Assembly (NCBI RefSeq): GCF_900129025.1
Contig: NZ_FQUM01000003.1
Span: 62,001 to 126,000, forward strand
Origin: Mariniphaga anaerophila
Lineage (GTDB): Bacteria > Bacteroidota > Bacteroidia > Bacteroidales > Prolixibacteraceae
Reading direction: 5' to 3'
Length of the DNA: 64,000 nt
Below are positions 1 through 64,000 of the stretch, piece by piece (position 1 is the stretch's first letter; the number at the start of each line of letters is the position of its first letter). Below the pieces are notes generated by a model. It was given only the letters and a program-made list of their open reading frames with translations. It had not been told where the DNA came from and ran no database searches. The position numbers and the translations under genes were made by a program.

Positions 1-229
1 ACGATGAAGCGGAGTGTATTCCATCTTTCTAAATTTTCAGGCAAATGTATGGAATATTTTTCCCAACAGACAATAAAAGGGCGACCTACAAAAAGGTGTT
101 TCGACTAAAATAAAATTACCAACCTCAGCAAAAAATTATAAGGCCACAAAAGGACAACCGGAGCGGAGGAAAAAGCACACAAATTAGCACCAATAAACGT
201 TTAAGAAAAGCACAGTTTTTTAGTCGTGT

Positions 230-964
230 TCAACTTGCCACAACAGAATTGCCCGCATGTAACACAGCAGCAACCCGGTTTTTAAAACTCCTGCCAATGG
301 GCAGTTCCTTTCCTTCAATTTCGATACTGGTGGAGGTAAAAGCTTCAATCTTCCGTAGCGACACAATGTAGGATTTGTGAATGCGCATAAAATCGCTGTC
401 CGGCAGCTTTTCCTCCATGTTTGTCATGCTGGCTTTAGTCACAATTCGCTTGTCGGCAGTATGAATTTTCACGTACTCGCTTAACCCTTCAATGTATAAA
501 ATATCAGCCAGGTGCAATTTGAGGACTTTTTTGTTTTCTTTCACGTAAATAAAAGCATCATCGGCTCCGTTTGGCTGTGCGTAATTTTCTGCAGACATAT
601 GATTATCGGCAGAAACCTGGTAAAATTTGTTCACCGCTTTCAAAAACCGTTCAAAAGTGATGGGTTTCAGCAAATAATCTACCACATCCAGTTCAAAACC
701 TTCCAGCGCATACTCGCGGTAGGCAGTGGTAATAATCACGTGCGGAGGCTGTTTCAGGGTTTTCAGAAATTCAATTCCGGTAATCTGAGGCATCTGAATA
801 TCCATAAACATTAGGTCGACCTTTTGATTTCGAAGCACTTCAAGCGCTTTCATTGCGTCTCCACATTCGCCGGCAATATTAAAATTATCCAGTTTTTGAA
901 TGTGATTTCGCATTAGTTCCCGAGCGAGAGGCTCATCGTCAACAATGAGACAGTTTGTTTTCAT
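230..964 (-). CDS. LytTR-family response regulator
   Basis: Two-component response regulator of 244 aa. The N-terminal receiver domain (about residues 1-120) keeps the acidic pair DDEP, the phospho-acceptor Asp in FMDIQMP, the switch Thr in ITTAYRE and the conserved Lys in LLKPI. The C-terminal part (about 135-235) is a LytTR DNA-binding domain, recognisable from FIYVKENKK, YIEGLSEYVKIHT and FMRIHKSYIV. Such proteins bind DNA and activate transcription when phosphorylated. It is the last gene of a minus-strand run behind three LytS-type sensor proteins, 69 bp after the nearest one, so these are its likely phosphodonors (inference). Target genes cannot be read from the window. Confidence 0.93.
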   Translation of the reverse strand: MKTNCLIVDDEPLARELMRNHIQKLDNFNIAGECGDAMKALEVLRNQKVDLMFMDIQMPQITGIEFLKTLKQPPHVIITTAYREYALEGFELDVVDYLLKPITFERFLKAVNKFYQVSADNHMSAENYAQPNGADDAFIYVKENKKVLKLHLADILYIEGLSEYVKIHTADKRIVTKASMTNMEEKLPDSDFMRIHKSYIVSLRKIEAFTSTSIEIEGKELPIGRSFKNRVAAVLHAGNSVVAS

Positions 965-1033
965 GGCAATAAGTGATTTGTTTTCGTTGTTTTCAAGAAG
1001 TAAGTATCTGTTTTCTTTTTTATGTTACATTTT

Positions 1034-2071
1034 TCAGGGGAAAATCTCCATTTGCATCCTCAGGTAATTGTGCCCTGTTGTCTCCTCCAGTTTGAATTTA
1101 TCGGGGAAACTGTGTTGCAGCCTCAAACTCAGCATTTCCGAATCGATATTTTCGGTCAGTTCAAGTTCTTTTTCGCTGCGCAATTCCACCATAAAATCCA
1201 GCTTTCTGCTTTCTCCTTTAACAAAGACGATGCACTGGAACGATTCGTTACAAGCCATTCCGGTTTTAACCATAAAACCTAACACCGGCAGGAACAAAAA
1301 CGGGGGAATAACAAAAGGTTTCAGGTTCCCCTCAAATTTCAAAACAACCTGTATTTGATTCCCTAACCCGAGTGTATGAATTTTCAGAAACCGCTCCACC
1401 AAATCGGTTTCATACGAAAGGGGCCGCCAGTCGGTGCTGTTGTCTTTCAAAAACAGGCTGAAAAAATTAGATATCTGAATGATTAAATCCGGCGCCTGTG
1501 AAGGGTTCCGCGCGATGGTTTCCCGCAGAATTCCCATTAAATGATACATTAACCGGGGTTGCAACTGGTAATGATAAATTTCGAGTTTGGCTTCTTCATT
1601 CCACCGCTGCTCTTCTTTTGTTTTGGATTGCGCCTTGTACCATGCCTGACCCACTTTTATTGCAAAAAACACAAGTATAATGTAGTGATTTCCAATTCCG
1701 CTTATCACAATATTTTCCAGTGTGAGGCCACCCGGGCAAAAGCCGCACCCTTTTCCAAAAGCTTTAAAAACAAACTCGTTGGCCACCACCAACTCAATTA
1801 AAGAAAATACCAGCAACAAAACAATAATTCCTAAAGCCAGCAATCCGTAATGATTTTTGTAAAAAGTGCGCGGCACCAGCCAGTATGCAATTAAGTAGGT
1901 ATGAGTTACAAAAACCGGCAACGTTACAATATAATACCTGAACCACAGGTAAAACGAACCGCTGCCACCGCCCAGGCTTTGCAGGGTTGTAAAGGAAACT
2001 ACCCAGGCGAGCCAAAATCCAACGTGGAGAATGATCCGTTGTTTATCGATATGTTTTTGCTCCCATCTCAT
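1034..2071 (-). CDS. LytS-type sensor pseudokinase (degenerate)
   Basis: Membrane protein of 345 aa, homologous in layout to the two kinases upstream: four or so N-terminal hydrophobic segments (residues 10-150), a short coiled segment, then a His_kinase-like region. The catalytic features are lost. Where the neighbours have QLxPHFLFNTxNN, this protein has QLQPRLMYHLMG, so the phospho-acceptor His is Arg. The ATP-binding N-box (ENCxKHG in both neighbours) reads GFMVKTGMA, and no GxGxxN G-box is visible. The frame is intact over the full family length, so it is not simply decayed. Its start overlaps the end of the upstream kinase by 29 bp, implying translational coupling. It probably acts as a non-catalytic partner of a neighbouring kinase (inference). 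Confidence 0.85.
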   Translation of the reverse strand: MRWEQKHIDKQRIILHVGFWLAWVVSFTTLQSLGGGSGSFYLWFRYYIVTLPVFVTHTYLIAYWLVPRTFYKNHYGLLALGIIVLLLVFSLIELVVANEFVFKAFGKGCGFCPGGLTLENIVISGIGNHYIILVFFAIKVGQAWYKAQSKTKEEQRWNEEAKLEIYHYQLQPRLMYHLMGILRETIARNPSQAPDLIIQISNFFSLFLKDNSTDWRPLSYETDLVERFLKIHTLGLGNQIQVVLKFEGNLKPFVIPPFLFLPVLGFMVKTGMACNESFQCIVFVKGESRKLDFMVELRSEKELELTENIDSEMLSLRLQHSFPDKFKLEETTGHNYLRMQMEIFP

Positions 2072-3137
2072 TAATGCTCTTTTTTAATTGAAGCCGGATG
2101 ATAAATTTTTCTTTATTTTCTTCAATTTGAAACGAATACCCGTTCTCCGGATAGAGAATATCAAGCCTGTTTTTAAGGTTTTGCAGCCCGTTTCCACTGC
2201 CGTTTTCTGCACCGGATTTTCCAGTGTCAGCAGGCTTACTGTTGGCCACCTGAATATTTAACACATTGGGAAACGACTCAATAAGCACGGATAGCCACGA
2301 AACGCCCAAATCGGCACTGCTCCCGTGTTTTATGCAATTTTCGGCCAGAAAAAACAAAACCATGGGAGGAATTTTCCACCCGGCAATATTCCCTTTTTTT
2401 ATAATGGATGCTTTAAGGCGTTTGCCGTAACGAAGTTTTTCCAGCGAAATATAGTTTTCAATCAGTGCCACCTCATCTGCGAGAGACACAAAATCGTGAC
2501 GACTCTGCTCCACAATATACCGCAAAATCCACTGCACCCGCTCCACAATCTCCGACGTGCGTTGTGGCTGCAACAACGACAATGCGTACAGGTTGTTAAT
2601 GGTATTGAACAAAAAATGCGGATTCAGTTGCGACTGCAACAATCGTTGCCTCGCTTCGCTGTTCTGAACCTCCAGTTTTTTTCGCTGCTTTTCGGTATAA
2701 ATAAAGTCTTTAGTGAATTTGGCCACACAAAACAACGCAACAATAAATGTCATGTCTTTTGTGTTGATCAGCATAAAACGTAAACTTTTCATGCTTCCCG
2801 GAAGAAAGTTTTCCGGAGCAACAGACGCATAAAAAACCTCGTCTGACACCACAAATTTCAAGGCCGACAACGCTGTACCAATCAGCAGGAAAAGCAAAAT
2901 AAACCACACAACTTTTCCTTTCAGAAGAAATTCGGGAATGAGCAGAAACAGCGTGATGTAGGCATATCCGAGAAAAAAAACTGAATTTACCGATGTAACT
3001 TCCAACGCTTTACCCAGGTTTTTGCCGTTGCCCCGCAAAAACAAAACCATGGTAAAAGCAAAAACCACAAACAGAAATAATACAACATGACGGATTATTC
3101 TATACTTTGCCCTGGTATCGAATATAAACCTGTTCAT
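2043..3137 (-). CDS. LytS-type sensor histidine kinase
   Basis: Membrane histidine kinase of 364 aa. Four hydrophobic segments occupy roughly residues 15-150 and are followed by a coiled linker. The His_kinase domain contains QLNPHFLFNTINNL with the phospho-acceptor His, then LENYISLEKLRYG, the ATP-binding N-box AENCIKHGS and a G-box GSGNGLQNLKNRLDILYP. I place the start at the ATG at 3137, which overlaps the upstream kinase's TGA as ATGA; a start ten codons earlier is possible but would create a longer overlap. It should autophosphorylate and pass phosphate to the LytTR regulator encoded at the end of the operon. The input signal is unknown; no extracytoplasmic sensor domain is seen. Confidence 0.92.
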   Translation of the reverse strand: MNRFIFDTRAKYRIIRHVVLFLFVVFAFTMVLFLRGNGKNLGKALEVTSVNSVFFLGYAYITLFLLIPEFLLKGKVVWFILLFLLIGTALSALKFVVSDEVFYASVAPENFLPGSMKSLRFMLINTKDMTFIVALFCVAKFTKDFIYTEKQRKKLEVQNSEARQRLLQSQLNPHFLFNTINNLYALSLLQPQRTSEIVERVQWILRYIVEQSRHDFVSLADEVALIENYISLEKLRYGKRLKASIIKKGNIAGWKIPPMVLFFLAENCIKHGSSADLGVSWLSVLIESFPNVLNIQVANSKPADTGKSGAENGSGNGLQNLKNRLDILYPENGYSFQIEENKEKFIIRLQLKKSINEMGAKTYR

Positions 3138-4156
3138 TTTTTGTCCAGTTTCAGTGAAACTTTCCATGTAACTTCGTTCTCTTTTATTGTCAGTTTGTAA
3201 CGTCCCTTGTACAAAATTTCAAGCCGCTTTTTTGCATTGGCCATTCCAACCCCTCCGGTCTTCTGTCCGGTTACTCTTTTCTCGGGCGGCAAACTGTTTT
3301 CAGCCTGAAACAATAGTCTTTCCTGAGAAACCGCAACTGAAATATGAATATGTAACTTCCCGTCTTTTTGAATGCCACCGTGTTTAAAACAGTTTTCGAC
3401 AAAAGTAAACAACAGCATGGGAGCAATCTTCCTCTTCTCAGTCAGTCCCGATGTTTCGAACGTCAGCGCCAGATTAGAGCCGTATCTTAAACGTTCCAAC
3501 TCGATATAGTTTTCAATTAGTTTCACCTCTTTCTCCAGCGAGATTTCAGAGTCGTTGCATTCGTACAGAACAGACTGCAACAAAGCGGCCATCTGCGCAA
3601 TTCCTTCAGAAGTTTTTGCCGACTCGGCAAGCGACAATGAGTAGAGGTTATTCATGGTATTAAACAAAAAGTGAGGCTGTAACTGGGCCTTCAGCACTTG
3701 CAGTTCTTTTTTCAGGTTTTGCTTTTCCATTTCATGCTTTTCGGTCTGTTGCTCAAACCATTTTTTCACAATTTTTATGGCAAAAGCAATGGCTACCATA
3801 AAATTAGTTTCCAAAAAAAGATAAAGAAATGTAACACCCAAAAGAGAGTCAGAAGTGACTGGAAGTCCATTTATCAGCCTCAGAAAAATGCGTTCGCCGA
3901 GGGTCACAAGCAATAAAACTGTTACCATAAGTAAAACTGTTATTGCCAATTTTCGCGTGCGCAGGTAAAAAGGTAAAATGCCATAAACTGTTATGTAAGT
4001 TGCTGCCATTACAAAAGGCAACATACAAAGCGATTCCAGAAAATACCATTGAAAATCGTGCCCATATTTTCCGTACACCGAGCCAAAAAACAGTATATAA
4101 AAAGCCCAAAAAGCAACGTGGGTTAGAATGCGCCGGTTTTTTTGTGAGATTTTCAC
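3134..4156 (-). CDS. LytS-type sensor histidine kinase, first gene of the operon
   Basis: Membrane histidine kinase of about 340 aa with N-terminal hydrophobic segments, then QLQPHFLFNTMNNLYSL (phospho-acceptor His), LENYIELERLRYG, N-box VENCFKHGG and G-box GVGMANAKKRLEILY. The open frame extends to a GTG at 4270, but that N-terminus looks unlike the family. A GTG at 4156 is preceded by AGGAG eight bases upstream and gives VKISQKNRRILTHVAFW, matching the beginnings of the sister kinase, so I use it; an ATG at 4237 is the other option. It is the promoter-proximal member of the kinase-kinase-pseudokinase-regulator operon. The three sensor genes look like tandem duplicates that have diverged. 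Confidence 0.9.
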   Translation of the reverse strand: MKISQKNRRILTHVAFWAFYILFFGSVYGKYGHDFQWYFLESLCMLPFVMAATYITVYGILPFYLRTRKLAITVLLMVTVLLLVTLGERIFLRLINGLPVTSDSLLGVTFLYLFLETNFMVAIAFAIKIVKKWFEQQTEKHEMEKQNLKKELQVLKAQLQPHFLFNTMNNLYSLSLAESAKTSEGIAQMAALLQSVLYECNDSEISLEKEVKLIENYIELERLRYGSNLALTFETSGLTEKRKIAPMLLFTFVENCFKHGGIQKDGKLHIHISVAVSQERLLFQAENSLPPEKRVTGQKTGGVGMANAKKRLEILYKGRYKLTIKENEVTWKVSLKLDKK

Positions 4157-4315
4157 CAATTTTTCTCCTGTTAATACCCGGTAAGATACGCGAACAAACT
4201 GGAACCAAAAAATCACAATTACCTGTATTTCAAACATTGAACAGATAAAAGCGCGCAGTTCAAAAGGCACAGGCTGTTGTTGACTGTCAAAATCCTGCTG
4301 TTCATTGAAAAAACA

Positions 4316-4341
4316 AAGCCCCTACCCTCTGGCAGAGGCTT
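4316..4341 (-). terminator. Rho-independent terminator after the 4414-4905 gene
   Basis: An 8-bp stem with one mismatch (AAGCCCCT / AGAGGCTT) around a 10-nt loop. On the minus strand it is followed by a TG then six T (complement of 4307-4314). It lies between the end of the secreted-protein gene and the sensor kinase operon, so it would separate the two transcripts. Confidence 0.5.
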
Positions 4342-4413
4342 ATTTTTCATTTCCATGAAAAAAATTGCGCTGTTTAACTATAATGTCGTTTTCAAAAAGT
4401 TACTGTTTCGCAT

Positions 4414-4905
4414 CTAAAACTGAGCGTGGTATTGTTCTTCCACCAGGTTAGGAAAGTAACATGCAATAAGCCCCAACAGTTCTTCTTCAGTTTTCAGGCT
4501 CTGACAAATAACCCGTTGCGCGTAAAAACTTGTTTTATTAAATTTCGAGTCACAGGCAACAGCTGGCAGCTCGCGATATTTTTTGTCCATCTTTTGTACA
4601 CCAAAACTTCCTTTATTGCACGAATACTGCACTTCAAACTGTTCTGATTTTACCAGAAAGGTTGTGCATTTTTTCTCTTTTACCACACCAATTCGAACAG
4701 GGTTAGCGGTATTTTCATACTTCAGTTCATAAGTTGTCACGGCCAGCTCATTCACAACCATGGGTGTTTCTGATTTTGTGATAGTGTATTTGCCAAAATC
4801 GGTAAGAGAATTACCCGTAATAGCCTCATTTAATTTAACTCTTGCAGACACCCCCATGACCAGAGCCAACAAAAAAATTCCTAAAAAATACATTCTTGTT
4901 TTCAT
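4414..4905 (-). CDS. Secreted protein of unknown function
   Basis: A 163-aa protein I do not recognise. It begins with a clear signal peptide (MKTR, a hydrophobic stretch to about residue 20, then SARVKL), so it is exported to the periplasm or surface. The mature part has four cysteines (in EKKCTTF, YSCNKG, VACDSK and VICQSL), plausibly two disulfides, and is rich in short beta-like stretches; no enzyme motif is visible. It stands alone on the minus strand, with its own downstream hairpin and more than 250 bp of upstream space, upstream of the sensor kinase operon but probably not part of it. Confidence 0.75.
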   Translation of the reverse strand: MKTRMYFLGIFLLALVMGVSARVKLNEAITGNSLTDFGKYTITKSETPMVVNELAVTTYELKYENTANPVRIGVVKEKKCTTFLVKSEQFEVQYSCNKGSFGVQKMDKKYRELPAVACDSKFNKTSFYAQRVICQSLKTEEELLGLIACYFPNLVEEQYHAQF

Positions 4906-5112
4906 AGCATTAATTGTTTATTGTTTTCTTCTACTCAAATGTAAGTAACGTTTTGGCATGCAGTTATTTATTTCAACAACCTCCTGCTTTTAAACAATAA
5001 CCTGCAAGGATTTAACAACGAAACGAAAAAAACGCACCTCGTTGTCTTTTTTTGGTTGTTTGTATAAAACACGCTGCCAATGCCTGTGTAAGAAATAGCA
5101 ACAAACAATTAA

Positions 5113-5141
5113 AAAAGAGGCTGGAAATCCGAGCCTCTTTT
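5113..5141 (-). terminator. Rho-independent terminator of ssb
   Basis: A 10-bp perfect stem (AAAAGAGGCT / AGCCTCTTTT) with a 9-nt loop, followed on the minus strand by a T run. It begins 30 bp past the ssb stop codon. The A/T-flanked stem could also act on plus-strand transcripts. Confidence 0.8.
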
Positions 5142-5171
5142 CTGTATTACCCGGAACACTCCGGTTGTTTT

Positions 5172-5519
5172 TTATTCTTTGTCAGTTCTTTTACCGAGCA
5201 ACAGCATAGAGCCAACAACCACTTCGGTTATGTAACTTTTGTCTCCGTTTTTGTTATCGTAAGAGCGATTTGTAAGTTTACCTTCGACGGCTACCTCAGA
5301 GCCTTTTCGCAAATAATTTTCGGCAATGTCGGCCTGCTTTCCCCACGCCACCAAACGATGCCAGGTGGTTTCAGATACTTTCTTCCCGCTCTGGTCGTAA
5401 TAAACTTCGCTTGTTGCTATAGAAAAATTAGCAACCTTTTTCCCGCTGTCGAGCTTTCTTACCTTCGGGACATCGCCCAGGTTACCGATAAGCCGGACAC
5501 TGTTTCTTAATACATTCAT
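5172..5519 (-). CDS. ssb: Single-stranded DNA-binding protein, short form without acidic tail
   Basis: OB-fold protein of 115 aa that coats single-stranded DNA. Recognisable SSB features are the N-terminal NSVRLIGNLGDVP, the strand FSIATSEVY, and TTWHRLVAWGKQAD, followed by GSEVAVEGKLTNRSY and TEVVVGSMLLL. The OB domain fills almost the whole protein. It ends GKRTDKE and lacks the glycine-rich linker and acidic tip (DDDIPF-like) through which housekeeping SSBs recruit partner proteins, so this may be an accessory SSB with a separate main copy elsewhere (inference). It diverges from the zinc-ribbon gene across an array of 20-bp repeats and has its own terminator. Confidence 0.9.
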   Translation of the reverse strand: MNVLRNSVRLIGNLGDVPKVRKLDSGKKVANFSIATSEVYYDQSGKKVSETTWHRLVAWGKQADIAENYLRKGSEVAVEGKLTNRSYDNKNGDKSYITEVVVGSMLLLGKRTDKE

Positions 5520-5590
5520 GATTCAAATTTTTAAATTATTAGTTAAAACGAAATTGCAGTTCAAAGGTAATTCTGCCGTAACCGGAAGCC

Positions 5591-5650
5591 GGTTTATAAA
5601 TATTTATAACCGCTTATAAACGATTTTAACCGTTTACAAACGGATATTTT
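5591..5650. repeat. Three tandem 20-bp imperfect repeats between ssb and the zinc-ribbon gene
   Basis: Units start at 5591, 5611 and 5631. Units 1 and 2 share 14 of 20 bases and units 2 and 3 share 12 of 20. The conserved core is TTATAAA or TTACAAA. Units 2 and 3 begin with imperfect 12-bp palindromes (CGCTTATAAACG and CGTTTACAAACG). A 20-bp period is close to two helical turns, which would place bound proteins on one face. The position in the divergent promoter region suggests an operator array; iteron-like use is an alternative. Confidence 0.6.
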
Positions 5651-5689
5651 TTTGTATATTAACACATTAAATCCAAACAGCGAAAACAA

Positions 5690-6043
5690 ATGGAAGAGCG
5701 AAAATGCATGGAGTGCGGAGAACAGCTGAGAGGGAGAGCCGACCAGAAATTTTGCAGCGATGCTTGCAGAAATGCTTTCAACAATAAAAAAATGGGCGAC
5801 ACAACTAACTACATGCGAAAAATCAACCGCATTCTGAAAAAAAACCATTCGATTTTAATAGAACTCAATCCCGACGAAAAAACAACCACTTTTAAAGGGG
5901 TTCTGGCAAAGCAGGGATTCAACTTCAACTATTTCACTCATATTTACAAAACCCGAAATGGACGGGTCTACTATTTTTGTTACGACCAGGGATTTTCAGC
6001 GCTGGAGAACAATAAATTTTTGCTTGTAAAGAAGGAAGGATGA
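5690..6043 (+). CDS. Zinc-ribbon protein (DUF2116-like N-terminus)
   Basis: A 117-aa protein. The N-terminus carries a four-cysteine zinc ribbon: C6 and C9 in RKCMECGEQL, and the pair in KFCSDACRNAFNN. This treble-clef or ribbon pattern is common in small nucleic-acid-binding proteins. The rest is basic and aromatic, with a helix (MRKINRILKKNHSIL) then a beta-rich end (HIYKTRNGRVYYFCYDQG). The function is not known to me; it is recognisable as a conserved Bacteroidota protein. It is divergent to ssb with 170 bp between them holding a three-unit repeat, so shared regulation with ssb is possible. Confidence 0.8.
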   Translation: MEERKCMECGEQLRGRADQKFCSDACRNAFNNKKMGDTTNYMRKINRILKKNHSILIELNPDEKTTTFKGVLAKQGFNFNYFTHIYKTRNGRVYYFCYDQGFSALENNKFLLVKKEG

Positions 6044-6118
6044 ATTTATTGCAGAAACGTTTGGAAAATTCAATTTCGTGTTTGAAATTTGTTTTGATTA
6101 AACTTAAATTTATATAAA

Positions 6119-6496
6119 ATGAAAAAACTGCTGCTTTTTATGATGTTGGCATTTATGGCCACAACCATTTCTTACGCAAACAATGCATCTTCTCACGATG
6201 ACGTTTTGGGAGAATGGAAATTTGAAAGCCCCAACGCTCCTTATGGCTACAACAGCGGGGCAATTATTATTAAGGAAAAAGACGGTGCGCTGGCCGGAGA
6301 AATTAAGTTCAGTGATGGAACAAAGGTTGAATTGAAAGACATTTTACTGGAAGAAGGAGTTTTGAAATTTGGAATAAACGTGGAATACAACTATGTTCTG
6401 GTAAAAGCAACCATCGAAGGCAACATGATGAAAGGCACTGCCAACAGCCCCGACGGGAAGCTACCTTTTGAAGCAAAAAAAGTAGAAAAACAGTAA
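6119..6496 (+). CDS. Small secreted protein of unknown function
   Basis: A 125-aa protein with a signal peptide (MKKLLLFMMLAFMATTISYA, cut near residue 20). The mature part alternates short strands and turns: GEWKFESPN, GAIIIKEKDGALAGEIKF, GMMKGT-like NMMKGTANSP. This resembles small lipocalin or beta-barrel domains that read like 'xGxWxxxxx...G.l.G.v', a pattern frequent in Bacteroidota secreted proteins. No catalytic motif is seen. It follows the zinc-ribbon gene by 75 bp on the same strand with an A-rich start context. Confidence 0.75.
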   Translation: MKKLLLFMMLAFMATTISYANNASSHDDVLGEWKFESPNAPYGYNSGAIIIKEKDGALAGEIKFSDGTKVELKDILLEEGVLKFGINVEYNYVLVKATIEGNMMKGTANSPDGKLPFEAKKVEKQ

Positions 6497-6573
6497 AAAA
6501 AATCTGGCAGCATTCAACATCTTTTCTGTTTCCGGCTTTCAATTTTTCAAAAATAGAATTTTAAATATGCCAC

Positions 6574-7287
6574 ATGAAAAATAACCTGTCGATTCATGCA
6601 TTCGAGCATGCTCCTTGCGAAGGCGTTGGGTGCATTGGCAACTGGGCAAAAGAAAGAGGACACCGGTTGTCCTCTACCCTGTTGTACAAAAGCCAGCGTT
6701 TTCCAAGACTGGACGAAATTGACTGGCTTATTGTAATGGGCGGCCCCATGAACATTTTCGAAGAGCAAAAACATCCGTGGTTAAAAGCAGAAAAAGCATT
6801 TATCAAAAATGCCATTGAAGCCAACAAAACGGTAATCGGAATTTGCCTTGGATCACAACTGATCGCTGATGTTTTGGGAGCAAAAGTGTATAAAAATCCA
6901 CAAGTTGAAATTGGCTGGTTCGATGTTACCCGTACAGAAGAAAGCTACCAGACCGATTTGCTAAAAGGGTTCGGCCGAAAGCTGAAGGTTTTTCATTGGC
7001 ACGGTGATACTTTTGATTTGCCGCCTGGCGTCATTCCTCTTTTTCGTTCAAAAGCCTGCCAAAACCAGGGATTCTTAATTGGAAATAAAATTGTTGGGTT
7101 ACAGTTTCATTTTGAAATGACACAACAGGGAATTGCTGAAATGTTTACGGGCGAAGAAGAACCGCTTCCGAAGGGGCCGTTTGTGCAAACGCAACAGGAA
7201 ATCGTTTCTCAAAACGAACACATTGAAGCCAACAACAAAAAAATGTTTGCGCTGCTTGACAGGCTATGTAGAAATAGCGAGGGCTAA
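6574..7287 (+). CDS. Class I glutamine amidotransferase-like protein
   Basis: A 237-aa stand-alone GATase1 domain. The nucleophile elbow is GICLGSQLIADVLG with the catalytic Cys; the His-Glu pair is in GLQFHFEMT; the early MGGPMN turn forms the oxyanion region. These domains hydrolyse glutamine to ammonia or, as in gamma-glutamyl-modifying members, act on gamma-glutamyl substrates. No partner synthetase is encoded beside it, so the accepting reaction is unknown. It resembles the GMP-synthase-like amidotransferases common beside unrelated genes. It is convergent with the GH105-type gene, with a bidirectional terminator between. Confidence 0.88.
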   Translation: MKNNLSIHAFEHAPCEGVGCIGNWAKERGHRLSSTLLYKSQRFPRLDEIDWLIVMGGPMNIFEEQKHPWLKAEKAFIKNAIEANKTVIGICLGSQLIADVLGAKVYKNPQVEIGWFDVTRTEESYQTDLLKGFGRKLKVFHWHGDTFDLPPGVIPLFRSKACQNQGFLIGNKIVGLQFHFEMTQQGIAEMFTGEEEPLPKGPFVQTQQEIVSQNEHIEANNKKMFALLDRLCRNSEG

Positions 7288-7292
7288 AAACA

Positions 7293-7329
7293 AAAACAGG
7301 GAAGAGTGTTATAAGTTCTTCCCTGTTTT
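7293..7329. terminator. Bidirectional terminator between convergent genes
   Basis: A 13-bp perfect stem (AAAACAGGGAAGA / TCTTCCCTGTTTT) with an 11-nt loop and A/T flanks on both sides. It lies between the amidotransferase stop and the stop of the minus-strand glycoside hydrolase, so it can end both transcripts. Confidence 0.85.
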
Positions 7330-7341
7330 CGTTAAAGGCTT

Positions 7342-8448
7342 TTACCTTTCCAGCTTAATTATTTCGCTTCCGGCTAACAAAAATGCTCCGGTACCGTACA
7401 CTTCCCAACTTTCAGCAGAAAAGTTTTTGCGGGGATCTGCACCAATCGGTTGTACCCATCCAACCCGGCCATCGGGCTGAATCAGGGAACTTAATCCCAC
7501 CCACGCTTTTTCAACTGCGGGTAAATATTCATCTTTATCAAGAATACCGTTATTCACACCCCACGCAAGTGCATATGTAAAAAAGCCAGAACCGCTGCCC
7601 TCTCCCCCAGGATACGAATCGGGGTCGAGCAAACTGGCACGCCAAAGGCCGTCAGCCTGTTGAAGCTCCACAACTTTTGCGGCCATCTCTTTAAAATTCT
7701 GCAAATAGAAATCGCGGGTAGGCCAGTTCTCCGGAAGTTCTTTCAATACGCGAACCAATCCGCCCATTACCCAACCGTTTCCTCTCGACCAAAAAATCTT
7801 TTTCCCGTTAGCTTCTTTTGTTGTTTCAATGCCGGGTTCGTCCCATTTGTAACGAATATCGCGGGCGTACAAATCTTCTTCTTTGTCATAAAGCAAATCG
7901 TAGCATTCTTTAAACAACTTATCATTTAGCTCCAAATACTTGTTATCATCCAGTGTTACCCCCAACTTAACCAGGGCAGGAGGCGCCATAAACAGGGCAT
8001 CGCACCACCACCAGGTTATTTTCCGAATTTCCGCAGTTTGGTAGGGAGTAACCATAAACTCATCCATGGTTTCAATAAATGGCTGAATCATTTTTTTCTC
8101 TCCCGCAACCCGGTACATGTCTATGTAAGTCTGACAAATTGCATGGTCGTCAGCATGATGCAATCGCGGGCCCGGTTTCCATTTAGTTGATTCGCCCATA
8201 GCGTAAATAGCTTTGTATATGTTTTCACTCTCCAATGTTTCGTAAGCAGCAAAAACACCGGCATAAAACGCGCCGTTCGTCCAGTCCCACAATTTGTGGC
8301 TGGGATGGTGCAACTGCCAGTCGAGCGCATTCTGCATGGTCTTTTTAATGTAACAGCCATCAAAATACTTTTCGGTTTCGGTTTGTTGTGCGGCTGTTGT
8401 TCCAATAAGAACCCAAACCGACAAGATTACAGCAATTAGTCTTTTCAT
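7342..8448 (-). CDS. GH88/GH105 unsaturated glycuronyl (rhamnogalacturonyl) hydrolase
   Basis: Exported glycosidase of 368 aa: signal peptide to about residue 20 (ending TTAAQQ), then an (alpha/alpha)6-barrel typical of GH88/GH105. Characteristic stretches are WDWTNGAFYAGVFAAYE, TWWWCDALFMAPP with the conserved Asp, WSRGNGWVMGGLVRVL, and GSGSGFFTYALAWGVN. GH105 enzymes remove the unsaturated uronic acid left by pectin or rhamnogalacturonan lyases, by hydration of the double bond. No lyase or SusCD pair is nearby, so the substrate is not fixed by context. A LacI-type palindrome lies 36 bp upstream of the start, suggesting sugar-dependent control. Confidence 0.88.
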   Translation of the reverse strand: MKRLIAVILSVWVLIGTTAAQQTETEKYFDGCYIKKTMQNALDWQLHHPSHKLWDWTNGAFYAGVFAAYETLESENIYKAIYAMGESTKWKPGPRLHHADDHAICQTYIDMYRVAGEKKMIQPFIETMDEFMVTPYQTAEIRKITWWWCDALFMAPPALVKLGVTLDDNKYLELNDKLFKECYDLLYDKEEDLYARDIRYKWDEPGIETTKEANGKKIFWSRGNGWVMGGLVRVLKELPENWPTRDFYLQNFKEMAAKVVELQQADGLWRASLLDPDSYPGGEGSGSGFFTYALAWGVNNGILDKDEYLPAVEKAWVGLSSLIQPDGRVGWVQPIGADPRKNFSAESWEVYGTGAFLLAGSEIIKLER

Positions 8449-8483
8449 TGTAAATGTTTAATTTATAATTCAACACAATAATA

Positions 8484-8497
8484 TGCAATCGATTGCA
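8484..8497. promoter_or_regulatory. LacI-family operator-like palindrome
   Basis: A perfect 14-bp palindrome TGCAATCGATTGCA with a central CG, the classic shape of LacI/GalR-family sites. It lies 36 bp upstream of the GH105-type start codon on the minus strand, and about 60 bp upstream of the proposed histidine-operon promoter. Its place favours control of the hydrolase by a sugar-responsive repressor; the regulator gene is not in the window. Confidence 0.65.
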
Positions 8498-8555
8498 AAT
8501 TTCAAAAAGAAAATATGAAATTTATTTTAACATTTTACTTAAAAATCGTTACTTA

Positions 8556-8586
8556 TTGCAGGGGTTGCAATTAATAGTTATAATTG
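8556..8586 (+). promoter_or_regulatory. Promoter of the histidine operon leader
   Basis: TTG at 8556-8558, 20 nt, then TATAATTG at 8579-8586, one base off the Bacteroidota -7 consensus TAnnTTTG. A start near 8593 would give about 15 nt before the leader peptide ATG at 8608. Confidence 0.5.
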
Positions 8587-8607
8587 TACGTCGAAAATAA
8601 AAAATAA

Positions 8608-8661
8608 ATGAATTACAGATTAGGACATCACGGCCATCATTTTAAACCTAGTAATTGGTAG
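8608..8661 (+). CDS. hisL: Histidine operon leader peptide
   Basis: A 17-codon frame encoding MNYRLGHHGHHFKPSNW, with four histidines in five residues (codons CAT CAC GGC CAT CAT). It begins after an A-rich start context and ends 42 nt before a strong Rho-independent terminator that lies upstream of hisG. His-rich leader, terminator and first enzyme of histidine synthesis in this order is the layout of ribosome-mediated attenuation: stalling at scarce His-tRNA would favour an antiterminator and read-through. The frame is far too short for routine gene calling. The alternative antiterminator pairing was not worked out by hand. Confidence 0.85.
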   Translation: MNYRLGHHGHHFKPSNW

Positions 8662-8703
8662 GTCAGGGGGTTGTTTTGTCGTAGTTTTAAAAGATATTGA
8701 ACC

Positions 8704-8734
8704 AAAGGCTTGCCAGGACGGCAGGCCTTTTTTT
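8704..8734 (+). terminator. Attenuator terminator upstream of hisG
   Basis: An 11-bp stem (AAAGGCTTGCC / GGCAGGCCTTT, one G-T pair) with a 5-nt loop, running into seven T. It is 42 nt after the leader-peptide stop and 133 nt before hisG, so it can only act on transcripts heading into the histidine operon. Confidence 0.88.
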
Positions 8735-8867
8735 GTTGGGGCTGCAACACCAACATCTGTAGTTCTGACGGCTAACCGGTTTTTTACCGACGAAATTAAA
8801 TACAAAACGAAAGTTCTAATAAGTTTTAACGAATCATTCGGATACAGAAATTAATATAAAAACGAAT

Positions 8868-9725
8868 ATGAAAAATTTAAAAATTGCTATTCAGACCAAG
8901 GGAAGGTTAAATGAAGACTCGATGAAGCTGATTCAGGAATCGGGCATTGATTTAACCATCGGAAGACGGAAATTGGTTTCAGAGGCCGGGAACTTTCCGA
9001 TGGAAGCGCTGTTCCTTCGCGATGATGACATTCCCCAAACCGTGGCAGACGGTGTTGCCGACGTGGGAATTGTTGGTGAAAACGAGATGCTGGAAAAAGG
9101 AAAAGACGTCGTTATTGCAAAACGGCTGGGCTTCAGCAAATGCAGGTTATCGCTTGCCATTCCAAAATCAATGGACTACCCCGGCCCACAGTTTTTCAAC
9201 GGTAAAAAAATCGCCACTTCCTATCCCAAAATCCTTCAAAACTATCTGGATAAAAATAACATCAGTGCCGAAATTCACGTAATTAGCGGCTCGGTTGAAA
9301 TTGCTCCAGGGATTGGCCTGGCCGATGCAATTTTCGACATTGTCAGCTCCGGCTCCACGCTGGTAAGTAACCGCCTCAAAGAGGTGGAAGTTGTTATTTA
9401 CTCCGAAGCGGTTCTGATAGCAAAACCCGGCTTGTCGGCCGAAAAACAGGAAATTCTCGACGAACTGATTTTCAGGATGGAATCAGTACAACGATCAGAA
9501 GGCAAAAAATACATATTACTGAATACGCCCAACGAAAAAATTCAGGAAGTAGCAAGTCTTCTTCCCGGAATGAAAAGTCCAACCGTGGTGCCCCTGGCAG
9601 AGGAAGGCTGGAGTTCCATGCATTCGGTAATTGCCGAAGACGATTTCTGGGAAGTTATCGGGAAACTGAAAAAAGCCGGCGCAGAAGGAATACTGGTTAT
9701 CCCGATTGAAAAAATGATTTTCTAA
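8868..9725 (+). CDS. hisG: ATP phosphoribosyltransferase, long form
   Basis: First enzyme of histidine synthesis, joining ATP and PRPP to phosphoribosyl-ATP. The 285 aa match the long, self-sufficient HisG_L form rather than the short form that needs HisZ. Family stretches include IAIQTKGRLNEDSM at the start, RDDDIPQTVADGVADVGIVGE, LPGMKSPTVVPL, and the PRPP-loop-like DIVSSGSTL. The C-terminal 70 or so residues form the ACT-like regulatory domain that in this family binds histidine for feedback inhibition. It opens the operon after the leader attenuator. The gap to hisD is 136 bp, longer than the others, and contains no recognisable gene. Confidence 0.97.
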   Translation: MKNLKIAIQTKGRLNEDSMKLIQESGIDLTIGRRKLVSEAGNFPMEALFLRDDDIPQTVADGVADVGIVGENEMLEKGKDVVIAKRLGFSKCRLSLAIPKSMDYPGPQFFNGKKIATSYPKILQNYLDKNNISAEIHVISGSVEIAPGIGLADAIFDIVSSGSTLVSNRLKEVEVVIYSEAVLIAKPGLSAEKQEILDELIFRMESVQRSEGKKYILLNTPNEKIQEVASLLPGMKSPTVVPLAEEGWSSMHSVIAEDDFWEVIGKLKKAGAEGILVIPIEKMIF

Positions 9726-9861
9726 TCTGATCAGATAACTACGAAGTACATCGATTAAAAAACTATTTGCAAACGAAACGAGCAAGGAAAATCGACAGTA
9801 CAGAAAAGTACAACGAGCGTGCGCGTTCCATGAGTAAACATTAAATAAACAATTAAAACGA

Positions 9862-11142
9862 ATGAAAACTTTTATCGATCCCGATAAAAATAGCTGGCAG
9901 CAAATTCTTCAACGTCCGTTGATGGATGTTTCGGGGTTGCGCGATACAGTGCGGGAGGTACTAAACGATATCAGGCAAAACGGCGACAGTTCCCTAAAAA
10001 AATACACCGAAAAATTCGACGGTGTTCGCCTCGACAATTTTATCGTTTCTGATGAAGAGTGGGCCGCTGCCGAAAAAGAGGTCGCTCCTGACTTAAAAAA
10101 GGCCATTGAACTGGCTTCGGCAAATATCGAGAAATTTCATGCAGCCCAAAAAACAGAAATACGTAAAGTAGAAACCACACCCGGTGTTACCTGCTGGCTA
10201 AAGGCAGTAGCCGTCGAAAAAGTAGGGTTGTATATTCCGGGAGGAACCGCACCTTTGTTTTCAACAGTGCTAATGCTTGCCATTCCTGCCCGCATTGCCG
10301 GATGCAAAGAAATAGTTTTGTGTTCGCCTCCGGGAAAAAACGGAAAAATAAACCCTGCCATTCTTTTTGCGGCAAAACATGCCGGGGTAAAAAAAGTTTT
10401 CAAACTGGGCGGGGTGCAGGCAATTGGCGCTATGGCTTACGGAACGGAGTCTGTTCCCAAAGTGAATAAAATTTTCGGACCCGGAAACCAGTATGTTACA
10501 GCTGCCAAGCAATTGGTGAGCATGAGCGATGTGGCGATTGATATGCCGGCGGGGCCATCAGAAGTAATGGTGGTTGCGGATGAATCGGCTGACCCGGCAT
10601 TTGTGGCGTCCGACCTGTTATCTCAGGCCGAGCACGGCGTAGACAGCCAGGTAGTACTTGTGGCAAACAGTGAGGAGTTAATCGGGGAAATTAAAGCAGA
10701 AATAGATGCTCAGCTAAAAAGGCTTCCCCGACAGGAATTTGCAAAGAAATCGCTTAATAACAGTGTTTTTGTAGTATTGGAGAACGAAGAGGAAACTGCA
10801 GACTTTATTAATCAGTACGCGCCAGAACACCTTATTTTAGCTACAAAAAATTACAATAAACTGGCAGATGAAGTAGTGAATGCAGGTTCAGTTTTTCTGG
10901 GAAATTTCACTCCTGAAAGTGCCGGCGACTATGCCTCGGGAACCAACCACACGCTACCCACAAACGGGTGGGCACGTACCTACAGTGGAGTAAACCTCGA
11001 TAGTTTCATCAAAAAAATCACTTTTCAGGAGATAACAGGTGAAGGGCTAAAATCTATTGGTCCGGCCATCGAAACAATGGCACATGCAGAACAGTTGGAT
11101 GCGCATAAAAATGCAGTAACAATAAGATTAAAAGACTTATAA
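9862..11142 (+). CDS. hisD: Histidinol dehydrogenase
   Basis: A zinc-dependent NAD enzyme that makes the last two oxidations, histidinol to histidine. The 426 aa are normal for the family. Signatures include [23 protein letters not shown]-like [51 protein letters not shown] (with zinc-ligand Gln and His) and the C-terminal [11 protein letters not shown] and [13 protein letters not shown] (with zinc-ligand Asp and His as in the family). hisC follows only 3 bp later, so the two are surely cotranscribed. Confidence 0.97.
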
Positions 11143-11145
11143 ACA

Positions 11146-12177
11146 ATGGACTTAAACAACCTTCTTCGAAAAAACATAAAAAACTTACTTCCTTACTCTT
11201 CAGCAAGGGACGAATATTCCGGCGAAGCCATGGTTTTTCTGGATGCCAACGAAAACCCGTTTAACCAGCCGTACAACCGATATCCGGATCCACTTCAGAA
11301 AAAGCTGAAGGAGAAAATTGCCCCGTTGAAAAGTGTAGCCCCGGAACAAATCTTTCTGGGTAACGGGAGCGACGAGCCCATCGATTTACTAATTCGGGCG
11401 TTTTGCGAACCGGGCAAAGACAACGCCGTTAGCATCTCTCCTACTTACGGCATGTACCAGGTTGCTGCGGCCATCAACAACGTGGCAATAAAAGAAGTGT
11501 CGCTCACCAATGAGTTTGAACTTGACGCCGCAGAATTACTGAAAGAGGGTGACGAAAACACTAAACTGATTTTTCTCTGTTCGCCCAATAACCCAACCGG
11601 CAATTGCCTTGACAAAGAAGCAGTTTTAGAAGTAGTGAAAAACTTTCGGGGAATTGTGGTGCTCGATGAAGCGTACATCGATTTCGCTCCCGGCAAATCG
11701 TTTTTGCCTTCGCTTCATGAATTTCCAAATCTTGTTATTCTTCAAACTTTTTCAAAAGCATGGGGAATGGCGGGCATCCGACTTGGGATGGCCTTTGCAT
11801 CGCCCGAGATAATTTCAATACTGAATAAAATAAAGTACCCTTACAACCTGAATATTCTGACCCAACAAAAAGCGCTGGAACTTGTTGAAAAACGGGAGCA
11901 GGTTGAGGAATGGGTGAACCTGCTGATTGCGGAGCGCGAAAAAATGAGGCAGTTGCTGAGCGAATTTCCGTTTGTTATACGAATTTTCTCTTCCGACGCC
12001 AACTTCGTTCTCGTAAAAATGCACGATGCACGGGGCATTTACGAATTCTTGCAGGAAAAAGGAATTATCGTAAGGGATCGTTCCAAAGTTCACCTTTGCG
12101 AAGGAAGCCTCAGAATTACTATTGGCTCGCCAGACGAAAACGAACAATTAATAAATGCATTAAAAGAATTAATATAA
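11146..12177 (+). CDS. hisC: Histidinol-phosphate aminotransferase
   Basis: PLP-dependent class I/II aminotransferase of 343 aa that converts imidazole-acetol phosphate to histidinol phosphate with glutamate. Visible motifs are FLDANENPFN at the N-terminus, GNGSDEPIDLL, SPNNPTGN, the PLP-contacting VVLDEAYIDF, and QTFSKAWGMAGIRLG containing the Schiff-base Lys. It starts 3 bp after hisD and is followed 107 bp later by hisB. Confidence 0.97.
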   Translation: MDLNNLLRKNIKNLLPYSSARDEYSGEAMVFLDANENPFNQPYNRYPDPLQKKLKEKIAPLKSVAPEQIFLGNGSDEPIDLLIRAFCEPGKDNAVSISPTYGMYQVAAAINNVAIKEVSLTNEFELDAAELLKEGDENTKLIFLCSPNNPTGNCLDKEAVLEVVKNFRGIVVLDEAYIDFAPGKSFLPSLHEFPNLVILQTFSKAWGMAGIRLGMAFASPEIISILNKIKYPYNLNILTQQKALELVEKREQVEEWVNLLIAEREKMRQLLSEFPFVIRIFSSDANFVLVKMHDARGIYEFLQEKGIIVRDRSKVHLCEGSLRITIGSPDENEQLINALKELI

Positions 12178-12284
12178 AACAAGCATGTTTTTTCATTGTA
12201 ACATCAGAAATGACAACGATTAAGAATCATGTAAATTATTGAATATCTATTCAAAAGACATTCAAAACAAAAAAATTAAAAGAG

Positions 12285-13406
12285 ATGAAACGCGTATTGT
12301 TTATCGACCGTGACGGGACATTAATAGCAGAGCCGGAAGACGAGCAAATCGACTCGCTGGAAAAGCTGGATTTTATTCCCGGCGTTTTCCGAAACTTATT
12401 TAATATCAGGGAAAAACTCGATTACGAACTGGTTATTATTTCAAACCAGGATGGATTGGGCACTGCCTCATTCCCTGAAGATACTTTTTGGCCTGCGCAT
12501 AATAAAATGCTCAGCGCTTTTGAAAACGAAGGCGTTGTTTTCGATGATATCCTCATCGACAAAAGCTTTCCTGCCGACAACCTCTCCACACGGAAACCCG
12601 GAACCGGGCTTTTGGGAAAATACCTGACCGGGGATTACGATTTGGCCAACAGTTTTGTAATTGGCGACCGGCTTACAGATGTTGAGCTGGCAAAAAACCT
12701 CGGAGCAAAAGGCATTTTACTGAATGATGGCAGCTTGTCGGAAAAGCTGGAAGAAAGCGGACTGGCAGAATATTGTGCGCTGGTTTCAAACGACTGGGAC
12801 GATATTTACGCCTGCGTTGCCGCACCTGAAAGAACCGCAACGGTAAAACGCACAACTAAAGAAACTGATGTCCTCGTGAAACTCAATCTCGATGGTTCCG
12901 GAGTCTGCAATGTTTCTACAGGGTTAAATTTTTTCGACCATATGCTCAACCAAATTGGCAGGCATGGTGGTGTCGATCTGGAAATTTTGGTAAAAGGAGA
13001 CCTGGAAGTGGACGAGCACCACACCATAGAAGATACCGGGCTGGCCCTGGGAGAAGCTTTTCTGTTGGCTGTGGGAAACAAAAGAGGGATGGAACGATAC
13101 GGTTTCTGCCTGCCAATGGATGACTGTATAGCGCAGGTTGCCATTGACTTTGGCGGTCGCCCGTGGCTGGTTTGGGATGCCGAGTTTAACCGCGAAAAAG
13201 TTGGCGACATGCCCACAGAAATGTTCATGCACTTTTTTAAATCTTTTTCGGATGCTGCACATTGCAACCTCAACATAAAAGCAATGGGAACCAACGAGCA
13301 CCATAAAATCGAAGCCATTTTTAAAGCGCTGGCAAAAGCCATTAAAATGGCTGTTAAAAGAGATTTATTTAATTTTGAACTACCATCTACGAAAGGAACA
13401 TTATAA
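12285..13406 (+). CDS. hisB: Bifunctional histidinol-phosphatase / imidazoleglycerol-phosphate dehydratase
   Basis: A two-domain enzyme of 373 aa. Residues 1-165 are a HAD phosphatase (nucleophile Asp in [34 protein letters not shown]) that removes phosphate from histidinol phosphate. Residues about 180-373 are the dehydratase, with [31 protein letters not shown] and [15 protein letters not shown]. The CxH...CxC zinc loop of the E. coli phosphatase domain is absent: the equivalent stretch reads [17 protein letters not shown]. Bacteroidota homologues I recall look alike, so this is probably a family variant, not damage. The stop is separated by 1 bp from the purU start. Confidence 0.96.
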
Positions 13407-13407
13407 C

Positions 13408-14292
13408 ATGGAAACAATAAGACCTCTTCACGAAAAAAGGAATACAGCAATTCTGCTGATCCACTGCCCCGACAAACAGGGAATTCTGGCCACTGTAACC
13501 GAATTTCTGAATAAAAACAAGGGCAACATCCTGTATCTTGACCAGCATGTGGATCGGCAGGAAAAAATTTTCTACATGCGTGTTGAATGGGAATTAGACA
13601 ACTTTTCCATTCCCCGCGAAAAAATCGGCGAATACTTTAATACACTCATCGGCGCGCCGCTCTCCATGTACTGGCGCCTCTACTTTTCAGACGAAATTCC
13701 GCGAATGGCACTTTTCGTTTCGAAAATGTCACACTGTTTGTTCGATATTCTGGCTCGTTACACTGCCGGCGAGTGGAACGTGGAAATACCATGCATCATC
13801 AGTAACCACGAATATTTAAAACCGGTGGCAGAGCGTTTCGGAATCGACTTCTTCTATTTCCCGATTACCAAAGCAAATAAAGACGAACAGGAGAAAAAAG
13901 AGATTGAACTGATGAAAAAGCTGAAAGTCGATTTTGTAGTGCTGGCCAGGTACATGCAAATCCTTTCGAAGGAATTTGTGGAATTGTACCCCAACAAAAT
14001 CATAAATATTCACCACTCATTTTTGCCTGCTTTTGCCGGAGCAAAACCGTATCATGCAGCGCACGAAAGGGGCGTAAAAATAATTGGTGCAACCAGCCAC
14101 TATGTTACCTCACAGCTGGATGCAGGGCCTATTATTGAGCAAAATGTTACCCGTTGCAGCCACGTAGACACCGTAGAAAAGCTCACACGAAAAGGACGTG
14201 ATCTGGAAAAAATAGTACTTTCCCAGGCAGTTTTTAAACATTTGCAACGAAAAATTCTTGTTTACCACAACAGAACGGTAGTTTTCAACTAA
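13408..14292 (+). CDS. purU: Formyltetrahydrofolate deformylase
   Basis: An enzyme of 294 aa that hydrolyses 10-formyltetrahydrofolate to formate and tetrahydrofolate. The N-terminus is an ACT domain (ILLIHCPDKQGILATVTEF), and the C-terminal two thirds is a formyl-transferase fold with LARYMQILS, NIHHSFLPAFAGAKPYH and SQLDAGPIIEQ, which holds the catalytic Asp. I place the start at the ATG at 13408, after GAAAGGAAC and 1 bp past the hisB stop; an upstream in-frame start at 13375 would overlap hisB by 32 bp and add 11 residues unlike the family. Histidine synthesis yields AICAR, whose recycling uses 10-formyl-THF, so a folate balancing role is plausible (inference). Confidence 0.95.
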   Translation: METIRPLHEKRNTAILLIHCPDKQGILATVTEFLNKNKGNILYLDQHVDRQEKIFYMRVEWELDNFSIPREKIGEYFNTLIGAPLSMYWRLYFSDEIPRMALFVSKMSHCLFDILARYTAGEWNVEIPCIISNHEYLKPVAERFGIDFFYFPITKANKDEQEKKEIELMKKLKVDFVVLARYMQILSKEFVELYPNKIINIHHSFLPAFAGAKPYHAAHERGVKIIGATSHYVTSQLDAGPIIEQNVTRCSHVDTVEKLTRKGRDLEKIVLSQAVFKHLQRKILVYHNRTVVFN

Positions 14293-14302
14293 CAAGCAAA
14301 AC

Positions 14303-14842
14303 ATGAAGCAAAAACTTATTCTTTCGATGCTTTTTTTTGCCGGAATTATTTCCGCCGCGTTTTCGCAAACAAAGGAAATTCCGACCGACTACGGGTACAT
14401 CGTAAAAATCGGACAGAAAATGCCGAATGTTAAAATGACGTTAGCCGACGGCACAACTGTCACTACAGAAAGCCTTAAAGGAAAAGTTGTGATGCTTCAG
14501 TTCACAGCGAGCTGGTGTGGAGTATGCCGGCGCGAAATGCCTCATATCGAAAAAGAAATCTGGCAAAAGCACAAAAACAACAATAATTTCGTCCTCATCG
14601 GAATCGATATGGACGAGCCGCTGGCAACCGTAAAAAAGTTTGCTGCCGATACAAAAATCACCTACCCGCTGGCATTGGATCCAAAAGGTGAAATCTTTTA
14701 CACTTTTGCCGCCAAAGGAGCCGGAGTGACACGAAATGTAATCATCAACCGCTCAGGTGAAATTGTTTACATGACGCGCCTTTTTAAAATGGAAGAGTTT
14801 AACGAAATGAAAAAGGTAATTGATTTGTTGCTTCAAGACTAG
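14303..14842 (+). CDS. Exported TlpA-like thioredoxin-fold protein
   Basis: A 179-aa protein with a signal peptide (hydrophobic stretch to about residue 20, ending SAAFSQ), then a TlpA/ResA-type thioredoxin fold. The redox motif is CGVC in QFTASWCGVCRREMPHI; VIGIDMDE-like and the cis-Pro region near TRNVIINRSG follow. Such proteins reduce disulfides of exported proteins in the periplasm. It sits 10 bp after purU, inside the histidine operon, where it has no obvious metabolic role; it is probably a passenger cotranscribed with its neighbours. Confidence 0.88.
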   Translation: MKQKLILSMLFFAGIISAAFSQTKEIPTDYGYIVKIGQKMPNVKMTLADGTTVTTESLKGKVVMLQFTASWCGVCRREMPHIEKEIWQKHKNNNNFVLIGIDMDEPLATVKKFAADTKITYPLALDPKGEIFYTFAAKGAGVTRNVIINRSGEIVYMTRLFKMEEFNEMKKVIDLLLQD

Positions 14843-14917
14843 AGTCAGGCTCCGAAAAAACCAGGCAACGACAGCAACAAAAATTACACACATCAGAAAA
14901 AAAACGAGTAACGAAAA

Positions 14918-15517
14918 ATGAACATCGTCATTATAAAGTATAACGCAGGAAACATCGAATCGGTAAACAATGCACTGAACCGGTTGGGGGTAAATGCCGA
15001 AATTACTGCCGAGCCTGACAAAATCAGAAATGCAGATAAAGTAATTTTCCCGGGGGTGGGCGAAGCAAGCACTACCATGAACTACCTGCGAAAACACAAA
15101 CTCGACGAGTTAATTATTTCGCTTAAACAGCCGGTACTGGGCATTTGTCTTGGGCTGCAGCTCATGTGCTCACACTCGGAAGAAGGCGACACAGAATGCC
15201 TTGGTATTTTCGACGAAAAAGTAAAACGCTTTGTTCCCCGGGATGGAGAAGAGTTTATTACGAAAGTTCCGCACATGGGATGGAATGCAATTTCTGAACT
15301 TAAAGGCGAACTGTTTTCAAATGAAATGGAGAAACAGTATGTCTACTTTGTTCATTCGTTTTATGCAGGATTGGGTGACCACACGGCGGCAACCTGCAAT
15401 TACATTACTCCTTTTAGCGCGGCACTGCAAAAAGACAATTTTTACGCCACGCAATTCCATCCGGAAAAAAGCGGAGAAATAGGCGCACTAATTTTAGAAA
15501 ACTTTTTGAAAATTTAA
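14918..15517 (+). CDS. hisH: Imidazole glycerol phosphate synthase, glutaminase subunit
   Basis: A GATase1 protein of 199 aa that supplies ammonia to HisF. The nucleophile Cys lies in PVLGICLGLQLM, the His-Glu pair in TQFHPEKSGE, and the start MNIVIIKYNAGNIESV is typical. HisH works only as a heterodimer with HisF, yet no hisF, hisA or hisIE follows: the next gene, 15 bp on, is argB-like. The partner must be encoded elsewhere in the genome if the pathway is complete. Confidence 0.95.
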   Translation: MNIVIIKYNAGNIESVNNALNRLGVNAEITAEPDKIRNADKVIFPGVGEASTTMNYLRKHKLDELIISLKQPVLGICLGLQLMCSHSEEGDTECLGIFDEKVKRFVPRDGEEFITKVPHMGWNAISELKGELFSNEMEKQYVYFVHSFYAGLGDHTAATCNYITPFSAALQKDNFYATQFHPEKSGEIGALILENFLKI

Positions 15518-15532
15518 ACGTTAAAGCAGATC

Positions 15533-16303
15533 ATGAATAGATTAACGCTCATCAAAGTCGGCGGCAAGGTAGTTGAAAACCAGGACTCGCTAAACGCTCT
15601 TCTCGATCAATTTGTACGCATCTCAGGAAACAAAATACTGGTGCACGGCGGCGGCAGAACAGCCACTGACATAGCCGGGAAACTGGGCATTGAAACAGAG
15701 ATGGTGGATGGGCGCAGAATTACAGGAGAATCGATGCTCGATGTTGTAACTATGGTTTACGGCGGTCTTGTAAATAAAAAAATTGTAGCCGGATTACAGG
15801 CCAGAGGATGCAACGCCATTGGGCTTTCAGGGGCAGACCTGAACCTTATTAGTGCAAAAAAAAGGCCGGTAAAAGAAATCGACTACGGTTTTGTTGGCGA
15901 TATTGTTGACGTTAACAGTCGTGAATTGCGAATGCTGATTGAAGAAAATGTAGTTCCGGTTGTGGCTCCGCTCACGCACGACGAAAGAGGACAGCTTTTA
16001 AACACCAATGCCGACACCATTGCAGCCGAACTGGCGGCCGAGCTGGCAGATTATTTTAATGTTTATCTTTTTTACTGTTTCGAAAAAAAAGGAGTACTCC
16101 GGGATCAAAACGATGACAACAGCATTATTCATGAACTGGACACTGCATTGTACCGGGAATACCAGCAAAACGGAGTTATTAATGCAGGCATGATTCCCAA
16201 GCTTGACAACGGGTTCAGGGCAAAACGCATTGGCGTTAAGGAGGTACTTATTACCAACCCCGAAAATATGGCTAACGGCAGGGGAACCAGGTTGGTTCTC
16301 TAA
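15533..16303 (+). CDS. argB: N-acetylglutamate (or N-succinylglutamate) kinase
   Basis: An amino acid kinase of 256 aa, the second step toward ornithine. Motifs are LIKVGGKVVEN at the start (phosphate-binding), LVHGGGRTATDIAG, GLSGADLNLI, NTNADTIAAELAAEL and NAGMIPKLDNG. In Bacteroidota such as Bacteroides fragilis the arginine pathway is known to use N-succinylated intermediates, so the acyl group cannot be fixed by sequence reading here. It lies 15 bp behind hisH, making it the last gene of the histidine transcription unit and possibly subject to histidine attenuation (inference). Confidence 0.9.
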   Translation: MNRLTLIKVGGKVVENQDSLNALLDQFVRISGNKILVHGGGRTATDIAGKLGIETEMVDGRRITGESMLDVVTMVYGGLVNKKIVAGLQARGCNAIGLSGADLNLISAKKRPVKEIDYGFVGDIVDVNSRELRMLIEENVVPVVAPLTHDERGQLLNTNADTIAAELAAELADYFNVYLFYCFEKKGVLRDQNDDNSIIHELDTALYREYQQNGVINAGMIPKLDNGFRAKRIGVKEVLITNPENMANGRGTRLVL

Positions 16304-16355
16304 AATGTTGTTTCTTAAAAGCATCTCAAAAACTTCTACTTCCCGAAAAAAAAGT

Positions 16356-16363
16356 TACATTTG
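16356..16363 (+). promoter_or_regulatory. -7 promoter box of the cold-shock gene
   Basis: TACATTTG, a full match to TAnnTTTG, 57 bp before the start codon at 16421. No clear -33 TTG is seen at 19-21 bp. It would give a 5' UTR near 50 nt. Confidence 0.45.
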
Positions 16364-16420
16364 TAGAAATCGCAAATTTTGTTTGCTTAACAATCAAATT
16401 ATTTAACAGGAAAAAAGTAA

Positions 16421-16867
16421 ATGGGAAGATCTCAAGAGTCATTTAACAAAAAAGAAGTACGTAATAAGAAAGAAAAAAAACGGAAAGAAAAAGAAAAAAA
16501 ACGGCTTGCCCGCAAAGAAAATAAGGGCAGCAGTCTTGACGATATGATTGCCTATGTTGACGCAAATGGCAACATTACCGACACACCCCCGGATCCCGAT
16601 CAAAAAGAAGAAATCAATGTAGAAGATATCCAGATAAGTGTTCCCCGCGGACCGCTTGTTGAAATGGATCCTGTACGCAAAGGAACCGTTACTTATTTTA
16701 ACCCGTCAAAAGGGTTCGGTTTTATTACAGATCAGGAAACCCGCGAAAGCATATTTGTGCATGTAAATAACACACTGGAAGATATCCGCGAGGGTAACCT
16801 GGTGAGTTTCGAGGTCGAAAAAGGTCAGAAAGGTCCGGTCGCTGTAAAAGTTGAGATAGTCCGGTAA
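16421..16867 (+). CDS. Cold-shock-domain protein with basic N-terminal extension
   Basis: A 148-aa protein. Residues about 82-148 are a cold-shock domain with the RNA-binding motifs RNP1 (KGFGFIT) and RNP2 (IFVHV). The N-terminal 35 residues are almost entirely Lys, Glu and Arg (repeats of KKEKKRKEKEKK), likely a coiled or disordered nucleic-acid-binding arm. A short middle segment (MIAYVDANGNITDTPPDP) links them. Members bind single-stranded RNA and act as chaperones. This long form is usual in Bacteroidota. It is monocistronic, with its own TAnnTTTG box. Confidence 0.9.
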   Translation: MGRSQESFNKKEVRNKKEKKRKEKEKKRLARKENKGSSLDDMIAYVDANGNITDTPPDPDQKEEINVEDIQISVPRGPLVEMDPVRKGTVTYFNPSKGFGFITDQETRESIFVHVNNTLEDIREGNLVSFEVEKGQKGPVAVKVEIVR

Positions 16868-16893
16868 TCTCTCATCTAATTCAAATTACAGGT

Positions 16894-17118
16894 TTATTTT
16901 TTCAGATACCTGGCAACGTTAACTACGATTGTCAGGATTATACTTATGATTATCATTGAAGTAATCGGGAAGAATACTTTGCTGTTTTCCTTTTCAATGC
17001 GGATATCCCCGGGCAATTTTCCAAACCAGGAAAGAAGCCAGGGGGCTATGTAAAGCAACACCCCGATTACAATTAAAATAATCCCTCCAACAATAAACCA
17101 ACGTGCCATATTTTTCAT
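16894..17118 (-). CDS. DUF2905-family small membrane protein
   Basis: A 74-aa protein with two transmembrane segments (residues 8-30 and 48-70) joined by a loop WFGKLPGDIRIEKENSKVFFP. The FGxLPGDI loop is the DUF2905 signature. The family has no assigned function. It lies 19 bp downstream of the Mut7-C protein gene on the same strand, probably cotranscribed. The start could be either Met1 or Met4 (MARWFI), the latter being more usual in the family. Confidence 0.82.
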   Translation of the reverse strand: MKNMARWFIVGGIILIVIGVLLYIAPWLLSWFGKLPGDIRIEKENSKVFFPITSMIIISIILTIVVNVARYLKK

Positions 17119-17137
17119 TTAAAACCAATTCATAAAC

Positions 17138-17923
17138 CTATCCTTTTTCCAACTTGGCAACCCACCTGGCAATATGCTCCAAATGAGAACCCTCCCAGTA
17201 TATTTTTCCGCATCCGACACATTTCCAAAACTTCTGATAGTAATGCATTGTATCTTCCGACAAAACATTTCCGAGGTTTTCCTTTTCAGCCGCTTCCAAC
17301 TCACCGTTGCAGTTAGAGCAACGCGAAAACGGCCGAAACGAGTACTGTAGCTGCAGCCGTTCAATCACTTCTCGCAATTGTTTTTTGGGATCATCATTCC
17401 GAATCCAGTAACCGTGAGTAACAACATTTTGCTTTAAAATTCCACGGTCGCGCGTAAGAATAATCCGGGTTTCTTTTAACGAAATGGCGATAATTTCGTC
17501 ATCTTCAAAATCGTTTCGAAACAAAGTATCAAACCCCAGCAAACGCAGTTTACGGGCAAGTTTTCCCAAATTTACATCCACCACAAACCGCGATTCGCGC
17601 AGCGGCTCCGCCCTGAGTCGCACAACCGGAGAGATATCAAACGATTCGAACCGGGGATAAACAGAAATTTCTTCGCCTCCTGCCAGATGATAATCAAACC
17701 CTACCGATCTGCCGTTTACCAAAATTAAATCCACTTCTCCGTGCGGAATGTCCAGCGCCTGAATAACATTTCTGATGGCCGGGCGGCCTTTAAATTCATA
17801 CACAAACTTCCTTTTTCGCCAGGCTTTTGGCAGATGGTCGTTCAGCTCTTCGTAAAAACGCAAGTTCACCTTACGAATTACGGCCGAGTGGTTTGTTCCG
17901 GTATGTTCACCTCTGGTTGTCAT
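17138..17923 (-). CDS. Mut7-C RNase-domain protein with N-terminal ThiS/MoaD-like domain
   Basis: A 261-aa protein with two recognisable parts. Residues about 15-90 resemble a ubiquitin-like ThiS/MoaD fold (LRFYEELNDHLP..., ending VYPRFESFD). Residues about 105-250 match Mut7-C (DUF82), a PIN-like RNase domain: RFVVDVNLGKLARKLRLLGFDT with the first acidic residue, ILTRDRGIL with the second, then a zinc ribbon formed by CSNCNG and CVGCGKIYWEG. Mut7-C proteins are predicted RNases; activity here is inferred. Divergent to surE, with DUF2905 downstream. Confidence 0.88.
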   Translation of the reverse strand: MTTRGEHTGTNHSAVIRKVNLRFYEELNDHLPKAWRKRKFVYEFKGRPAIRNVIQALDIPHGEVDLILVNGRSVGFDYHLAGGEEISVYPRFESFDISPVVRLRAEPLRESRFVVDVNLGKLARKLRLLGFDTLFRNDFEDDEIIAISLKETRIILTRDRGILKQNVVTHGYWIRNDDPKKQLREVIERLQLQYSFRPFSRCSNCNGELEAAEKENLGNVLSEDTMHYYQKFWKCVGCGKIYWEGSHLEHIARWVAKLEKG

Positions 17924-18028
17924 TCAGTTAAAAAAAAGAATACGAAAGATAACAAAACAGCGGATATCCTGCCAATTTTATTGACCTGACGCAACCTTGA
18001 AATAATTCTTTTCTTTCATATTTTGGGT

Positions 18029-18036
18029 TATCTTTG
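18029..18036 (+). promoter_or_regulatory. -7 promoter box of surE
   Basis: TATCTTTG, a full TAnnTTTG match, 20 bp before the ATG at 18056. It implies transcription starts near 18043 and therefore rules out the in-frame upstream start at 18023. Confidence 0.55.
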
Positions 18037-18055
18037 TTTTTTGTTGAAAAATACT

Positions 18056-18817
18056 ATGACAGAAAAACCTTTAATATTAGTTACCAACGACGACGGCATT
18101 CACGCAAAAGGCCTCCGGGAGCTGGTTGAAGTAATGCAATTTTTTGGCGAAGTAGTAGTAATTTCCTCCGAAGTTTCCATGTCCGGAAAAGGGTGTGGCA
18201 TTACGGTGGATCAGCCGCTGCGTGCTATTCCTGTTGAAAAAATTCACGGTGTGCCAACCTGGAAAAGCAACGGCACGCCGGTTGACAGTGTAAAACTGAG
18301 TTTTAACAACCTGTTCGACAGGACACCCGATTACGTGGTTTCCGGAATTAATCACGGAGCCAACTCATCCATTAGTGTAATCTACAGCGGAACCATGGGC
18401 GCTGCCATCGAAGGAAGCTTGCATGGTGTGCCATCGCTGGGTTTTTCGCTTGATGATTTCAGGCCGGATGCCGATTTTTCGAAAGCCAAAATTATTGTGG
18501 CCAAAGTTTTCCAAAGCGTGCTCGACAATGGCCTGCCTCCTTTTACCTGTCTTAATGTGAACGTACCAAAAGGAAAGCCCAAAGGCGTAAAAGTATGCCG
18601 ACAGACTCACGGAAAATGGGTGGAAGAATTTGAAAAAAGGCTTGATCCGCATGGGCGGGAATACCATTGGCTCTCGGGCTACTTTAAAAATTTTGAAGAA
18701 GGTTCTCCTGAAACCGACATAGATGCCCTGCAAAATAACTATGCGGCAATTGTTCCGGTTTCTGTTGACATGACCTGTTACAAAACCCTGGAACAACTTA
18801 AAAACTGGACATTTTAA
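18056..18817 (+). CDS. surE: 5'-nucleotidase SurE
   Basis: Metal-dependent nucleoside 5'-monophosphatase of 253 aa. The N-terminal LVTNDDGIHAKGL carries the two Asp metal ligands; SMSGKG, SNGTPVDSVKL and VSGINHGANSS, with a metal-ligand Asn, follow; YSGTMGAAIEG is also conserved. I start at 18056 because the promoter box overlaps any earlier start. The stop and the start of the next small membrane-protein gene overlap as TAATG, and lpxB is 9 bp after that, so surE, the small gene and lpxB form one operon, a common grouping in Bacteroidota. Confidence 0.96.
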   Translation: MTEKPLILVTNDDGIHAKGLRELVEVMQFFGEVVVISSEVSMSGKGCGITVDQPLRAIPVEKIHGVPTWKSNGTPVDSVKLSFNNLFDRTPDYVVSGINHGANSSISVIYSGTMGAAIEGSLHGVPSLGFSLDDFRPDADFSKAKIIVAKVFQSVLDNGLPPFTCLNVNVPKGKPKGVKVCRQTHGKWVEEFEKRLDPHGREYHWLSGYFKNFEEGSPETDIDALQNNYAAIVPVSVDMTCYKTLEQLKNWTF

Positions 18818-19119
18818 TGTCACGCAAAAACAGAAAACCGCTCGATGCGCCTGCCGTGGGTTTCTTTGCCGGATTTTTCTTACCGGTAGTGGTATTTTTT
18901 GCAGTTTACTGGTTTGGCGAAAGTGACATTTCCTTTGAGAACTACGTAAAAAACCTCTGGCATTTGCACGCGCTGGTAAAACTCGGAAGCTTGTGCGTTT
19001 TTGCCAATCTTGTGGTTTTCATGGCATTTATTCGTCTGAAATACGATCAGGCAGCCCGCGGCGTGTTGGGCGCAACCATTATATACGCTTTGGCAGTACT
19101 AATATCAAGAGCATTCTAA
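18817..19119 (+). CDS. Small membrane protein between surE and lpxB
   Basis: A 100-aa protein with three predicted transmembrane segments (about 13-33, 50-72 and 80-98) and a basic N-terminus (MSRKNRKPLD). I do not recognise a named family. Its start codon overlaps the surE stop (TAATG) and it ends 9 bp before lpxB, so it is translationally coupled to one and cotranscribed with the other. The placement suggests an accessory role in lipid A or envelope work, but nothing in the sequence shows it. Confidence 0.8.
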   Translation: MSRKNRKPLDAPAVGFFAGFFLPVVVFFAVYWFGESDISFENYVKNLWHLHALVKLGSLCVFANLVVFMAFIRLKYDQAARGVLGATIIYALAVLISRAF

Positions 19120-19128
19120 AATTGTGAA

Positions 19129-20262
19129 ATGAAATATTACCTGATAGCCGGTGAAGCATCGGGCGATTTGCACGGGTCTAACCTGATGCGCGAACTAAAA
19201 AGAAAAGATCCGGAAGCCCGGTTTCGTTTTTTTGGTGGTGATTTAATGAAAAACCAGGGAGGAACCCTTGTTAAGCACTACCGCGAAATGGCGTTCATGG
19301 GATTTCTGAACGTTATTTTAAACCTGAAAACCATTGGCAGAAACATGAAATTCTGCCGGGAAGATATTCTCAGCTTTAAGCCAGACGTGCTTGTTTTGAT
19401 CGATTATCCCGGGTTTAACCTGCGCATGGCCGAGTTTGCAAAGAAAAACGGCATTAAAGTATATTACTACATTTCGCCCAAAGTATGGGCATGGAAAGAG
19501 TTCCGGGTAAAAAAAATAAAACAATTTGTGGATGAGCTTTTTACAATTTTGCCCTTCGAAACAAATTTCTTTAAAAAACATGGCGTAGACGTAAATTACG
19601 TTGGTAATCCGCTGATGGATTCAGTAACGGCATTCCGCAAAAAATCGCTTTCAAAACAAGAATTCTTAGATAACAATAATCTGGACGACAGGCCAATTGT
19701 TGCATTGCTTTCGGGCAGCCGAAGGCAGGAAGTAAAAAATACGCTTCCGGTTATGAAAAAAGCAGCGGCTTGTTATCCCGAATTCCAGTTTGTGGTAGCA
19801 GGCGTTAATACTGTCGATTCTAAACTCTACAAAAGCATATTAAACGGCTTTCCCATTCCGGTTATTTATAACCAGACCTACGATTTACTGAATAACTCGT
19901 ATGCTGCGCTTGTGGCATCGGGAACAGCAACACTTGAAACAGCGCTGTTCGGAATTCCCCAAACGGTATTATATCGTGTTGAAGGAGGATGGCTGCTTCA
20001 TTTCATCATGAAAAATTTCTTTTTGAAAGTAAAATGGGCTTCGCTTCCCAACCTCATTCTAAATAAAGAGGCGCTTAAAGAATATTTGCAGGCTGACCTC
20101 ACCTTTAAAAATGTAAAAGACGAGTTGCACCGACTGCTGTATGAACAGGATTACCGGGACAAAATAATGGCCGATTACAATCGTTTAAATGAATTAATGG
20201 GCGCACCCGGCACCTCGCAGCGTGCTGCAACAAAAATGATAGAATTGATAAAAACCGTTTAA
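19129..20262 (+). CDS. lpxB: Lipid-A-disaccharide synthase
   Basis: GT19 glycosyltransferase of 377 aa that condenses UDP-diacylglucosamine with lipid X to form the lipid A disaccharide at the inner membrane. Recognisable stretches are LIAGEASGDLHGS at the start, MAFMGFLNVI, LIDYPGFNLRMA, YYISPKVWAWKEFR, LPFETNFF, ALLSGSRRQEV and ASGTATLETALFGIPQTVLYR. It shows that the cell makes lipopolysaccharide or lipooligosaccharide. It is the third gene of the surE operon; gldFG follows after 54 bp. Confidence 0.97.
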   Translation: MKYYLIAGEASGDLHGSNLMRELKRKDPEARFRFFGGDLMKNQGGTLVKHYREMAFMGFLNVILNLKTIGRNMKFCREDILSFKPDVLVLIDYPGFNLRMAEFAKKNGIKVYYYISPKVWAWKEFRVKKIKQFVDELFTILPFETNFFKKHGVDVNYVGNPLMDSVTAFRKKSLSKQEFLDNNNLDDRPIVALLSGSRRQEVKNTLPVMKKAAACYPEFQFVVAGVNTVDSKLYKSILNGFPIPVIYNQTYDLLNNSYAALVASGTATLETALFGIPQTVLYRVEGGWLLHFIMKNFFLKVKWASLPNLILNKEALKEYLQADLTFKNVKDELHRLLYEQDYRDKIMADYNRLNELMGAPGTSQRAATKMIELIKTV

Positions 20263-20316
20263 ATTTGACGTCGACAAATTGGAGTTTTAAATTTTGAACG
20301 GCCAACATTAATCGAA

Positions 20317-22731
20317 ATGTACAGCTTATTCAAAAAAGAGATAAAAACATTTTTCGGGTCACTGATTGGATACCTCGCTATTTTGGTTTTCCTGTTAGTT
20401 ACCGGAATGTTTCTTTGGGTATTTCCCGGCGCATACAACATTCCGGACAACGGCTATGCCACGCTGGAAGGATTTTTTTCGCTCGCTCCGTGGTTGTACC
20501 TTTTTCTGATTCCGGCAATTACCATGCGTTTTTTTGCTGAAGAAAAACGTACCGGCACACTCGAAATTCTACTCACCAGGCCACTTTCTGATTTGCAACT
20601 CATTTTTGCCAAATTTATGGCCGGAATGGTGTTGGTAATTTTCTCACTTCTGCCCACCCTGCTCTACTTTTTATCGGTCTACCTCCTGGGAAATCCAATC
20701 GGCAGCATCGATACCGGGGCAACCTGGGGCTCGTTTTTCGGGTTGTTTTTTCTGGCGGCCATTTACCTGGCAATCGGAATTTTCGCCTCGTCGCTGACCG
20801 ACAACCAGATTGTTTCGTTCATCCTTGCCATGGCGCTCTCCTTTGTTTTTTACCTCGGGTTCGATTTTATTGCCACTTCCGGGATTCCGTATATTCTGGA
20901 ACAAATTTTCGGATGGTTAAGCATCAGCAACCATTACCTTTCTGCTTCGCGCGGGGTGATCGATTTGCGCGACCTGATCTATTTTACGGGAATGACTTTT
21001 CTGTTTTTGTGGTTCACCCGTTGTTTTTTGCGCAAAGGAACCTGGCGACAAAATAGTTTCAGAATAAGTTCATCATTTGTTGTTTTCATTCTTCTGATTG
21101 TTTTTCTGATTTCAGGAAATGTACTCTACCGTTTTGATCTGACTTCAGATAAACGTTACTCGCTTTCGAACATTAGCGCAGAGCTGGCAACAGAACTGGA
21201 TCACCCCGTAGAAATAGAATTTTACCTGGCCGGAAAACTGGAGCCGGGGTTACGTAAATTACAGCAGGAAGTGTTCGAAAAAATTGCTGTTTTAAATGTT
21301 TATGCGCCAAAAAAAATAAGACTCCGAATTACAGATCCATACGCCATTTCAAACCCCGAAAAGCGCGAAAAATTTACAAACGATCTGATTAAAAAAGGAA
21401 TTCAGCCTACCAGTTTCAGACAACAAACCAACCAGGGCGTGAGTTCCAAACTTATTTTTCCGGGGGCAGTAGTTCGTTACAACGGGAAAGAAACAGCGGT
21501 AAATTTTTTGAAATACAATCCCGATTTCTCCCACGAAGCCAACTTTAATCATTCCGCCGAAAGTGTTGAATTTGAATTGGCAAATGCATTTCAGAAGTTA
21601 ATGCGCACCCGGCACTCAACGGTTGCCTTTCTCGAAGGGCAAGGAGAAGCAGACCGCTACCAGGTTTATGATTTTGCATCGGCGCTGGCAGAAGACTTCA
21701 GGGTTACACAAATTTCCACTGATTCGCTGGCAGAAAAATCAGACAAAATTGATGTTCTGATAATTGCGAACCCAACGGAGCCGTTTTCTGAAAAAGACAA
21801 ATTTTACATTGACCAGTTTATTATGAAAGGCGGGAAAACACTCTGGCTCGTTGACCCGGTGCAAGTGAGCCTCGACAGCCTTTCGACGGGATATCAGACT
21901 TTGGCATTTCCGCGCAACCTGAACCTGGGCGACCAGCTTTTTCGTTACGGAGTTCGGCTTAATTACGAACTTTTGCAAGATGTTGAATGTGCCCGTTTAC
22001 GTGTAAATACTGCTCCGCCGGGCACTCCGCCGCAGTTTACTTTGCATCCGTGGTACTATTCTCCCTTGCTGGTTCCGTCAGATAACCATCCGCTCAGCCG
22101 AAATCTGAATCGCGTATTTACCGAATTTGTTTCGTCCATAGATACCATCACCGGAAACCCGCAGGTCCAGAAGGAAATTATTCTTTCCTCTTCGCCCTAC
22201 GCAAGACGGGTAAAATCGCCGTCCACCGTTAGTCTCAAAAACATTGACAATCCGCCGGCACGTGAGCTTTTCAACCAATCATTTATTCCGGTTGGTGCTC
22301 TGCTGGAAGGAACTTTTACTTCGGTGTTTAAAAACAGAATGCTGGAAGCACTGGGAATTCCGGACACAGAAATCATTCCTGAAAGCCAGCCAACAAAAAT
22401 GGTTGTAATTGCAGATGGCGGAATTATAACAAACCAGGTTGATTACTCAGGCAATCCGCCGCGTTTTCATGAAATGGGGTTTGACCGTGTTTCCGGCCAA
22501 ACATTTGGAAACAAAGAGTTTCTTCTGAACACTGTTTACTATTTGAACGACAATCGCGGAATTATGCAACTGCGCAACCGCAATCAAAAACTTCGGCTGC
22601 TCGATAAAGTGAGGTTGCGCGAGGAAAAACCCTTATGGCAATGGCTAAACGTACTGTTACCACTTGCCGTTATCGCACTTTGGGGAATCGCATACAACTT
22701 CATGCGAAACAGAAGATACAGCCGTTCATAA
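20317..22731 (+). CDS. gldFG: GldF-GldG fusion, gliding-type ABC transporter permease and auxiliary subunit
   Basis: An 804-aa protein that joins two parts usually encoded separately. Residues 1 to about 245 are an ABC-2 permease like GldF, with six hydrophobic segments and RFFAEEKRTGTLEILLTRP. From about 250 a further transmembrane segment (VVFILLIVFLISGNVLYRF) leads into a large GldG-type extracytoplasmic region (DKRYSLS, FLEGQGEADRY, DVLIIANPTEPFSEKDKFYIDQFI, GGKTLWLVDPV), closed by a C-terminal membrane anchor. In flavobacteria GldA, GldF and GldG form an ABC transporter needed for gliding; in Bacteroidales the function is less clear. No gldA ATPase is adjacent. Confidence 0.88.
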   Translation: MYSLFKKEIKTFFGSLIGYLAILVFLLVTGMFLWVFPGAYNIPDNGYATLEGFFSLAPWLYLFLIPAITMRFFAEEKRTGTLEILLTRPLSDLQLIFAKFMAGMVLVIFSLLPTLLYFLSVYLLGNPIGSIDTGATWGSFFGLFFLAAIYLAIGIFASSLTDNQIVSFILAMALSFVFYLGFDFIATSGIPYILEQIFGWLSISNHYLSASRGVIDLRDLIYFTGMTFLFLWFTRCFLRKGTWRQNSFRISSSFVVFILLIVFLISGNVLYRFDLTSDKRYSLSNISAELATELDHPVEIEFYLAGKLEPGLRKLQQEVFEKIAVLNVYAPKKIRLRITDPYAISNPEKREKFTNDLIKKGIQPTSFRQQTNQGVSSKLIFPGAVVRYNGKETAVNFLKYNPDFSHEANFNHSAESVEFELANAFQKLMRTRHSTVAFLEGQGEADRYQVYDFASALAEDFRVTQISTDSLAEKSDKIDVLIIANPTEPFSEKDKFYIDQFIMKGGKTLWLVDPVQVSLDSLSTGYQTLAFPRNLNLGDQLFRYGVRLNYELLQDVECARLRVNTAPPGTPPQFTLHPWYYSPLLVPSDNHPLSRNLNRVFTEFVSSIDTITGNPQVQKEIILSSSPYARRVKSPSTVSLKNIDNPPARELFNQSFIPVGALLEGTFTSVFKNRMLEALGIPDTEIIPESQPTKMVVIADGGIITNQVDYSGNPPRFHEMGFDRVSGQTFGNKEFLLNTVYYLNDNRGIMQLRNRNQKLRLLDKVRLREEKPLWQWLNVLLPLAVIALWGIAYNFMRNRRYSRS

Positions 22732-22897
22732 ATACCTGAAAAATTCGAAGTACTCAATACATAAAAAAAGATTAAAGTTTGTATATTCGTTAATTGATTT
22801 TTCCTTCTTATATGGGCTGAATCAAACGAAAAGCAGGCAATATCAAAACCAGGATATCAACCTGTTCTAATGAAAAAAATGAAATAAAATATTTACT

Positions 22898-24028
22898 ATG
22901 AAGTTTGTTGTTTCAAGTACCGATTTACTGAGCCACCTTTCAGCTATCAGCAAGGTTATCAGCAGCAAAAGCACAATGCCTATTCTGGACAATTTTCTGT
23001 TTCAGTTAACCGATGCCAACCTGACTATTACGGCTTCGGATCTCGAGTCAACTCTTATTACGCAAATGGAGTTGGACAACACCGAAGGAGAAGGCGCCAT
23101 TGCAGTGCCTGCCAAACTGTTAATTGATACGTTAAAAGAATTTCCGGAACAACCGCTTACATTTCAAATTAATGCAGAAAACTACGGCGTTGAGATTTTT
23201 TCCGATAACGGAAAATATAGCATTGTCGGACAAAGTGGCGAAGATTTCCCGGATCTTCCTGAAATTTCAGAAGATGATTCCACTGCGGTTACTGTAGCTC
23301 CTAAGATTCTGCTAAAAGGCATTGAAAAAACTTTATTTGCCACTGCTGACGATGAGTTGCGCCCGGTAATGAATGGTATTTTCGTGGAACTTTCTCCCGA
23401 CAGTATGGGGTTTGTTGCTTCCGATGCCCACAAACTGGTACGCTACCGCAGATCAGATGCAGCATCAGAGTTCGAATCATCATTTATTCTCCCGAAAAAA
23501 CCTGCAAGCTTACTACGTAACCTGCTGCCAAAAGAAGAATTTGATGTTAAGCTGGAATTTGACAATAAAAATGCTCAGTTTACACTCACCAACTACAAAC
23601 TCATCTGCCGCCTGGTAGAAGGAAACTACCCGAGTTACAATTCGGTTATTCCTCAAAATAATCCCAACAAAATGATTATTGACAGGCTGGCGTTTTACAA
23701 CACCGTAAAAAGGGTTTCGGTATTTTCAAACCAGGCCAGTAACCTCATTAAGCTGAATATTAACGACAACCAGCTTGTGGTTTCGGCCCAGGACATCGAC
23801 TTTTCCATTTCTGCTGTTGAACGCCTGAGTTGCGAGTACGACGGAGAAGAAATTGAAATCGGATTCAAATCCACATTCCTGCTCGAAATTCTTTCCAACA
23901 TCTCTGCCAGCGATGTAAAAATGGAAATGAGCGACCCATCGCGCGCAGGACTTCTGTTACCGGCAGAAACCGACGAAGATGCAGAAGATGTACTGATGCT
24001 TTTAATGCCAATGATGATAAACGCATAA
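22898..24028 (+). CDS. dnaN: DNA polymerase III sliding clamp (beta subunit)
   Basis: Ring-shaped processivity clamp of 376 aa, three repeats of the clamp domain. The N-terminus MKFVVSSTDLLSHLSAISKVI, the STMPILDNFL stretch, GEDFPDLP, the second-domain FATADDELRPVMNGIFVE, ASDAHKLVRY, and the end VLMLLMPMMINA are typical. It stands about 166 bp behind gldFG and is not beside dnaA, as is common in Bacteroidota. A structured region and a terminator-like hairpin follow before the exonuclease gene. Confidence 0.97.
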   Translation: MKFVVSSTDLLSHLSAISKVISSKSTMPILDNFLFQLTDANLTITASDLESTLITQMELDNTEGEGAIAVPAKLLIDTLKEFPEQPLTFQINAENYGVEIFSDNGKYSIVGQSGEDFPDLPEISEDDSTAVTVAPKILLKGIEKTLFATADDELRPVMNGIFVELSPDSMGFVASDAHKLVRYRRSDAASEFESSFILPKKPASLLRNLLPKEEFDVKLEFDNKNAQFTLTNYKLICRLVEGNYPSYNSVIPQNNPNKMIIDRLAFYNTVKRVSVFSNQASNLIKLNINDNQLVVSAQDIDFSISAVERLSCEYDGEEIEIGFKSTFLLEILSNISASDVKMEMSDPSRAGLLLPAETDEDAEDVLMLLMPMMINA

Positions 24029-24071
24029 AATATTTACAAGTAAACAAAAGTTCTGTTCTGTGAAATTTAGT

Positions 24072-24152
24072 GGACACAGAAACAGGCCAGGTGTCCCAAA
24101 AGGCAGTTTATCCCGGTTAGTTTCGGGGACTGATTTTCGGACACCTTCTTTT
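24072..24152 (+). promoter_or_regulatory. Possible attenuator between dnaN and the exonuclease gene
   Basis: GTGTCC at 24091-24096 can pair with GGACAC at 24072-24077, or with a second GGACAC at 24139-24144. The second pairing extends to AGGTGTCC / GGACACCT, encloses an inner hairpin (CAGT...TCCCG / CGGGGACTG) and is followed by TTCTTTTT, so it looks like a Rho-independent terminator. The two pairings exclude each other, which is the logic of an attenuation switch. A plain terminator is the simpler reading. Confidence 0.5.
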
Positions 24153-24164
24153 TAAAATAAAACC

Positions 24165-24971
24165 ATGCAGTTAAATTTAAAAAACCCGGTCGTATTTTTC
24201 GACCTTGAAACAACAGGAATTGACATTGCCAAAGACCGAATTGTTGAAATCGCGCTGTTAAAAGTGCAACTGGACGGCTCAGAAGAAGAAGTGCTACAAC
24301 GCATAAATCCGGAAATTCCCATATCGGAAGAGGCAACCCGGGTACACGGAATAACAAATGAAGACGTGGCCAACGAGCCTACTTTTAAAGAGGTAGCAAA
24401 AAGGCTGGCAAAATTTATTGAAGGATGCGACCTTGGAGGATTCAATTCCAACCGCTTCGACATTCCCCTGCTTGCCGAAGAGTTTATACGTGCTGACGTT
24501 GACATCGACCTCAAAAAACGAAAATTCATAGATGTACAGGCCATTTTCCACAAAATGGAAAAACGCACACTGGCAGCTGCCTACAAGTTTTACTGCGACA
24601 AAGACCTGATTGATGCCCACAGTGCCATGGCAGATACAAAAGCCACTTACAATGTTTTAAAGGCTCAACTCGACAAATACCAGGGAGTAGAATACGAAGA
24701 CAACCGCGGCAAAGTGTCAACGCCCGTTGTAAACGACATGGAAAAGCTAAGCGAATTTTCGGCCTACGACCGCAATGTAGATTTTCTGGGAAGAATAGTT
24801 TACAACGACAAAGGCGTGGAAGTATTCAATTTTGGGAAGAACAAAGGCGTTCCGGTTACTAAGGTACTGGAAGAACAGCCCGGGTATTTCGGATGGATTA
24901 TGAATGGAGATTTTCCGTTGTACACCAAAAAAGTACTTACGCAGATAAAACTGCGGATGATGGAAAAATAG
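24165..24971 (+). CDS. DnaQ-like 3'-5' exonuclease
   Basis: A 268-aa DEDDh exonuclease. Motif ExoI is VVFFDLETTGID, ExoII lies in GGFNSNRFDIPLL, and ExoIII includes DAHSAMADTKAT with the catalytic His and Asp. The fold fills residues 5-175; the tail (residues about 200-268, FLGRIVYNDKGVEVFNFGKNKG and GYFGWIMNGDFP) resembles the putative quorum-sensing-regulated or DUF3820-like add-on found on Bacteroidota members. It could be a proofreading subunit or a repair and RNA-processing nuclease. It lies between dnaN and an FAH-family enzyme, 136 bp and 24 bp away. Confidence 0.9.
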   Translation: MQLNLKNPVVFFDLETTGIDIAKDRIVEIALLKVQLDGSEEEVLQRINPEIPISEEATRVHGITNEDVANEPTFKEVAKRLAKFIEGCDLGGFNSNRFDIPLLAEEFIRADVDIDLKKRKFIDVQAIFHKMEKRTLAAAYKFYCDKDLIDAHSAMADTKATYNVLKAQLDKYQGVEYEDNRGKVSTPVVNDMEKLSEFSAYDRNVDFLGRIVYNDKGVEVFNFGKNKGVPVTKVLEEQPGYFGWIMNGDFPLYTKKVLTQIKLRMMEK

Positions 24972-24995
24972 ACCCAGCAAAAAAGAGACAGGCAG

Positions 24996-25610
24996 ATGAA
25001 AATAATTTGTATCGGACGAAACTATGCAGATCATGCACGCGAGCTGAACAATAAAGTTCCCGACGAACCGGTATTTTTTCTGAAACCCGATTCGGCAATA
25101 CTTCGGAACAACGATCCATTTTACATTCCTGACTGGACCAACGAAGTTCATCATGAAATTGAACTGGTTCTGAAGGTTTGCCGCATTGGGAAAAACATTG
25201 AAAAACGATTTGCTCACCGCTATTACGACCACATCGGCCTGGGAGTGGATTTCACTGCACGCGATGTACAAAATGAGCTGAAACAAAAAGGCCTTCCCTG
25301 GGAAAAAGCAAAAGCTTTCGACCAGGCGGCAGTTATCAGCAACACTTTTTTTCCGGTTGAAGAGTTTACCGATCTTCAAAACATTAATTTCGGGCTGGAC
25401 ATTAACCAACAAACTGTTCAGAAAGGAAATTCCGGTTCAATGCTCTTCGACTTTGACAGCATTATTTCGCATATTTCAAAATATATAACATTAAAAATAG
25501 GAGACCTGATTTACACAGGAACACCGGCGGGAGTCGGGCCTGTAAAAATCGGCGACCAGTTGGAAGGATACCTGAACAACAATAAATTACTCGACTTTAT
25601 GGTGAAATAG
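24996..25610 (+). CDS. Fumarylacetoacetate hydrolase family protein
   Basis: A 204-aa single-domain FAH enzyme. It starts MKIICIGRNYADHARE and has PVFFLKPDSAIL, the metal-binding EVHHEIELVL (His and Glu ligands), GLGVDFTARDVQ and YTGTPAGVGPVKIGD. Members hydrolyse or decarboxylate 2-keto-diacids or acylpyruvates; the substrate cannot be told from sequence. Its 24-bp distance from the exonuclease and 35 bp to the CoA-binding protein suggest a loose operon. Confidence 0.92.
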   Translation: MKIICIGRNYADHARELNNKVPDEPVFFLKPDSAILRNNDPFYIPDWTNEVHHEIELVLKVCRIGKNIEKRFAHRYYDHIGLGVDFTARDVQNELKQKGLPWEKAKAFDQAAVISNTFFPVEEFTDLQNINFGLDINQQTVQKGNSGSMLFDFDSIISHISKYITLKIGDLIYTGTPAGVGPVKIGDQLEGYLNNNKLLDFMVK

Positions 25611-25645
25611 AACATCGGATAACAACAACTTTAAAATCTTTTGCG

Positions 25646-26125
25646 ATGACAACAAAAACAGAGATTACACTAAACGAAATCCAACAGTTTTTTTCTGAGC
25701 AAAAAATCGCTGTTGCAGGAGCATCCCGCAATCCCAAAAAATTTGGCGGCATGGTAATAAAAGATTTTAAAGAAAAAGGATTCGACATGTTTCCTGTAAA
25801 TCCGAATGCAGAAGAAGTTCAGGGATTAAAATCGTACAAAACAGTAGCCGACTTACCCGGCGATGTAAAACATTTACTGGTTGTAACGCCAAAAGAAAAA
25901 ACACAGGAAATTATTAACCAGGCTGTACAGAAAGGCATGAAAATGGTGTGGGTTCAACAGATGTCGGATACACCGGAAGCTCTGGCTGCGTTGAAAAAAT
26001 CGGGAATCCCGTTCATCTACAAAAAATGCATCTACATGTTTGCGGAGCCCGTAAAAGGGGTGCACCATTTCCACCGGTTTCTGGTTAAATTTTTTGGCGG
26101 CTACCCGAAAAAAAAGAGTAATTAA
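25646..26125 (+). CDS. CoA-binding (YccU-like) protein
   Basis: A 159-aa Rossmann-fold protein of the CoA_binding family: KIAVAGASRNPKKFGGMV near the N-terminus with the glycine-rich turn, VNPNAEEVQGLKSY, LLVVTPKEKTQEII and MVWVQQMSD. It resembles the CoA-binding domain of succinyl-CoA ligase alpha without the catalytic part. The function is not established. It is followed by a thioesterase gene, so acyl-CoA handling is a possible theme. Confidence 0.9.
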   Translation: MTTKTEITLNEIQQFFSEQKIAVAGASRNPKKFGGMVIKDFKEKGFDMFPVNPNAEEVQGLKSYKTVADLPGDVKHLLVVTPKEKTQEIINQAVQKGMKMVWVQQMSDTPEALAALKKSGIPFIYKKCIYMFAEPVKGVHHFHRFLVKFFGGYPKKKSN

Positions 26126-26226
26126 ATCGACTCGTTTTTCGACAGAACGAATCACCTCGTTGCCAGAGATAAAAAAACTTCCCGCCTATTACCAGAACTT
26201 TAAAAACAGCTATTTGAACATTAAAA

Positions 26227-26658
26227 ATGAAACAGGGACAGGATTACCATTTTGAAATAGAGCTGGAAGTGCGCGATTACGAATGCGACATTCAGGGTAT
26301 AGTAAACAACGCGGTGTACCAAAATTACCTGGAATACTGCCGTCATAAATTTCTTAACAAAGTAGGAGTGAGCTTTGCAGATCTGCATAACGACGGCATT
26401 GACGCAGTTGTTATCCGGGCAGAACTGGATTACAAGTTTCCTTTGCGCCCGGAAGATTCCTTCTTTGTTCGATTAAAAATGGCAAAACACGGTCGATTGC
26501 GCATTATTTTCAAACAACAGGTAATTCGAAAAGCTGACGAAAAATTAATGGTTGACGCACGAATAACAACGGTTCTCACACGAAACGGGCGGCCTGTTTC
26601 CCCGGATTTTCTGGAAGAACAGTTTCTGAAATCAGGGATTGTACCGGAAGAAGATTAG
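26227..26658 (+). CDS. Acyl-CoA thioesterase, hotdog fold
   Basis: A 143-aa 4HBT/YbgC-like thioesterase. The catalytic Asp lies in VRDYECDIQGIVNN, followed by YQNYLEYCRHKFL, which form the hotdog helix; LDYKFPLRPEDSFFVRLKM is the central strand pair. Such enzymes release free acids from acyl-CoA. Its stop overlaps that of the convergent YkgJ-type gene by 4 bp. Confidence 0.9.
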   Translation: MKQGQDYHFEIELEVRDYECDIQGIVNNAVYQNYLEYCRHKFLNKVGVSFADLHNDGIDAVVIRAELDYKFPLRPEDSFFVRLKMAKHGRLRIIFKQQVIRKADEKLMVDARITTVLTRNGRPVSPDFLEEQFLKSGIVPEED

Positions 26659-27287
26659 CCGGCCAATTTTTCCTCAACACGAAACTCCGTCACATCTATT
26701 CCACCGGCTTTCAATGCAGATTTAAAGCCTTCGTTCAGCATGCGCCCCAACCGCATGGGAAGTTGCAACAATTCCGGAATTGAATCTTCGTTCTCCGGTT
26801 CTGAATAAAACTTCAGGCACGACTGAAGCTTTGTAGAAAGGTAAATTCTGCATGCAACCGGCCGGGCTGCATAAGCAATGCAAGAACCATCCTCAAGCAA
26901 CGGACAGGGAAATTTTGAGTTAAGAAGCGACTCGCCCGATAAACGTTCCAGCTTCCTTTTCTTTTCTCCAGCACGGACAGCAATGCGTTTCTGTGTTTCA
27001 GCATCAAAACTGCGGGAAATAAAATCCTTCAAATAAACCAATTCGTAGTTTAGCGCAAAAACAGGTTGGTGGCAACACCAGAAACAGCCCTTTTTACATT
27101 CAGGCTTTTGGTTCTCACGCGCTGCAAATTCCGAAAAGGAATCCACCAATTCATCAACCGTCCCGAGCAGAACTTTAACTCCTGCCAAAAGTGCTTCTTC
27201 TTTGTCTGCTGCATCAACAACTTCCATCCCCAGCCGATAGCCGTCGGAATGAAACTGCCGCTCAAGGCTTCTCAGGTCAATACTCAT
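26655..27287 (-). CDS. YkgJ-family cysteine-cluster protein
   Basis: A 210-aa protein with the CxxxCxxCC cluster (CKKGCFWCC, residues about 83-91) and the later pair in CPLLEDGSCIAYAARPVACR, the pattern of the YkgJ or Fe-S/zinc-binding cluster family. The N-terminal 80 residues are helical. Function is unknown; metal binding is inferred from cysteines. It is the last gene of the long minus-strand run but is separated from the Crp gene by 231 bp and a terminator. Confidence 0.85.
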   Translation of the reverse strand: MSIDLRSLERQFHSDGYRLGMEVVDAADKEEALLAGVKVLLGTVDELVDSFSEFAARENQKPECKKGCFWCCHQPVFALNYELVYLKDFISRSFDAETQKRIAVRAGEKKRKLERLSGESLLNSKFPCPLLEDGSCIAYAARPVACRIYLSTKLQSCLKFYSEPENEDSIPELLQLPMRLGRMLNEGFKSALKAGGIDVTEFRVEEKLAG

Positions 27288-27364
27288 TTATTTACAATTA
27301 GTTAAACAACTAAAAAAACAAGCAAAACACTTTACCAATTTAGCGAAAAAAAACAACAAGGCAC

Positions 27365-27394
27365 AAAAAAACCGGATTCCCTTGAACCCGGTTT
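27365..27394 (-). terminator. Terminator of the grpE-dnaJ-crp unit
   Basis: A stem of AAACCGG / CCGGTTT extended by TTC / GAA with single mismatches, in front of seven T on the minus strand. It lies 125 bp past the stop of the Crp/Fnr gene. Confidence 0.75.
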
Positions 27395-27518
27395 ATCAAC
27401 CTTCAACTACTAACCGATTTTATAACCCAAAAAATTATGAAGCAATAGTTATGAACTCTTTAACTTTGTTATGCACAACAAATAAAGAGGAAAGAATGCA
27501 GCCGGTCTGTAACAAAAG

Positions 27519-28148
27519 TCACACAAGACCGGAAAAATCGATAAAATTCCTCGATAGTTCAATTTTACCATCTTTTTCGAGCTTTTTCAATAACCTTGAA
27601 ACAACCTCGCGCGAAGTATTTAACTGAATGGCAAGTTCCTGGTGAGTACCAAAGAACGTAGGATTTCCCAACTTCTGATAACGATCGGTAAAGAATTTCA
27701 CCAAACGCTCATCGAGCCTTAAAAAGGCAATGGAATCAATAGTTTCGATCAACTCCCTAAAACGGGACTGAAAAGTCTGCATCACAAATTGCCGCCACGA
27801 CGGGTACTCGCACATCCATTTGTCGAGCAACGAAACAGGAAGCATCAACGCTTCGGTTTCCTCTTCGGCCACGGCCATTACATTGCTTTTCTGGTGTGCC
27901 ATGCAGCATGTTAACGACATGGCACAAACTTCATTCTCCTGCAAATAATAAAGCAACAGTTCATTTCCATCGTTGCTGGTTCGGGTAATCCGAATCATTC
28001 CCCTTATAATTAAAGGAAAACTAGAAATGAACTGTCCTTCACGCATTAGAGGTTTATTGGCTGCAAACTTTTTCCGAACGCCCTTGCTGACTATTTCATC
28101 AAGAAGATCCTTTTCAAGAAAATTGTATAGTTTTATTACATCGTCCAT
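27519..28148 (-). CDS. Crp/Fnr-family transcription regulator
   Basis: A 209-aa regulator. Residues 15-130 form a cyclic-nucleotide-binding-like beta-roll (GQFISSFPLIIRGMIRITRTS, YYLQENEVCAMSLTCCMAHQ), and residues about 145-205 a winged helix-turn-helix, with THQELAIQLNTSREVVSRLLKKLE as recognition region. Many Bacteroidota members of this shape do not bind cAMP, and the ligand here is unknown. The two adjacent Cys in the ligand domain could sense redox state, which is speculative. It starts 18 bp downstream of dnaJ, so it is likely cotranscribed with the chaperone genes. Confidence 0.9.
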   Translation of the reverse strand: MDDVIKLYNFLEKDLLDEIVSKGVRKKFAANKPLMREGQFISSFPLIIRGMIRITRTSNDGNELLLYYLQENEVCAMSLTCCMAHQKSNVMAVAEEETEALMLPVSLLDKWMCEYPSWRQFVMQTFQSRFRELIETIDSIAFLRLDERLVKFFTDRYQKLGNPTFFGTHQELAIQLNTSREVVSRLLKKLEKDGKIELSRNFIDFSGLV

Positions 28149-28166
28149 GGTCCAGGGGGTTTCAGA

Positions 28167-29324
28167 TTAAAACATGTGCTTCATTCGCTGAAAAAAGCTT
28201 TTTTCCGAAGAGGACGGCCCTTCATTAAATCCCGGGGAACCCATCAATTTTTCGAGCATTTTACGTTCATCTGAATTCAGTTTTTTAGGAATCCAGACAT
28301 GAATGCGCACCAGCAGGTCACCACGACCGTATCCGTTTACATCGGGCAGCCCCTTACCACGAAGCCGCAATATTTTTTCGGGTTGAGTACCCGCGTCGAT
28401 TTTTACTTTTACCTTGCTGTCAACCGTAGGAATTTCGGCAGTGGTTCCCAACGTAATTTCCGGGAACGACAAAAACAGGTTGTAAATAAGATTGTTGCCG
28501 TCGCGAACCAATTCAGGATGCTCTTCTTCGGTAATTACCACAAGCAAATCGCCATTTACTCCTCCCCTCCGGGCTGCGTTGCCTTTCCCGGTAACAGTCA
28601 TTTGCATTCCTTCACCAACTCCAGCCGGAATTTTAATGGTGATTACTTCCTCATCGCGAATAACGCCTTCTCCTGCACAGTGGCTGCATTTGTCAGTAAT
28701 AATTTTACCTTCTCCATGGCAGGTTGGGCAAGCCGAGGTTGTCTGCATTTGCCCGAGTAACGTGTTGGTTACCCGCGTTACCCTCCCGGAGCCGTGGCAA
28801 GTGGAACAATTTGTAAATGCCGAAGCATTTTTTGCTCCGGTACCGTTACAATGCTGACACTGAACGTATTTTTTTACTTTTATTTTTTTCTCTGCGCCAT
28901 TCAACACTTCGCTCAGGTTGAGTTTCACCTTAACCCGAAGGTCTGACCCGCGGGAAACGTGGCGTCCGCCACTGTGCGAACGACCTCCGCCAAATCCGCC
29001 AAACCCGCCGAAATGTCCTCCAAAAATATCGCCGAAAGACGAAAATATATCTTCGATATCAGAGAAACCGCCAAATCCGGATCCTCCTCCGGCAGCACCA
29101 CCTACTCCTGCATGGCCAAACTGGTCGTAACGCTGTTTTTTATTTGGATCCTGAAGCACTTCGTAAGCCTCGGCTGCTTCTTTAAATTTTTCCTCTGCTT
29201 CTTTATTCCCCGGGTTTTTATCGGGGTGGTACTGAATAGCCTTTTTACGGTAGGCTTTTTTTATCTCTTCAGCCGAGGCGTTTTTGCTAATTTCAAGTAC
29301 TTCGTAATAATCTCTTTTTGCCAT
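28167..29324 (-). CDS. dnaJ: Chaperone DnaJ
   Basis: Hsp40 co-chaperone of 385 aa. Domains in order: J domain with HPD (residues 1-70, YHPDKNPGN), a Gly/Phe-rich stretch (about 72-115), four CxxCxGxG zinc repeats ([32 protein letters not shown]) and the C-terminal substrate-binding domain. It stimulates DnaK ATPase and delivers unfolded clients. It is 14 bp after grpE and 18 bp before the Crp-type gene. dnaK is not in the window. Confidence 0.97.
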
Positions 29325-29338
29325 GTTTCCTTCAAATT

Positions 29339-29950
29339 TTATTCTCCAACTACAACTTTGGCATAGCGAATAACTTTGTCGTTAAGTGTATATCCTTTTT
29401 GAATAACGTCCACCACTTTGCCTTTAAGCTTTTCCTCTGGTGCAGGTATTTTGGTGATTGCTTCGTGATGATCTACATCAAAATCCTGATGCAGGGCGGC
29501 TATTTCATTTACATTATTTTGTTTCAAAAAGTCTTTAAACTTACTGTAAATAAGCATAGTTCCCTGTTTTCCTGCATCTTCTTCCGGTAGATTACTAAGA
29601 GCCTGAATTGCCCTTTCAAAGTCATCTACTACAGGCAGAATCCCTGTTAAAACAGATTCACCTCCTGATTTTATTAAATCGGTTTTTTCGCGCAATGTAC
29701 GCTTTCTGAAATTATCAAACTCAGCCTGCAACCGCAGATGCTTATCCGAAAGGTCTTTCAGTTTTTCTTCCAGTTCTGCAATTTTGACTTCCTTTTTATC
29801 CATTTTGGATTTTTTCTTTTTCTCTTCTTTTTCTTTCGAAGCTGCCTTTTCGCTCATTTTCGTTTCTTCGTTATTATCCGGGGTTTGTGCTCCGGCTGCG
29901 TCTTTTTCCTTTTGGGTTTCGTTATTCTTGTTCATTTTATTGTCTGACAT
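29339..29950 (-). CDS. grpE: Nucleotide exchange factor GrpE
   Basis: A 203-aa DnaK nucleotide-exchange factor. The N-terminal 65 residues are a Lys/Glu-rich, low-complexity segment, followed by a long coiled coil ([25 protein letters not shown]-like region) and the C-terminal beta domain with [12 protein letters not shown] and [24 protein letters not shown]. It forms an operon with dnaJ. No heat-shock promoter is obvious upstream. Confidence 0.95.
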
Positions 29951-30081
29951 AATTCTTCCTTGTTAAATGCAACACTATTAATCAAAAAATCTGCCATGCC
30001 CCTACAAAAGACAAATTGACACCCCAAACTCACGTAGGATGCCAATTTATGACAATTCGTTCTTTTTATGTTTTTCAGAAA

Positions 30082-30597
30082 CTATTTGGCCAGTTTTTCC
30101 AAAGTAGCTTCCAGCGCCGGGCCTTTAAGTTGCCGCGCCACAATTACGCCATTTCCGTCGATCAGAAAATTGGACGGGATACTGCGCACGCCATAAATTG
30201 CTGCGTGTTTCGAATACCATCCTTTTAAATCGCTGATATGATAGGGCCATTCAAGTTTATCGTCGGCAATTCCTTTTTTCCAGGCAGCGTCGGTACGATC
30301 CAGCGATACGCTGAATACGGTGAACCCTTTTGCTCCCTCAAAATTTTTGTCTTTGTATTTTTGATACGCTCTTACCACGGTTGGATTTTCGCGCCGGCAC
30401 GGCCCACACCACGAAGCCCAGAAGTCAAGCAACACCAGCTTTCCGGCGGTGTCTGACAATTTTATTGTTTTGCCATCGACTGACTTTCCTATTAATTCAG
30501 GTGCTTTGTTGCCAATATTAATTCCCAACTTTTGTTGGGAAAATGCAGTTACTGCCGCCAGGCACAATATGGCTGATATAAAAACCAATTTCTTCAT
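30082..30597 (-). CDS. Exported TlpA-like thioredoxin-fold protein
   Basis: A 171-aa protein with a signal peptide (MKKLVFISAILCLAAVTAFS) and a TlpA/ResA thioredoxin fold. The active site is CGPC in DFWASWCGPCRRENP, the cis-Pro is in IPSNFLIDGNG. It should reduce or isomerise disulfides in the periplasm. A second TlpA-like protein, with CGVC, is encoded within the histidine operon of this window. It lies 73 bp downstream of murA on the same strand. Confidence 0.9.
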   Translation of the reverse strand: MKKLVFISAILCLAAVTAFSQQKLGINIGNKAPELIGKSVDGKTIKLSDTAGKLVLLDFWASWCGPCRRENPTVVRAYQKYKDKNFEGAKGFTVFSVSLDRTDAAWKKGIADDKLEWPYHISDLKGWYSKHAAIYGVRSIPSNFLIDGNGVIVARQLKGPALEATLEKLAK

Positions 30598-30670
30598 AAA
30601 CTAATTGTTTTATTGAATGCGTAAAATTAAACTCTTTTCAAAACAATAACATTTGCGTGCTCCCAAGGTT

Positions 30671-31975
30671 CTATTTACGGGTAATTTTTGCTCCGATTTG
30701 CTGAAGCCGGCCTTCGATGTTCTCGTAACCACGATCGATTTGTTCGATGTTATCGATAGAACTTTTCCCTTTTGCTGACAAGGCGGCAATAAGCAAGGCA
30801 ATTCCGGCCCTGATATCCGGGGAAGTCATTTTTGTACCGCGCAGACTGTTCTCGCGATTCAGTCCGATAACCGTTGCCCGGTGCGGGTCACAAAGAATAA
30901 TCTGTGCCCCCATATCAATCAGCTTGTCCACAAAGAAAAGACGGCTTTCAAACATTTTCTGGTGAATGAGCACACTTCCTTTGGCCTGGGTAGCTACCAC
31001 AAGAAAAACGCTCAACAGGTCAGGAGTCAATCCAGGCCAGGGAGCATCAGAAATCGACATAATAGAACCATCTATATAATTTTCGATTTCATAGTGCTGC
31101 GTATCTTTTACGACAAGGTCGTCGTTATGTTGTTCAACTTTAATTCCCAACCGGCGAAACGAAGCCGGAATAATTCCCAAATGCTCTGCCCCAACATTTT
31201 TGATTGTAATATCAGACGCAGTCATTGCAGCAAGCCCGATAAAACTGCCAACTTCAATCATATCCGGCAAAATACGATGGGAACATCCTTTCAGCGCACC
31301 CACTCCGGTTACGGTAAGAAGATTGGAACCGATGCCGGAAATTTGCGCACCCATTGAAACCAGCATTTTACAAAGCTGCTGAACATATGGTTCGCAGGCG
31401 GCATTGTAAACGGTAGTGGTTCCGTCGGCCAAAACGGCAGCCATCACAATATTTGCGGTACCGGTTACCGAAGCCTCATCGAGCAGCATGTATGCTCCTT
31501 TCAGTTTTTTAGCTTCAATAGAATACCATTTGTGCTGGGCATCAAACGTAAATTTTGCACCTAACTTTTGCAATCCGGTAAAATGAGTATCCACTCTTCT
31601 GCGGCCGATTTTATCTCCGCCGGGCTGAGGAATAAATCCCCGGCCAAAACGGGCAAGCAGCGGCCCTATAATCATTACTGAACCACGCAGGCTGGCTGCC
31701 TGTTTCGCATACGTTTCGGTTTTAAGAAAATCGATATTGACATTTGCAGCATTAAACCGGTAAGTGCCTTTTTGAATTCGTTCGGCCTGCACGCCCAGCC
31801 CTTTCAGAATTTCGATAAGCTGAAGTACGTCGCTGATTTCGGGAATGTTTTCAATTGTTACATCCTCCTGCGTCAGCAGCACTGCACAAATTACCTGAAG
31901 CGCTTCGTTTTTAGCTCCCTGTGGTGTAAGTGAGCCTTTCAGCGAATTTCCACCTTCAACTAAAAAAGTTGCCAT
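30671..31975 (-). CDS. murA: UDP-N-acetylglucosamine 1-carboxyvinyltransferase
   Basis: A 434-aa enzyme that transfers enolpyruvate to UDP-GlcNAc, the first committed step of peptidoglycan synthesis. Family stretches are GGNSLKGSLTPQGAKNEAL, LRGSVMIIGPLLARFG and RAGIALLIAALSAKG. The loop that carries the fosfomycin-target Cys (position 115 in E. coli) reads PGGDKIGRRRVDTH, so the residue is Asp. In other species a Cys-to-Asp exchange keeps activity but gives intrinsic fosfomycin insensitivity. It begins 14 bp after the DUF4290 gene. Confidence 0.96.
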   Translation of the reverse strand: MATFLVEGGNSLKGSLTPQGAKNEALQVICAVLLTQEDVTIENIPEISDVLQLIEILKGLGVQAERIQKGTYRFNAANVNIDFLKTETYAKQAASLRGSVMIIGPLLARFGRGFIPQPGGDKIGRRRVDTHFTGLQKLGAKFTFDAQHKWYSIEAKKLKGAYMLLDEASVTGTANIVMAAVLADGTTTVYNAACEPYVQQLCKMLVSMGAQISGIGSNLLTVTGVGALKGCSHRILPDMIEVGSFIGLAAMTASDITIKNVGAEHLGIIPASFRRLGIKVEQHNDDLVVKDTQHYEIENYIDGSIMSISDAPWPGLTPDLLSVFLVVATQAKGSVLIHQKMFESRLFFVDKLIDMGAQIILCDPHRATVIGLNRENSLRGTKMTSPDIRAGIALLIAALSAKGKSSIDNIEQIDRGYENIEGRLQQIGAKITRK

Positions 31976-31989
31976 TTGAGGTTATTTGA

Positions 31990-32577
31990 TTATCTGTTTT
32001 TCTTTTTCTTCTTTTTTGGCTGCGGCTGCGGAGTCGGAATTTTTATGTCAGCAAGTTGAACATCCCGGGGTGCTTTCAGTTTATTGGCAGAAAGCTCTTC
32101 CAGATCAAGAAATATCTTATCATCTTCAACCGAATCTTTATTCCACGACAGATACAACTTCTTCATTTGGTTGGCAATCTGAATAGTTAGTATCCGCTGT
32201 TCTTCTCCTTCCATGCCGATTGCAACGTCAATCATTTTCTGAATGATTAACCCGTAGTGTTTCAATTTTATATCATTCTGGCAATACGGAACTCTGTTTG
32301 GCCTTTCGGTAAGAATGTCTGGTGACGGCGGTTGATAAGGATAATCAATATCAAGTTTAAAATCGGTCATAATGGCCAGATGATCCCACAATTTATGTTT
32401 GTATTCTGCAACGTCGCGCAAATAGGGATAAAGATTTCCCATTACATCAATTACCGCCTGCGCAGATTTGTTGCGCTTGTCCCGGTCTTCGATGGTTAAC
32501 AGGTGGTTTACCATATTTTGAATGTTCCTGCCATACTCTGGCATGGGGAGTTTTTGTCTTTTCGTATTGTAATCCAT
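31990..32577 (-). CDS. DUF4290-family protein
   Basis: A 195-aa protein of the DUF4290 family, a Bacteroidota-specific group usually next to murA. The N-terminus MDYNTKRQKLPMPEYGRNI is characteristic; most of the chain is predicted helical, and the C-terminus is a proline and lysine tail (PQPQPKKKKKKNR). It has no signal peptide. Function is unknown; conserved linkage to murA suggests an envelope or cell-growth role (inference). Confidence 0.88.
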   Translation of the reverse strand: MDYNTKRQKLPMPEYGRNIQNMVNHLLTIEDRDKRNKSAQAVIDVMGNLYPYLRDVAEYKHKLWDHLAIMTDFKLDIDYPYQPPSPDILTERPNRVPYCQNDIKLKHYGLIIQKMIDVAIGMEGEEQRILTIQIANQMKKLYLSWNKDSVEDDKIFLDLEELSANKLKAPRDVQLADIKIPTPQPQPKKKKKKNR

Positions 32578-32700
32578 GAATTGATTAAATTATTTACAAC
32601 TATTTTACTACCAGAAAAATTGAGGGTTTTACTATTTTCCAGATGCAAAACTAATGATTTCTTTGCAATACACAATTATTGGCAGTTTGATATCTGCCTC

Positions 32701-35040
32701 TTAACCTTTGATTTTCAGCTTGGCAAATTTCAGCAGTAACTGTTTGCGGCCTGCATTCTGAAAAAACACGGTAGCTTTTTTATTGGGAGGTGTCCCTTCA
32801 ATTTGTATCACTTTCCCAATTCCAAAACGCTGATGTTCTACCATCATCCCCTGCAAAATTTTCTCGGGGTCGTCTCCTACAAACTGATTATCGCGGGTTG
32901 CTCCCGGTATCTGACTTTCTATTTTTCGTCTAAACGCATCCTGCCGCCAGGGTTTCTGCACCGTTTTTTCGGGTTGTTGTTTTGCTTTGTTGCGGGCACG
33001 GTATCCTACAGACACACTTTCCTCCGGAGAAGCAGACCGCGTTGCCGGTCTCATGCGGGCGTTTTCAACCGGGCTGTCGAGGTACTTTTCATCCATTTCC
33101 AGAAGGAAACGGCTCACCGAACAAAACTCAAGATTTCCCCACTTGTAACGCTGGTTGGCATAACTAAACCAGGCATTTTCTTCGGCGCGGGTCAGAGCAA
33201 CATAAAACAGGCGGCGTTCTTCTTCCAGCGCTTCCGGCGATTTCTTCTCTTCGGCGCGGGACGAAGGGAAAAGGTTCTCTTCCATTCCAACCACAAACAC
33301 ATTTTTAAATTCCAGCCCTTTTGCTGAATGCACCGTCATCAAAGTTACTTTATCGCGATCTTCTTCTTTATCCGAGTCCTGATCGGTTAGCAATGCCACA
33401 TCTTCCAGGTAATTTTCCAGTTTTGAGGGACGGCCTTCTTCCAGCGCACTTATACTAAATTCCTGAATACCATTCAACAATTCCTGAATATTTTCGTGGC
33501 GGCTCAGCCCTTCGGTCGATTTATCGCTGTGCAGATCTTTCAGAATACCTGTTTTCTCGGCAATAAGTCGAGCCGCTTCCCAAGCGTCGTTTTCTGCCAC
33601 AGCTTTGGAAAATTCCTGAATCAGCACAACAAATTTCAGCAGTTTCGCAATGGTTCCCTTGTTCAAATTGCCCGGGTTATTATCGGGGAGCCCGGTTAGT
33701 ATTTTCCAGATTGAAGTTTCGTGAGAAACGGCTGCAGCTTCAATCCTCGACAAGGTGGTTTGCCCGATTCCCCGCGCCGGATAATTTATAATTCTTTTCA
33801 GCGCTTCGTTGTCCCACGGGTTAATCACCAGCCTGAAATAGGAGAGCAAATCTTTAATTTCCTTCCGCTGATAAAAACTGAGTCCGCCGTAAATTTTGTA
33901 GGGGATATTGCGTTTACGAAGCGCCTCTTCAAAAATTCGCGACTGGGCATTTGTACGGTACAAAATGGCATAATCAGAATTTTTATAATGGTCGCGCAAC
34001 TGTGTTTCGGCAATTTCCTGAGCCACCAAAAATCCTTCTTCGTTATCGGTTAATGCAGAAATTACTTTAATGCTCTTCCCTGAATCGTTTTCAGAAAAAA
34101 CGTTTTTCGGAATCTGCCTTTTATTTTTCGAAATAATACTGTTGGCAGCATTTACAATGGTTTGTGTGGACCGGTAATTCTGTTCCAGCTTAAAAATTTT
34201 ATGGTTAGGGTAATCAGACTGAAAGCTGAGAATATTTTCGATACGTGCCCCTCTGAACGAATAAATACTCTGGGCATCGTCGCCTACCACGCAAATATTT
34301 TTATGCAATGCGGCAAGCTTTTTCACAATCAGATACTGGGCAAAGTTGGTATCCTGGTACTCGTCCACCAATACATAATCGAACCGCTGCTGGTACTTTT
34401 CCAGTGTGTCAGGATGATCGCGAAAAAGCAAATTGGTTTTCAGCAGCAAATCGTCAAAATCCATGGAACCCGAAAGCTTGCAACGCTTAACGTACTCTTT
34501 GTATATTTCAGAAATGGCAGGCATTCTCATGCCTTTGTCGGTTAACCTGAATTCCGCATTTTGAGAATATGCTTCCGGTGTAATCAGGTTACTTTTCGCC
34601 ATTGAAATACGCGCAGCAACTGTTCCGGGCTTGTACACTTTATCGTCGAGCTGAAAGCCCTTAATAATAGTTTTTATAAGGCTTTTACTGTCGGCTGCAT
34701 CAAAAATGGTGAAACTGGACGGGAAGCCAATCACTTCGTGCTCTGCCCGCAGGATACGTGAAAAAATGGAGTGGAAAGTCCCCATCCACAAGTACCTGGC
34801 TGTTTTTTCTCCCACCACCGAAGCAATCCGCTCTTTCATTTCGCGCGCGGCTTTGTTGGTAAATGTTAAAGCAAGAATTGTTGACGGGCGTGCCCCCTGA
34901 TTAAGCAAATGGGCAATGCGATAGGTCAACACCCGCGTTTTTCCCGACCCTGCCCCTGCAATAATAAGTGCCGGGCCTTCTGTTGAAACAACCGCCTCGT
35001 GCTGGGCTTTATTTAAATCTTTAAGGTAATCTAAAACCAT
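32701..35040 (-). CDS. UvrD/PcrA-type DNA helicase
   Basis: Superfamily 1 helicase of 779 aa. Motifs visible in order are LNKAQHEAV (Q motif), IIAGAGSGKTRVL (Walker A), LTFTNKAAREMKERI (Ia), VDEYQDTN (Walker B), VGDDAQSIYSFRGA (III), LEQNYRST (IV), VTLMTVHSAKGLEF (V) and LFYVALTRAE (VI). The C-terminal about 90 residues are a basic tail ending in the PcrA-type beta-domain (GIGKVIQIEG, KLLLKFAKLKIKG). It unwinds DNA in repair and replication restart. It is divergent to the T9SS cargo gene. Confidence 0.95.
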   Translation of the reverse strand: MVLDYLKDLNKAQHEAVVSTEGPALIIAGAGSGKTRVLTYRIAHLLNQGARPSTILALTFTNKAAREMKERIASVVGEKTARYLWMGTFHSIFSRILRAEHEVIGFPSSFTIFDAADSKSLIKTIIKGFQLDDKVYKPGTVAARISMAKSNLITPEAYSQNAEFRLTDKGMRMPAISEIYKEYVKRCKLSGSMDFDDLLLKTNLLFRDHPDTLEKYQQRFDYVLVDEYQDTNFAQYLIVKKLAALHKNICVVGDDAQSIYSFRGARIENILSFQSDYPNHKIFKLEQNYRSTQTIVNAANSIISKNKRQIPKNVFSENDSGKSIKVISALTDNEEGFLVAQEIAETQLRDHYKNSDYAILYRTNAQSRIFEEALRKRNIPYKIYGGLSFYQRKEIKDLLSYFRLVINPWDNEALKRIINYPARGIGQTTLSRIEAAAVSHETSIWKILTGLPDNNPGNLNKGTIAKLLKFVVLIQEFSKAVAENDAWEAARLIAEKTGILKDLHSDKSTEGLSRHENIQELLNGIQEFSISALEEGRPSKLENYLEDVALLTDQDSDKEEDRDKVTLMTVHSAKGLEFKNVFVVGMEENLFPSSRAEEKKSPEALEEERRLFYVALTRAEENAWFSYANQRYKWGNLEFCSVSRFLLEMDEKYLDSPVENARMRPATRSASPEESVSVGYRARNKAKQQPEKTVQKPWRQDAFRRKIESQIPGATRDNQFVGDDPEKILQGMMVEHQRFGIGKVIQIEGTPPNKKATVFFQNAGRKQLLLKFAKLKIKG

Positions 35041-35236
35041 TCAGAATCAATTTCAAAATGAAAACACAAAAATAGGCGTTGTTAAAAGGAATACCCGTTT
35101 TTTCGCCATACATTTTTCAACAACCAATTATAAGGAAAGGTTTTTTGCTACCAAAAGCTCCGATTTTTGGAGCAGGCAGGGCAATTAAATAAAAATTATA
35201 CGTTAATATTGTAGCTTATAAGAATCGTTCAATTTT

Positions 35237-36562
35237 ATGAGAAACAAAGGCCATATCACCTTATTTGTACTATTTTTTTTCGTTTTCAACCTTGCTATGG
35301 CGCAAACGCAATTGACGGCGCCGGGAGCAACAGGTACAGCAACAACCGAGTATCCGGTGTTTCCGGAAACGGACGATATTTTTGTTTTTTGTGCCGAATC
35401 AGAAGGAATGAATAACGGTTCGTTGCTAATGCAAACCGAACTGGAAGGGACAAAAACTTTTCTGTGGGAAAAATACAATCCGGCCACGGCAGCATTCGAT
35501 TTCTATTTTTCGGAAAGCACTGAAGCGCAGGAATCCCAAATTTCTTCGCTCGAAAACGGATGTTTCCGTGCAACTGTTACACAGGGAGGAACAACAATCA
35601 TCCGCCGGGGCTGGGTATTCAATAATTCCATTTCAGCAACTGCCGAGGTTATTGAATCAAATTGCGAGTCATTCAGGCTGAACGGTTCGTTCAATTCGTC
35701 GCCAATGGTTTATTTCGATTTGGCAGACAACTCCGAGTTGGAAGTTTTAAAAGACATCCACGTTGAATGGAAAGCAGGAGAAGCAAAAGTTGCCGCGGTA
35801 ATTAGCCCGCAGGTATTTGATCCGCCGGCAAAAAACACAGATTATACACTGAGGGTTTACGACCGTTTCGGCTGTGAAACCAAAGCTAGTGTCACCTACG
35901 AATCCATTGTTACAAAAGCGCAATTCAGCATTGATTTTGGCGACCAGCAAGGCAAAGATGAAAACGAATTGGAAGCGCCTTTAACCGTAAACTTTACCAA
36001 TGAGTCTGAAAACGGAGATCCAGGGTTGTACGAATGGTTCTTTTTTAAAGATTTGGACGACATCAAAAGAGAATCGGAAAATACGCAACAACCAATCGAC
36101 AGTATTATGATTGTTGCCTACGATGTAAACCCGACTTATACATACGAAGAAACCGGAACCTACATGGTTAAGCTGGTATCGAAAAAAGCATCGGAGTTTC
36201 ATACATGTGTAGATACATTTTATTTGGAAAACTACATAACCATTCAACCATCGTTTATTGAAGCGCCCAATGTTTTTACGCCCAATGGCGACGGGGTAAA
36301 CGACGTTTACGCGGTGAAATTCCAATCAATGAAAAGCATTAAAATATCCATATTCAACCGATGGGGCAAACGCGTCCATTTCTACGAAAGCGGCGATGTG
36401 CGTGGTTTTGGAAACACCTACACAGCCACTGTTTGGGATGGAAAACTGGGAGGACGCTATGCCAGTCCGGGAGTTTATTATTATGTAGCAGTTGGCACGG
36501 GCCGCGACGACGAAACCAGAAGGGCTCGCGGATTTTTCCACCTGTTCAGAGATAAAGACTAA
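35237..36562 (+). CDS. T9SS type B sorting-domain protein (gliding-associated C-terminus)
   Basis: A secreted protein of 441 aa. It has a signal peptide (hydrophobic to about residue 22, ending LAMAQT), Ig/PKD-like repeats in the middle (a region with APLTVNFTNES and TYTYEETGTYMVKLVS typical of PKD domains), and a C-terminal CHU_C or gliding-associated domain, recognised from APNVFTPNGDGVNDVY, SIFNRWGKRVH and ASPGVYYYVA. That domain is the type B sorting signal used for export by type IX secretion and surface attachment. It implies that a T9SS operates in this cell. The cargo function is unknown. Monocistronic. Confidence 0.9.
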   Translation: MRNKGHITLFVLFFFVFNLAMAQTQLTAPGATGTATTEYPVFPETDDIFVFCAESEGMNNGSLLMQTELEGTKTFLWEKYNPATAAFDFYFSESTEAQESQISSLENGCFRATVTQGGTTIIRRGWVFNNSISATAEVIESNCESFRLNGSFNSSPMVYFDLADNSELEVLKDIHVEWKAGEAKVAAVISPQVFDPPAKNTDYTLRVYDRFGCETKASVTYESIVTKAQFSIDFGDQQGKDENELEAPLTVNFTNESENGDPGLYEWFFFKDLDDIKRESENTQQPIDSIMIVAYDVNPTYTYEETGTYMVKLVSKKASEFHTCVDTFYLENYITIQPSFIEAPNVFTPNGDGVNDVYAVKFQSMKSIKISIFNRWGKRVHFYESGDVRGFGNTYTATVWDGKLGGRYASPGVYYYVAVGTGRDDETRRARGFFHLFRDKD

Positions 36563-36597
36563 AAAAACCAACTGAAACGGTGCGCAAAAATCCCGAT

Positions 36598-38142
36598 TCA
36601 GGCAGGAATGTTATAATGAATTCCGGCGCCCGGCCCGAGAGGAATTCCAAGCAGCAACCACACAATCAGCAGAACAATCCAAATAACCAGAAAAACTATT
36701 GAGTAGGGCAACATCGCTGCTACAATAGTACCAATTCCGGTTTTGGGCTCATACTTTTGAAAGAATGCAATAATTAGCGCGAAAAAACTCATCATCGGCG
36801 AAATTACGTTCGTAACACTATCGCCAATGCGGAAAACCACCTGCGACAACTCCGGCGAGTAGCCCATAATCATAAACATCGGGATGAAAATAGGCGCCAG
36901 AATTGCCCATTTTGCCGAAGCGCTTCCCATGAGCATATTAATGGACGCAGAAAGCAGAATAAACAAAATCATTAGCGGAATAAGACCGATATTTGCCGAC
37001 ATCAGAAAATCAGCTCCCTTTACGGCCATTATTATCCCCAAGTTACTCCACTTAAAATAGGCCACAAACTGGGCAGCAAAAAACACCAAAACAAGATATG
37101 TGGCCAGTGTTTTCATGGAACCGGCCAACCCTTTCATTACATCGACATCGTTTTTAAACTCTCCGGTAGCAAAACCGTAGGCAAGTCCCATGGCTCCGGC
37201 TGTAATAAACAACATGGCAACCACGCCTTTAATAAGCGGCGAGCTCATCAGTCCGCCGTCAACGCCTCTAAAAAAACCGTTTTCAGGAATTATACCGATT
37301 AATGTAACCGCCAGAATAACCAGAAACGCCAGGCCTGCCATCAGCAATCCCTTCTTCTCGTTTTTTGATAATCGGTTAAAAGACATTTCGGCTTCTTCGG
37401 TCTCACCGGTATATTTTCCCAGTCGGGGTTCCACCAGTTTTTCGGTGACAAATGTTCCGGCAAAGGCAATCACAACCGTTGAAACCACCATAAAATAGTA
37501 GTTGGCAGTAGGATTTACATGGTACGACGGATCGAGAATCCGGGCTGCCTCTTCCGACAACCCGGCCAGCAGTGGGTCTATGGTTCCCAACACCAGGTTG
37601 GCACTAAAACCGCCCGACACACCGGCAAAGGCAGCTGCCATTCCGGCAATGGGATGTCGTCCCACAGCCAGAAAAATAACGCCCGCCATCGGAATCAGCA
37701 AAACATATCCGATATCAGAAGCTACATTGGAGAGGATTCCGGTAAATACAATTACAAATGTGAGTAAATGACGCGGCGAGTTTAAAACCAGCAACCGAAT
37801 TACGGTGTGCACCAGCCCGCTCTTCTCGGCAATACCGATTCCCAGCATAGCCACCATCACAATACCAAGTGGCGCAAACCCGGTATAGTTATCCACCATC
37901 TCCAGCAAAATACGGTGAATACCTTCTTTTGACAACAGATTTACCGGCCGCACAATTTCCTTCGTTCCGGGATGAATAACCTCCCAGCCCAGCAGATGGC
38001 CAACCAGGGAAAACACCAGTGCCCCCAACGCAAACAGCGCAAATAGTGTAGCCGGGTGTGGCAATGCATTTCCCGCCCGCTCGGTCCAGTTCAACAATCG
38101 TTCAAATATTCCCTGTGACTTCTTCTCTTTTTGTACCATCAT
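36598..38142 (-). CDS. AbgT-family transporter
   Basis: A 514-aa inner-membrane protein with about twelve hydrophobic segments, homologous to AbgT, the p-aminobenzoyl-glutamate importer and, in some species, sulfonamide exporter. Recognisable stretches are LNWTERAGNALPHPATLFAL, SDIGYVLLIPMAG, GGFSANLVLGTIDPLLAG, NMLMGSASAKWAILAPIFIPMFM and GDSVTNVISPMMSFFALI. The substrate is not predicted reliably by sequence. It lies 93 bp downstream of the nitroreductase gene. Confidence 0.92.
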   Translation of the reverse strand: MMVQKEKKSQGIFERLLNWTERAGNALPHPATLFALFALGALVFSLVGHLLGWEVIHPGTKEIVRPVNLLSKEGIHRILLEMVDNYTGFAPLGIVMVAMLGIGIAEKSGLVHTVIRLLVLNSPRHLLTFVIVFTGILSNVASDIGYVLLIPMAGVIFLAVGRHPIAGMAAAFAGVSGGFSANLVLGTIDPLLAGLSEEAARILDPSYHVNPTANYYFMVVSTVVIAFAGTFVTEKLVEPRLGKYTGETEEAEMSFNRLSKNEKKGLLMAGLAFLVILAVTLIGIIPENGFFRGVDGGLMSSPLIKGVVAMLFITAGAMGLAYGFATGEFKNDVDVMKGLAGSMKTLATYLVLVFFAAQFVAYFKWSNLGIIMAVKGADFLMSANIGLIPLMILFILLSASINMLMGSASAKWAILAPIFIPMFMIMGYSPELSQVVFRIGDSVTNVISPMMSFFALIIAFFQKYEPKTGIGTIVAAMLPYSIVFLVIWIVLLIVWLLLGIPLGPGAGIHYNIPA

Positions 38143-38235
38143 ACTTTTAAAATCTGCGGCTATTTACAGGTAGTTTTTTCACTCTTCTGCCTGCAAAAAA
38201 ATGCATCCCAATTTTTAGTTTAAAAACGAATTAAG

Positions 38236-38799
38236 TTATTTCCACTCAACCTTTGCAGCAACATCTCCTCTTCCGGGCGAGGGATAGTCCATGGCAATGT
38301 GCCCGACAAAAAAGAATCCCAACAATTTTTGCCCCGGCGTTAATCCGAGAGTTTGATGCAAAAACGGCAAAAACGGCGGAGTTGCCCAAAACGCACCAAA
38401 ATCCATAGCAGTAGCGGTTAACCACATATTTTGCACTGCCATTGAAACGGCAGCTACCTCTTCCCATTCGGGAATTCGCTCTGCTGCATCGCGCTCCATA
38501 ACCACTGCAATTGCCACAGGAACATGCAACAGGTTATCTCTGAATTTGGAGGCCTTTTGCATATTAATTTCTTTCCCCCGGCTGTGGATTTCTTCCAACG
38601 TAGAAAAAACAGATGCAGCAAGGTTTGCTTTGCTTTCGCCCTGAAAAATCTGAAACCGCCACGGCTCCGTACTCTTATGATTAGGCGCCCAGTTTGCGTT
38701 TTCCAGAAGTTTTAAAATAAATGCTTTATCCACCTCTTTTTTTGCAAGAAAGCGGGGAGGCGTTGCCCGCCTGTTTTTTATAATTTCGTCGATATTCAT
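38236..38799 (-). CDS. Nitroreductase-family protein
   Basis: A 187-aa FMN-dependent oxidoreductase of the nitroreductase superfamily. The start IIKNRRATPPRFLAKKEV, the NANWAPNHKSTEPWRFQIF stretch (flavin-binding), AAVSMAVQNMWLTATAMDFGAFW and LGFFFVGHIA are characteristic of the YdjA-like subgroup. The physiological substrate is unknown. It begins 4 bp after the agmatinase-like gene and shares its transcript. Confidence 0.92.
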   Translation of the reverse strand: MNIDEIIKNRRATPPRFLAKKEVDKAFILKLLENANWAPNHKSTEPWRFQIFQGESKANLAASVFSTLEEIHSRGKEINMQKASKFRDNLLHVPVAIAVVMERDAAERIPEWEEVAAVSMAVQNMWLTATAMDFGAFWATPPFLPFLHQTLGLTPGQKLLGFFFVGHIAMDYPSPGRGDVAAKVEWK

Positions 38800-38803
38800 A
38801 TTT

Positions 38804-39853
38804 TTAAATTAATCCGTTTGACCTTCCGGTCAAATTACAAAGTTTATAAATAATACGGGCAGCCACGTTGGCGTCCCATTCGTTATTTCCGGTTTCACAC
38901 ACATCAAACCCGATAATTTTCCTGCCGCTTTCCACTACCTTTTTCAGCAAAAAAATCGCTTCTGAAAATTCGAGGCCACCCGGAACCGGCGTTCCGGTAT
39001 TCGGACAAAGTTTCGGGTCAAGCCCGTCAATATCAAAACTGATGTAAACCAGCTCAGGCAACTGATTAACAATTTCTTCGCACTGCGCATTCCATGCTTT
39101 CCCGTCAAATTTGTTCTCCTTCAGTTTCTGATCAAAAAATACGACAATGCGTTCCTCGTTGATTTTCACCAGCTCCATCTCCTCATCACAGTAGTCGCGT
39201 ATTCCCACCTGCACAAGTTTCGAAACCGATTTTTCCTGCAATGCATTGTTAAAAATTGAAGCATGCGAAAAATCGAACCCCTCGTAACCTTTTCGCAGGT
39301 CGAGGTGTGCATCAAATTGCAGAATACCAAAAGAATTGTATTTTTCGGAAAGCGCTCTTAAATACCCCAACGGCACACTGTGATCTCCTCCAACAACTCC
39401 GACCAGTTTCCCGGCATCCATCAACATTTTCGAATGCTTAAACACGTAATCGACCATATTGTTGCATTCAAAATTAATCTCACTCAGCGTTTTCTCCATC
39501 TCTTCATCTTCGCCGGCGTTGCCTCCCTGCTCCAAAAAATCGATATACGAAGTTGCCTTACTGCGCAATACGTTCCTTTTGTTCAGAATTTCCTTTGCAA
39601 ACGGCTGCATAAAAATCCCCAGTTTCCACGCGTCCTCCACGTCGGGGTCTAACAAGTCGAGTTGTGCCGAAGCATCGAGAATGGCCTGCGGCCCCAAAGC
39701 AGTGCCTTCACCGTAAGAAACCGTAACATCCCAGGGAACCGGCAAAAGAACCAGCCGGGCAGAATTTAAGGTAAACGGAAGCCCTATAAAATTCCCATTT
39801 TTTAGTCCTACTCCGCTGGGATTAAATTCATTTTTTTGTTCTACACTGTTCAT
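38804..39853 (-). CDS. speB: Agmatinase-like ureohydrolase
   Basis: A manganese ureohydrolase of 349 aa from the ATG at 39853; a further upstream start at 39886 is possible but the downstream one has the A-rich leader common here. Metal-binding signatures are GVVGGDHSVPLG, LQFDAHLDLRKG, SHASIF and YISFDIDGLDPKLCPNTGTP. The family covers arginase, agmatinase and formimidoylglutamase. Divergent genes for carboxy(nor)spermidine synthesis next door favour agmatinase, giving putrescine and urea from agmatine (inference). Confidence 0.8.
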   Translation of the reverse strand: MNSVEQKNEFNPSGVGLKNGNFIGLPFTLNSARLVLLPVPWDVTVSYGEGTALGPQAILDASAQLDLLDPDVEDAWKLGIFMQPFAKEILNKRNVLRSKATSYIDFLEQGGNAGEDEEMEKTLSEINFECNNMVDYVFKHSKMLMDAGKLVGVVGGDHSVPLGYLRALSEKYNSFGILQFDAHLDLRKGYEGFDFSHASIFNNALQEKSVSKLVQVGIRDYCDEEMELVKINEERIVVFFDQKLKENKFDGKAWNAQCEEIVNQLPELVYISFDIDGLDPKLCPNTGTPVPGGLEFSEAIFLLKKVVESGRKIIGFDVCETGNNEWDANVAARIIYKLCNLTGRSNGLI

Positions 39854-39964
39854 GAAAAATTGTTTATTTTGTCTCACCAAAAACAAATGGTCTTGCGTGC
39901 TAAAATATCACCATTCATTTAAAGAACAGTGAATTTTTGCAAGTTAATTTAAACAAACAAAGAA

Positions 39965-41158
39965 ATGAGTAAAGTATTAATTATCGGAGCGGGTGGTGTT
40001 GGCCGCGTAGTGGCCAGTAAATGTGCCGACAACCCCGAAGTTTTTTCTGAAATAATGCTGGCAAGCCGCACTTTGTCGAAATGCCAAACCATTGCCCGGG
40101 AAGTAGGCAAAGGACGGATACAAACCGCGCAAGTAAACGCCGACAATGTGCCAGAAGTGGTGGAACTCATTAACCGGTTCAAACCAGAACTGGTGATTAA
40201 CGTTGCCCTCCCCTATCAGGATCTTCCTATTATGGATGCATGCCTCGAAACCGGGGTGAATTACCTCGACACTGCCAATTATGAACCCAAAGACGAAGCT
40301 AAATTTGAATACAAATGGCAATGGGCTTATCACGATAAATTCAAGGAAAAAGGAATTATGGCGGTTTTAGGATGCGGATTCGACCCGGGGGTGACCAGCA
40401 TTTACACTGCTTATGCAGCAAAACACCATTTCGATGAGTTGCATTACCTCGACATTGTTGATTGCAATGGCGGCGACCACGGAAAAGCTTTTGCCACCAA
40501 TTTCAACCCGGAAATCAACATCCGCGAAATTACCCAAAAAGGGAAATACTGGGAAAACGGAAAATGGATTGAAACCGAACCGCACGAAATAAAAAAAGAA
40601 TTGAATTACCCCGAAATCGGAACACGGGATTCTTACCTGATTTTCCACGAAGAACTGGAATCGCTGGTAAAAAATTACCCGACGCTGAAACGGGCTCGGT
40701 TCTGGATGACTTTTGGGCAGGAATACCTTACCCATTTGCGGGTTATTCAAAACATTGGCATGGCCCGTATCGACCCTGTCAAATACAAAGGCGTGGACGT
40801 TATTCCGCTGGAATTTCTGAAATACGTATTGCCTGACCCGGGAAAACTGGGAGAACACTACGTTGGCGAAACATCCATCGGATGCCGAATTAAAGGCATT
40901 AAAGACGGGAAAGAAAAAACCTACTACGTTTGGAACAACTGCAGCCACCAAAAGGCGTACAAAGAAACCGGCACACAGGCCGTTTCATACACAACCGGGG
41001 TTCCGGCAATGCTGGGCGCAATGATGGTGCTCACAAAAAAATGGAACGGAAAAGGAGTGTTTAATGTAGAAGAATTCGACCCTGATCCGTTTATGGAAAA
41101 AATTGGCGAATTCGGTTTACCGTGGCAGGAAGCTGCAAACGTTGATTTGGAGCTGTAA
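39965..41158 (+). CDS. Carboxy(nor)spermidine dehydrogenase, saccharopine-dehydrogenase family
   Basis: A 397-aa Rossmann protein; the NAD(P)-binding loop is VLIIGAGGVGRVVASK. The alternative spermidine pathway joins putrescine (or diaminopropane) with aspartate-semialdehyde; this enzyme reduces the Schiff base to carboxy(nor)spermidine, and NspC then decarboxylates it. Other visible conserved stretches are GVNYLDTANYEPKDEAKFEY, GCGFDPGVTSIYTAYA and NGGDHGKAFATNFNPEIN. The gene is divergent to speB and 157 bp upstream of nspC. Identification as carboxy(nor)spermidine dehydrogenase rather than saccharopine dehydrogenase rests mostly on the nspC neighbour. Confidence 0.9.
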   Translation: MSKVLIIGAGGVGRVVASKCADNPEVFSEIMLASRTLSKCQTIAREVGKGRIQTAQVNADNVPEVVELINRFKPELVINVALPYQDLPIMDACLETGVNYLDTANYEPKDEAKFEYKWQWAYHDKFKEKGIMAVLGCGFDPGVTSIYTAYAAKHHFDELHYLDIVDCNGGDHGKAFATNFNPEINIREITQKGKYWENGKWIETEPHEIKKELNYPEIGTRDSYLIFHEELESLVKNYPTLKRARFWMTFGQEYLTHLRVIQNIGMARIDPVKYKGVDVIPLEFLKYVLPDPGKLGEHYVGETSIGCRIKGIKDGKEKTYYVWNNCSHQKAYKETGTQAVSYTTGVPAMLGAMMVLTKKWNGKGVFNVEEFDPDPFMEKIGEFGLPWQEAANVDLEL

Positions 41159-41206
41159 TTTTCATTAACCGGAAAGGTTATTTGAAAGCTGTTTCAATAA
41201 AAGCAT

Positions 41207-41226
41207 TGCAGCATTTTGTTGCTGCA
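41207..41226 (+). promoter_or_regulatory. Hairpin upstream of nspC (first of two)
   Basis: A perfect 7-bp stem, TGCAGCA / TGCTGCA, with loop TTTTGT, 25 bp before a second, longer hairpin. Neither a promoter nor a protein site is evident in it. Confidence 0.4.
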
Positions 41227-41250
41227 GCGCTATTCAAAAATTAAATTACG

Positions 41251-41289
41251 GACGCTGGCAGCGCCAATAAACTGCCGGCGTCTATTTTT
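41251..41289 (+). terminator. Terminator-like hairpin directly upstream of nspC
   Basis: An 11-bp stem (GACGCTGGCAG / CTGCCGGCGTC, one G-T pair), loop of 10 nt, then TATTTTTA. It starts 93 bp past the dehydrogenase stop and its T tract ends 27 bp before the nspC start, leaving little room for a separate promoter. It could end most dehydrogenase transcripts and let some through (partial terminator or regulated attenuator). Confidence 0.7.
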
Positions 41290-41315
41290 AAAGACCCACT
41301 TTAATTCTTCTTGTT

Positions 41316-42452
41316 TTGGATTACTCAAAAATTCCCTCCCCGGCATTTGTACTCGATGAAAAGTTACTTCGCAAAAATCTGGAACTAATTAACAGGGTTC
41401 AGACAGAAGCAGGCATTGAAATTATTCTGGCATTTAAAGGATTTGCCATGTGGAGCACTTTTCCGTTGGTGCGCAAGTACCTGCGCGGAGCCACGGCCAG
41501 CTCACTCTACGAAGCCCGCCTCTGTTTCGAAGAAATGAAAACCCGGGCGCACGTTTATTCCCCCGTTTATTTCGAAAATGAATTTGACGAACTGTTGCAA
41601 TACACAAACCACATCGTTTTCAATTCGGTTAATCAGTTTGAAAAATATTTTGAACGGACACAAAAGGCGGATCATAAAATCAGCTGCGGGCTGCGGGTTA
41701 ACCCTGAGTTTTCGGATGTGGAAACCGATTTGTACAACCCCAGCGCAGCAGGTTCGCGACTGGGAATAGGCAGCAGGGAATTCCCGGAAACATTACCCGA
41801 AGGTGTTGAAGGCCTCCATTTCCATGTTCTTTGCGAATCAGATTCCTACAGTCTGGAAAAAGTTTTGCAAAATCTGGAAGAGAAGTTTGGCAAGCACCTG
41901 CACCAGGTGAAGTGGATAAACATGGGCGGCGGCCACCTGATGACACGGGAAGGCTACGACCATAATCATCTGATTCAGCTTCTCCAAAAATTCAAACAAA
42001 AATATAACGTGCAGGTAATTCTGGAGCCGGGCAGCGCCATTGCCTGGGATACCGGCGTGCTGGTTTCAACAGTGCAGGACGTGGTAGAGCACCGCGGCAT
42101 CAAAACAGCAATTCTCGATGTATCATTTACGGCTCACATGCCCGATACGCTGGAGATGCCCTATCGTCCTAAAATTGCAGGGGCGGCAGAACCAACAACA
42201 AACAGCAAGCACCTTTACCGGCTTGGCGGAGTTAGTTGCCTGGCCGGCGATTTTATGGAAGCCTACGATTTTGGGAAGGAGTTAAAACCCGGCGATCAAA
42301 TTATCTTTAAAGACATGATTCATTACACCATGGTAAAAACAACCATGTTTAACGGAGTAAATCACCCTGCCATTGCCATCTGGACCGAAGACAACGAACT
42401 AAAAATTGTACGAAAATTTCATTACAACGATTTTAAAGGGAGGCTTTCGTAA
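41316..42452 (+). CDS. nspC: Carboxynorspermidine/carboxyspermidine decarboxylase
   Basis: A 378-aa PLP-dependent enzyme of the alanine-racemase fold that decarboxylates carboxyspermidine to spermidine (or the nor-form). The Schiff-base Lys is in IILAFKGFAMWS; other conserved stretches are HFHVLCESDSY, WINMGGGHLMTREGYD, ILEPGSAIAWDTG and GGVSCLAGDFMEAYDF. The start is TTG at 41316; no ATG or GTG precedes MDYSKIPSPAFVLDEK-like homologous N-terminus in frame. A terminator-like hairpin lies just upstream. Confidence 0.93.
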   Translation: MDYSKIPSPAFVLDEKLLRKNLELINRVQTEAGIEIILAFKGFAMWSTFPLVRKYLRGATASSLYEARLCFEEMKTRAHVYSPVYFENEFDELLQYTNHIVFNSVNQFEKYFERTQKADHKISCGLRVNPEFSDVETDLYNPSAAGSRLGIGSREFPETLPEGVEGLHFHVLCESDSYSLEKVLQNLEEKFGKHLHQVKWINMGGGHLMTREGYDHNHLIQLLQKFKQKYNVQVILEPGSAIAWDTGVLVSTVQDVVEHRGIKTAILDVSFTAHMPDTLEMPYRPKIAGAAEPTTNSKHLYRLGGVSCLAGDFMEAYDFGKELKPGDQIIFKDMIHYTMVKTTMFNGVNHPAIAIWTEDNELKIVRKFHYNDFKGRLS

Positions 42453-42563
42453 AAAAATAAGGACAGTGGCACAGAAAGCAGTCTTACTTACTTAGCTTTT
42501 GTTTTCTTCGACTATTTTCTGTTTATTTCAGAAAGCATCATTAAAAAAAACAAAATCATCAAC

Positions 42564-44366
42564 ATGAACCTACCAATGAAAAAACTAGTTGTCTGCTTCA
42601 CTTTTATCGTATTTTCACTGTCCGCTTTTTCCCAAAGCCAAACCAACGAACGAGCCCGTTGGTTTACCAATGCACGTTTTGGCATGTTTATCCACTGGGG
42701 AGTTTACAGCGGCGCCGAAGGAATCTGGAAAGGCGAAAAACTGCGTAACGACAACGATTATGCAGAATGGCTCATGTACCGCAACCGCATCGACAGAGAA
42801 GAGTATCTTACGCTACTCGATCGTTTTAACTGGAATGAAATTAATCCGGAGGAGTGGGTGATTCTGGCCAAAAAATCGGGAATGAAATATGTGACTTTCA
42901 CCGCTAAGCACCACGACGGATTCGCCCTTTGGGACAGCAAGGTAGGCGATTACGACTTGGGCAATTACACCAATCCGAAACGCGATATTGTAAAAGAGCT
43001 GGCCGAAGCGTGCAAAAAACACGGACTAAAACTCGGCCTTTATTATTCGCACTGGGTTGATTGGGAACATCAGTACGGCTGGGACCACACCAAAGAAGTC
43101 ACAGGAATTTCGGCTGAAAAATACGACCAGTACTGGCAGGAGAAAGTCATTCCGCAAGTGCGCGAATTACTTACCAATTACGGTGAAATTGGCATGTTTT
43201 GGTTCGACATGTGGATTCACCATGCTCACACTGTTGTTACCAAAGAACAGCTTTTGCAATTAAAAAGCCTCATCAGGGAATTACAGCCCGATTGCATTGT
43301 AAATTCCAGACTCGGACTTTCAGTTGAGGAAGATCCGGACGTTGATTTCAAAACACTCGGAGACAATCAGCTGGGCAGCAAAAAAGAGAACTTCCCATGG
43401 CAATCTCCGGCAACCGTTGCCCACTCCTGGGGATTTCATGCACTCGACACAGAATGGAAATCCACCTCAACATTACTGAAATCGCTAATTAACAATGTCA
43501 GTCTCAACGGCAATTTCATGTTAAATATTGGCCCGCGGGCAGACGGGAGCGTACCTTTTGAAATAACGCAACGAATGCTTGAAATGGGCCGTTGGCTCAA
43601 TGTAAACGGAGAAGCCATATATGATGCCGAGGCTTTTGATCTGGATAAAGACCTGCACGACTGGGGAAGAATTACCTGTAAAAAAGAAGGAAACAAAACG
43701 AAACTTTACCTGAATGTGTTCAACTGGCCAATAAGCCGGCAACTGAATTTCACCGGAGTTTCAACAAAGCCTGACAAAATTTATCTGTTGGCCGACAAAC
43801 AACAAAAGCCGCTACAACACAAACACACAGGCATTTTTACGCAAATAGAACTGCCGGTTCTCGAACCTGATCCATTTGTTTCGGTAGTAGTTGTCGAATA
43901 CAACCAGCAACCCGAAACGGTGCAACAACTTGTAGCAAAAACAACAGACAATGGTTTTTCTCTTACACCCAGAAACAGGCTTGTAACGGGAGATACGTTG
44001 CAAATAATACAAAAAAACAGGCGCGGCACCATTCCGGAACATGCGGGTATCAGTGCGCCCGAAAAACTCAAATGGAAAATCTACATCGACGTACCGGGAA
44101 AGAAAAGCATTGATGTTTCCTATAGTTTCCAAGGAAAGGGAAGCGAAGCAGGAATAACAATAAAAGGAGCCGGAACCACTTTAACCCATAAAGTTGAGCC
44201 GACAGGAAAAACAGTTGGCGAACCAAAATCCGACTGGATAATCGACAACTTTAAATCATTCAGGATAGGCGAAATACTTTTCCCAAAAAAAGGCTTCTAT
44301 GAAATTGAACTTGAAGCAACGCCGGGGAAAGAAAAAGTTCAGTTCCAATGGATCTGGATAAAATAG
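42564..44366 (+). CDS. GH29 alpha-L-fucosidase
   Basis: An exported glycosidase of 600 aa: signal peptide (to about residue 24, ending SAFSQ), then a (beta/alpha)8 barrel. Typical stretches are WFTNARFGMFIHWGVYS, YVTFTAKHHDGFALWDS and GLYYSHWVDW; MFWFDMWI contains the likely catalytic Asp after beta-strand 4. LLNIGPRADG-like MLNIGPRADG and FEITQRMLEMGRWL follow. The C-terminal 200 residues are beta-sandwich. It releases alpha-L-fucose from glycans, such as mucin or fucosylated polysaccharide. No SusCD pair or lectin is nearby. It is followed by the structured non-coding region. Confidence 0.93.
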   Translation: MNLPMKKLVVCFTFIVFSLSAFSQSQTNERARWFTNARFGMFIHWGVYSGAEGIWKGEKLRNDNDYAEWLMYRNRIDREEYLTLLDRFNWNEINPEEWVILAKKSGMKYVTFTAKHHDGFALWDSKVGDYDLGNYTNPKRDIVKELAEACKKHGLKLGLYYSHWVDWEHQYGWDHTKEVTGISAEKYDQYWQEKVIPQVRELLTNYGEIGMFWFDMWIHHAHTVVTKEQLLQLKSLIRELQPDCIVNSRLGLSVEEDPDVDFKTLGDNQLGSKKENFPWQSPATVAHSWGFHALDTEWKSTSTLLKSLINNVSLNGNFMLNIGPRADGSVPFEITQRMLEMGRWLNVNGEAIYDAEAFDLDKDLHDWGRITCKKEGNKTKLYLNVFNWPISRQLNFTGVSTKPDKIYLLADKQQKPLQHKHTGIFTQIELPVLEPDPFVSVVVVEYNQQPETVQQLVAKTTDNGFSLTPRNRLVTGDTLQIIQKNRRGTIPEHAGISAPEKLKWKIYIDVPGKKSIDVSYSFQGKGSEAGITIKGAGTTLTHKVEPTGKTVGEPKSDWIIDNFKSFRIGEILFPKKGFYEIELEATPGKEKVQFQWIWIK

Positions 44367-44451
44367 CCAATCGACACAATGCATTCATGAGTTTTCAACA
44401 ATTGTTAATAACACAGGTTGAAACATGGTGAATACAATCAGCCCAAAAAAG

Positions 44452-44483
44452 TTGCTTTGTAGTAGTCTTTTATCCTAATTTTG
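44452..44483 (+). promoter_or_regulatory. Promoter of the large structured RNA
   Basis: TAATTTTG at 44476-44483 matches the TAnnTTTG consensus exactly. TTG at 44452-44454 lies 21 nt upstream (a TTTG at 44456-44459 lies 16 nt upstream), consistent with a Bacteroidota -33 element. Predicted transcription start is near 44490, where the hairpin-rich region begins. Nothing codes for protein directly downstream. Confidence 0.7.
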
Positions 44484-44489
44484 ATAATA

Positions 44490-45045
44490 CCAGGTGAGCG
44501 ATAAAAGGCAGCTCCGAAAATGTGGAAAAGGCAAAAGCTTCTTAGCTGAAACTGGAACCGATTCTCTCCTTCCTCCGGGAAGGCACATCAGAAGAGCCGA
44601 AGTTTGAACCGGGTTGTCTGGAAACCAACGGTTCATTCAATCATCAGGAAGAGAACCAGACGTTCTTTCAAAGATTGAGTCTTCAGGCAGGAGGCCGCCA
44701 ACCGAAAGGAAGGCAACAAAAAACTCCGGTTTCTTGAAAAAGCCATACTGCATAGCACAAAGCGGGTTTCCCGCAAAATGCAAATTGCCGAAAACTGTTT
44801 TCTTCGGAGAACAGATGAAAGCACTGAAAGACACTTCGTCCGGGAAGGCAATCCGGAAAGCCGAACGGACTACTTAAACGTTTTGCCGTAGAAAGCAAAA
44901 CCGGAAAGTACAGGGCAAAAAATTCAGTTGAAAAACTGAACAAAAGCCGGCCATAATAACTGTAGCCTGGCGCTCGGGTCTACTTCGGTAAACCCAGTGA
45001 ATGGGAGCTATTCGTAACAGAGTAGTTCCCATTTGTGCTTTTATA
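44490..45045 (+). ncRNA. Candidate large structured non-coding RNA, about 550 nt
   Basis: No convincing coding frame lies between the fucosidase stop and the Omp85-like gene. Instead hairpins follow one another on the plus strand. They include CCTTCC(TCCG)GGAAGG at 44568-44583; GAACC-GTTG / CAAC-GGTTC at 44606-44634; nested TCAATC / GATTGA and AGAAC / GTTCT at 44637-44678; TGCAT / ATGCA with GCGGG / CCCGC at 44749-44782; CTGTTTTC(TTCG)GAGAACAG at 44795-44814; GTCCG / CGGAC at 44838-44870; GTTTTGC / GCAAAAC at 44880-44901; TTCAGTT(GAAA)AACTGAA at 44923-44940; a UUCG-capped hairpin at 44976-44995; and an 11-bp final stem at 45000-45033. Three cUNCGg loops and a GNRA loop fit only the plus-strand RNA. 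It is not RNase P RNA, tmRNA, SRP RNA or a group II intron by signature. The boundaries are estimates. Confidence 0.75.
45000..45043 (+). terminator. 3' hairpin of the structured RNA
   Basis: An 11-bp stem (AATGGGAGCTA / TAGTTCCCATT, one G-T pair) with a 12-nt loop, followed by TGTGCTTTTAT. The T tract is weak, so it may be a processed 3' end rather than a strict terminator. Confidence 0.5.
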
Positions 45046-45059
45046 CAGATCCTGAAATA

Positions 45060-46916
45060 TTATTCAAACCTCAATGGTTGCGGGGCGGTGGGAGTAAAAC
45101 TGTAAAAGTCCTTTTTGAGCTGCTCTTCCAAAATAACCCCCACAAAACTCATATCAGATGGAGGGAACGGGTAAAATCCAAGTCGCAGATGAAACGTTTT
45201 AAAAACAAGGTTTTCGTTATGAATACGAATACCCAGTCCGAGGCCGCTGTAATAGTGTTCCGTAAAAATGAGGTTTTTATTTGACCCGATTATACCAACA
45301 TCGGCAAAACCATAAGCCGCCATATTAAACTTATAAAACTGCTTACGAAGGAACAGTACATATTCCAAATCGAGACTCAAACGCTGTTTCCCGGCCGCCT
45401 CTCTGCTCGAAAAACCACGAATATGGTCATTCCTGTTTAACGTGAGGTTTTCAATTTCAAAACGACGAATACCCAGCATATAATTAGCGCGTGCAAAAAG
45501 CCGGAAGCGTTTTCTACCAGCCGGTATTTGCCGCGAAATAAAATTCAGCCCAGCCTGCACCTGCCCCTGCTCATACCGATTGTCTTTAAAATAGCCCCCA
45601 ACTCCTCCCGATAAAAAAAGATACCCCTGCCTTTTTACCAGCAGATTGCCGTTTGAAAAATAGAGATGAGCATAATACCGGTCGCCAAACTCATTGGCAT
45701 CGTAACCAAAAACCAGCTCGTTTTTAAACCCCTCGGGAATATCTTCGGTTATGCCATAACTATACACCAATTGGTCTTGCATGTATCTTCGTTGCGAGAA
45801 GGTGAGTCCCGCCAGATAAAAAGTGCTGTTCGAAAAATATTGCAACCCATCTGTTGCCGGCGAAGGCCTGTGAAAATACGTTCGGTTATAAATGCCGGCC
45901 GACAACACCATCTGAGAATTCTGAAAATGCCCGGGTTTCAACTGAAAGCTTCTGCCTCCCCAGGCGCTCAAAAACGCCAAATCCATAGACTCCTGCGTTT
46001 TTATCGGGTCATTATCCAAAACCCGGTCGGTTCTGAACATGCGCTGAGCAGACCCTCCAAAACCCCACTTAATGGAAGGAATAATAAATGGTTTATCCAG
46101 ATTAAAACTAAAACCTTCTCTCAGGTAAGTATTCGTGTACCCCGCAGAAATATCTACAAATTTCCCCTTGAAGTTTTTGATTTTATAAAACGTTTCGAGC
46201 CCCGTGTAAGGCTGCTTATTTAAATGCCCAACAAAACGAAAAGAAATTTCATGGCCAATCCCAAAAATATTCTGGTTATATACCTCCAGCGCTGCCGACT
46301 GGCCTCCATCCACACCTCCTGACACACCAACAGAAAAACGATCTTTCGTGAGAACTGACACTTTCACCAACCCCTTATAAACGGAGTCCTGTTCCAAAAC
46401 AATCTTCACATCCTGAATGTATGGCAAGGACCTGATAATTCGCTCATTTTCATACATCAAATCCGCATCTACAAAATCTCCGACCTTAAACAGAAGCATT
46501 TTTTCAATCGTATTCAGATTTGATTTGGTATGAACTTTATTGGCGGTTCGTTCGAGCCACGACTTTGCCGTTCGCGTTGTATCCTCGAAAGTCGGGCCAA
46601 ACACATCCAACGGTTTAATTGATATTTCCGAAATAATTTTGCCTTCCAACTGGCTGTAGTACTCGAGAGATACGGCTTCTTTATCAACAAAAGCTCTGGG
46701 TGGCGATACCAAAAAATCGTAAATAATCCGTGTCAGTTTTTTTTGTTTGGCTTTATATTCCAAGCTGTCATAAAACTGCTCATACTTTTTAGCATTGCTT
46801 TTCCCCGGAACAAGTTCATTTGGTTCATTGGACTGTGCTGCTGTTTTAAAGGCTGAAACAGAGATAATCAATACAAAAAATAGCTGGATTTTATATTTAT
46901 ATAAACGAATCCACAT
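45060..46916 (-). CDS. Omp85/BamA-like outer-membrane protein
   Basis: An exported 618-aa protein: signal peptide (ending KTAAQS), then a periplasmic segment with a POTRA-like domain (LLFKVGDFVDADLMYENERIIRSLPYIQDVKIVLEQ, residues about 140-185), then a C-terminal 16-stranded barrel-like region of alternating aromatic strands. The lid-loop signature reads NDHIRGFSSREAAGK, close to the Omp85 VRGF motif. Members insert or transport proteins at the outer membrane. A single POTRA sets it apart from BamA proper. It is convergent with the structured RNA and divergent to the TonB-like gene. Confidence 0.85.
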   Translation of the reverse strand: MWIRLYKYKIQLFFVLIISVSAFKTAAQSNEPNELVPGKSNAKKYEQFYDSLEYKAKQKKLTRIIYDFLVSPPRAFVDKEAVSLEYYSQLEGKIISEISIKPLDVFGPTFEDTTRTAKSWLERTANKVHTKSNLNTIEKMLLFKVGDFVDADLMYENERIIRSLPYIQDVKIVLEQDSVYKGLVKVSVLTKDRFSVGVSGGVDGGQSAALEVYNQNIFGIGHEISFRFVGHLNKQPYTGLETFYKIKNFKGKFVDISAGYTNTYLREGFSFNLDKPFIIPSIKWGFGGSAQRMFRTDRVLDNDPIKTQESMDLAFLSAWGGRSFQLKPGHFQNSQMVLSAGIYNRTYFHRPSPATDGLQYFSNSTFYLAGLTFSQRRYMQDQLVYSYGITEDIPEGFKNELVFGYDANEFGDRYYAHLYFSNGNLLVKRQGYLFLSGGVGGYFKDNRYEQGQVQAGLNFISRQIPAGRKRFRLFARANYMLGIRRFEIENLTLNRNDHIRGFSSREAAGKQRLSLDLEYVLFLRKQFYKFNMAAYGFADVGIIGSNKNLIFTEHYYSGLGLGIRIHNENLVFKTFHLRLGFYPFPPSDMSFVGVILEEQLKKDFYSFTPTAPQPLRFE

Positions 46917-47119
46917 TCCGCCCGCTTTCTATTTTTGGCATATTTGAAGACCAGTTGAAATTCAACCAGAAAAATAATGAAATAAAAAACTTAAAACAGG
47001 AATAACAGCTGTTAATTTTCGTTAAAGGCAAAACATAAAATCGAATCATTCGCTCCACACAAAATAACACCTCTGATTCTTTCGTTGTTTTACTCACCAA
47101 AAATTTAAGAGTTAATTTA

Positions 47120-47127
47120 TACTTTTG
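47120..47127 (+). promoter_or_regulatory. -7 promoter box of the TonB-like gene
   Basis: TACTTTTG, a full TAnnTTTG match, ending 5 bp before the GTG at 47132. If used, the transcript would start near the GTG or just inside the frame, which favours the ATG at 47177 as the real start codon, or a leaderless message. Confidence 0.45.
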
Positions 47128-47131
47128 CCTT

Positions 47132-47872
47132 GTGGGAAAACTTTATAAAATATACAAACGAAACGTTTACGGAGTAATGGGAACCCTCATATTTCACATT
47201 CTCCTCGTTTCCGTTTTTCTTTTGGCTGATGTCGATATGAAAGGCACGGCCTACGAAGAAGAATTATTGATAGAGTTTCCTGAGTTGATACCCGAACCTG
47301 AGGCCGTTGAGGAAACCAAAGAAACGCAGGAATCTGAACCGACTGCCAACGAAGCATCCTCTCCCCTGTCGGAAACACGAAGCAACCGAACCAACATCGC
47401 CTCAAACAAACTGGCCAAAACCGACGAGTTTTTCGATGAAGATTATATGCGCGAAGTAGAAGCAGCCAAACAGCTGGTTTCTGACGTTAACAATCAGCTT
47501 TCGAAAGAAGCGGTTAATCTCGAAGACATAAAAATGCCGGTAAAAACAACAGAAGGAATGAATCCTGACTCTATCGACAACGTTGTGTACACCGGAGAAA
47601 GCAATATTGTATATTATCTCGAAAACCGATATCATGTAAGTTTACCCATTCCGGTTTACCTTGCTCAAAGTGGAGGCACAGTGGTAGTAGACATTGCAGT
47701 AACCCGCGACGGAAAAGTCATTGAGGCCACCCCTCGGAAAAACGCTTCCATTCGCGACGATCAGATTTTCCTTTATGCAAAAGCCGCAGCGTCGCGTACC
47801 ATCTTCAATGCCGACGCCAGTGCTCCCAACCCTCAAAAAGGAACAATTCACTACACTTTTGTTGCCCAATAA
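47132..47872 (+). CDS. TonB-like protein
   Basis: A 246-aa protein with one N-terminal transmembrane segment (about residues 15-35, GTLIFHILLVSVFLLADV), a periplasmic Glu/Pro/Ser-rich stretch (FPELIPEPEAVEETKETQ) and a C-terminal TonB-like fold: VVVDIAVTRDGKVIEATPRKNASIRDDQI and GTIHYTFVAQ. TonB proteins couple the proton-motive force, through ExbBD, to outer-membrane transporters; ExbBD genes are not adjacent. The frame opens at a GTG at 47132, but a TAnnTTTG box ends at 47127, so the ATG at 47177 (MGTLIFHILL) may be the true start. Confidence 0.85.
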   Translation: MGKLYKIYKRNVYGVMGTLIFHILLVSVFLLADVDMKGTAYEEELLIEFPELIPEPEAVEETKETQESEPTANEASSPLSETRSNRTNIASNKLAKTDEFFDEDYMREVEAAKQLVSDVNNQLSKEAVNLEDIKMPVKTTEGMNPDSIDNVVYTGESNIVYYLENRYHVSLPIPVYLAQSGGTVVVDIAVTRDGKVIEATPRKNASIRDDQIFLYAKAAASRTIFNADASAPNPQKGTIHYTFVAQ

Positions 47873-47921
47873 CTGCTTCAAGCACCAATAACACCAACCA
47901 TTTAACATGATTTAACAGTTC

Positions 47922-47940
47922 TTGGGTTGCAAAAACCCAA
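47922..47940 (+). terminator. Hairpin after the TonB-like gene
   Basis: A perfect 7-bp stem, TTGGGTT / AACCCAA, loop GCAAA, 50 bp past the stop. It lacks a proper T tract (TTCTGCCCTTATC follows) and also overlaps the -33 element of the next promoter, so its role is uncertain. Confidence 0.45.
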
Positions 47941-47957
47941 TTCTGCCCTTATCTTTG
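47927..47957 (+). promoter_or_regulatory. Promoter of a short transcript
   Basis: TTG at 47927-47929, 20 nt, then TATCTTTG at 47950-47957, a complete TAnnTTTG match with ideal spacing. The predicted start is near 47964, only about 50 nt before a strong terminator. Confidence 0.65.
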
Positions 47958-47963
47958 TGGTAC

Positions 47964-48048
47964 GTTTATTTTCATAAGTTTAGGTTTAGTTAGGTTAGTT
48001 AGTTTAATGAGAAAAGGATGGGTTGTTGAGCCCATCCTTCTTCTTTTT
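47964..48048 (+). ncRNA. Candidate small RNA, about 85 nt
   Basis: A short unit bounded by the promoter at 47927-47957 and the terminator at 48014-48048. The 5' half is T/A/G repeat-like (TTTAGGTTTAGTTAGGTTAGTTAG). An ATG at 48007 opens a 23-codon frame that runs through the terminator stem, so coding is unlikely. It could be a trans-acting sRNA, or a leftover promoter-terminator pair. Boundaries are estimates. Confidence 0.5.
48014..48048 (+). terminator. Rho-independent terminator of the candidate sRNA
   Basis: A perfect 9-bp stem (AAGGATGGG / CCCATCCTT), loop TTGTTGAG, followed by CTTCTTTTT. Confidence 0.8.
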
Positions 48049-48049
48049 A

Positions 48050-48498
48050 TAAACCTTTGTAAAATCACACACCAATAGTCCTCTCAAATTTCATTTTCCG
48101 ACTTTATTCAAACAGCACAAATTAACATTTTCATTATTCCAAATTATCTTTACCAACACCCCTGATTGTTCGAACCCAATACCATTTCTTTTTTCTGATC
48201 CAGCATTTGTTTTTAATGAAACTGTATATCTGAATTAACGAAATGATATTTCAAAACGCATACAACTCAAAAGCAAAAGTTTAACTCCTTCATTCTCTTG
48301 CAAACACAGGCAAAACCCATTCATTTGCTACAATTACTTAGTTCCCCGGGATTCGAAAACCGAGATGAACCATTTTTTCCTATATTTGGATACCAGTAAA
48401 AAAACAACCAAATAAAATGTGAAAACTTTTGCCTGTTTTTATTGTTAGTCTTTGTGACATTTCTGAAAAAAATTTAACATCAATTAAAAAATATAAGC
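48050..48498 (+). other. AT-rich intergenic region upstream of aconitase
   Basis: About 450 bp without a gene. No open frame, repeat or strong hairpin is visible. It contains TATATTTG at 48381-48388, a full TAnnTTTG match that could be the aconitase promoter with a 5' UTR near 100 nt, and a weaker TAGTCTTTG near 48450. Confidence 0.5.
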
Positions 48499-50757
48499 AT
48501 GTTTGACGCAGACTTGATCAAAAAAGTTTATGAGCATTTGCCCAATAGGGTGAATAAAGCAAAAAATAAGCTGAACCGCCCGCTTACTTATGCCGAAAAA
48601 ATTCTTTACGCACACCTTTTTGACACCCAGCCGCTGGAAGTATTTGAACGAGGTAAAGACTACGTTGATTTTGCTCCGGACCGGGTAGCCATGCAGGATG
48701 CCACTGCACAAATGGCACTTCTGCAATTTATGAACTCCGGGAAAACCACTACGGCAGTGCCATCTACAGTTCATTGCGATCACCTTATACAGGCGCAGGT
48801 TGATGGGAAAACAGATTTGGGAGTGTCTTTTAATGCCAACAAAGAAGTATTCGATTTTCTCGAATCGGTTTCCAACAAATATGGAATTGGATTTTGGAAA
48901 CCCGGAGCCGGCATCATTCACCAGGTTGTATTAGAAAATTATGCCTTCCCGGGCGGAATGATGATTGGTACTGATTCCCACACGCCAAATGCAGGTGGCC
49001 TTGGAATGGTTGCCATTGGTGTTGGTGGAGCAGATGCCGTAGACGTAATGGCCGGCATGGCATGGGAATTAAAAATGCCAAAACTCATAGGGATAAAACT
49101 TACAGGAAAATTAAATGGCTGGAGTGCCCCTAAAGATATCATATTGAAAGTAGCAGGGCTCCTGACTGTTAAAGGCGGAACAGGTGCTATTGTAGAATAT
49201 TTTGGCGAAGGAGCCGAGTCGTTATCGGCAACCGGGAAAGGCACCATTTGTAATATGGGAGCAGAAATTGGCGCAACAACCAGCTTGTTTGCATACGACG
49301 AAAGCATGGAGCGCTACCTGAAAGCAACCGGAAGATCAGAAGTTGCTGAAATGGCCAGTGGGATAAAAGATGTTCTTTCTCCTGACCCCGAAGTTTATGA
49401 AAACCCTGAAAAATATTACGACCAGGTAATTGAAATTAACCTTTCGGAACTTGAACCCTACATCAACGGGCCTTTTACTCCGGATTTGGCAACGCCGGTT
49501 TCAAAAATGAAAGAAACCGCAGAAAAAAATGGCTGGCCGCTGGAAGTTTCTGTCGGGTTAATCGGAAGTTGCACCAACTCTTCGTACGAAGACATTTCAC
49601 GCGCTGCGTCAATTGCAAAACAAGCGGTAGAAAAAGGGCTGAATTCCAAAGCTGATTTCACCATTACTCCGGGTTCGGAACAGGTACGTTTCACCATCGA
49701 AAGGGACGGCTACATCAACACGTTCGAACAAATGGGCGGAAAAGTGTTTGCAAATGCATGTGGCCCGTGCATCGGACAATGGGCAAGACCGGGTGCTGAC
49801 AAAAATGAAAAAAATACAATTGTGCATTCGTTCAACCGGAACTTTTCCAAAAGAAACGACGGAAATCCGAACACACACGCTTTTGTTACTTCTCCAGAAC
49901 TAGTAACAGCACTGGCTATTTCGGGCAGGCTCGATTTTAATCCTGTAACCGATACCCTTATTAACGAAAAAGGAGAAAAAGTAAAACTTGACCCGCCAAC
50001 CGGATACGAACTTCCCACAAAAGGATTCGATGTAAAAGATTCGGGATACCAGGCTCCGGCTAAAGATGGTTCAAACATTACGGTTAGCGTGGCGCCAGAT
50101 TCAAACAGACTTCAATTATTGGAGCCTTTTAAACCATGGGACGGGAAAAACATTACAGGAGCTAAACTGCTCATAAAAGCATTGGGCAAATGCACCACCG
50201 ACCACATTTCAATGGCTGGTCCGTGGCTGCGCTTCCGCGGGCACCTCGATAATATTTCGAACAACCTGTTGATTGGCGCAATTAACGCATTCAACAACGA
50301 GTCAAACAAAGTAAAAAACCAACTTACCGGAGAATACGGAGAAGTTCCGAACGTGCAGCGTGCATACAAAGCCGCCGGCATCCCCACTGTTATAATCGGG
50401 GATCATAATTACGGCGAAGGTTCATCGCGCGAGCATGCGGCAATGGAACCACGCCACTTGGGAGTCAGAGCAGTTATTGTAAAATCATTTGCACGTATTC
50501 ACGAAACCAACCTGAAAAAACAGGGGATGCTCGGGCTAACTTTTGCAAATGAAAACGATTACGATCTCATTCGTGAAGACGATGTTTTCAACTTTGTTGA
50601 TTTGGATGTGTTTGCTCCCGGCAAACACCTCACTGTAGAAATCGTTCATGCAGACGGCACAAAAGACTCCATCAAATTAAACCATACTTACAACGAGCAA
50701 CAAACTGAATGGTTTAAAGCAGGTTCGGCGTTGAACCTCATTAAAAAGAAAAATTAG
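48499..50757 (+). CDS. acnA: Aconitate hydratase
   Basis: An Fe-S dehydratase of 752 aa that isomerises citrate to isocitrate. It matches the mitochondrial-type aconitase. Visible signatures are [40 protein letters not shown], the cluster cysteines in [13 protein letters not shown] and [12 protein letters not shown], and [27 protein letters not shown] in the swivel domain. The two isocitrate dehydrogenases and citrate synthase follow on the same strand, so this is a compact oxidative TCA operon. A stem follows the stop. Confidence 0.97.
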
Positions 50758-50770
50758 TATTGCGATAATA

Positions 50771-50797
50771 ACCGGCTGATTTCTTCTTTCAGCCGGT
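50771..50797 (+). terminator. Hairpin between aconitase and isocitrate dehydrogenase
   Basis: A perfect 9-bp stem, ACCGGCTGA / TCAGCCGGT, with a 9-nt pyrimidine loop. It is followed by AATTTCC, without a T tract, so it may protect the aconitase message or limit read-through. Confidence 0.5.
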
Positions 50798-50869
50798 AAT
50801 TTCCTTGCTCTTTTTCGGCAAAAATAGTTGCGCATAAACACAAAAAAATAAAAAACAAAATAGTTACAC

Positions 50870-52099
50870 ATGCAAAAGATAAAAGTTCAAAATCCTGTTG
50901 TAGAGCTCGATGGCGATGAAATGACCCGGGTAATCTGGAATTTCATCAAAGAAAAACTGATTTTGCCCTACCTGGATATTGATTTGAAATATTACGATTT
51001 GGGAATGGAAAGCCGCGATGCAACTGACGATCAAATTACAATTGACGCAGCTCACGCCATTCAGAAATACGGAGTAGGCGTAAAATGTGCTACCATCACT
51101 CCCGATGAGGCACGGGTTGAAGAATTTGGGCTGAAACAAATGTGGAAATCGCCCAACGGCACCATTCGTAATATTCTTGGAGGCACGGTCTTTCGCGAAC
51201 CGATTCTCATCAGAAATATTCCACGACTGGTACCGGGATGGAAAAAACCGATTTGCATCGGACGTCATGCATTTGGCGACCAATACAAAGCAACCGACTT
51301 TGTTACCAAAGGGAAAGGGAAACTCACCATTACTTTTACTCCCGACGATGGAAGTGCTCCCATTTCACATGAAGTTTATCATTACGACGGCGACGGCGTA
51401 GCAATGGCCATGTACAACGTCGACGAATCCATCCGCGGATTTGCACGCTCGTGTATGAACCAGGCTGTTATGAAAAAATGGCCGCTCTACATGTCCACAA
51501 AAAATACGATCCTTAAAAAATACGACGGTCGTTTTAAAGACATCTTCCAGGAAGTTTTCGAAACTGAATACAAAGAGAAATTCGAGGAAGCAGGAATAAC
51601 TTACGAACATCGGTTAATTGACGACATGGTGGCCGCTGCCATGAAATGGGAAGGCGGTTTTGTTTGGGCCTGCAAAAATTACGATGGCGATGTACAAAGC
51701 GACACCGTGGCACAAGGATTCGGATCACTCGGACTCATGACCTCTACTCTGGTTACTCCCGACGGAAAAACCATGGAAGCTGAAGCCGCACACGGAACAG
51801 TAACCCGCCATTTCAGGCAACACCAAAAAGGAAATCCGACGTCAACCAACCCCATTGCCTCAATTTTTGCATGGACCAGAGGACTGGCATTCAGAGGAAA
51901 ACTGGACGACAACAAGGAGTTGATAAACTTCGCCAATGCATTGGAACAAGTGTGCGTTGAAACCGTAGAATCCGGGAAAATGACGAAAGACCTTGCTCTG
52001 ATTATCCACGGGAAAGACCTGAAAGAAGAACATTATTTAACTACCCAGGGATTTCTTGAAGCACTTGACGAAAACCTGCAGAAAAAACTCAGCGCCTAA
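50870..52099 (+). CDS. icd: NADP-dependent isocitrate dehydrogenase, eukaryote-like type
   Basis: A 409-aa isocitrate dehydrogenase of the cytosolic/mitochondrial eukaryotic type. It starts [19 protein letters not shown]-like [14 protein letters not shown], and has [34 protein letters not shown], and [16 protein letters not shown]; the Arg-His after HGTVT is the NADP-selecting pair in this subfamily. It makes 2-oxoglutarate, CO2 and NADPH. It sits beside a second, differently built isocitrate dehydrogenase. Confidence 0.95.
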
Positions 52100-52212
52100 A
52101 ACGAATCGGCACAAACGGGTAAACGAACGATTTAATGCAGCAGGCAATTTGATATTATACGATTTTAAGGAGTAAACAGACTGTTTTTTTTGAAAGTTGG
52201 CAGCTATAAAAA

Positions 52213-53475
52213 ATGAATAAAATTGAAATTAAAAACGGGAAGCTGGTAGTCCCCAACGAGCCTGTTATCCCTTACATTGAAGGAGACGGAATCGGGAAAG
52301 ACATCTCCGGCCCTTCGCAAAGAGTAATTGACGCGGCAGTTGAAAAAGCATACAACGGTGCGCGTAAAATAGTTTGGAAAGAAGTACTGGCAGGAGAAAA
52401 GGCCTTTCGCGAAACCGGCAATTACCTGCCCGAAGAAACGCTGGAGGCGTTCAGAAATTACCTGGTTGGCATTAAAGGGCCTTTGCAAACGCCGGTTGGA
52501 GAAGGAATCCGTTCGCTAAATGTAGCGTTGCGCCAGTCGCTCGACTTATTCGTTTGTCTCAGGCCTATACGTTGGTTCAAAGGTGTTCCGTCACCAATCA
52601 GATACCCGTCGCTGGTCGACATGCACATTTTTCGTGAAAACACCGAAGACATTTATGCAGGTATCGAATACATGGCCGGTGGCGTTGACGCACACAAACT
52701 GCGCGATTTTCTTCTCAAAGAAATGGGAGTGGACAAAATCCGGTTCCCTGAGTCTTCCTCATTCGGAATTAAACCTGTTTCAAAAGAAGGTTCGGAACGG
52801 TTAATCCGTGCAGCAATCCGGTACGCCATTCAACGCGGGCTGCCTTCTGTAACTCTTGTCCACAAAGGGAACATCATGAAATTTACCGAAGGCGCTTTCA
52901 AAATTTGGGGCTACGATTTAGCTGAAAATGAATTTGGCAACAATACATTTACCTGGCGGCAATTCGAAAAAATCAAAAACGAAAAAGGTCGTCTTGATGC
53001 TGAAGCTGCTCTGGAAGAAGCTAAAAAGTCAGGGAAAGTGATTATTAAAGATGTAATCACCGACGCATTTTTGCAGGAATCGTTATTAAAACCTTATAAC
53101 CATTCGGTAATTGCAACAATGAATTTGAATGGGGATTACATTTCAGATCAGCTTGCCGCAATGGTTGGCGGCATTGGAATCTCTCCCGGAGCGAACATCA
53201 ATTACCTGAGTGGTTATGCCATTTTTGAAGCCACACACGGAACTGCCCCCGACATTGCCGGCTCAGGAAAAGCCAATCCGAGTTCTCTTATCCTTTCCGG
53301 GGTAATGATGCTCGAATACATGGGTTGGTACGAAGCAGCCGAACATGTTTACGACGCGATGGAGCATGTTTTTGCCAAACGAAAAGTTACTTCCGACCTT
53401 TTCGCCCAGATGGAGGGAGCCACACAGCTCACTACTTCTGCTTTTGCAGACGAGATTATCAGGAATATTCATTAA
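52213..53475 (+). CDS. Second isocitrate dehydrogenase, E. coli-like type with NAD-specific residues
   Basis: A 420-aa protein of the bacterial type I isocitrate dehydrogenase family: [35 protein letters not shown] with the substrate Ser, [14 protein letters not shown], and [21 protein letters not shown]. The coenzyme positions read Asp-Ile (Lys-Tyr in E. coli 344-345), Ala in place of Val351, and KVTSDLFA in place of KTVTYDFER (Ser for Tyr391, Ala for Arg395). These are the known NAD-selecting residues, so NAD is the predicted acceptor. It forms part of the aconitase-to-citrate-synthase row. Confidence 0.9.
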
Positions 53476-53508
53476 CGGAAATTAAATCAAAACAAAAAAA
53501 TATACGAT

Positions 53509-54831
53509 ATGGAATACATTAAGTACCGTTTTTTCGAAAAGGCAAGTAAATGCTCCAAAGAGTTTCAGCGGATCAAAAACCAACACGCCGACAAGGTAAT
53601 CGCCCAGGTAACGCTCGGGCAAGTTTTAACCGGCATGAAAGGCATTCCTCTGTTAGTAACAGATACATCGAAGCTGGATCCCAACGAAGGAATCCGTTTT
53701 AAAGGATATTCAATTCCCGAATTACGCGAAAAGCTGCCCAAAATTGCTCCCGACGGAGAACCTCTTCCCGAAGGATTGTTTTACCTGATGCTGATTGGAG
53801 AAATTCCTACCCAGGAAGATGTTGCTAACCTTTCGAAAGATTTTGCCACACGCGCCCACGTTCCGCAACACGTATTTGATGTAATTGATGCAATGCCTAA
53901 AAACTCGCGGCCAATGACCCAGTTCAGCGCTGCTATTTTGGCTATGGCAACAGAATCCATTTTTCAGAAAGCCTACCGCGCAGGCGTAAACAAAAAATAC
54001 TACTGGGATTCAACATACGAAGATGTAATGAACCTCATTGCCCGGCTGCCTCACGTAGCTGCGTATATTTATCGCCGCAATTTCCACAACGAACAACACA
54101 TTGAACCCAATCCGCGGCTCGACTGGGCAGGAAACCTTTCCCACATGATGGGCTTCGATTCAGAAGATGTAAAACGGTTATTCCGCCTGTACATGGTCAT
54201 TCATGCCGACCACGAAGGAGGAAACGTTTCGGCACACACAGCGCATTTGGTAGGCTCGGCGCTGAGTAATCCGTATTATGCATATGCTGCTGCAATGACC
54301 GGACTTGCCGGCCCGCTGCACGGATTTGCCAACCAGGATGTTATTCACTGGATATTCCAGATGACAGAAGATTTGGACACGGAAACTCCAACCGACGAAC
54401 AGGTTGCGGCATACATTAAACAAACAATGGAAGAAGGCCGTGTGATTCCGGGATATGGACATGCTGTTTTAAGAAAAACTGATCCGCGCTTTACCGCCCA
54501 GCAAGAATTTGCGGAAAAATACATTAAGGACGACCCGATGATTAACCTGGTAAATCAGCTGTACCGGGTAGTTCCGCCAATCCTTTCCAATGTTGGCAAA
54601 ATAAAAAATCCATGGCCAAATGTGGATGCATTCAGCGGTTCGCTGCTGTACCATTACGGAATAAAAGAATACACATTTTACACCGTACTGTTTGGTGTTT
54701 CAAGAGCTTTGGGTGTTTTGGCTTCGTTAATAAACGACCGGGTTTACGGAATGCCGATTGAACGGCCAACCTCCCACCCGCTTCACTGGTACCGCGATAT
54801 GGTTGATGGTGACAATGGAACAAGATGCTAA
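53509..54831 (+). CDS. gltA: Citrate synthase
   Basis: A 440-aa citrate synthase, closer to the eukaryotic type I enzyme in length and motifs than to the hexameric E. coli form. The catalytic His, His and Asp are in HADHEGGNVSAHT, PGYGHAVLRKTDPR and NVDAFSGSLLYHYG. It condenses acetyl-CoA and oxaloacetate. It is last in the aconitase operon, 33 bp after the second isocitrate dehydrogenase, and a strong terminator follows. Confidence 0.96.
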   Translation: MEYIKYRFFEKASKCSKEFQRIKNQHADKVIAQVTLGQVLTGMKGIPLLVTDTSKLDPNEGIRFKGYSIPELREKLPKIAPDGEPLPEGLFYLMLIGEIPTQEDVANLSKDFATRAHVPQHVFDVIDAMPKNSRPMTQFSAAILAMATESIFQKAYRAGVNKKYYWDSTYEDVMNLIARLPHVAAYIYRRNFHNEQHIEPNPRLDWAGNLSHMMGFDSEDVKRLFRLYMVIHADHEGGNVSAHTAHLVGSALSNPYYAYAAAMTGLAGPLHGFANQDVIHWIFQMTEDLDTETPTDEQVAAYIKQTMEEGRVIPGYGHAVLRKTDPRFTAQQEFAEKYIKDDPMINLVNQLYRVVPPILSNVGKIKNPWPNVDAFSGSLLYHYGIKEYTFYTVLFGVSRALGVLASLINDRVYGMPIERPTSHPLHWYRDMVDGDNGTRC

Positions 54832-54839
54832 AATTTTAG

Positions 54840-54864
54840 AGCCGGTTAAAAAACCGGCTTTTTT
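54840..54864 (+). terminator. Rho-independent terminator of the TCA operon
   Basis: A perfect 8-bp stem, AGCCGGTT / AACCGGCT, with an AAAA loop, and a run of six T. It starts 9 bp past the citrate synthase stop. Confidence 0.93.
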
Positions 54865-55039
54865 GTTTTTCAACCTTTTACGTAAAATGGAAAAGAAATT
54901 TTGATTAGTCGGCTTTTCTGCATTATGATACTGAGAAAGAAAAAGAACGCACCATTACACGCCTTATGGCTAATAAGTTTTTTCGAAAATTAAGGATTTT
55001 TATCTCGCTCCACTTAGTATTATCGTTTCAACAACAGCA

Positions 55040-55600
55040 ATGAAACTCCACATCAAAAATATGGTTTGCGACCGCTGCAAAATGGTGGTAAAAGCAGAAC
55101 TGCAACAACTGGGGCACCAACCGCTTTCGGTTGAATTAGGAGAAGTTGTTCTCGACAAAGAACTGTCATCCGAAGAAAAAACCGTTTTTAAAAAAAAGCT
55201 GGAAGCATTAGGCTTTGAACTGATAGATGATAAAAGAAGCAGACTCATCGAAAAAATAAAAAACCTGATAATTGAACTGGTGCACCAACAAAACAGCTTA
55301 CTAAAAACCAACCTGTCTGATTACCTGAGCAGCCGGCTCAACCACGACTATAATTACATGACCAACCTTTTCACCGAAGTGGAAGGCACAACAATCGAGA
55401 AATATTTCATTGCCCAGAAAATCGAAAAGGTAAAAGAATTGCTGGTTTACGACGAACTAACCCTGAGTGAAATTGCCTGGCAGCTCAATTATTCCAGCGT
55501 AGCGCACCTCAGCAGTCAGTTTAAAAAAGTAACCGGCCTCACCCCCTCGCACTTCAAAAACATCAAAAACAAAAAACGCAACCCGCTCGACAAGGTGTAA
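55040..55600 (+). CDS. HMA-domain / AraC-type HTH fusion regulator
   Basis: A 186-aa protein. Residues 1-65 resemble a heavy-metal-associated (HMA) domain, with CxxC in KNMVCDRCKMVVKAEL; residues about 90-180 are an AraC-type double helix-turn-helix (IEKYFIAQKIEKVKELL, TLSEIAWQLNYSSVAHLSSQFKKVTGLTPSHFK). It likely senses a soft metal, such as Cu(I), through the CxxC and controls the P-type ATPase gene 82 bp downstream (inference from fusion and context). Metal-sensing AraC fusions of this kind are, as far as I recall, Bacteroidota-specific. Confidence 0.9.
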   Translation: MKLHIKNMVCDRCKMVVKAELQQLGHQPLSVELGEVVLDKELSSEEKTVFKKKLEALGFELIDDKRSRLIEKIKNLIIELVHQQNSLLKTNLSDYLSSRLNHDYNYMTNLFTEVEGTTIEKYFIAQKIEKVKELLVYDELTLSEIAWQLNYSSVAHLSSQFKKVTGLTPSHFKNIKNKKRNPLDKV

Positions 55601-55682
55601 AACTTATAATCTTTCCCCAAAATAGTATAACACAAATTCCTGCTTCTGTTGCCATATTTGTACTACACAAAGCATAAAAAAC

Positions 55683-58088
55683 ATGGCAACCACAAATAAA
55701 CATTCACAACAACCTTCTGAAAAGAAAAGCCAGACAATACTTTCCGGCAGCGGTATGCAACACAAAAAGACAACCGGATTCAGTGAACTTAAAATGAATC
55801 CCCCGCGAATGGAATTTGGGTCGCTACAACTTGCTCCCGAAAAAGCAAATTCTGAAAGAATCAGGCAGGAACTTAAAAAAGGCACTGAAACAAAAAAACA
55901 AACTTTTCCTGTTCTGCAAATGAGTTGTGCATCGTGCGCAGCCAACATCGAACGCATTTTGAAATCGCAGGCTGGTGTAATTGATGCAGCAATCAATTTT
56001 GCCGCAGCAACCGTAACTGTAGAATTTATTCCCAACCTCATTCAACCGGCCGAACTAAAAAAAGCCGTGCAGGCAGGAGGTTACGACATGGTAATAGAAA
56101 GTTCCAGGCCAGAACAGGAAACACTGGAAAACATCCATCAACAGAAATATACATCGCTGAAAAAGCAGACAATCGGTTCCCTTGTACTGTCCGTCCCCAT
56201 CGTTATTATCGGAATGTTTTTTATGAAATTACCTTACGCCAACCAAATCATGTGGGTTCTGTCCACGCCGGTTTTGCTCTGGTTTGGGAAAGACTTCTAT
56301 ATTAATGCATGGAAACAGGCAACGCACCGCACTGCCAACATGGACACACTGGTTGCGCTAAGCACCGGAGTAGCGTACACTTTCAGTGTTTTCAACACAC
56401 TTCTCCCTGATTTCTGGTTGCAGAGAGGAATGCCGGCTCACGTTTATTTTGAAGCGGCAGCGGTTATCATCACCTTCATTTTACTGGGGCGCATGCTGGA
56501 AGAGAAAGCAAAAGGAAAAACATCTGAAGCCCTGAAAAACCTGATGGGACTTCAACCAAAATTTGTAACCAAAATTTCGAAAAATGGGGAGCAGGTAAAA
56601 ATCACGATTGACGAAGTAAAAAAGGGTGATATTATTGCTGTAAAGCCGGGCGAAAAAATTGCTGTTGACGGAAGAGTAATCGAAGGCAGCTCGTATGTGG
56701 ACGAAAGCATGCTAAACGGCGAACCCGTGGCCATATTAAAAACAAAAAACGAAATGGTTTTTGCCGGAACCATTAATCAGAAAGGCAGCTTCCTGTTCAG
56801 GGCAGAAAAAATCGGGGCAGAAACAATGCTGTCACAAATTATTCAAATGGTAAAAGATGCTCAGGGCAGCAAAGCGCCAATACAAAAACTGGCCGATAAA
56901 ATTGCAGCTGTTTTTGTTCCTGTGGTGATTGGCATTGCAATGCTGACGTTTATCATCTGGATTGCTTTTGGTGGAGCAAACGGCTTCACTTACGGACTGT
57001 TGGCTGCAATAACTGTTCTTGTAATTGCCTGTCCGTGTGCACTCGGGCTGGCCACGCCTACAGCAATTATGGTCGGCATAGGTAAAGGCGCTGGAAAAGG
57101 AATTTTAATTAAAGATGCCCAAAGTCTGGAACTGGCAAAAAAAGTAAATGCTGTGGTTCTCGATAAAACCGGAACAGTTACCGAAGGGAAACCAACAGTT
57201 ACGGGAATTAAATGGCTCAACAATGATGAATACGAAAAGTCAGTCTTTCTCAGCATTGAGAAACAGTCGGAACACCCGCTGGCAGAAGCAGTAGCCAAAT
57301 TTCTTAACCACCAGTCAACCGTTCCTTTGCACAACTTCGAAAGCATTACAGGCAAAGGAGTCAGGGCAAATGCAAACGAAAAGAGCTGGTTTGTCGGGAA
57401 CAAACAACTTCTGGAAGAAAACAACATCTGCATTGAAGCCCGGCTTGCAGAAACAGCCAAAAAATGGAGCAACGAAGCCAAATCAATAATATGGTTTGCC
57501 GACAGTAAAAATGCGCTGGCCGTAGTTGCCGCTTCCGATAAAGTAAAAGAAAACTCAGCAGAGGCAATCCGCCGAATTCGAAAGGCAGGAATAGAAATTT
57601 ATATGCTCACAGGCGACAACGAAAATACTGCAAAAACAATAGCTGCAAAAGTTGGAGTTAACCTATACAAAGCCGAAGCATTACCCGGGGAAAAAGCTGA
57701 TTTTGTAAAGCAATTGCAACAGCAAGGGAAAGTAGTTGCAATGGTTGGCGACGGTATTAACGACGGCGCGGCACTTGCCCTGGCCGACGTTAGTATTGCA
57801 ATGGGCAAAGGCAGCGACATTGCAATGGATGTGGCCAACATGACCATTATTTCGTCAGACTTAAATAAAATCCCCGAAGCTATTCAGCTTTCGAAACAAA
57901 CCGTCAAAACAATCCGCCAAAATCTGTTTTGGGCTTTTGTTTATAATATTATTGGGATTCCGATAGCAGCAGGCATACTCTTTCCGTTTACCGGTTTTTT
58001 ACTAAACCCAATGATTGCAGGGGCAGCCATGGCCATGAGCAGCATCAGTGTTGTTAGCAACAGCCTCAGACTAAAAAGAAAAAATTAA
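55683..58088 (+). CDS. copA: Copper-type heavy-metal-translocating P-type ATPase
   Basis: An 801-aa P1B ATPase that exports Cu(I) (or Ag). An unusual 75-residue polar N-terminus precedes one HMA domain with MSCASCAANIE, then eight transmembrane segments. Catalytic and selectivity motifs are ACPCALGLATP (CPC), VLDKTGTVTEGKPT (phosphorylated Asp), SEHPLAEAV (HP), MLTGDNENTAKTIA and MVGDGINDGAALALADVSIAMG. The regulator gene upstream and a Gly-rich exported protein downstream form one unit with it. Substrate is inferred from CPC. Confidence 0.94.
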   Translation: MATTNKHSQQPSEKKSQTILSGSGMQHKKTTGFSELKMNPPRMEFGSLQLAPEKANSERIRQELKKGTETKKQTFPVLQMSCASCAANIERILKSQAGVIDAAINFAAATVTVEFIPNLIQPAELKKAVQAGGYDMVIESSRPEQETLENIHQQKYTSLKKQTIGSLVLSVPIVIIGMFFMKLPYANQIMWVLSTPVLLWFGKDFYINAWKQATHRTANMDTLVALSTGVAYTFSVFNTLLPDFWLQRGMPAHVYFEAAAVIITFILLGRMLEEKAKGKTSEALKNLMGLQPKFVTKISKNGEQVKITIDEVKKGDIIAVKPGEKIAVDGRVIEGSSYVDESMLNGEPVAILKTKNEMVFAGTINQKGSFLFRAEKIGAETMLSQIIQMVKDAQGSKAPIQKLADKIAAVFVPVVIGIAMLTFIIWIAFGGANGFTYGLLAAITVLVIACPCALGLATPTAIMVGIGKGAGKGILIKDAQSLELAKKVNAVVLDKTGTVTEGKPTVTGIKWLNNDEYEKSVFLSIEKQSEHPLAEAVAKFLNHQSTVPLHNFESITGKGVRANANEKSWFVGNKQLLEENNICIEARLAETAKKWSNEAKSIIWFADSKNALAVVAASDKVKENSAEAIRRIRKAGIEIYMLTGDNENTAKTIAAKVGVNLYKAEALPGEKADFVKQLQQQGKVVAMVGDGINDGAALALADVSIAMGKGSDIAMDVANMTIISSDLNKIPEAIQLSKQTVKTIRQNLFWAFVYNIIGIPIAAGILFPFTGFLLNPMIAGAAMAMSSISVVSNSLRLKRKN

Positions 58089-58156
58089 CCTGATTCATCC
58101 GCAAGTTTTTCTGCAAGGTTGTGTCCAAGGGATACAAACATTTTAAAATAGAAAAC

Positions 58157-58531
58157 ATGAAAAAATTGATTTTCCCTTTAATTATTCTTGGCGGACTTTT
58201 CTTTTTAGGAACAAATTTCGCAGAGGCGTCAAAAATTGACCCTCCTCAAAAAAAGACAACACAAAGCGTTCAATCGGGATATGTTGATACCAACGGCGAC
58301 GGGGTGTGTGACAACTACGACGGACAGCGCCCAGGACAAGGATTGGGCCCAGGAAACGGACAGGGCTTGGGACAGGCAACCGGCAAAGGACTTGGAAAGG
58401 GTTCAGGGTTGAGAAACGGCAGTGGAAACGGACAGCGGAAACTTGACGGAAGCGGAGCCGGACGCAACAAAGGCAACGGCAAAAGACTGCGCGATGGCAG
58501 TGGAGGAAATTGCAATCTCAAAACAAGGTAA
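58157..58531 (+). CDS. Gly-rich exported protein with an EF-hand-like loop
   Basis: A 124-aa protein from the ATG at 58157; an in-frame ATG at 58121 gives a poorer N-terminus. It has a signal peptide (MKKLIFPLIILGGLFFLG...FAEA), then DTNGDGVCDNYD, which looks like an EF-hand calcium loop, and then a low-complexity Gly/Gln/Lys/Arg-rich tail of GxG repeats with two terminal basic blocks. The function is unknown. It lies 68 bp after copA and before a strong terminator, so it is probably in the metal-resistance transcript; similar small EF-loop proteins recur beside copper genes in this phylum (recollection). Confidence 0.8.
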   Translation: MKKLIFPLIILGGLFFLGTNFAEASKIDPPQKKTTQSVQSGYVDTNGDGVCDNYDGQRPGQGLGPGNGQGLGQATGKGLGKGSGLRNGSGNGQRKLDGSGAGRNKGNGKRLRDGSGGNCNLKTR

Positions 58532-58545
58532 TTTTGTCGAACAAT

Positions 58546-58582
58546 AAAAAAACCGGAGTAGCTTGCTGTTCCGGTTTTTTTT
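58546..58582 (+). terminator. Rho-independent terminator after the copper module
   Basis: A 12-bp stem, AAAAAAACCGGA / TCCGGTTTTTTT, with a 12-nt loop and an extended T tract. It ends the copA unit. Confidence 0.9.
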
Positions 58583-58704
58583 ATGCAAAAAAGAAGAACC
58601 AAACACTCCGAAACATCCTGAAAATAAATAGTGATTCAGCTTTTTTTCTGTAACTTGTATTTGAATTTTCAGCGACCAGAAATCAACAACTAAAAATCGA
58701 TATC

Positions 58705-59196
58705 ATGACTCAGGAAAAAACCGAAACCGACATCTGCTGTCCCGAATTCGATCCAACTCCGTGGAATAAAAAAATTTTCAACTGGAAAAACAAGAAGTTT
58801 ATAAAAGACAATGTTTTCACCTTCTTTTATATGCCTGTGAATTTTGCAAAAGTATTGGGAAGAATGAACAAGAAAATGGAAGCAGCCCAGACAGAATCTC
58901 CCGACTGGATGTGCCTGGCAGAACATACTTCCGGGTGGAATATGGATATTTACCTGGCAGTAGACAAAGAAATCCCGGACGCTCAAAACCTGGAAATGAA
59001 CGGGGATTTTGCTTCTAAAGTTTACGAAGGTAGTTTTAAAGAGATAGGCAACTGGGGGAAAGATTTTGCATCGTGGTGCGAAAAAAACAACTACAAGCCG
59101 GCAAAAACTTACTTGTGGTACACAACCTGTCCGAAGTGCGCCAAAAAGTATGGCAAAAACTACGTTGTATATGTTGCCGAAATTGAAAAAGCATGA
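58705..59196 (+). CDS. Conserved protein of the 'hydrolase'-annotated GyrI-like family
   Basis: A 163-aa protein that starts TETDICCPEFDPTPWNKKIF and ends YTTCPKCAKKYGKNYVVYVAEIE, both highly conserved in homologues I recall. It has two Cys pairs, CCP and TCPKC, possibly a metal or redox site. The family is often annotated simply as hydrolase, without evidence. A GyrI-like fold is possible. Its stop overlaps the next gene's start as ATGA. Confidence 0.72.
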   Translation: MTQEKTETDICCPEFDPTPWNKKIFNWKNKKFIKDNVFTFFYMPVNFAKVLGRMNKKMEAAQTESPDWMCLAEHTSGWNMDIYLAVDKEIPDAQNLEMNGDFASKVYEGSFKEIGNWGKDFASWCEKNNYKPAKTYLWYTTCPKCAKKYGKNYVVYVAEIEKA

Positions 59197-59966
59197 GTTC
59201 AGACCCGAAAATTATTACGGTCGACAAAAAAAACATTGCTGACTACCCCGACTGTATTTGCTTCATTAATGCCAGGCATCCGGCGCATCCGCAAAAAATA
59301 AACTGGCTGCAAAAAAGATTTTCAGAAGGATTGCGAATTAAGCTCGCTTATGTTCCGGGGCAAAAAAAAGCAGCCGGCTTTATCGAATACGTTCCCGGAG
59401 AAAATGCCTGGCGCGCGGTTTCAGCCAAAGGCTATCTGTTTATTCATTGCCTTTATGTTTATCCCAATAAAAACAAAAACAAGGGACTGGGCTCGATGCT
59501 GCTTTCCGAATGCATAAAAGAAGCCCGGCAAAAAAGCATGAACGGTGTTGCGGTAATAGCCGGGAACGGTGCTTTCATGGCAGGCACAGAACTTTTTTAT
59601 AAAAACGGATTCAGCCTGCTGGAAACCGACGGACAGGGAAACGATTTGTTGCTGCACAAATTGAAAGACGAACCGCTTCCGGTTATTAACGACTGGAAAA
59701 CAGAACTTACCAAATACAAAGGACTGCATATTGTGTACTCAAAACAGTGCCCGTGGGTGGCCAGAATGGTTAAGGAAGTGACGGATTCCAAAACAGCAAA
59801 GCAACTGAACATTCAGATTACAGAATTACAAACCCCGGCAGAAGCCCAACACGCACCATCTCTGAATACCGTATTCAACCTTATTTACAACGGGAAACTA
59901 CTCTCCGACAGATACATTTCACTCACACGGTTCAACAACATTCTGAAAAAAGAAAAGCTCATCTGA
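59193..59966 (+). CDS. GNAT N-acetyltransferase with C-terminal YoaP-like domain
   Basis: A 257-aa two-domain protein. Residues about 40-145 form a GNAT acetyltransferase (FIHCLYVYPNKNKNKGLGSMLLSECIKEA, with the acetyl-CoA-binding Q/R-x-x-G-x-G/A-like NKGLGS loop). Residues about 165-257 match a YoaP-like add-on with GLHIVYSKQCPWVARMV, a thioredoxin-like CPWV motif. It is translationally coupled (ATGA) to the preceding conserved gene. Substrate unknown. Confidence 0.83.
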   Translation: MSSDPKIITVDKKNIADYPDCICFINARHPAHPQKINWLQKRFSEGLRIKLAYVPGQKKAAGFIEYVPGENAWRAVSAKGYLFIHCLYVYPNKNKNKGLGSMLLSECIKEARQKSMNGVAVIAGNGAFMAGTELFYKNGFSLLETDGQGNDLLLHKLKDEPLPVINDWKTELTKYKGLHIVYSKQCPWVARMVKEVTDSKTAKQLNIQITELQTPAEAQHAPSLNTVFNLIYNGKLLSDRYISLTRFNNILKKEKLI

Positions 59967-60126
59967 TTTGCACGAAAACACCCCGCGATTTCAAAAGCTA
60001 ACTCCTTGCAAAAAAAGCATTAAAAAACAGAATGTTTCGGGTGCCGAATAATTTTCCACAAAAAACAATTGGTACAAATTCACGTTTTTTATATTAGCTT
60101 CAAATCTGAAAATAAATCTGCAGCTA

Positions 60127-61956
60127 ATGCACTACAGGATGCTTTTATTCATGGGTATTTTTTTTCTGGCAGCAACGCCCCGGTTGTTCGCCCAGCAAAA
60201 TTATGAAGTGCGTAAAATAACTTTTGTCGGGAATAAAACCCTTAAAAAAGATTTTCTACTCGATAAAATGGCGCTGCAGGAGGTCTCCTGGCTCGAAAAA
60301 ACATTCACAAAAAAAGAACCGTATTTGTACAGCAGGGAACTCACTGATCTCTATTTGGAACGGCTGAAAAAAATATATCAAACCGAAGGTTTTTTAAATG
60401 TTGAGGCTTCTCTTCTCCCGCTTATCATCAACGAAAAAAAACAAACCGTTAAGCTTGTTATTGGAATCAACGAAGGCGAGCCGATAACAATAAATCGTAT
60501 TTCATTGAAAATTAATGGAGAAACACACAAACCGGATGCAGACTCCCTGCTCAGAAAAATCTCAGGGAAACTGGCGCTCAAAGAAGGAAAACGGTTTCGC
60601 GATGAAGCACTGGAGCAAGACACCCGTTTTACGGAGGACATTTTCAGAAGCCTGGGATTTGCGTACTCATCATCTACTTATGAGCTCAACTTAAACCCCC
60701 AAAAACTGTCTACCGATGTGCGTTACACTGTTTCTCCCGGCCCGGTTTCCCACATTGGAAAAACACAAATATCGGGGAATCAACATGTTTCCGATAAATT
60801 TATTCAAAAACAACTGAAATACGAAGAAGGAGATTTGTACGACAAATCCCGGCTCGACAAAACACGACAAAACTTATACAATCTGCAGCTTTTCCGTGTA
60901 GTTTCTGTGTTGCCTGAGCGTGAGCCCGAAACTCAGAAAAGCCCGATCCCCGTAAAAATATACATCGAAGAAGCGCCGCGACTAAGCACCCGTTTTGGCG
61001 CAGGGTACGGCACCGAAGACAAATTTCGCACCTTTCTCGATTTAAATTACCGGGGGTTTCTCGGAGGAGCACGCAATTTAAATCTTTACCTGAAACACTC
61101 TGCGCTTGAGCCGTATTCTGTGCGCCTGCGGTGGGCACAGCCCCGTTTTCTGGGAACAAACAGTAACATTTCTGTCAGCCCGTTTCTCATCAGAAATAAA
61201 GAACCCGGCTACGACACACGTACATTTGGAGTGAACATCCCGCTCGGGTACCAATTCACGCCTTCAACAACCGGAAAAATAACGTACTACCTCGAAAATG
61301 TGCAGCAACAGCTAGAACAAGGCGATTCGGAATTTTCAGATATGGAAAGCGATAAATTTCTGTACGATAAATCGGGAGTTCTGCTTAGCGCCCTGTTCAA
61401 TAACTCGAAACCGGCATTTTCGCCGGCCAGCGGAGTTAACTTTTCACTCGGATACAAAATAAACGGATACATTTTTGGCAGTGATTTCAGCTACACACAG
61501 CTTTGGGCTGACTTCAGAACTTACCAAAAACTGGGCAGTACAGTACTTGCGTTCCGAATAATGGCCGGCGGAATCAGTTCTGCCGACAGCAGCGGATTTA
61601 TTCCTGTGGAAGACCGGTTCTACTCCGGCGGAGCAAATTCCATCCGCGGCTGGAACCGGGCAGAACTGGGGCCTAAACGCGAAAGCGGAACGCCGCTGGG
61701 GGGCAAAAGCATTTTCGAAAGCAACATCGAAATACGAGTGCCGATAGTTTGGCGCCTGAGCATGGTCGCATTTTTTGAGACTGGCAACGTGTGGGAAAAA
61801 CAGTACACCTACAACTTTAATCAGTTGGGGTACGCAGCAGGTTCGGGGTTGCGGATTGAAACGCCCATTGGCCCGGTGCGTTTAGATGTGGGCGTTCCGC
61901 TGTGGAACGAGAAAAAAAGTGCACAGTTATTCATTAGTGTTGGACAGGCATTCTAA
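60127..61956 (+). CDS. Omp85-family TamA-like protein
   Basis: An exported 609-aa protein with a signal peptide (ending RLFAQQ), two to three POTRA domains (VRKITFVGNKTLKKDFLLDKM; VKLVIGINEGEPITINRISL; KTQISGNQHVSDKFIQKQL) and a C-terminal 16-stranded beta-barrel. The lid motif is FYSGGANSIRGWNRAELGP, the Omp85 (V/I)RG(F/W) signature. With TamB it forms the translocation and assembly module. The tamB-like gene starts 3 bp later, so they are coupled. Confidence 0.9.
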   Translation: MHYRMLLFMGIFFLAATPRLFAQQNYEVRKITFVGNKTLKKDFLLDKMALQEVSWLEKTFTKKEPYLYSRELTDLYLERLKKIYQTEGFLNVEASLLPLIINEKKQTVKLVIGINEGEPITINRISLKINGETHKPDADSLLRKISGKLALKEGKRFRDEALEQDTRFTEDIFRSLGFAYSSSTYELNLNPQKLSTDVRYTVSPGPVSHIGKTQISGNQHVSDKFIQKQLKYEEGDLYDKSRLDKTRQNLYNLQLFRVVSVLPEREPETQKSPIPVKIYIEEAPRLSTRFGAGYGTEDKFRTFLDLNYRGFLGGARNLNLYLKHSALEPYSVRLRWAQPRFLGTNSNISVSPFLIRNKEPGYDTRTFGVNIPLGYQFTPSTTGKITYYLENVQQQLEQGDSEFSDMESDKFLYDKSGVLLSALFNNSKPAFSPASGVNFSLGYKINGYIFGSDFSYTQLWADFRTYQKLGSTVLAFRIMAGGISSADSSGFIPVEDRFYSGGANSIRGWNRAELGPKRESGTPLGGKSIFESNIEIRVPIVWRLSMVAFFETGNVWEKQYTYNFNQLGYAAGSGLRIETPIGPVRLDVGVPLWNEKKSAQLFISVGQAF

Positions 61957-61959
61957 AAA

Positions 61960-64000
61960 ATGAAGAAAGGAATAAAATACGGATTAGTCATCCCGGGCAC
62001 ACTGCTTCTGGGATTTCTACTCTTGCTGCTCCTTGCCGCCCTTCTTCTTCAAACGGGGCAGGTCAAACACAAAATTGCAAAAATCGCAGAAGTTCAGGTA
62101 TCCAAATCCCTAAATGGAAATCTGTCAATCGGAAAAATTGAGGGTAATTTTTTTACCCACCTTTCCGTAAAAAATATTTTGCTTACAACAGAACAGGATA
62201 CGCTGGCACAAATTGACGAAATAAACGCCGAATACAACCTCTGGCCACTTTTACGAAATTTACTGGATATTCACACAGTAGAAATCATTCGTCCTCAGCT
62301 TTTCCTGAAACAAATCAATGATTCGGCATGGAATGTACAACAAATTGCGAAGCAGGAACAAAACACCACAGAACCCGCAAGTGGGAGCCCAGGCAGCCTA
62401 AAAATAAACCTGGCAAATTTTCGCCTGATTGACGGTTTCATAAAAACAGCAACTCCCGACACCATTATTCCCCAAAAGGTTGAACACCTTAACGCTAAAC
62501 TATCGGGTTACTGGAGCAACAACCAGCAGCAGGCCGAGCTAAAACAGTTTTCTTTTTCTACCCAAAACCCGGACTTCAATCTGAAACAGATCCAATTCGC
62601 ATTGTCAAATAATAACCGCGTAATTGAACTCAAAAATTTCAGCATCGAAACCGAACTAAATCAACTCCATGCCGAAGCAGGCTTTTCGCAGGAGCAAAAA
62701 ACAGGTGATGCTTTTATTGAAAGCCCGGGACTGAAACTGTCAGAATTCAGTTATTTCCTACCGTATCTGAAAATTCCGGTTGCTCCCGATTTTAAGATGA
62801 GTGCAGACATGCAAGAAAACGCTGCCGTTGCAACACTTGAACTGAAGAATCAGAAACAAAAAATTTCATTACAAATTACTTCTGAAAACCTTTCGGAATT
62901 TCTTTCGCTGCCCGAAGAAACAACGCTTTTGTGGTCAGCCGGGCTGAAAATGGAACAGGTTTATTTGGCCGGCTGGCTGGGAAACCCGGAACTGCCCTAT
63001 GTTCTGAACGGCGAAATATCAGCCAGCGGACGCGGCACAGATCCCAAAACAGCAGAAATTTCGCTAAACGGACAACTAAACGATTGGATATACAAAAAAG
63101 CAGAAACAGGGGAATTACTTTTTGACCTGGCGATGAACGAAGGAAGTTTAGACGGAACAATACAAGGAAACGGGAGCTTCGGAAAATTTGAAATGAATTC
63201 CACCATCCGAAGCCTGCTTGAACAGCCGGAGTTCGAAACAGAAATCACTTCAACAAATCTTAATCTGGAACAGCTCTCGGGAATCAAAAATTTAGATTCT
63301 GATATCAATTTAACAGCCGGAATCAAAGGAGAAGGATTCGACCCGGAAAAGCTTTTTGCTTCGGCACAAATAAACATGCTGCACTCCCGGATTCAGCACC
63401 TTCAGTTTGACACGCTTTCTGCAATTGCCGATTACCGGGGCCAAAACCTGGTGGTTGATTCCTTCCTGCTGAAAACAAAAAACGCTCTGCTTACGGCAAA
63501 CGGAAATTACAGTTTCGACGCTCAGTCGGATTTGCAACTGGATGCCAGATTTTCGGATGTAGAAGAATTTTATGCCTGGCTACCCGACAGCAGTTTTCAG
63601 GCAAGTGGAACAATTGCGGCCAATCTGCGGGGACGACCGGACTCGCTTTTATTGGAAACAGCTGTAGTTCTGGATTCTGTCGGGTACAACGATTTGTCTG
63701 TAAAAGAAATGCAACTGCATGCAAAAGGAAAACTAACTGCTTCCGACACCATTTTTGAGACCCAACTGGTTGCACAAAAAATTCTGGCAGGGAACTTTTT
63801 GGTTGACTCAATTAGTGCGCGCGCCCAAGGCTCCCCTGACTCTCTGTTCCTTTCGGCCAACGCAGTTGCAGGCGATTTATCCACGCAAATAAAAACAGGG
63901 ATTATTCCGAAAAGCTCACTGAAAATAAGCCTTGCAGACTGGGAAATTAACTCTGGAAATCAAAAATGGAAATTGCAACAAACTCCGGTCACTATCGAAA
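61960..64000 (+). CDS. TamB-like translocation/assembly protein (partial, runs off the window)
   Basis: An open frame from the ATG at 61960 to the end of the window, at least 680 residues and incomplete at the C-terminus. It starts with a basic tip and a single transmembrane anchor (GLVIPGTLLLGFLLLLLLAA), then continues as repetitive beta-rich DUF490/TamB-like sequence (SKSLNGNLSIGKIEGNFFTHLSVKNIL, a typical AsmA/TamB opening). TamB spans the periplasm as a beta-taco and may move lipids or outer-membrane proteins with TamA. The start codon lies 3 bp after the tamA-like stop. Confidence 0.88.
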   Translation, partial: MKKGIKYGLVIPGTLLLGFLLLLLLAALLLQTGQVKHKIAKIAEVQVSKSLNGNLSIGKIEGNFFTHLSVKNILLTTEQDTLAQIDEINAEYNLWPLLRNLLDIHTVEIIRPQLFLKQINDSAWNVQQIAKQEQNTTEPASGSPGSLKINLANFRLIDGFIKTATPDTIIPQKVEHLNAKLSGYWSNNQQQAELKQFSFSTQNPDFNLKQIQFALSNNNRVIELKNFSIETELNQLHAEAGFSQEQKTGDAFIESPGLKLSEFSYFLPYLKIPVAPDFKMSADMQENAAVATLELKNQKQKISLQITSENLSEFLSLPEETTLLWSAGLKMEQVYLAGWLGNPELPYVLNGEISASGRGTDPKTAEISLNGQLNDWIYKKAETGELLFDLAMNEGSLDGTIQGNGSFGKFEMNSTIRSLLEQPEFETEITSTNLNLEQLSGIKNLDSDINLTAGIKGEGFDPEKLFASAQINMLHSRIQHLQFDTLSAIADYRGQNLVVDSFLLKTKNALLTANGNYSFDAQSDLQLDARFSDVEEFYAWLPDSSFQASGTIAANLRGRPDSLLLETAVVLDSVGYNDLSVKEMQLHAKGKLTASDTIFETQLVAQKILAGNFLVDSISARAQGSPDSLFLSANAVAGDLSTQIKTGIIPKSSLKISLADWEINSGNQKWKLQQTPVTIE

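Follow-up and report, generated by a model that had tools for sequence, protein, structure and literature searches.

A predicted large structured noncoding RNA of Bacteroidota with a nearly invariant core framed by two long-range helices

Few bacterial RNA classes of the size considered here are known, and several of the large RNAs that have been studied (RNase P RNA, tmRNA, group II introns and OLE) led into new areas of biology. The ends of RNase P RNA and tmRNA are joined by a closing helix, a feature that recurs in the RNA described below, which falls in the same size class. GOLLD, ROOL and OLE are also alike in size, noncoding, rich in capped helices and largely open as to function. According to PMC12286853, GOLLD and ROOL are phage- and prophage-encoded, homo-oligomers have been reported for GOLLD, ROOL and OLE, and the raiA motif, 205 nt in the form studied, is a monomer.

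Here we describe a predicted RNA of about 554 nt, encoded on the plus strand of a 64,000-nucleotide stretch of Mariniphaga anaerophila DNA (the window, to which all bare positions refer). It differs from GOLLD, ROOL and OLE in having no Rfam match at gathering score and in being found only in Bacteroidota in our searches; unlike the phage-linked GOLLD and ROOL, it gave no phage match. Like the raiA motif it would be a structured, free-standing RNA whose function is open, but it is far longer than the 205 nt given in PMC12286853 and, again, lacks an Rfam match. With 6S RNA it would share a free-standing form and a large A/U-rich internal loop between helices, but it is three times longer than the 187-position 6S model.

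Rfam 15 gave no match at gathering score anywhere in the window. The family models of GOLLD, ROOL and OLE matched neither in the window nor at 16 distant loci, and the Rfam intron models (group II) had no match in the window. Over 44367-45060, relaxing the threshold to E ≤ 10 returned only two snoRNA models, snoR20 (19 of 43 bits, E 8.8) and Afu_294 (13.2 of 43 bits, E 8.3), which is chance level. The 16 distant loci yielded two tRNAs only, and five distant loci searched at E ≤ 1 yielded one Xist_exon1 match (E 0.16) lying outside the RNA. The genome's sole match to RNase P RNA (RF00010) is elsewhere (C32:72467-72867; 237.8 bits, over the curated cut-off), as is the one tmRNA match over its cut-off (RF00023; C22:158811-159209, 156.7 bits); four weak tmRNA matches fall below it, none at the RNA, and ARAGORN reports no tmRNA in the window. 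For 6S RNA (RF00013) there is no match in this genome, with a model that detects 5 of 14 control genomes, Bacteroides not among them. With no gathering-score match, and with RNase P RNA and tmRNA placed elsewhere, we rejected a known RNA, 6S apart, as the explanation, which agrees with the first-pass annotation, where no known class and no RNase P, tmRNA or group II feature had been recognised. Among the open-access titles and openings of abstracts that were searched, none describes this RNA, and a search of PMC8632094 for Bacteroidota names found no occurrence.

The RNA lies in a gap of 693 bp between the stop codon (44366) of an alpha-L-fucosidase gene (PF01120, E 3.9e-84 in a Pfam search) and the next gene (45060-46916, minus strand). 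The product of the latter (618 aa) matches no Pfam family at E ≤ 0.001, so that the Omp85-like label once attached to it is unconfirmed. An open reading frame of 87 aa inside the gap (44614-44877) is interrupted by an in-frame stop in 76 of the 77 other aligned copies, and in 58 of the 77 its length differs by a number of bases not divisible by three; with its frame broken in 76/77 copies we rejected a protein-coding gene, and the earlier statement that some 690 bp here hold no credible gene stands.

What the gap does hold looks like a free-standing noncoding RNA gene (44489..45042, plus strand), conserved in 116 non-identical copies that show covariation, whose two ends are set from the promoter, the closing helix P1 and the terminator. 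The alignment supports the predicted promoter at 44452..44483, where a TTG (44452-44454) stands 21 nt ahead of the -7 box TAATTTTG (44476-44483), as had been noted at first sight. We take TTG-spacer-TAATTTTG to be the Bacteroidota type of promoter; a sigma-70 scan, which does not cover that type, lists nothing here. The strict pattern TTG-N19..23-TA occurs in 66 of 99 copies (17 of the 116 being left out of this count), and with a looser box a TTG is found 19-21 nt before the best box in 110/116. At the other end, the 3'-closing stem proposed earlier was confirmed, as part of a predicted intrinsic terminator (45000..45043), in which 45000-45013 pairs with 45020-45033 ahead of a T-rich tail. 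A terminator scan agrees (44997-45036), and the pair 45002:45031 covaries.

Just inside these ends, the six-pair helix P1 joins 44490..44495 (CCAGGU) to 44965..44970 (GCCUGG). Across 115 copies its pairs form in 115, 115, 115, 115, 115 and 108, even as four of the six positions vary, in combinations that include CCAGGU/GCCUGG, CCAAGU/GCUUGG and UCAGAC/GUCUGG; 44493:44967 (E 0.0069) and 44494:44966 (E 9.6e-05) covary. A second long-range helix, P2, pairs 44507..44509 (GGC) with 44950..44952, its three pairs forming in 109, 112 and 110 of 115 copies and 44507:44952 covarying (E 0.039). Between them lies the core, with a 5' strand GAGCGAUAAAA (44496..44506) and a 3' strand AUAAUAACUGUA (44953..44964), whose consensus across copies reads GAGNSAUAAAA and AUAAUAACNGUA. 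In the 5' strand AUAAA is present in all 115 copies, the second letter is A in 115 and the third is G in 114. This conservation is partly built in by the search, the copies having been located by AUAAA and AAUAAC and the 3' strand being set in part by the pattern used to scan genome contigs; the one copy of 116 left out of these counts (L034) reads GAUAAC. All 29 loci from the order-level search (L184-L212), some of which had already served to train the model, carry the upstream AG-NN-AUAAA strand and at least five of six P1 pairs, 25 of them all six. The putative NGUA/GAG pairing beside P1 resembles a bulged-G (sarcin-ricin-type) motif. The comparison shows predicted helices P1 and P2 framing a nearly invariant core of 11 + 12 nt, with a periphery of variable sequence and length.

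Selection on base pairing was assessed over the wider structure with 78 of the 116 copies, leaving out the 38 shorter than 575 or longer than 745 bases with flanks. RNAalifold returned 114 consensus pairs, of which 15 covary at E<0.05 against a phylogeny-aware null (30 null alignments, with the tree and the per-branch substitutions kept within rate classes). Sliding the partners by 1-3 columns left none, and 50 random placements yielded 0.08 on average and never more than 1. The 114-pair test was run only after a stricter test over all column pairs, in which a single pair stood out (P1 44494:44966, E 0.05), and its pairs are favoured by coming from the same alignment, a bias that the slid and random controls offset only in part. 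A second alignment of 30 long-form copies, several of them truncated at the 5' end, which left P1 uncounted, showed change on both sides in 45 of 62 pairs and 94.9% of cells paired, a share that fell to 28.9-46.5% once the partners were slid; five of five measures lay above 500 of 500 shuffles. The hairpins do therefore contain covarying base pairs, the mark of a structured RNA, with the signal weak in the all-pairs test.

The consensus places a 5' domain at 44511..44597, in which P3 (44511-44514 with 44594-44597) and a helix pairing 44519-44524 with 44584-44589 enclose inner hairpins at 44525-44564 and 44568-44583. Both alignments support these hairpins, and the covarying pairs of the domain are 44520:44588, 44522:44586, 44569:44582 and 44571:44580. 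A long-range helix of 44599-44603 with 44833-44837 follows, paired in 99.3% of cells of the second alignment and so nearly invariant that it shows little covariation; the poorly conserved middle part that it encloses (44599..44837) includes hairpins at 44722-44731 and 44801-44808 and, in the 78-copy alignment, the covarying pair 44721:44732. Next come two adjoining hairpin domains. The first pairs 44838-44841 with 44867-44870 and, inside, 44847-44849 with 44860-44862; the second pairs 44872-44874 with 44907-44909 and, inside, 44880-44886 with 44895-44901. Together (44838..44909) they hold the covarying pairs 44840:44868, 44848:44861, 44872:44909, 44880:44901 and 44885:44896. A GNRA-capped hairpin (44923..44940; loop GAAA, 44930-44933; 44928:44935 covaries) precedes the P2 and P1 3' strands, and the hairpin at 44971..44999 with a UUCG loop at 44984-44987 leads into the terminator.

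The first-pass annotation had pointed to UNCG loops at 44574-44577, 44803-44806 and 44984-44987 and a GAAA loop at 44930-44933 as the signature of selected structure. All are present where it placed them, but individually they are only partly conserved across copies: among the 78 aligned copies the first (44573-44578) is UNCG in 34, the second (44802-44807) UNCG in 14 and GNRA in 36, and the GAAA site (44929-44934) GNRA in 51. The loop of the last hairpin is C-UNCG-G in 83 of 115 copies (UUCG 44, UACG 31, UCCG 8). The local hairpins that it had drawn by hand were for the most part upheld as well. The pairing that matters most, however, is the long-range pairing of P1 and P2, which, with an upstream array of boxes, goes beyond that description. 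The single-sequence minimum-energy fold also misses P1. Folded alone, the plus strand of 44480-45052 reaches -186.3 kcal/mol (z -5.68), with none of 100 dinucleotide shuffles as good; because the minus strand is also unusually stable, if less so (z -4.29, again 0/100), fold stability alone cannot fix the strand.

To follow the RNA across genomes, a DNA search of 60 genomes, the window's own included, was used, and clear homologues appeared in many members of the family, although a tally at E ≤ 10 is uninformative since every genome passes. A profile built from 24 copies was run on a first set of stretches together with at least 118 stretches from a pattern scan of genome contigs, mostly under Bacteroidota titles and with some evident chance matches (Bacillus and Ruminococcus, for example). 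This gave at least 124 two-ended copies, at least 116 of them non-identical after removal of 8 duplicates. A covariance model of the 3' domain (94 positions, from a 53-copy alignment) was applied to three samples, each of which includes the window's own genome. At E ≤ 0.001 it matches 114 of 140 genomes of the family Prolixibacteraceae (89 of 103 of high quality), with one to four matches in each of the family carriers listed. Of 344 genomes sampled from the order it matches 79, which represent 48 of 195 genera; among the high-quality ones the count is 65 of 284. The RNA is conserved in related genomes. At E ≤ 0.01 it matches 12 of 395 genomes drawn from the phylum, and only four of these are supported at both ends: the window's own and L171 (both by P1 complementarity), and L172 and L173 (by the profile). 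The other eight (L174-L181), marginal and without support at both ends, were dropped as likely false. The model finds nothing in 26 of the 140 family genomes, and as some of these assemblies are nearly complete, carriage of the RNA is not strictly required. Among named records, a copy is present in Draconibacterium sediminis, D. mangrovi, Tangfeifania diversioriginum (L094, also of the Prolixibacteraceae), Maribellus sp. YY47 and an outlier, Algoriphagus hitonicola (L095), of the Cyclobacteriaceae.

On this evidence we are all but certain that a real conserved RNA class is at hand, and the earlier reading, a large structured noncoding RNA that fits no known class, is supported. Comparative analysis shows a self-contained putative gene, made up of box array, promoter, RNA and terminator, with selection at the RNA level on many helices. 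It is most likely a trans-acting structural RNA, predicted to form a new class of large, free-standing RNAs of Bacteroidota with a conserved core on a variable scaffold, and we incline to the view that it works in this scaffolded way. Its working site would be the core between P1 and P2, most likely by binding a conserved protein or RNA. The peripheral helices capped by GNRA and UNCG loops would be the scaffold that holds the core in shape, as in other large RNPs. No partner gene came to light.

The shortest copy with flanks, truncated at the end of its contig, has 370 bases and the longest 1197, or by our estimate about 300 to 1,100 nt of RNA; five copies (L066, L068, L083, L122 and L141), at 985-1197 bases with flanks, are about twice the usual length. 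Long and short forms have in common the ends, the core, the 3' hairpin and the terminator, and their interiors are unalignable with one another. Inside one RNA copy of a relative from the genus of the other supported phylum matches (L171:1068-1427), a 38-nt unit occurs four times, the units being 63-79% alike to the reference and spaced by 108, 112 and 102 nt. This repeat may be a three-way-junction module; three modules folded alone gave z -2.56 (stabler than most shuffles), 0.75 and -0.95. We infer that the RNA may grow by module number.

The same features invite an alternative by analogy, in which the RNA assembles with itself into a homo-oligomer, GNRA loops and repeated modules serving as contacts. 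Its size, its many GNRA- and UNCG-capped helices, the four 38-nt repeats of L171 and the precedents in PMC12286853 would all suit such an assembly. We nevertheless consider it unlikely: neither sequence nor model matches GOLLD, ROOL or OLE, the raiA motif, another large RNA, is a monomer in that same paper, and the phage link of GOLLD and ROOL finds no parallel here.

The predicted scaffolded core would also come with its own control. Ahead of the promoter, on the plus strand, lies an array of boxes (44392..44435) consisting of an inverted pair TTTTCAACA-AT-TGTTAATAA (44392-44411) followed by GGTTGAAAC (44416-44424) and GGTGAATAC (44427-44435); its consensus is TTATNAACAATTGTTNATAA, then two more GTKNATA-like boxes. 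If up to two mismatches are allowed, the 18 fixed letters of TTATNAACAATTGTTNATAA are found in 82 of 116 copies, and if up to four, in 95; in 83 of these 95 the array starts 60 or 61 nt before the TTG. Among 116 random 170-mers from the same stretches, six, which may overlap the element itself, matched with at most one mismatch and none with two to four. Counting boxes singly, TGTTNATAA is found 160 times, spread over 101 of 116 upstream regions, where 2.5 occurrences would be expected; TGTGNATAA, which we take to be the DnaA-box consensus, is found 13 times in 10 of 116, with 1.4 expected. By eye, the upstream boxes of L139, L130 and L140 are nearer the classical DnaA box (TGTGNATAA-like) than the TGTT form. 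In this genome the longer array pattern is perfect only at the two RNA copies and occurs once more with two mismatches (reversed control, 0); that third match lies beside a gene that reads as a replicative helicase and may be chance. The inverted-pair pattern with one mismatch has one site besides the RNA, as many as its reversed control.

The TGTTNATAA boxes resemble DnaA boxes, and the array is a new observation of this study. A regulator acting on the TGTKNATAA boxes would set transcription from this fixed upstream position. DnaA is plausibly that regulator, a suggestion drawn solely from the resemblance to DnaA boxes; the surroundings of dnaA, over 3.5 kb, contain no box cluster and lend it no support. 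It is from this array, and from the A/U-rich core loop between two helices, that one could argue for a regulator of transcription or replication, an RNA that binds RNA polymerase in the manner of 6S RNA, or a replication factor, and whose level follows replication through the DnaA-like boxes. We rate this as quite improbable, given that the core, by reading, lacks a TTTG -7 element and that no boxes cluster near dnaA. Equally doubtful is a more ambitious form of the core model, a Bacteroidota RNA machine with a catalytic or RNP active site framed by P1 and P2, interchangeable peripheral modules and DnaA-controlled transcription; were it true, the amount of RNA would follow DNA replication or growth.

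This genome carries a second copy of the RNA (L032:7648-8250, 99% over 604 bases). The two are identical at 642 of 653 positions over 44391-45043, where the alignment ends on both sides, and both loci (beside the fucosidase and beside a gene that reads as alaS-like) recur in the sister species G001. Within a genome the two loci are 98.3% alike here (G000) and 87.8% in G001, against 82.9% and 86.0% for the same locus compared between the two; because paralogues are thus more alike than orthologous loci, gene conversion or recent copying in this genus is suggested. General concerted evolution was rejected, since in another group within-genome paralogues are less alike (71.2, 72.8 and 73.1% in three genomes) than best orthologues (83.0-98.0%). 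Tandem RNA genes on one strand were seen in L046:6237-7682 (73% alike), L048:4945-7102 (92%) and L049:6137-9019 (88%).

Several copies per genome, loci that differ between groups and the tandem copies of L046, L048 and L049 are what a mobile or selfish element, or its guide RNA, might leave behind. Loci are, however, common to species, as with both G000 loci in G001, and neighbouring genes link copies into groups of as many as 37. A reading of the 30 largest neighbour clusters shows no recurrent transposase family, and 50,697 phage records and 72,556 plasmid records were without a match, all of which makes this origin very improbable. Viral contigs gave no match to the 3' pattern or to one 5' pattern; two matches to another 5' pattern were rejected, neither fitting the RNA profile and that in L223 lying inside a 143-aa open reading frame.

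When copies were joined by any gene family in common among the two nearest genes per side, the 116 fell into 28 synteny groups (37, 21, 10, 9 and smaller), and recurrent neighbours, by reading, are ordinary genes: enolase with ribosomal protein L17, an Nramp-like transporter and a sensor kinase. Because the copies are spread over 28 groups the RNA is not one gene's leader. A same-strand upstream gene, seen in 84 of 105 copies, would suit a cis-acting leader or 3' UTR element of an adjoining gene. This reading is barely credible for an RNA with its own predicted promoter and terminator and with neighbours that differ between groups; of 101 downstream genes, 56 share its strand and 45 run the other way, and the one in the window is antisense.

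We therefore return to a predicted trans-acting RNA with a scaffolded core. What is new is an RNA family with no known relative; its broad kind, the large noncoding RNA with function open, is already known. The small core beside a covarying helix is directly testable by mutation, the upstream control element is defined, and the named carriers make tests of expression, structure and knock-out possible. That evolution has kept the RNA in most of the examined Prolixibacteraceae and in many of their relatives probably means that it has a job in these cells.
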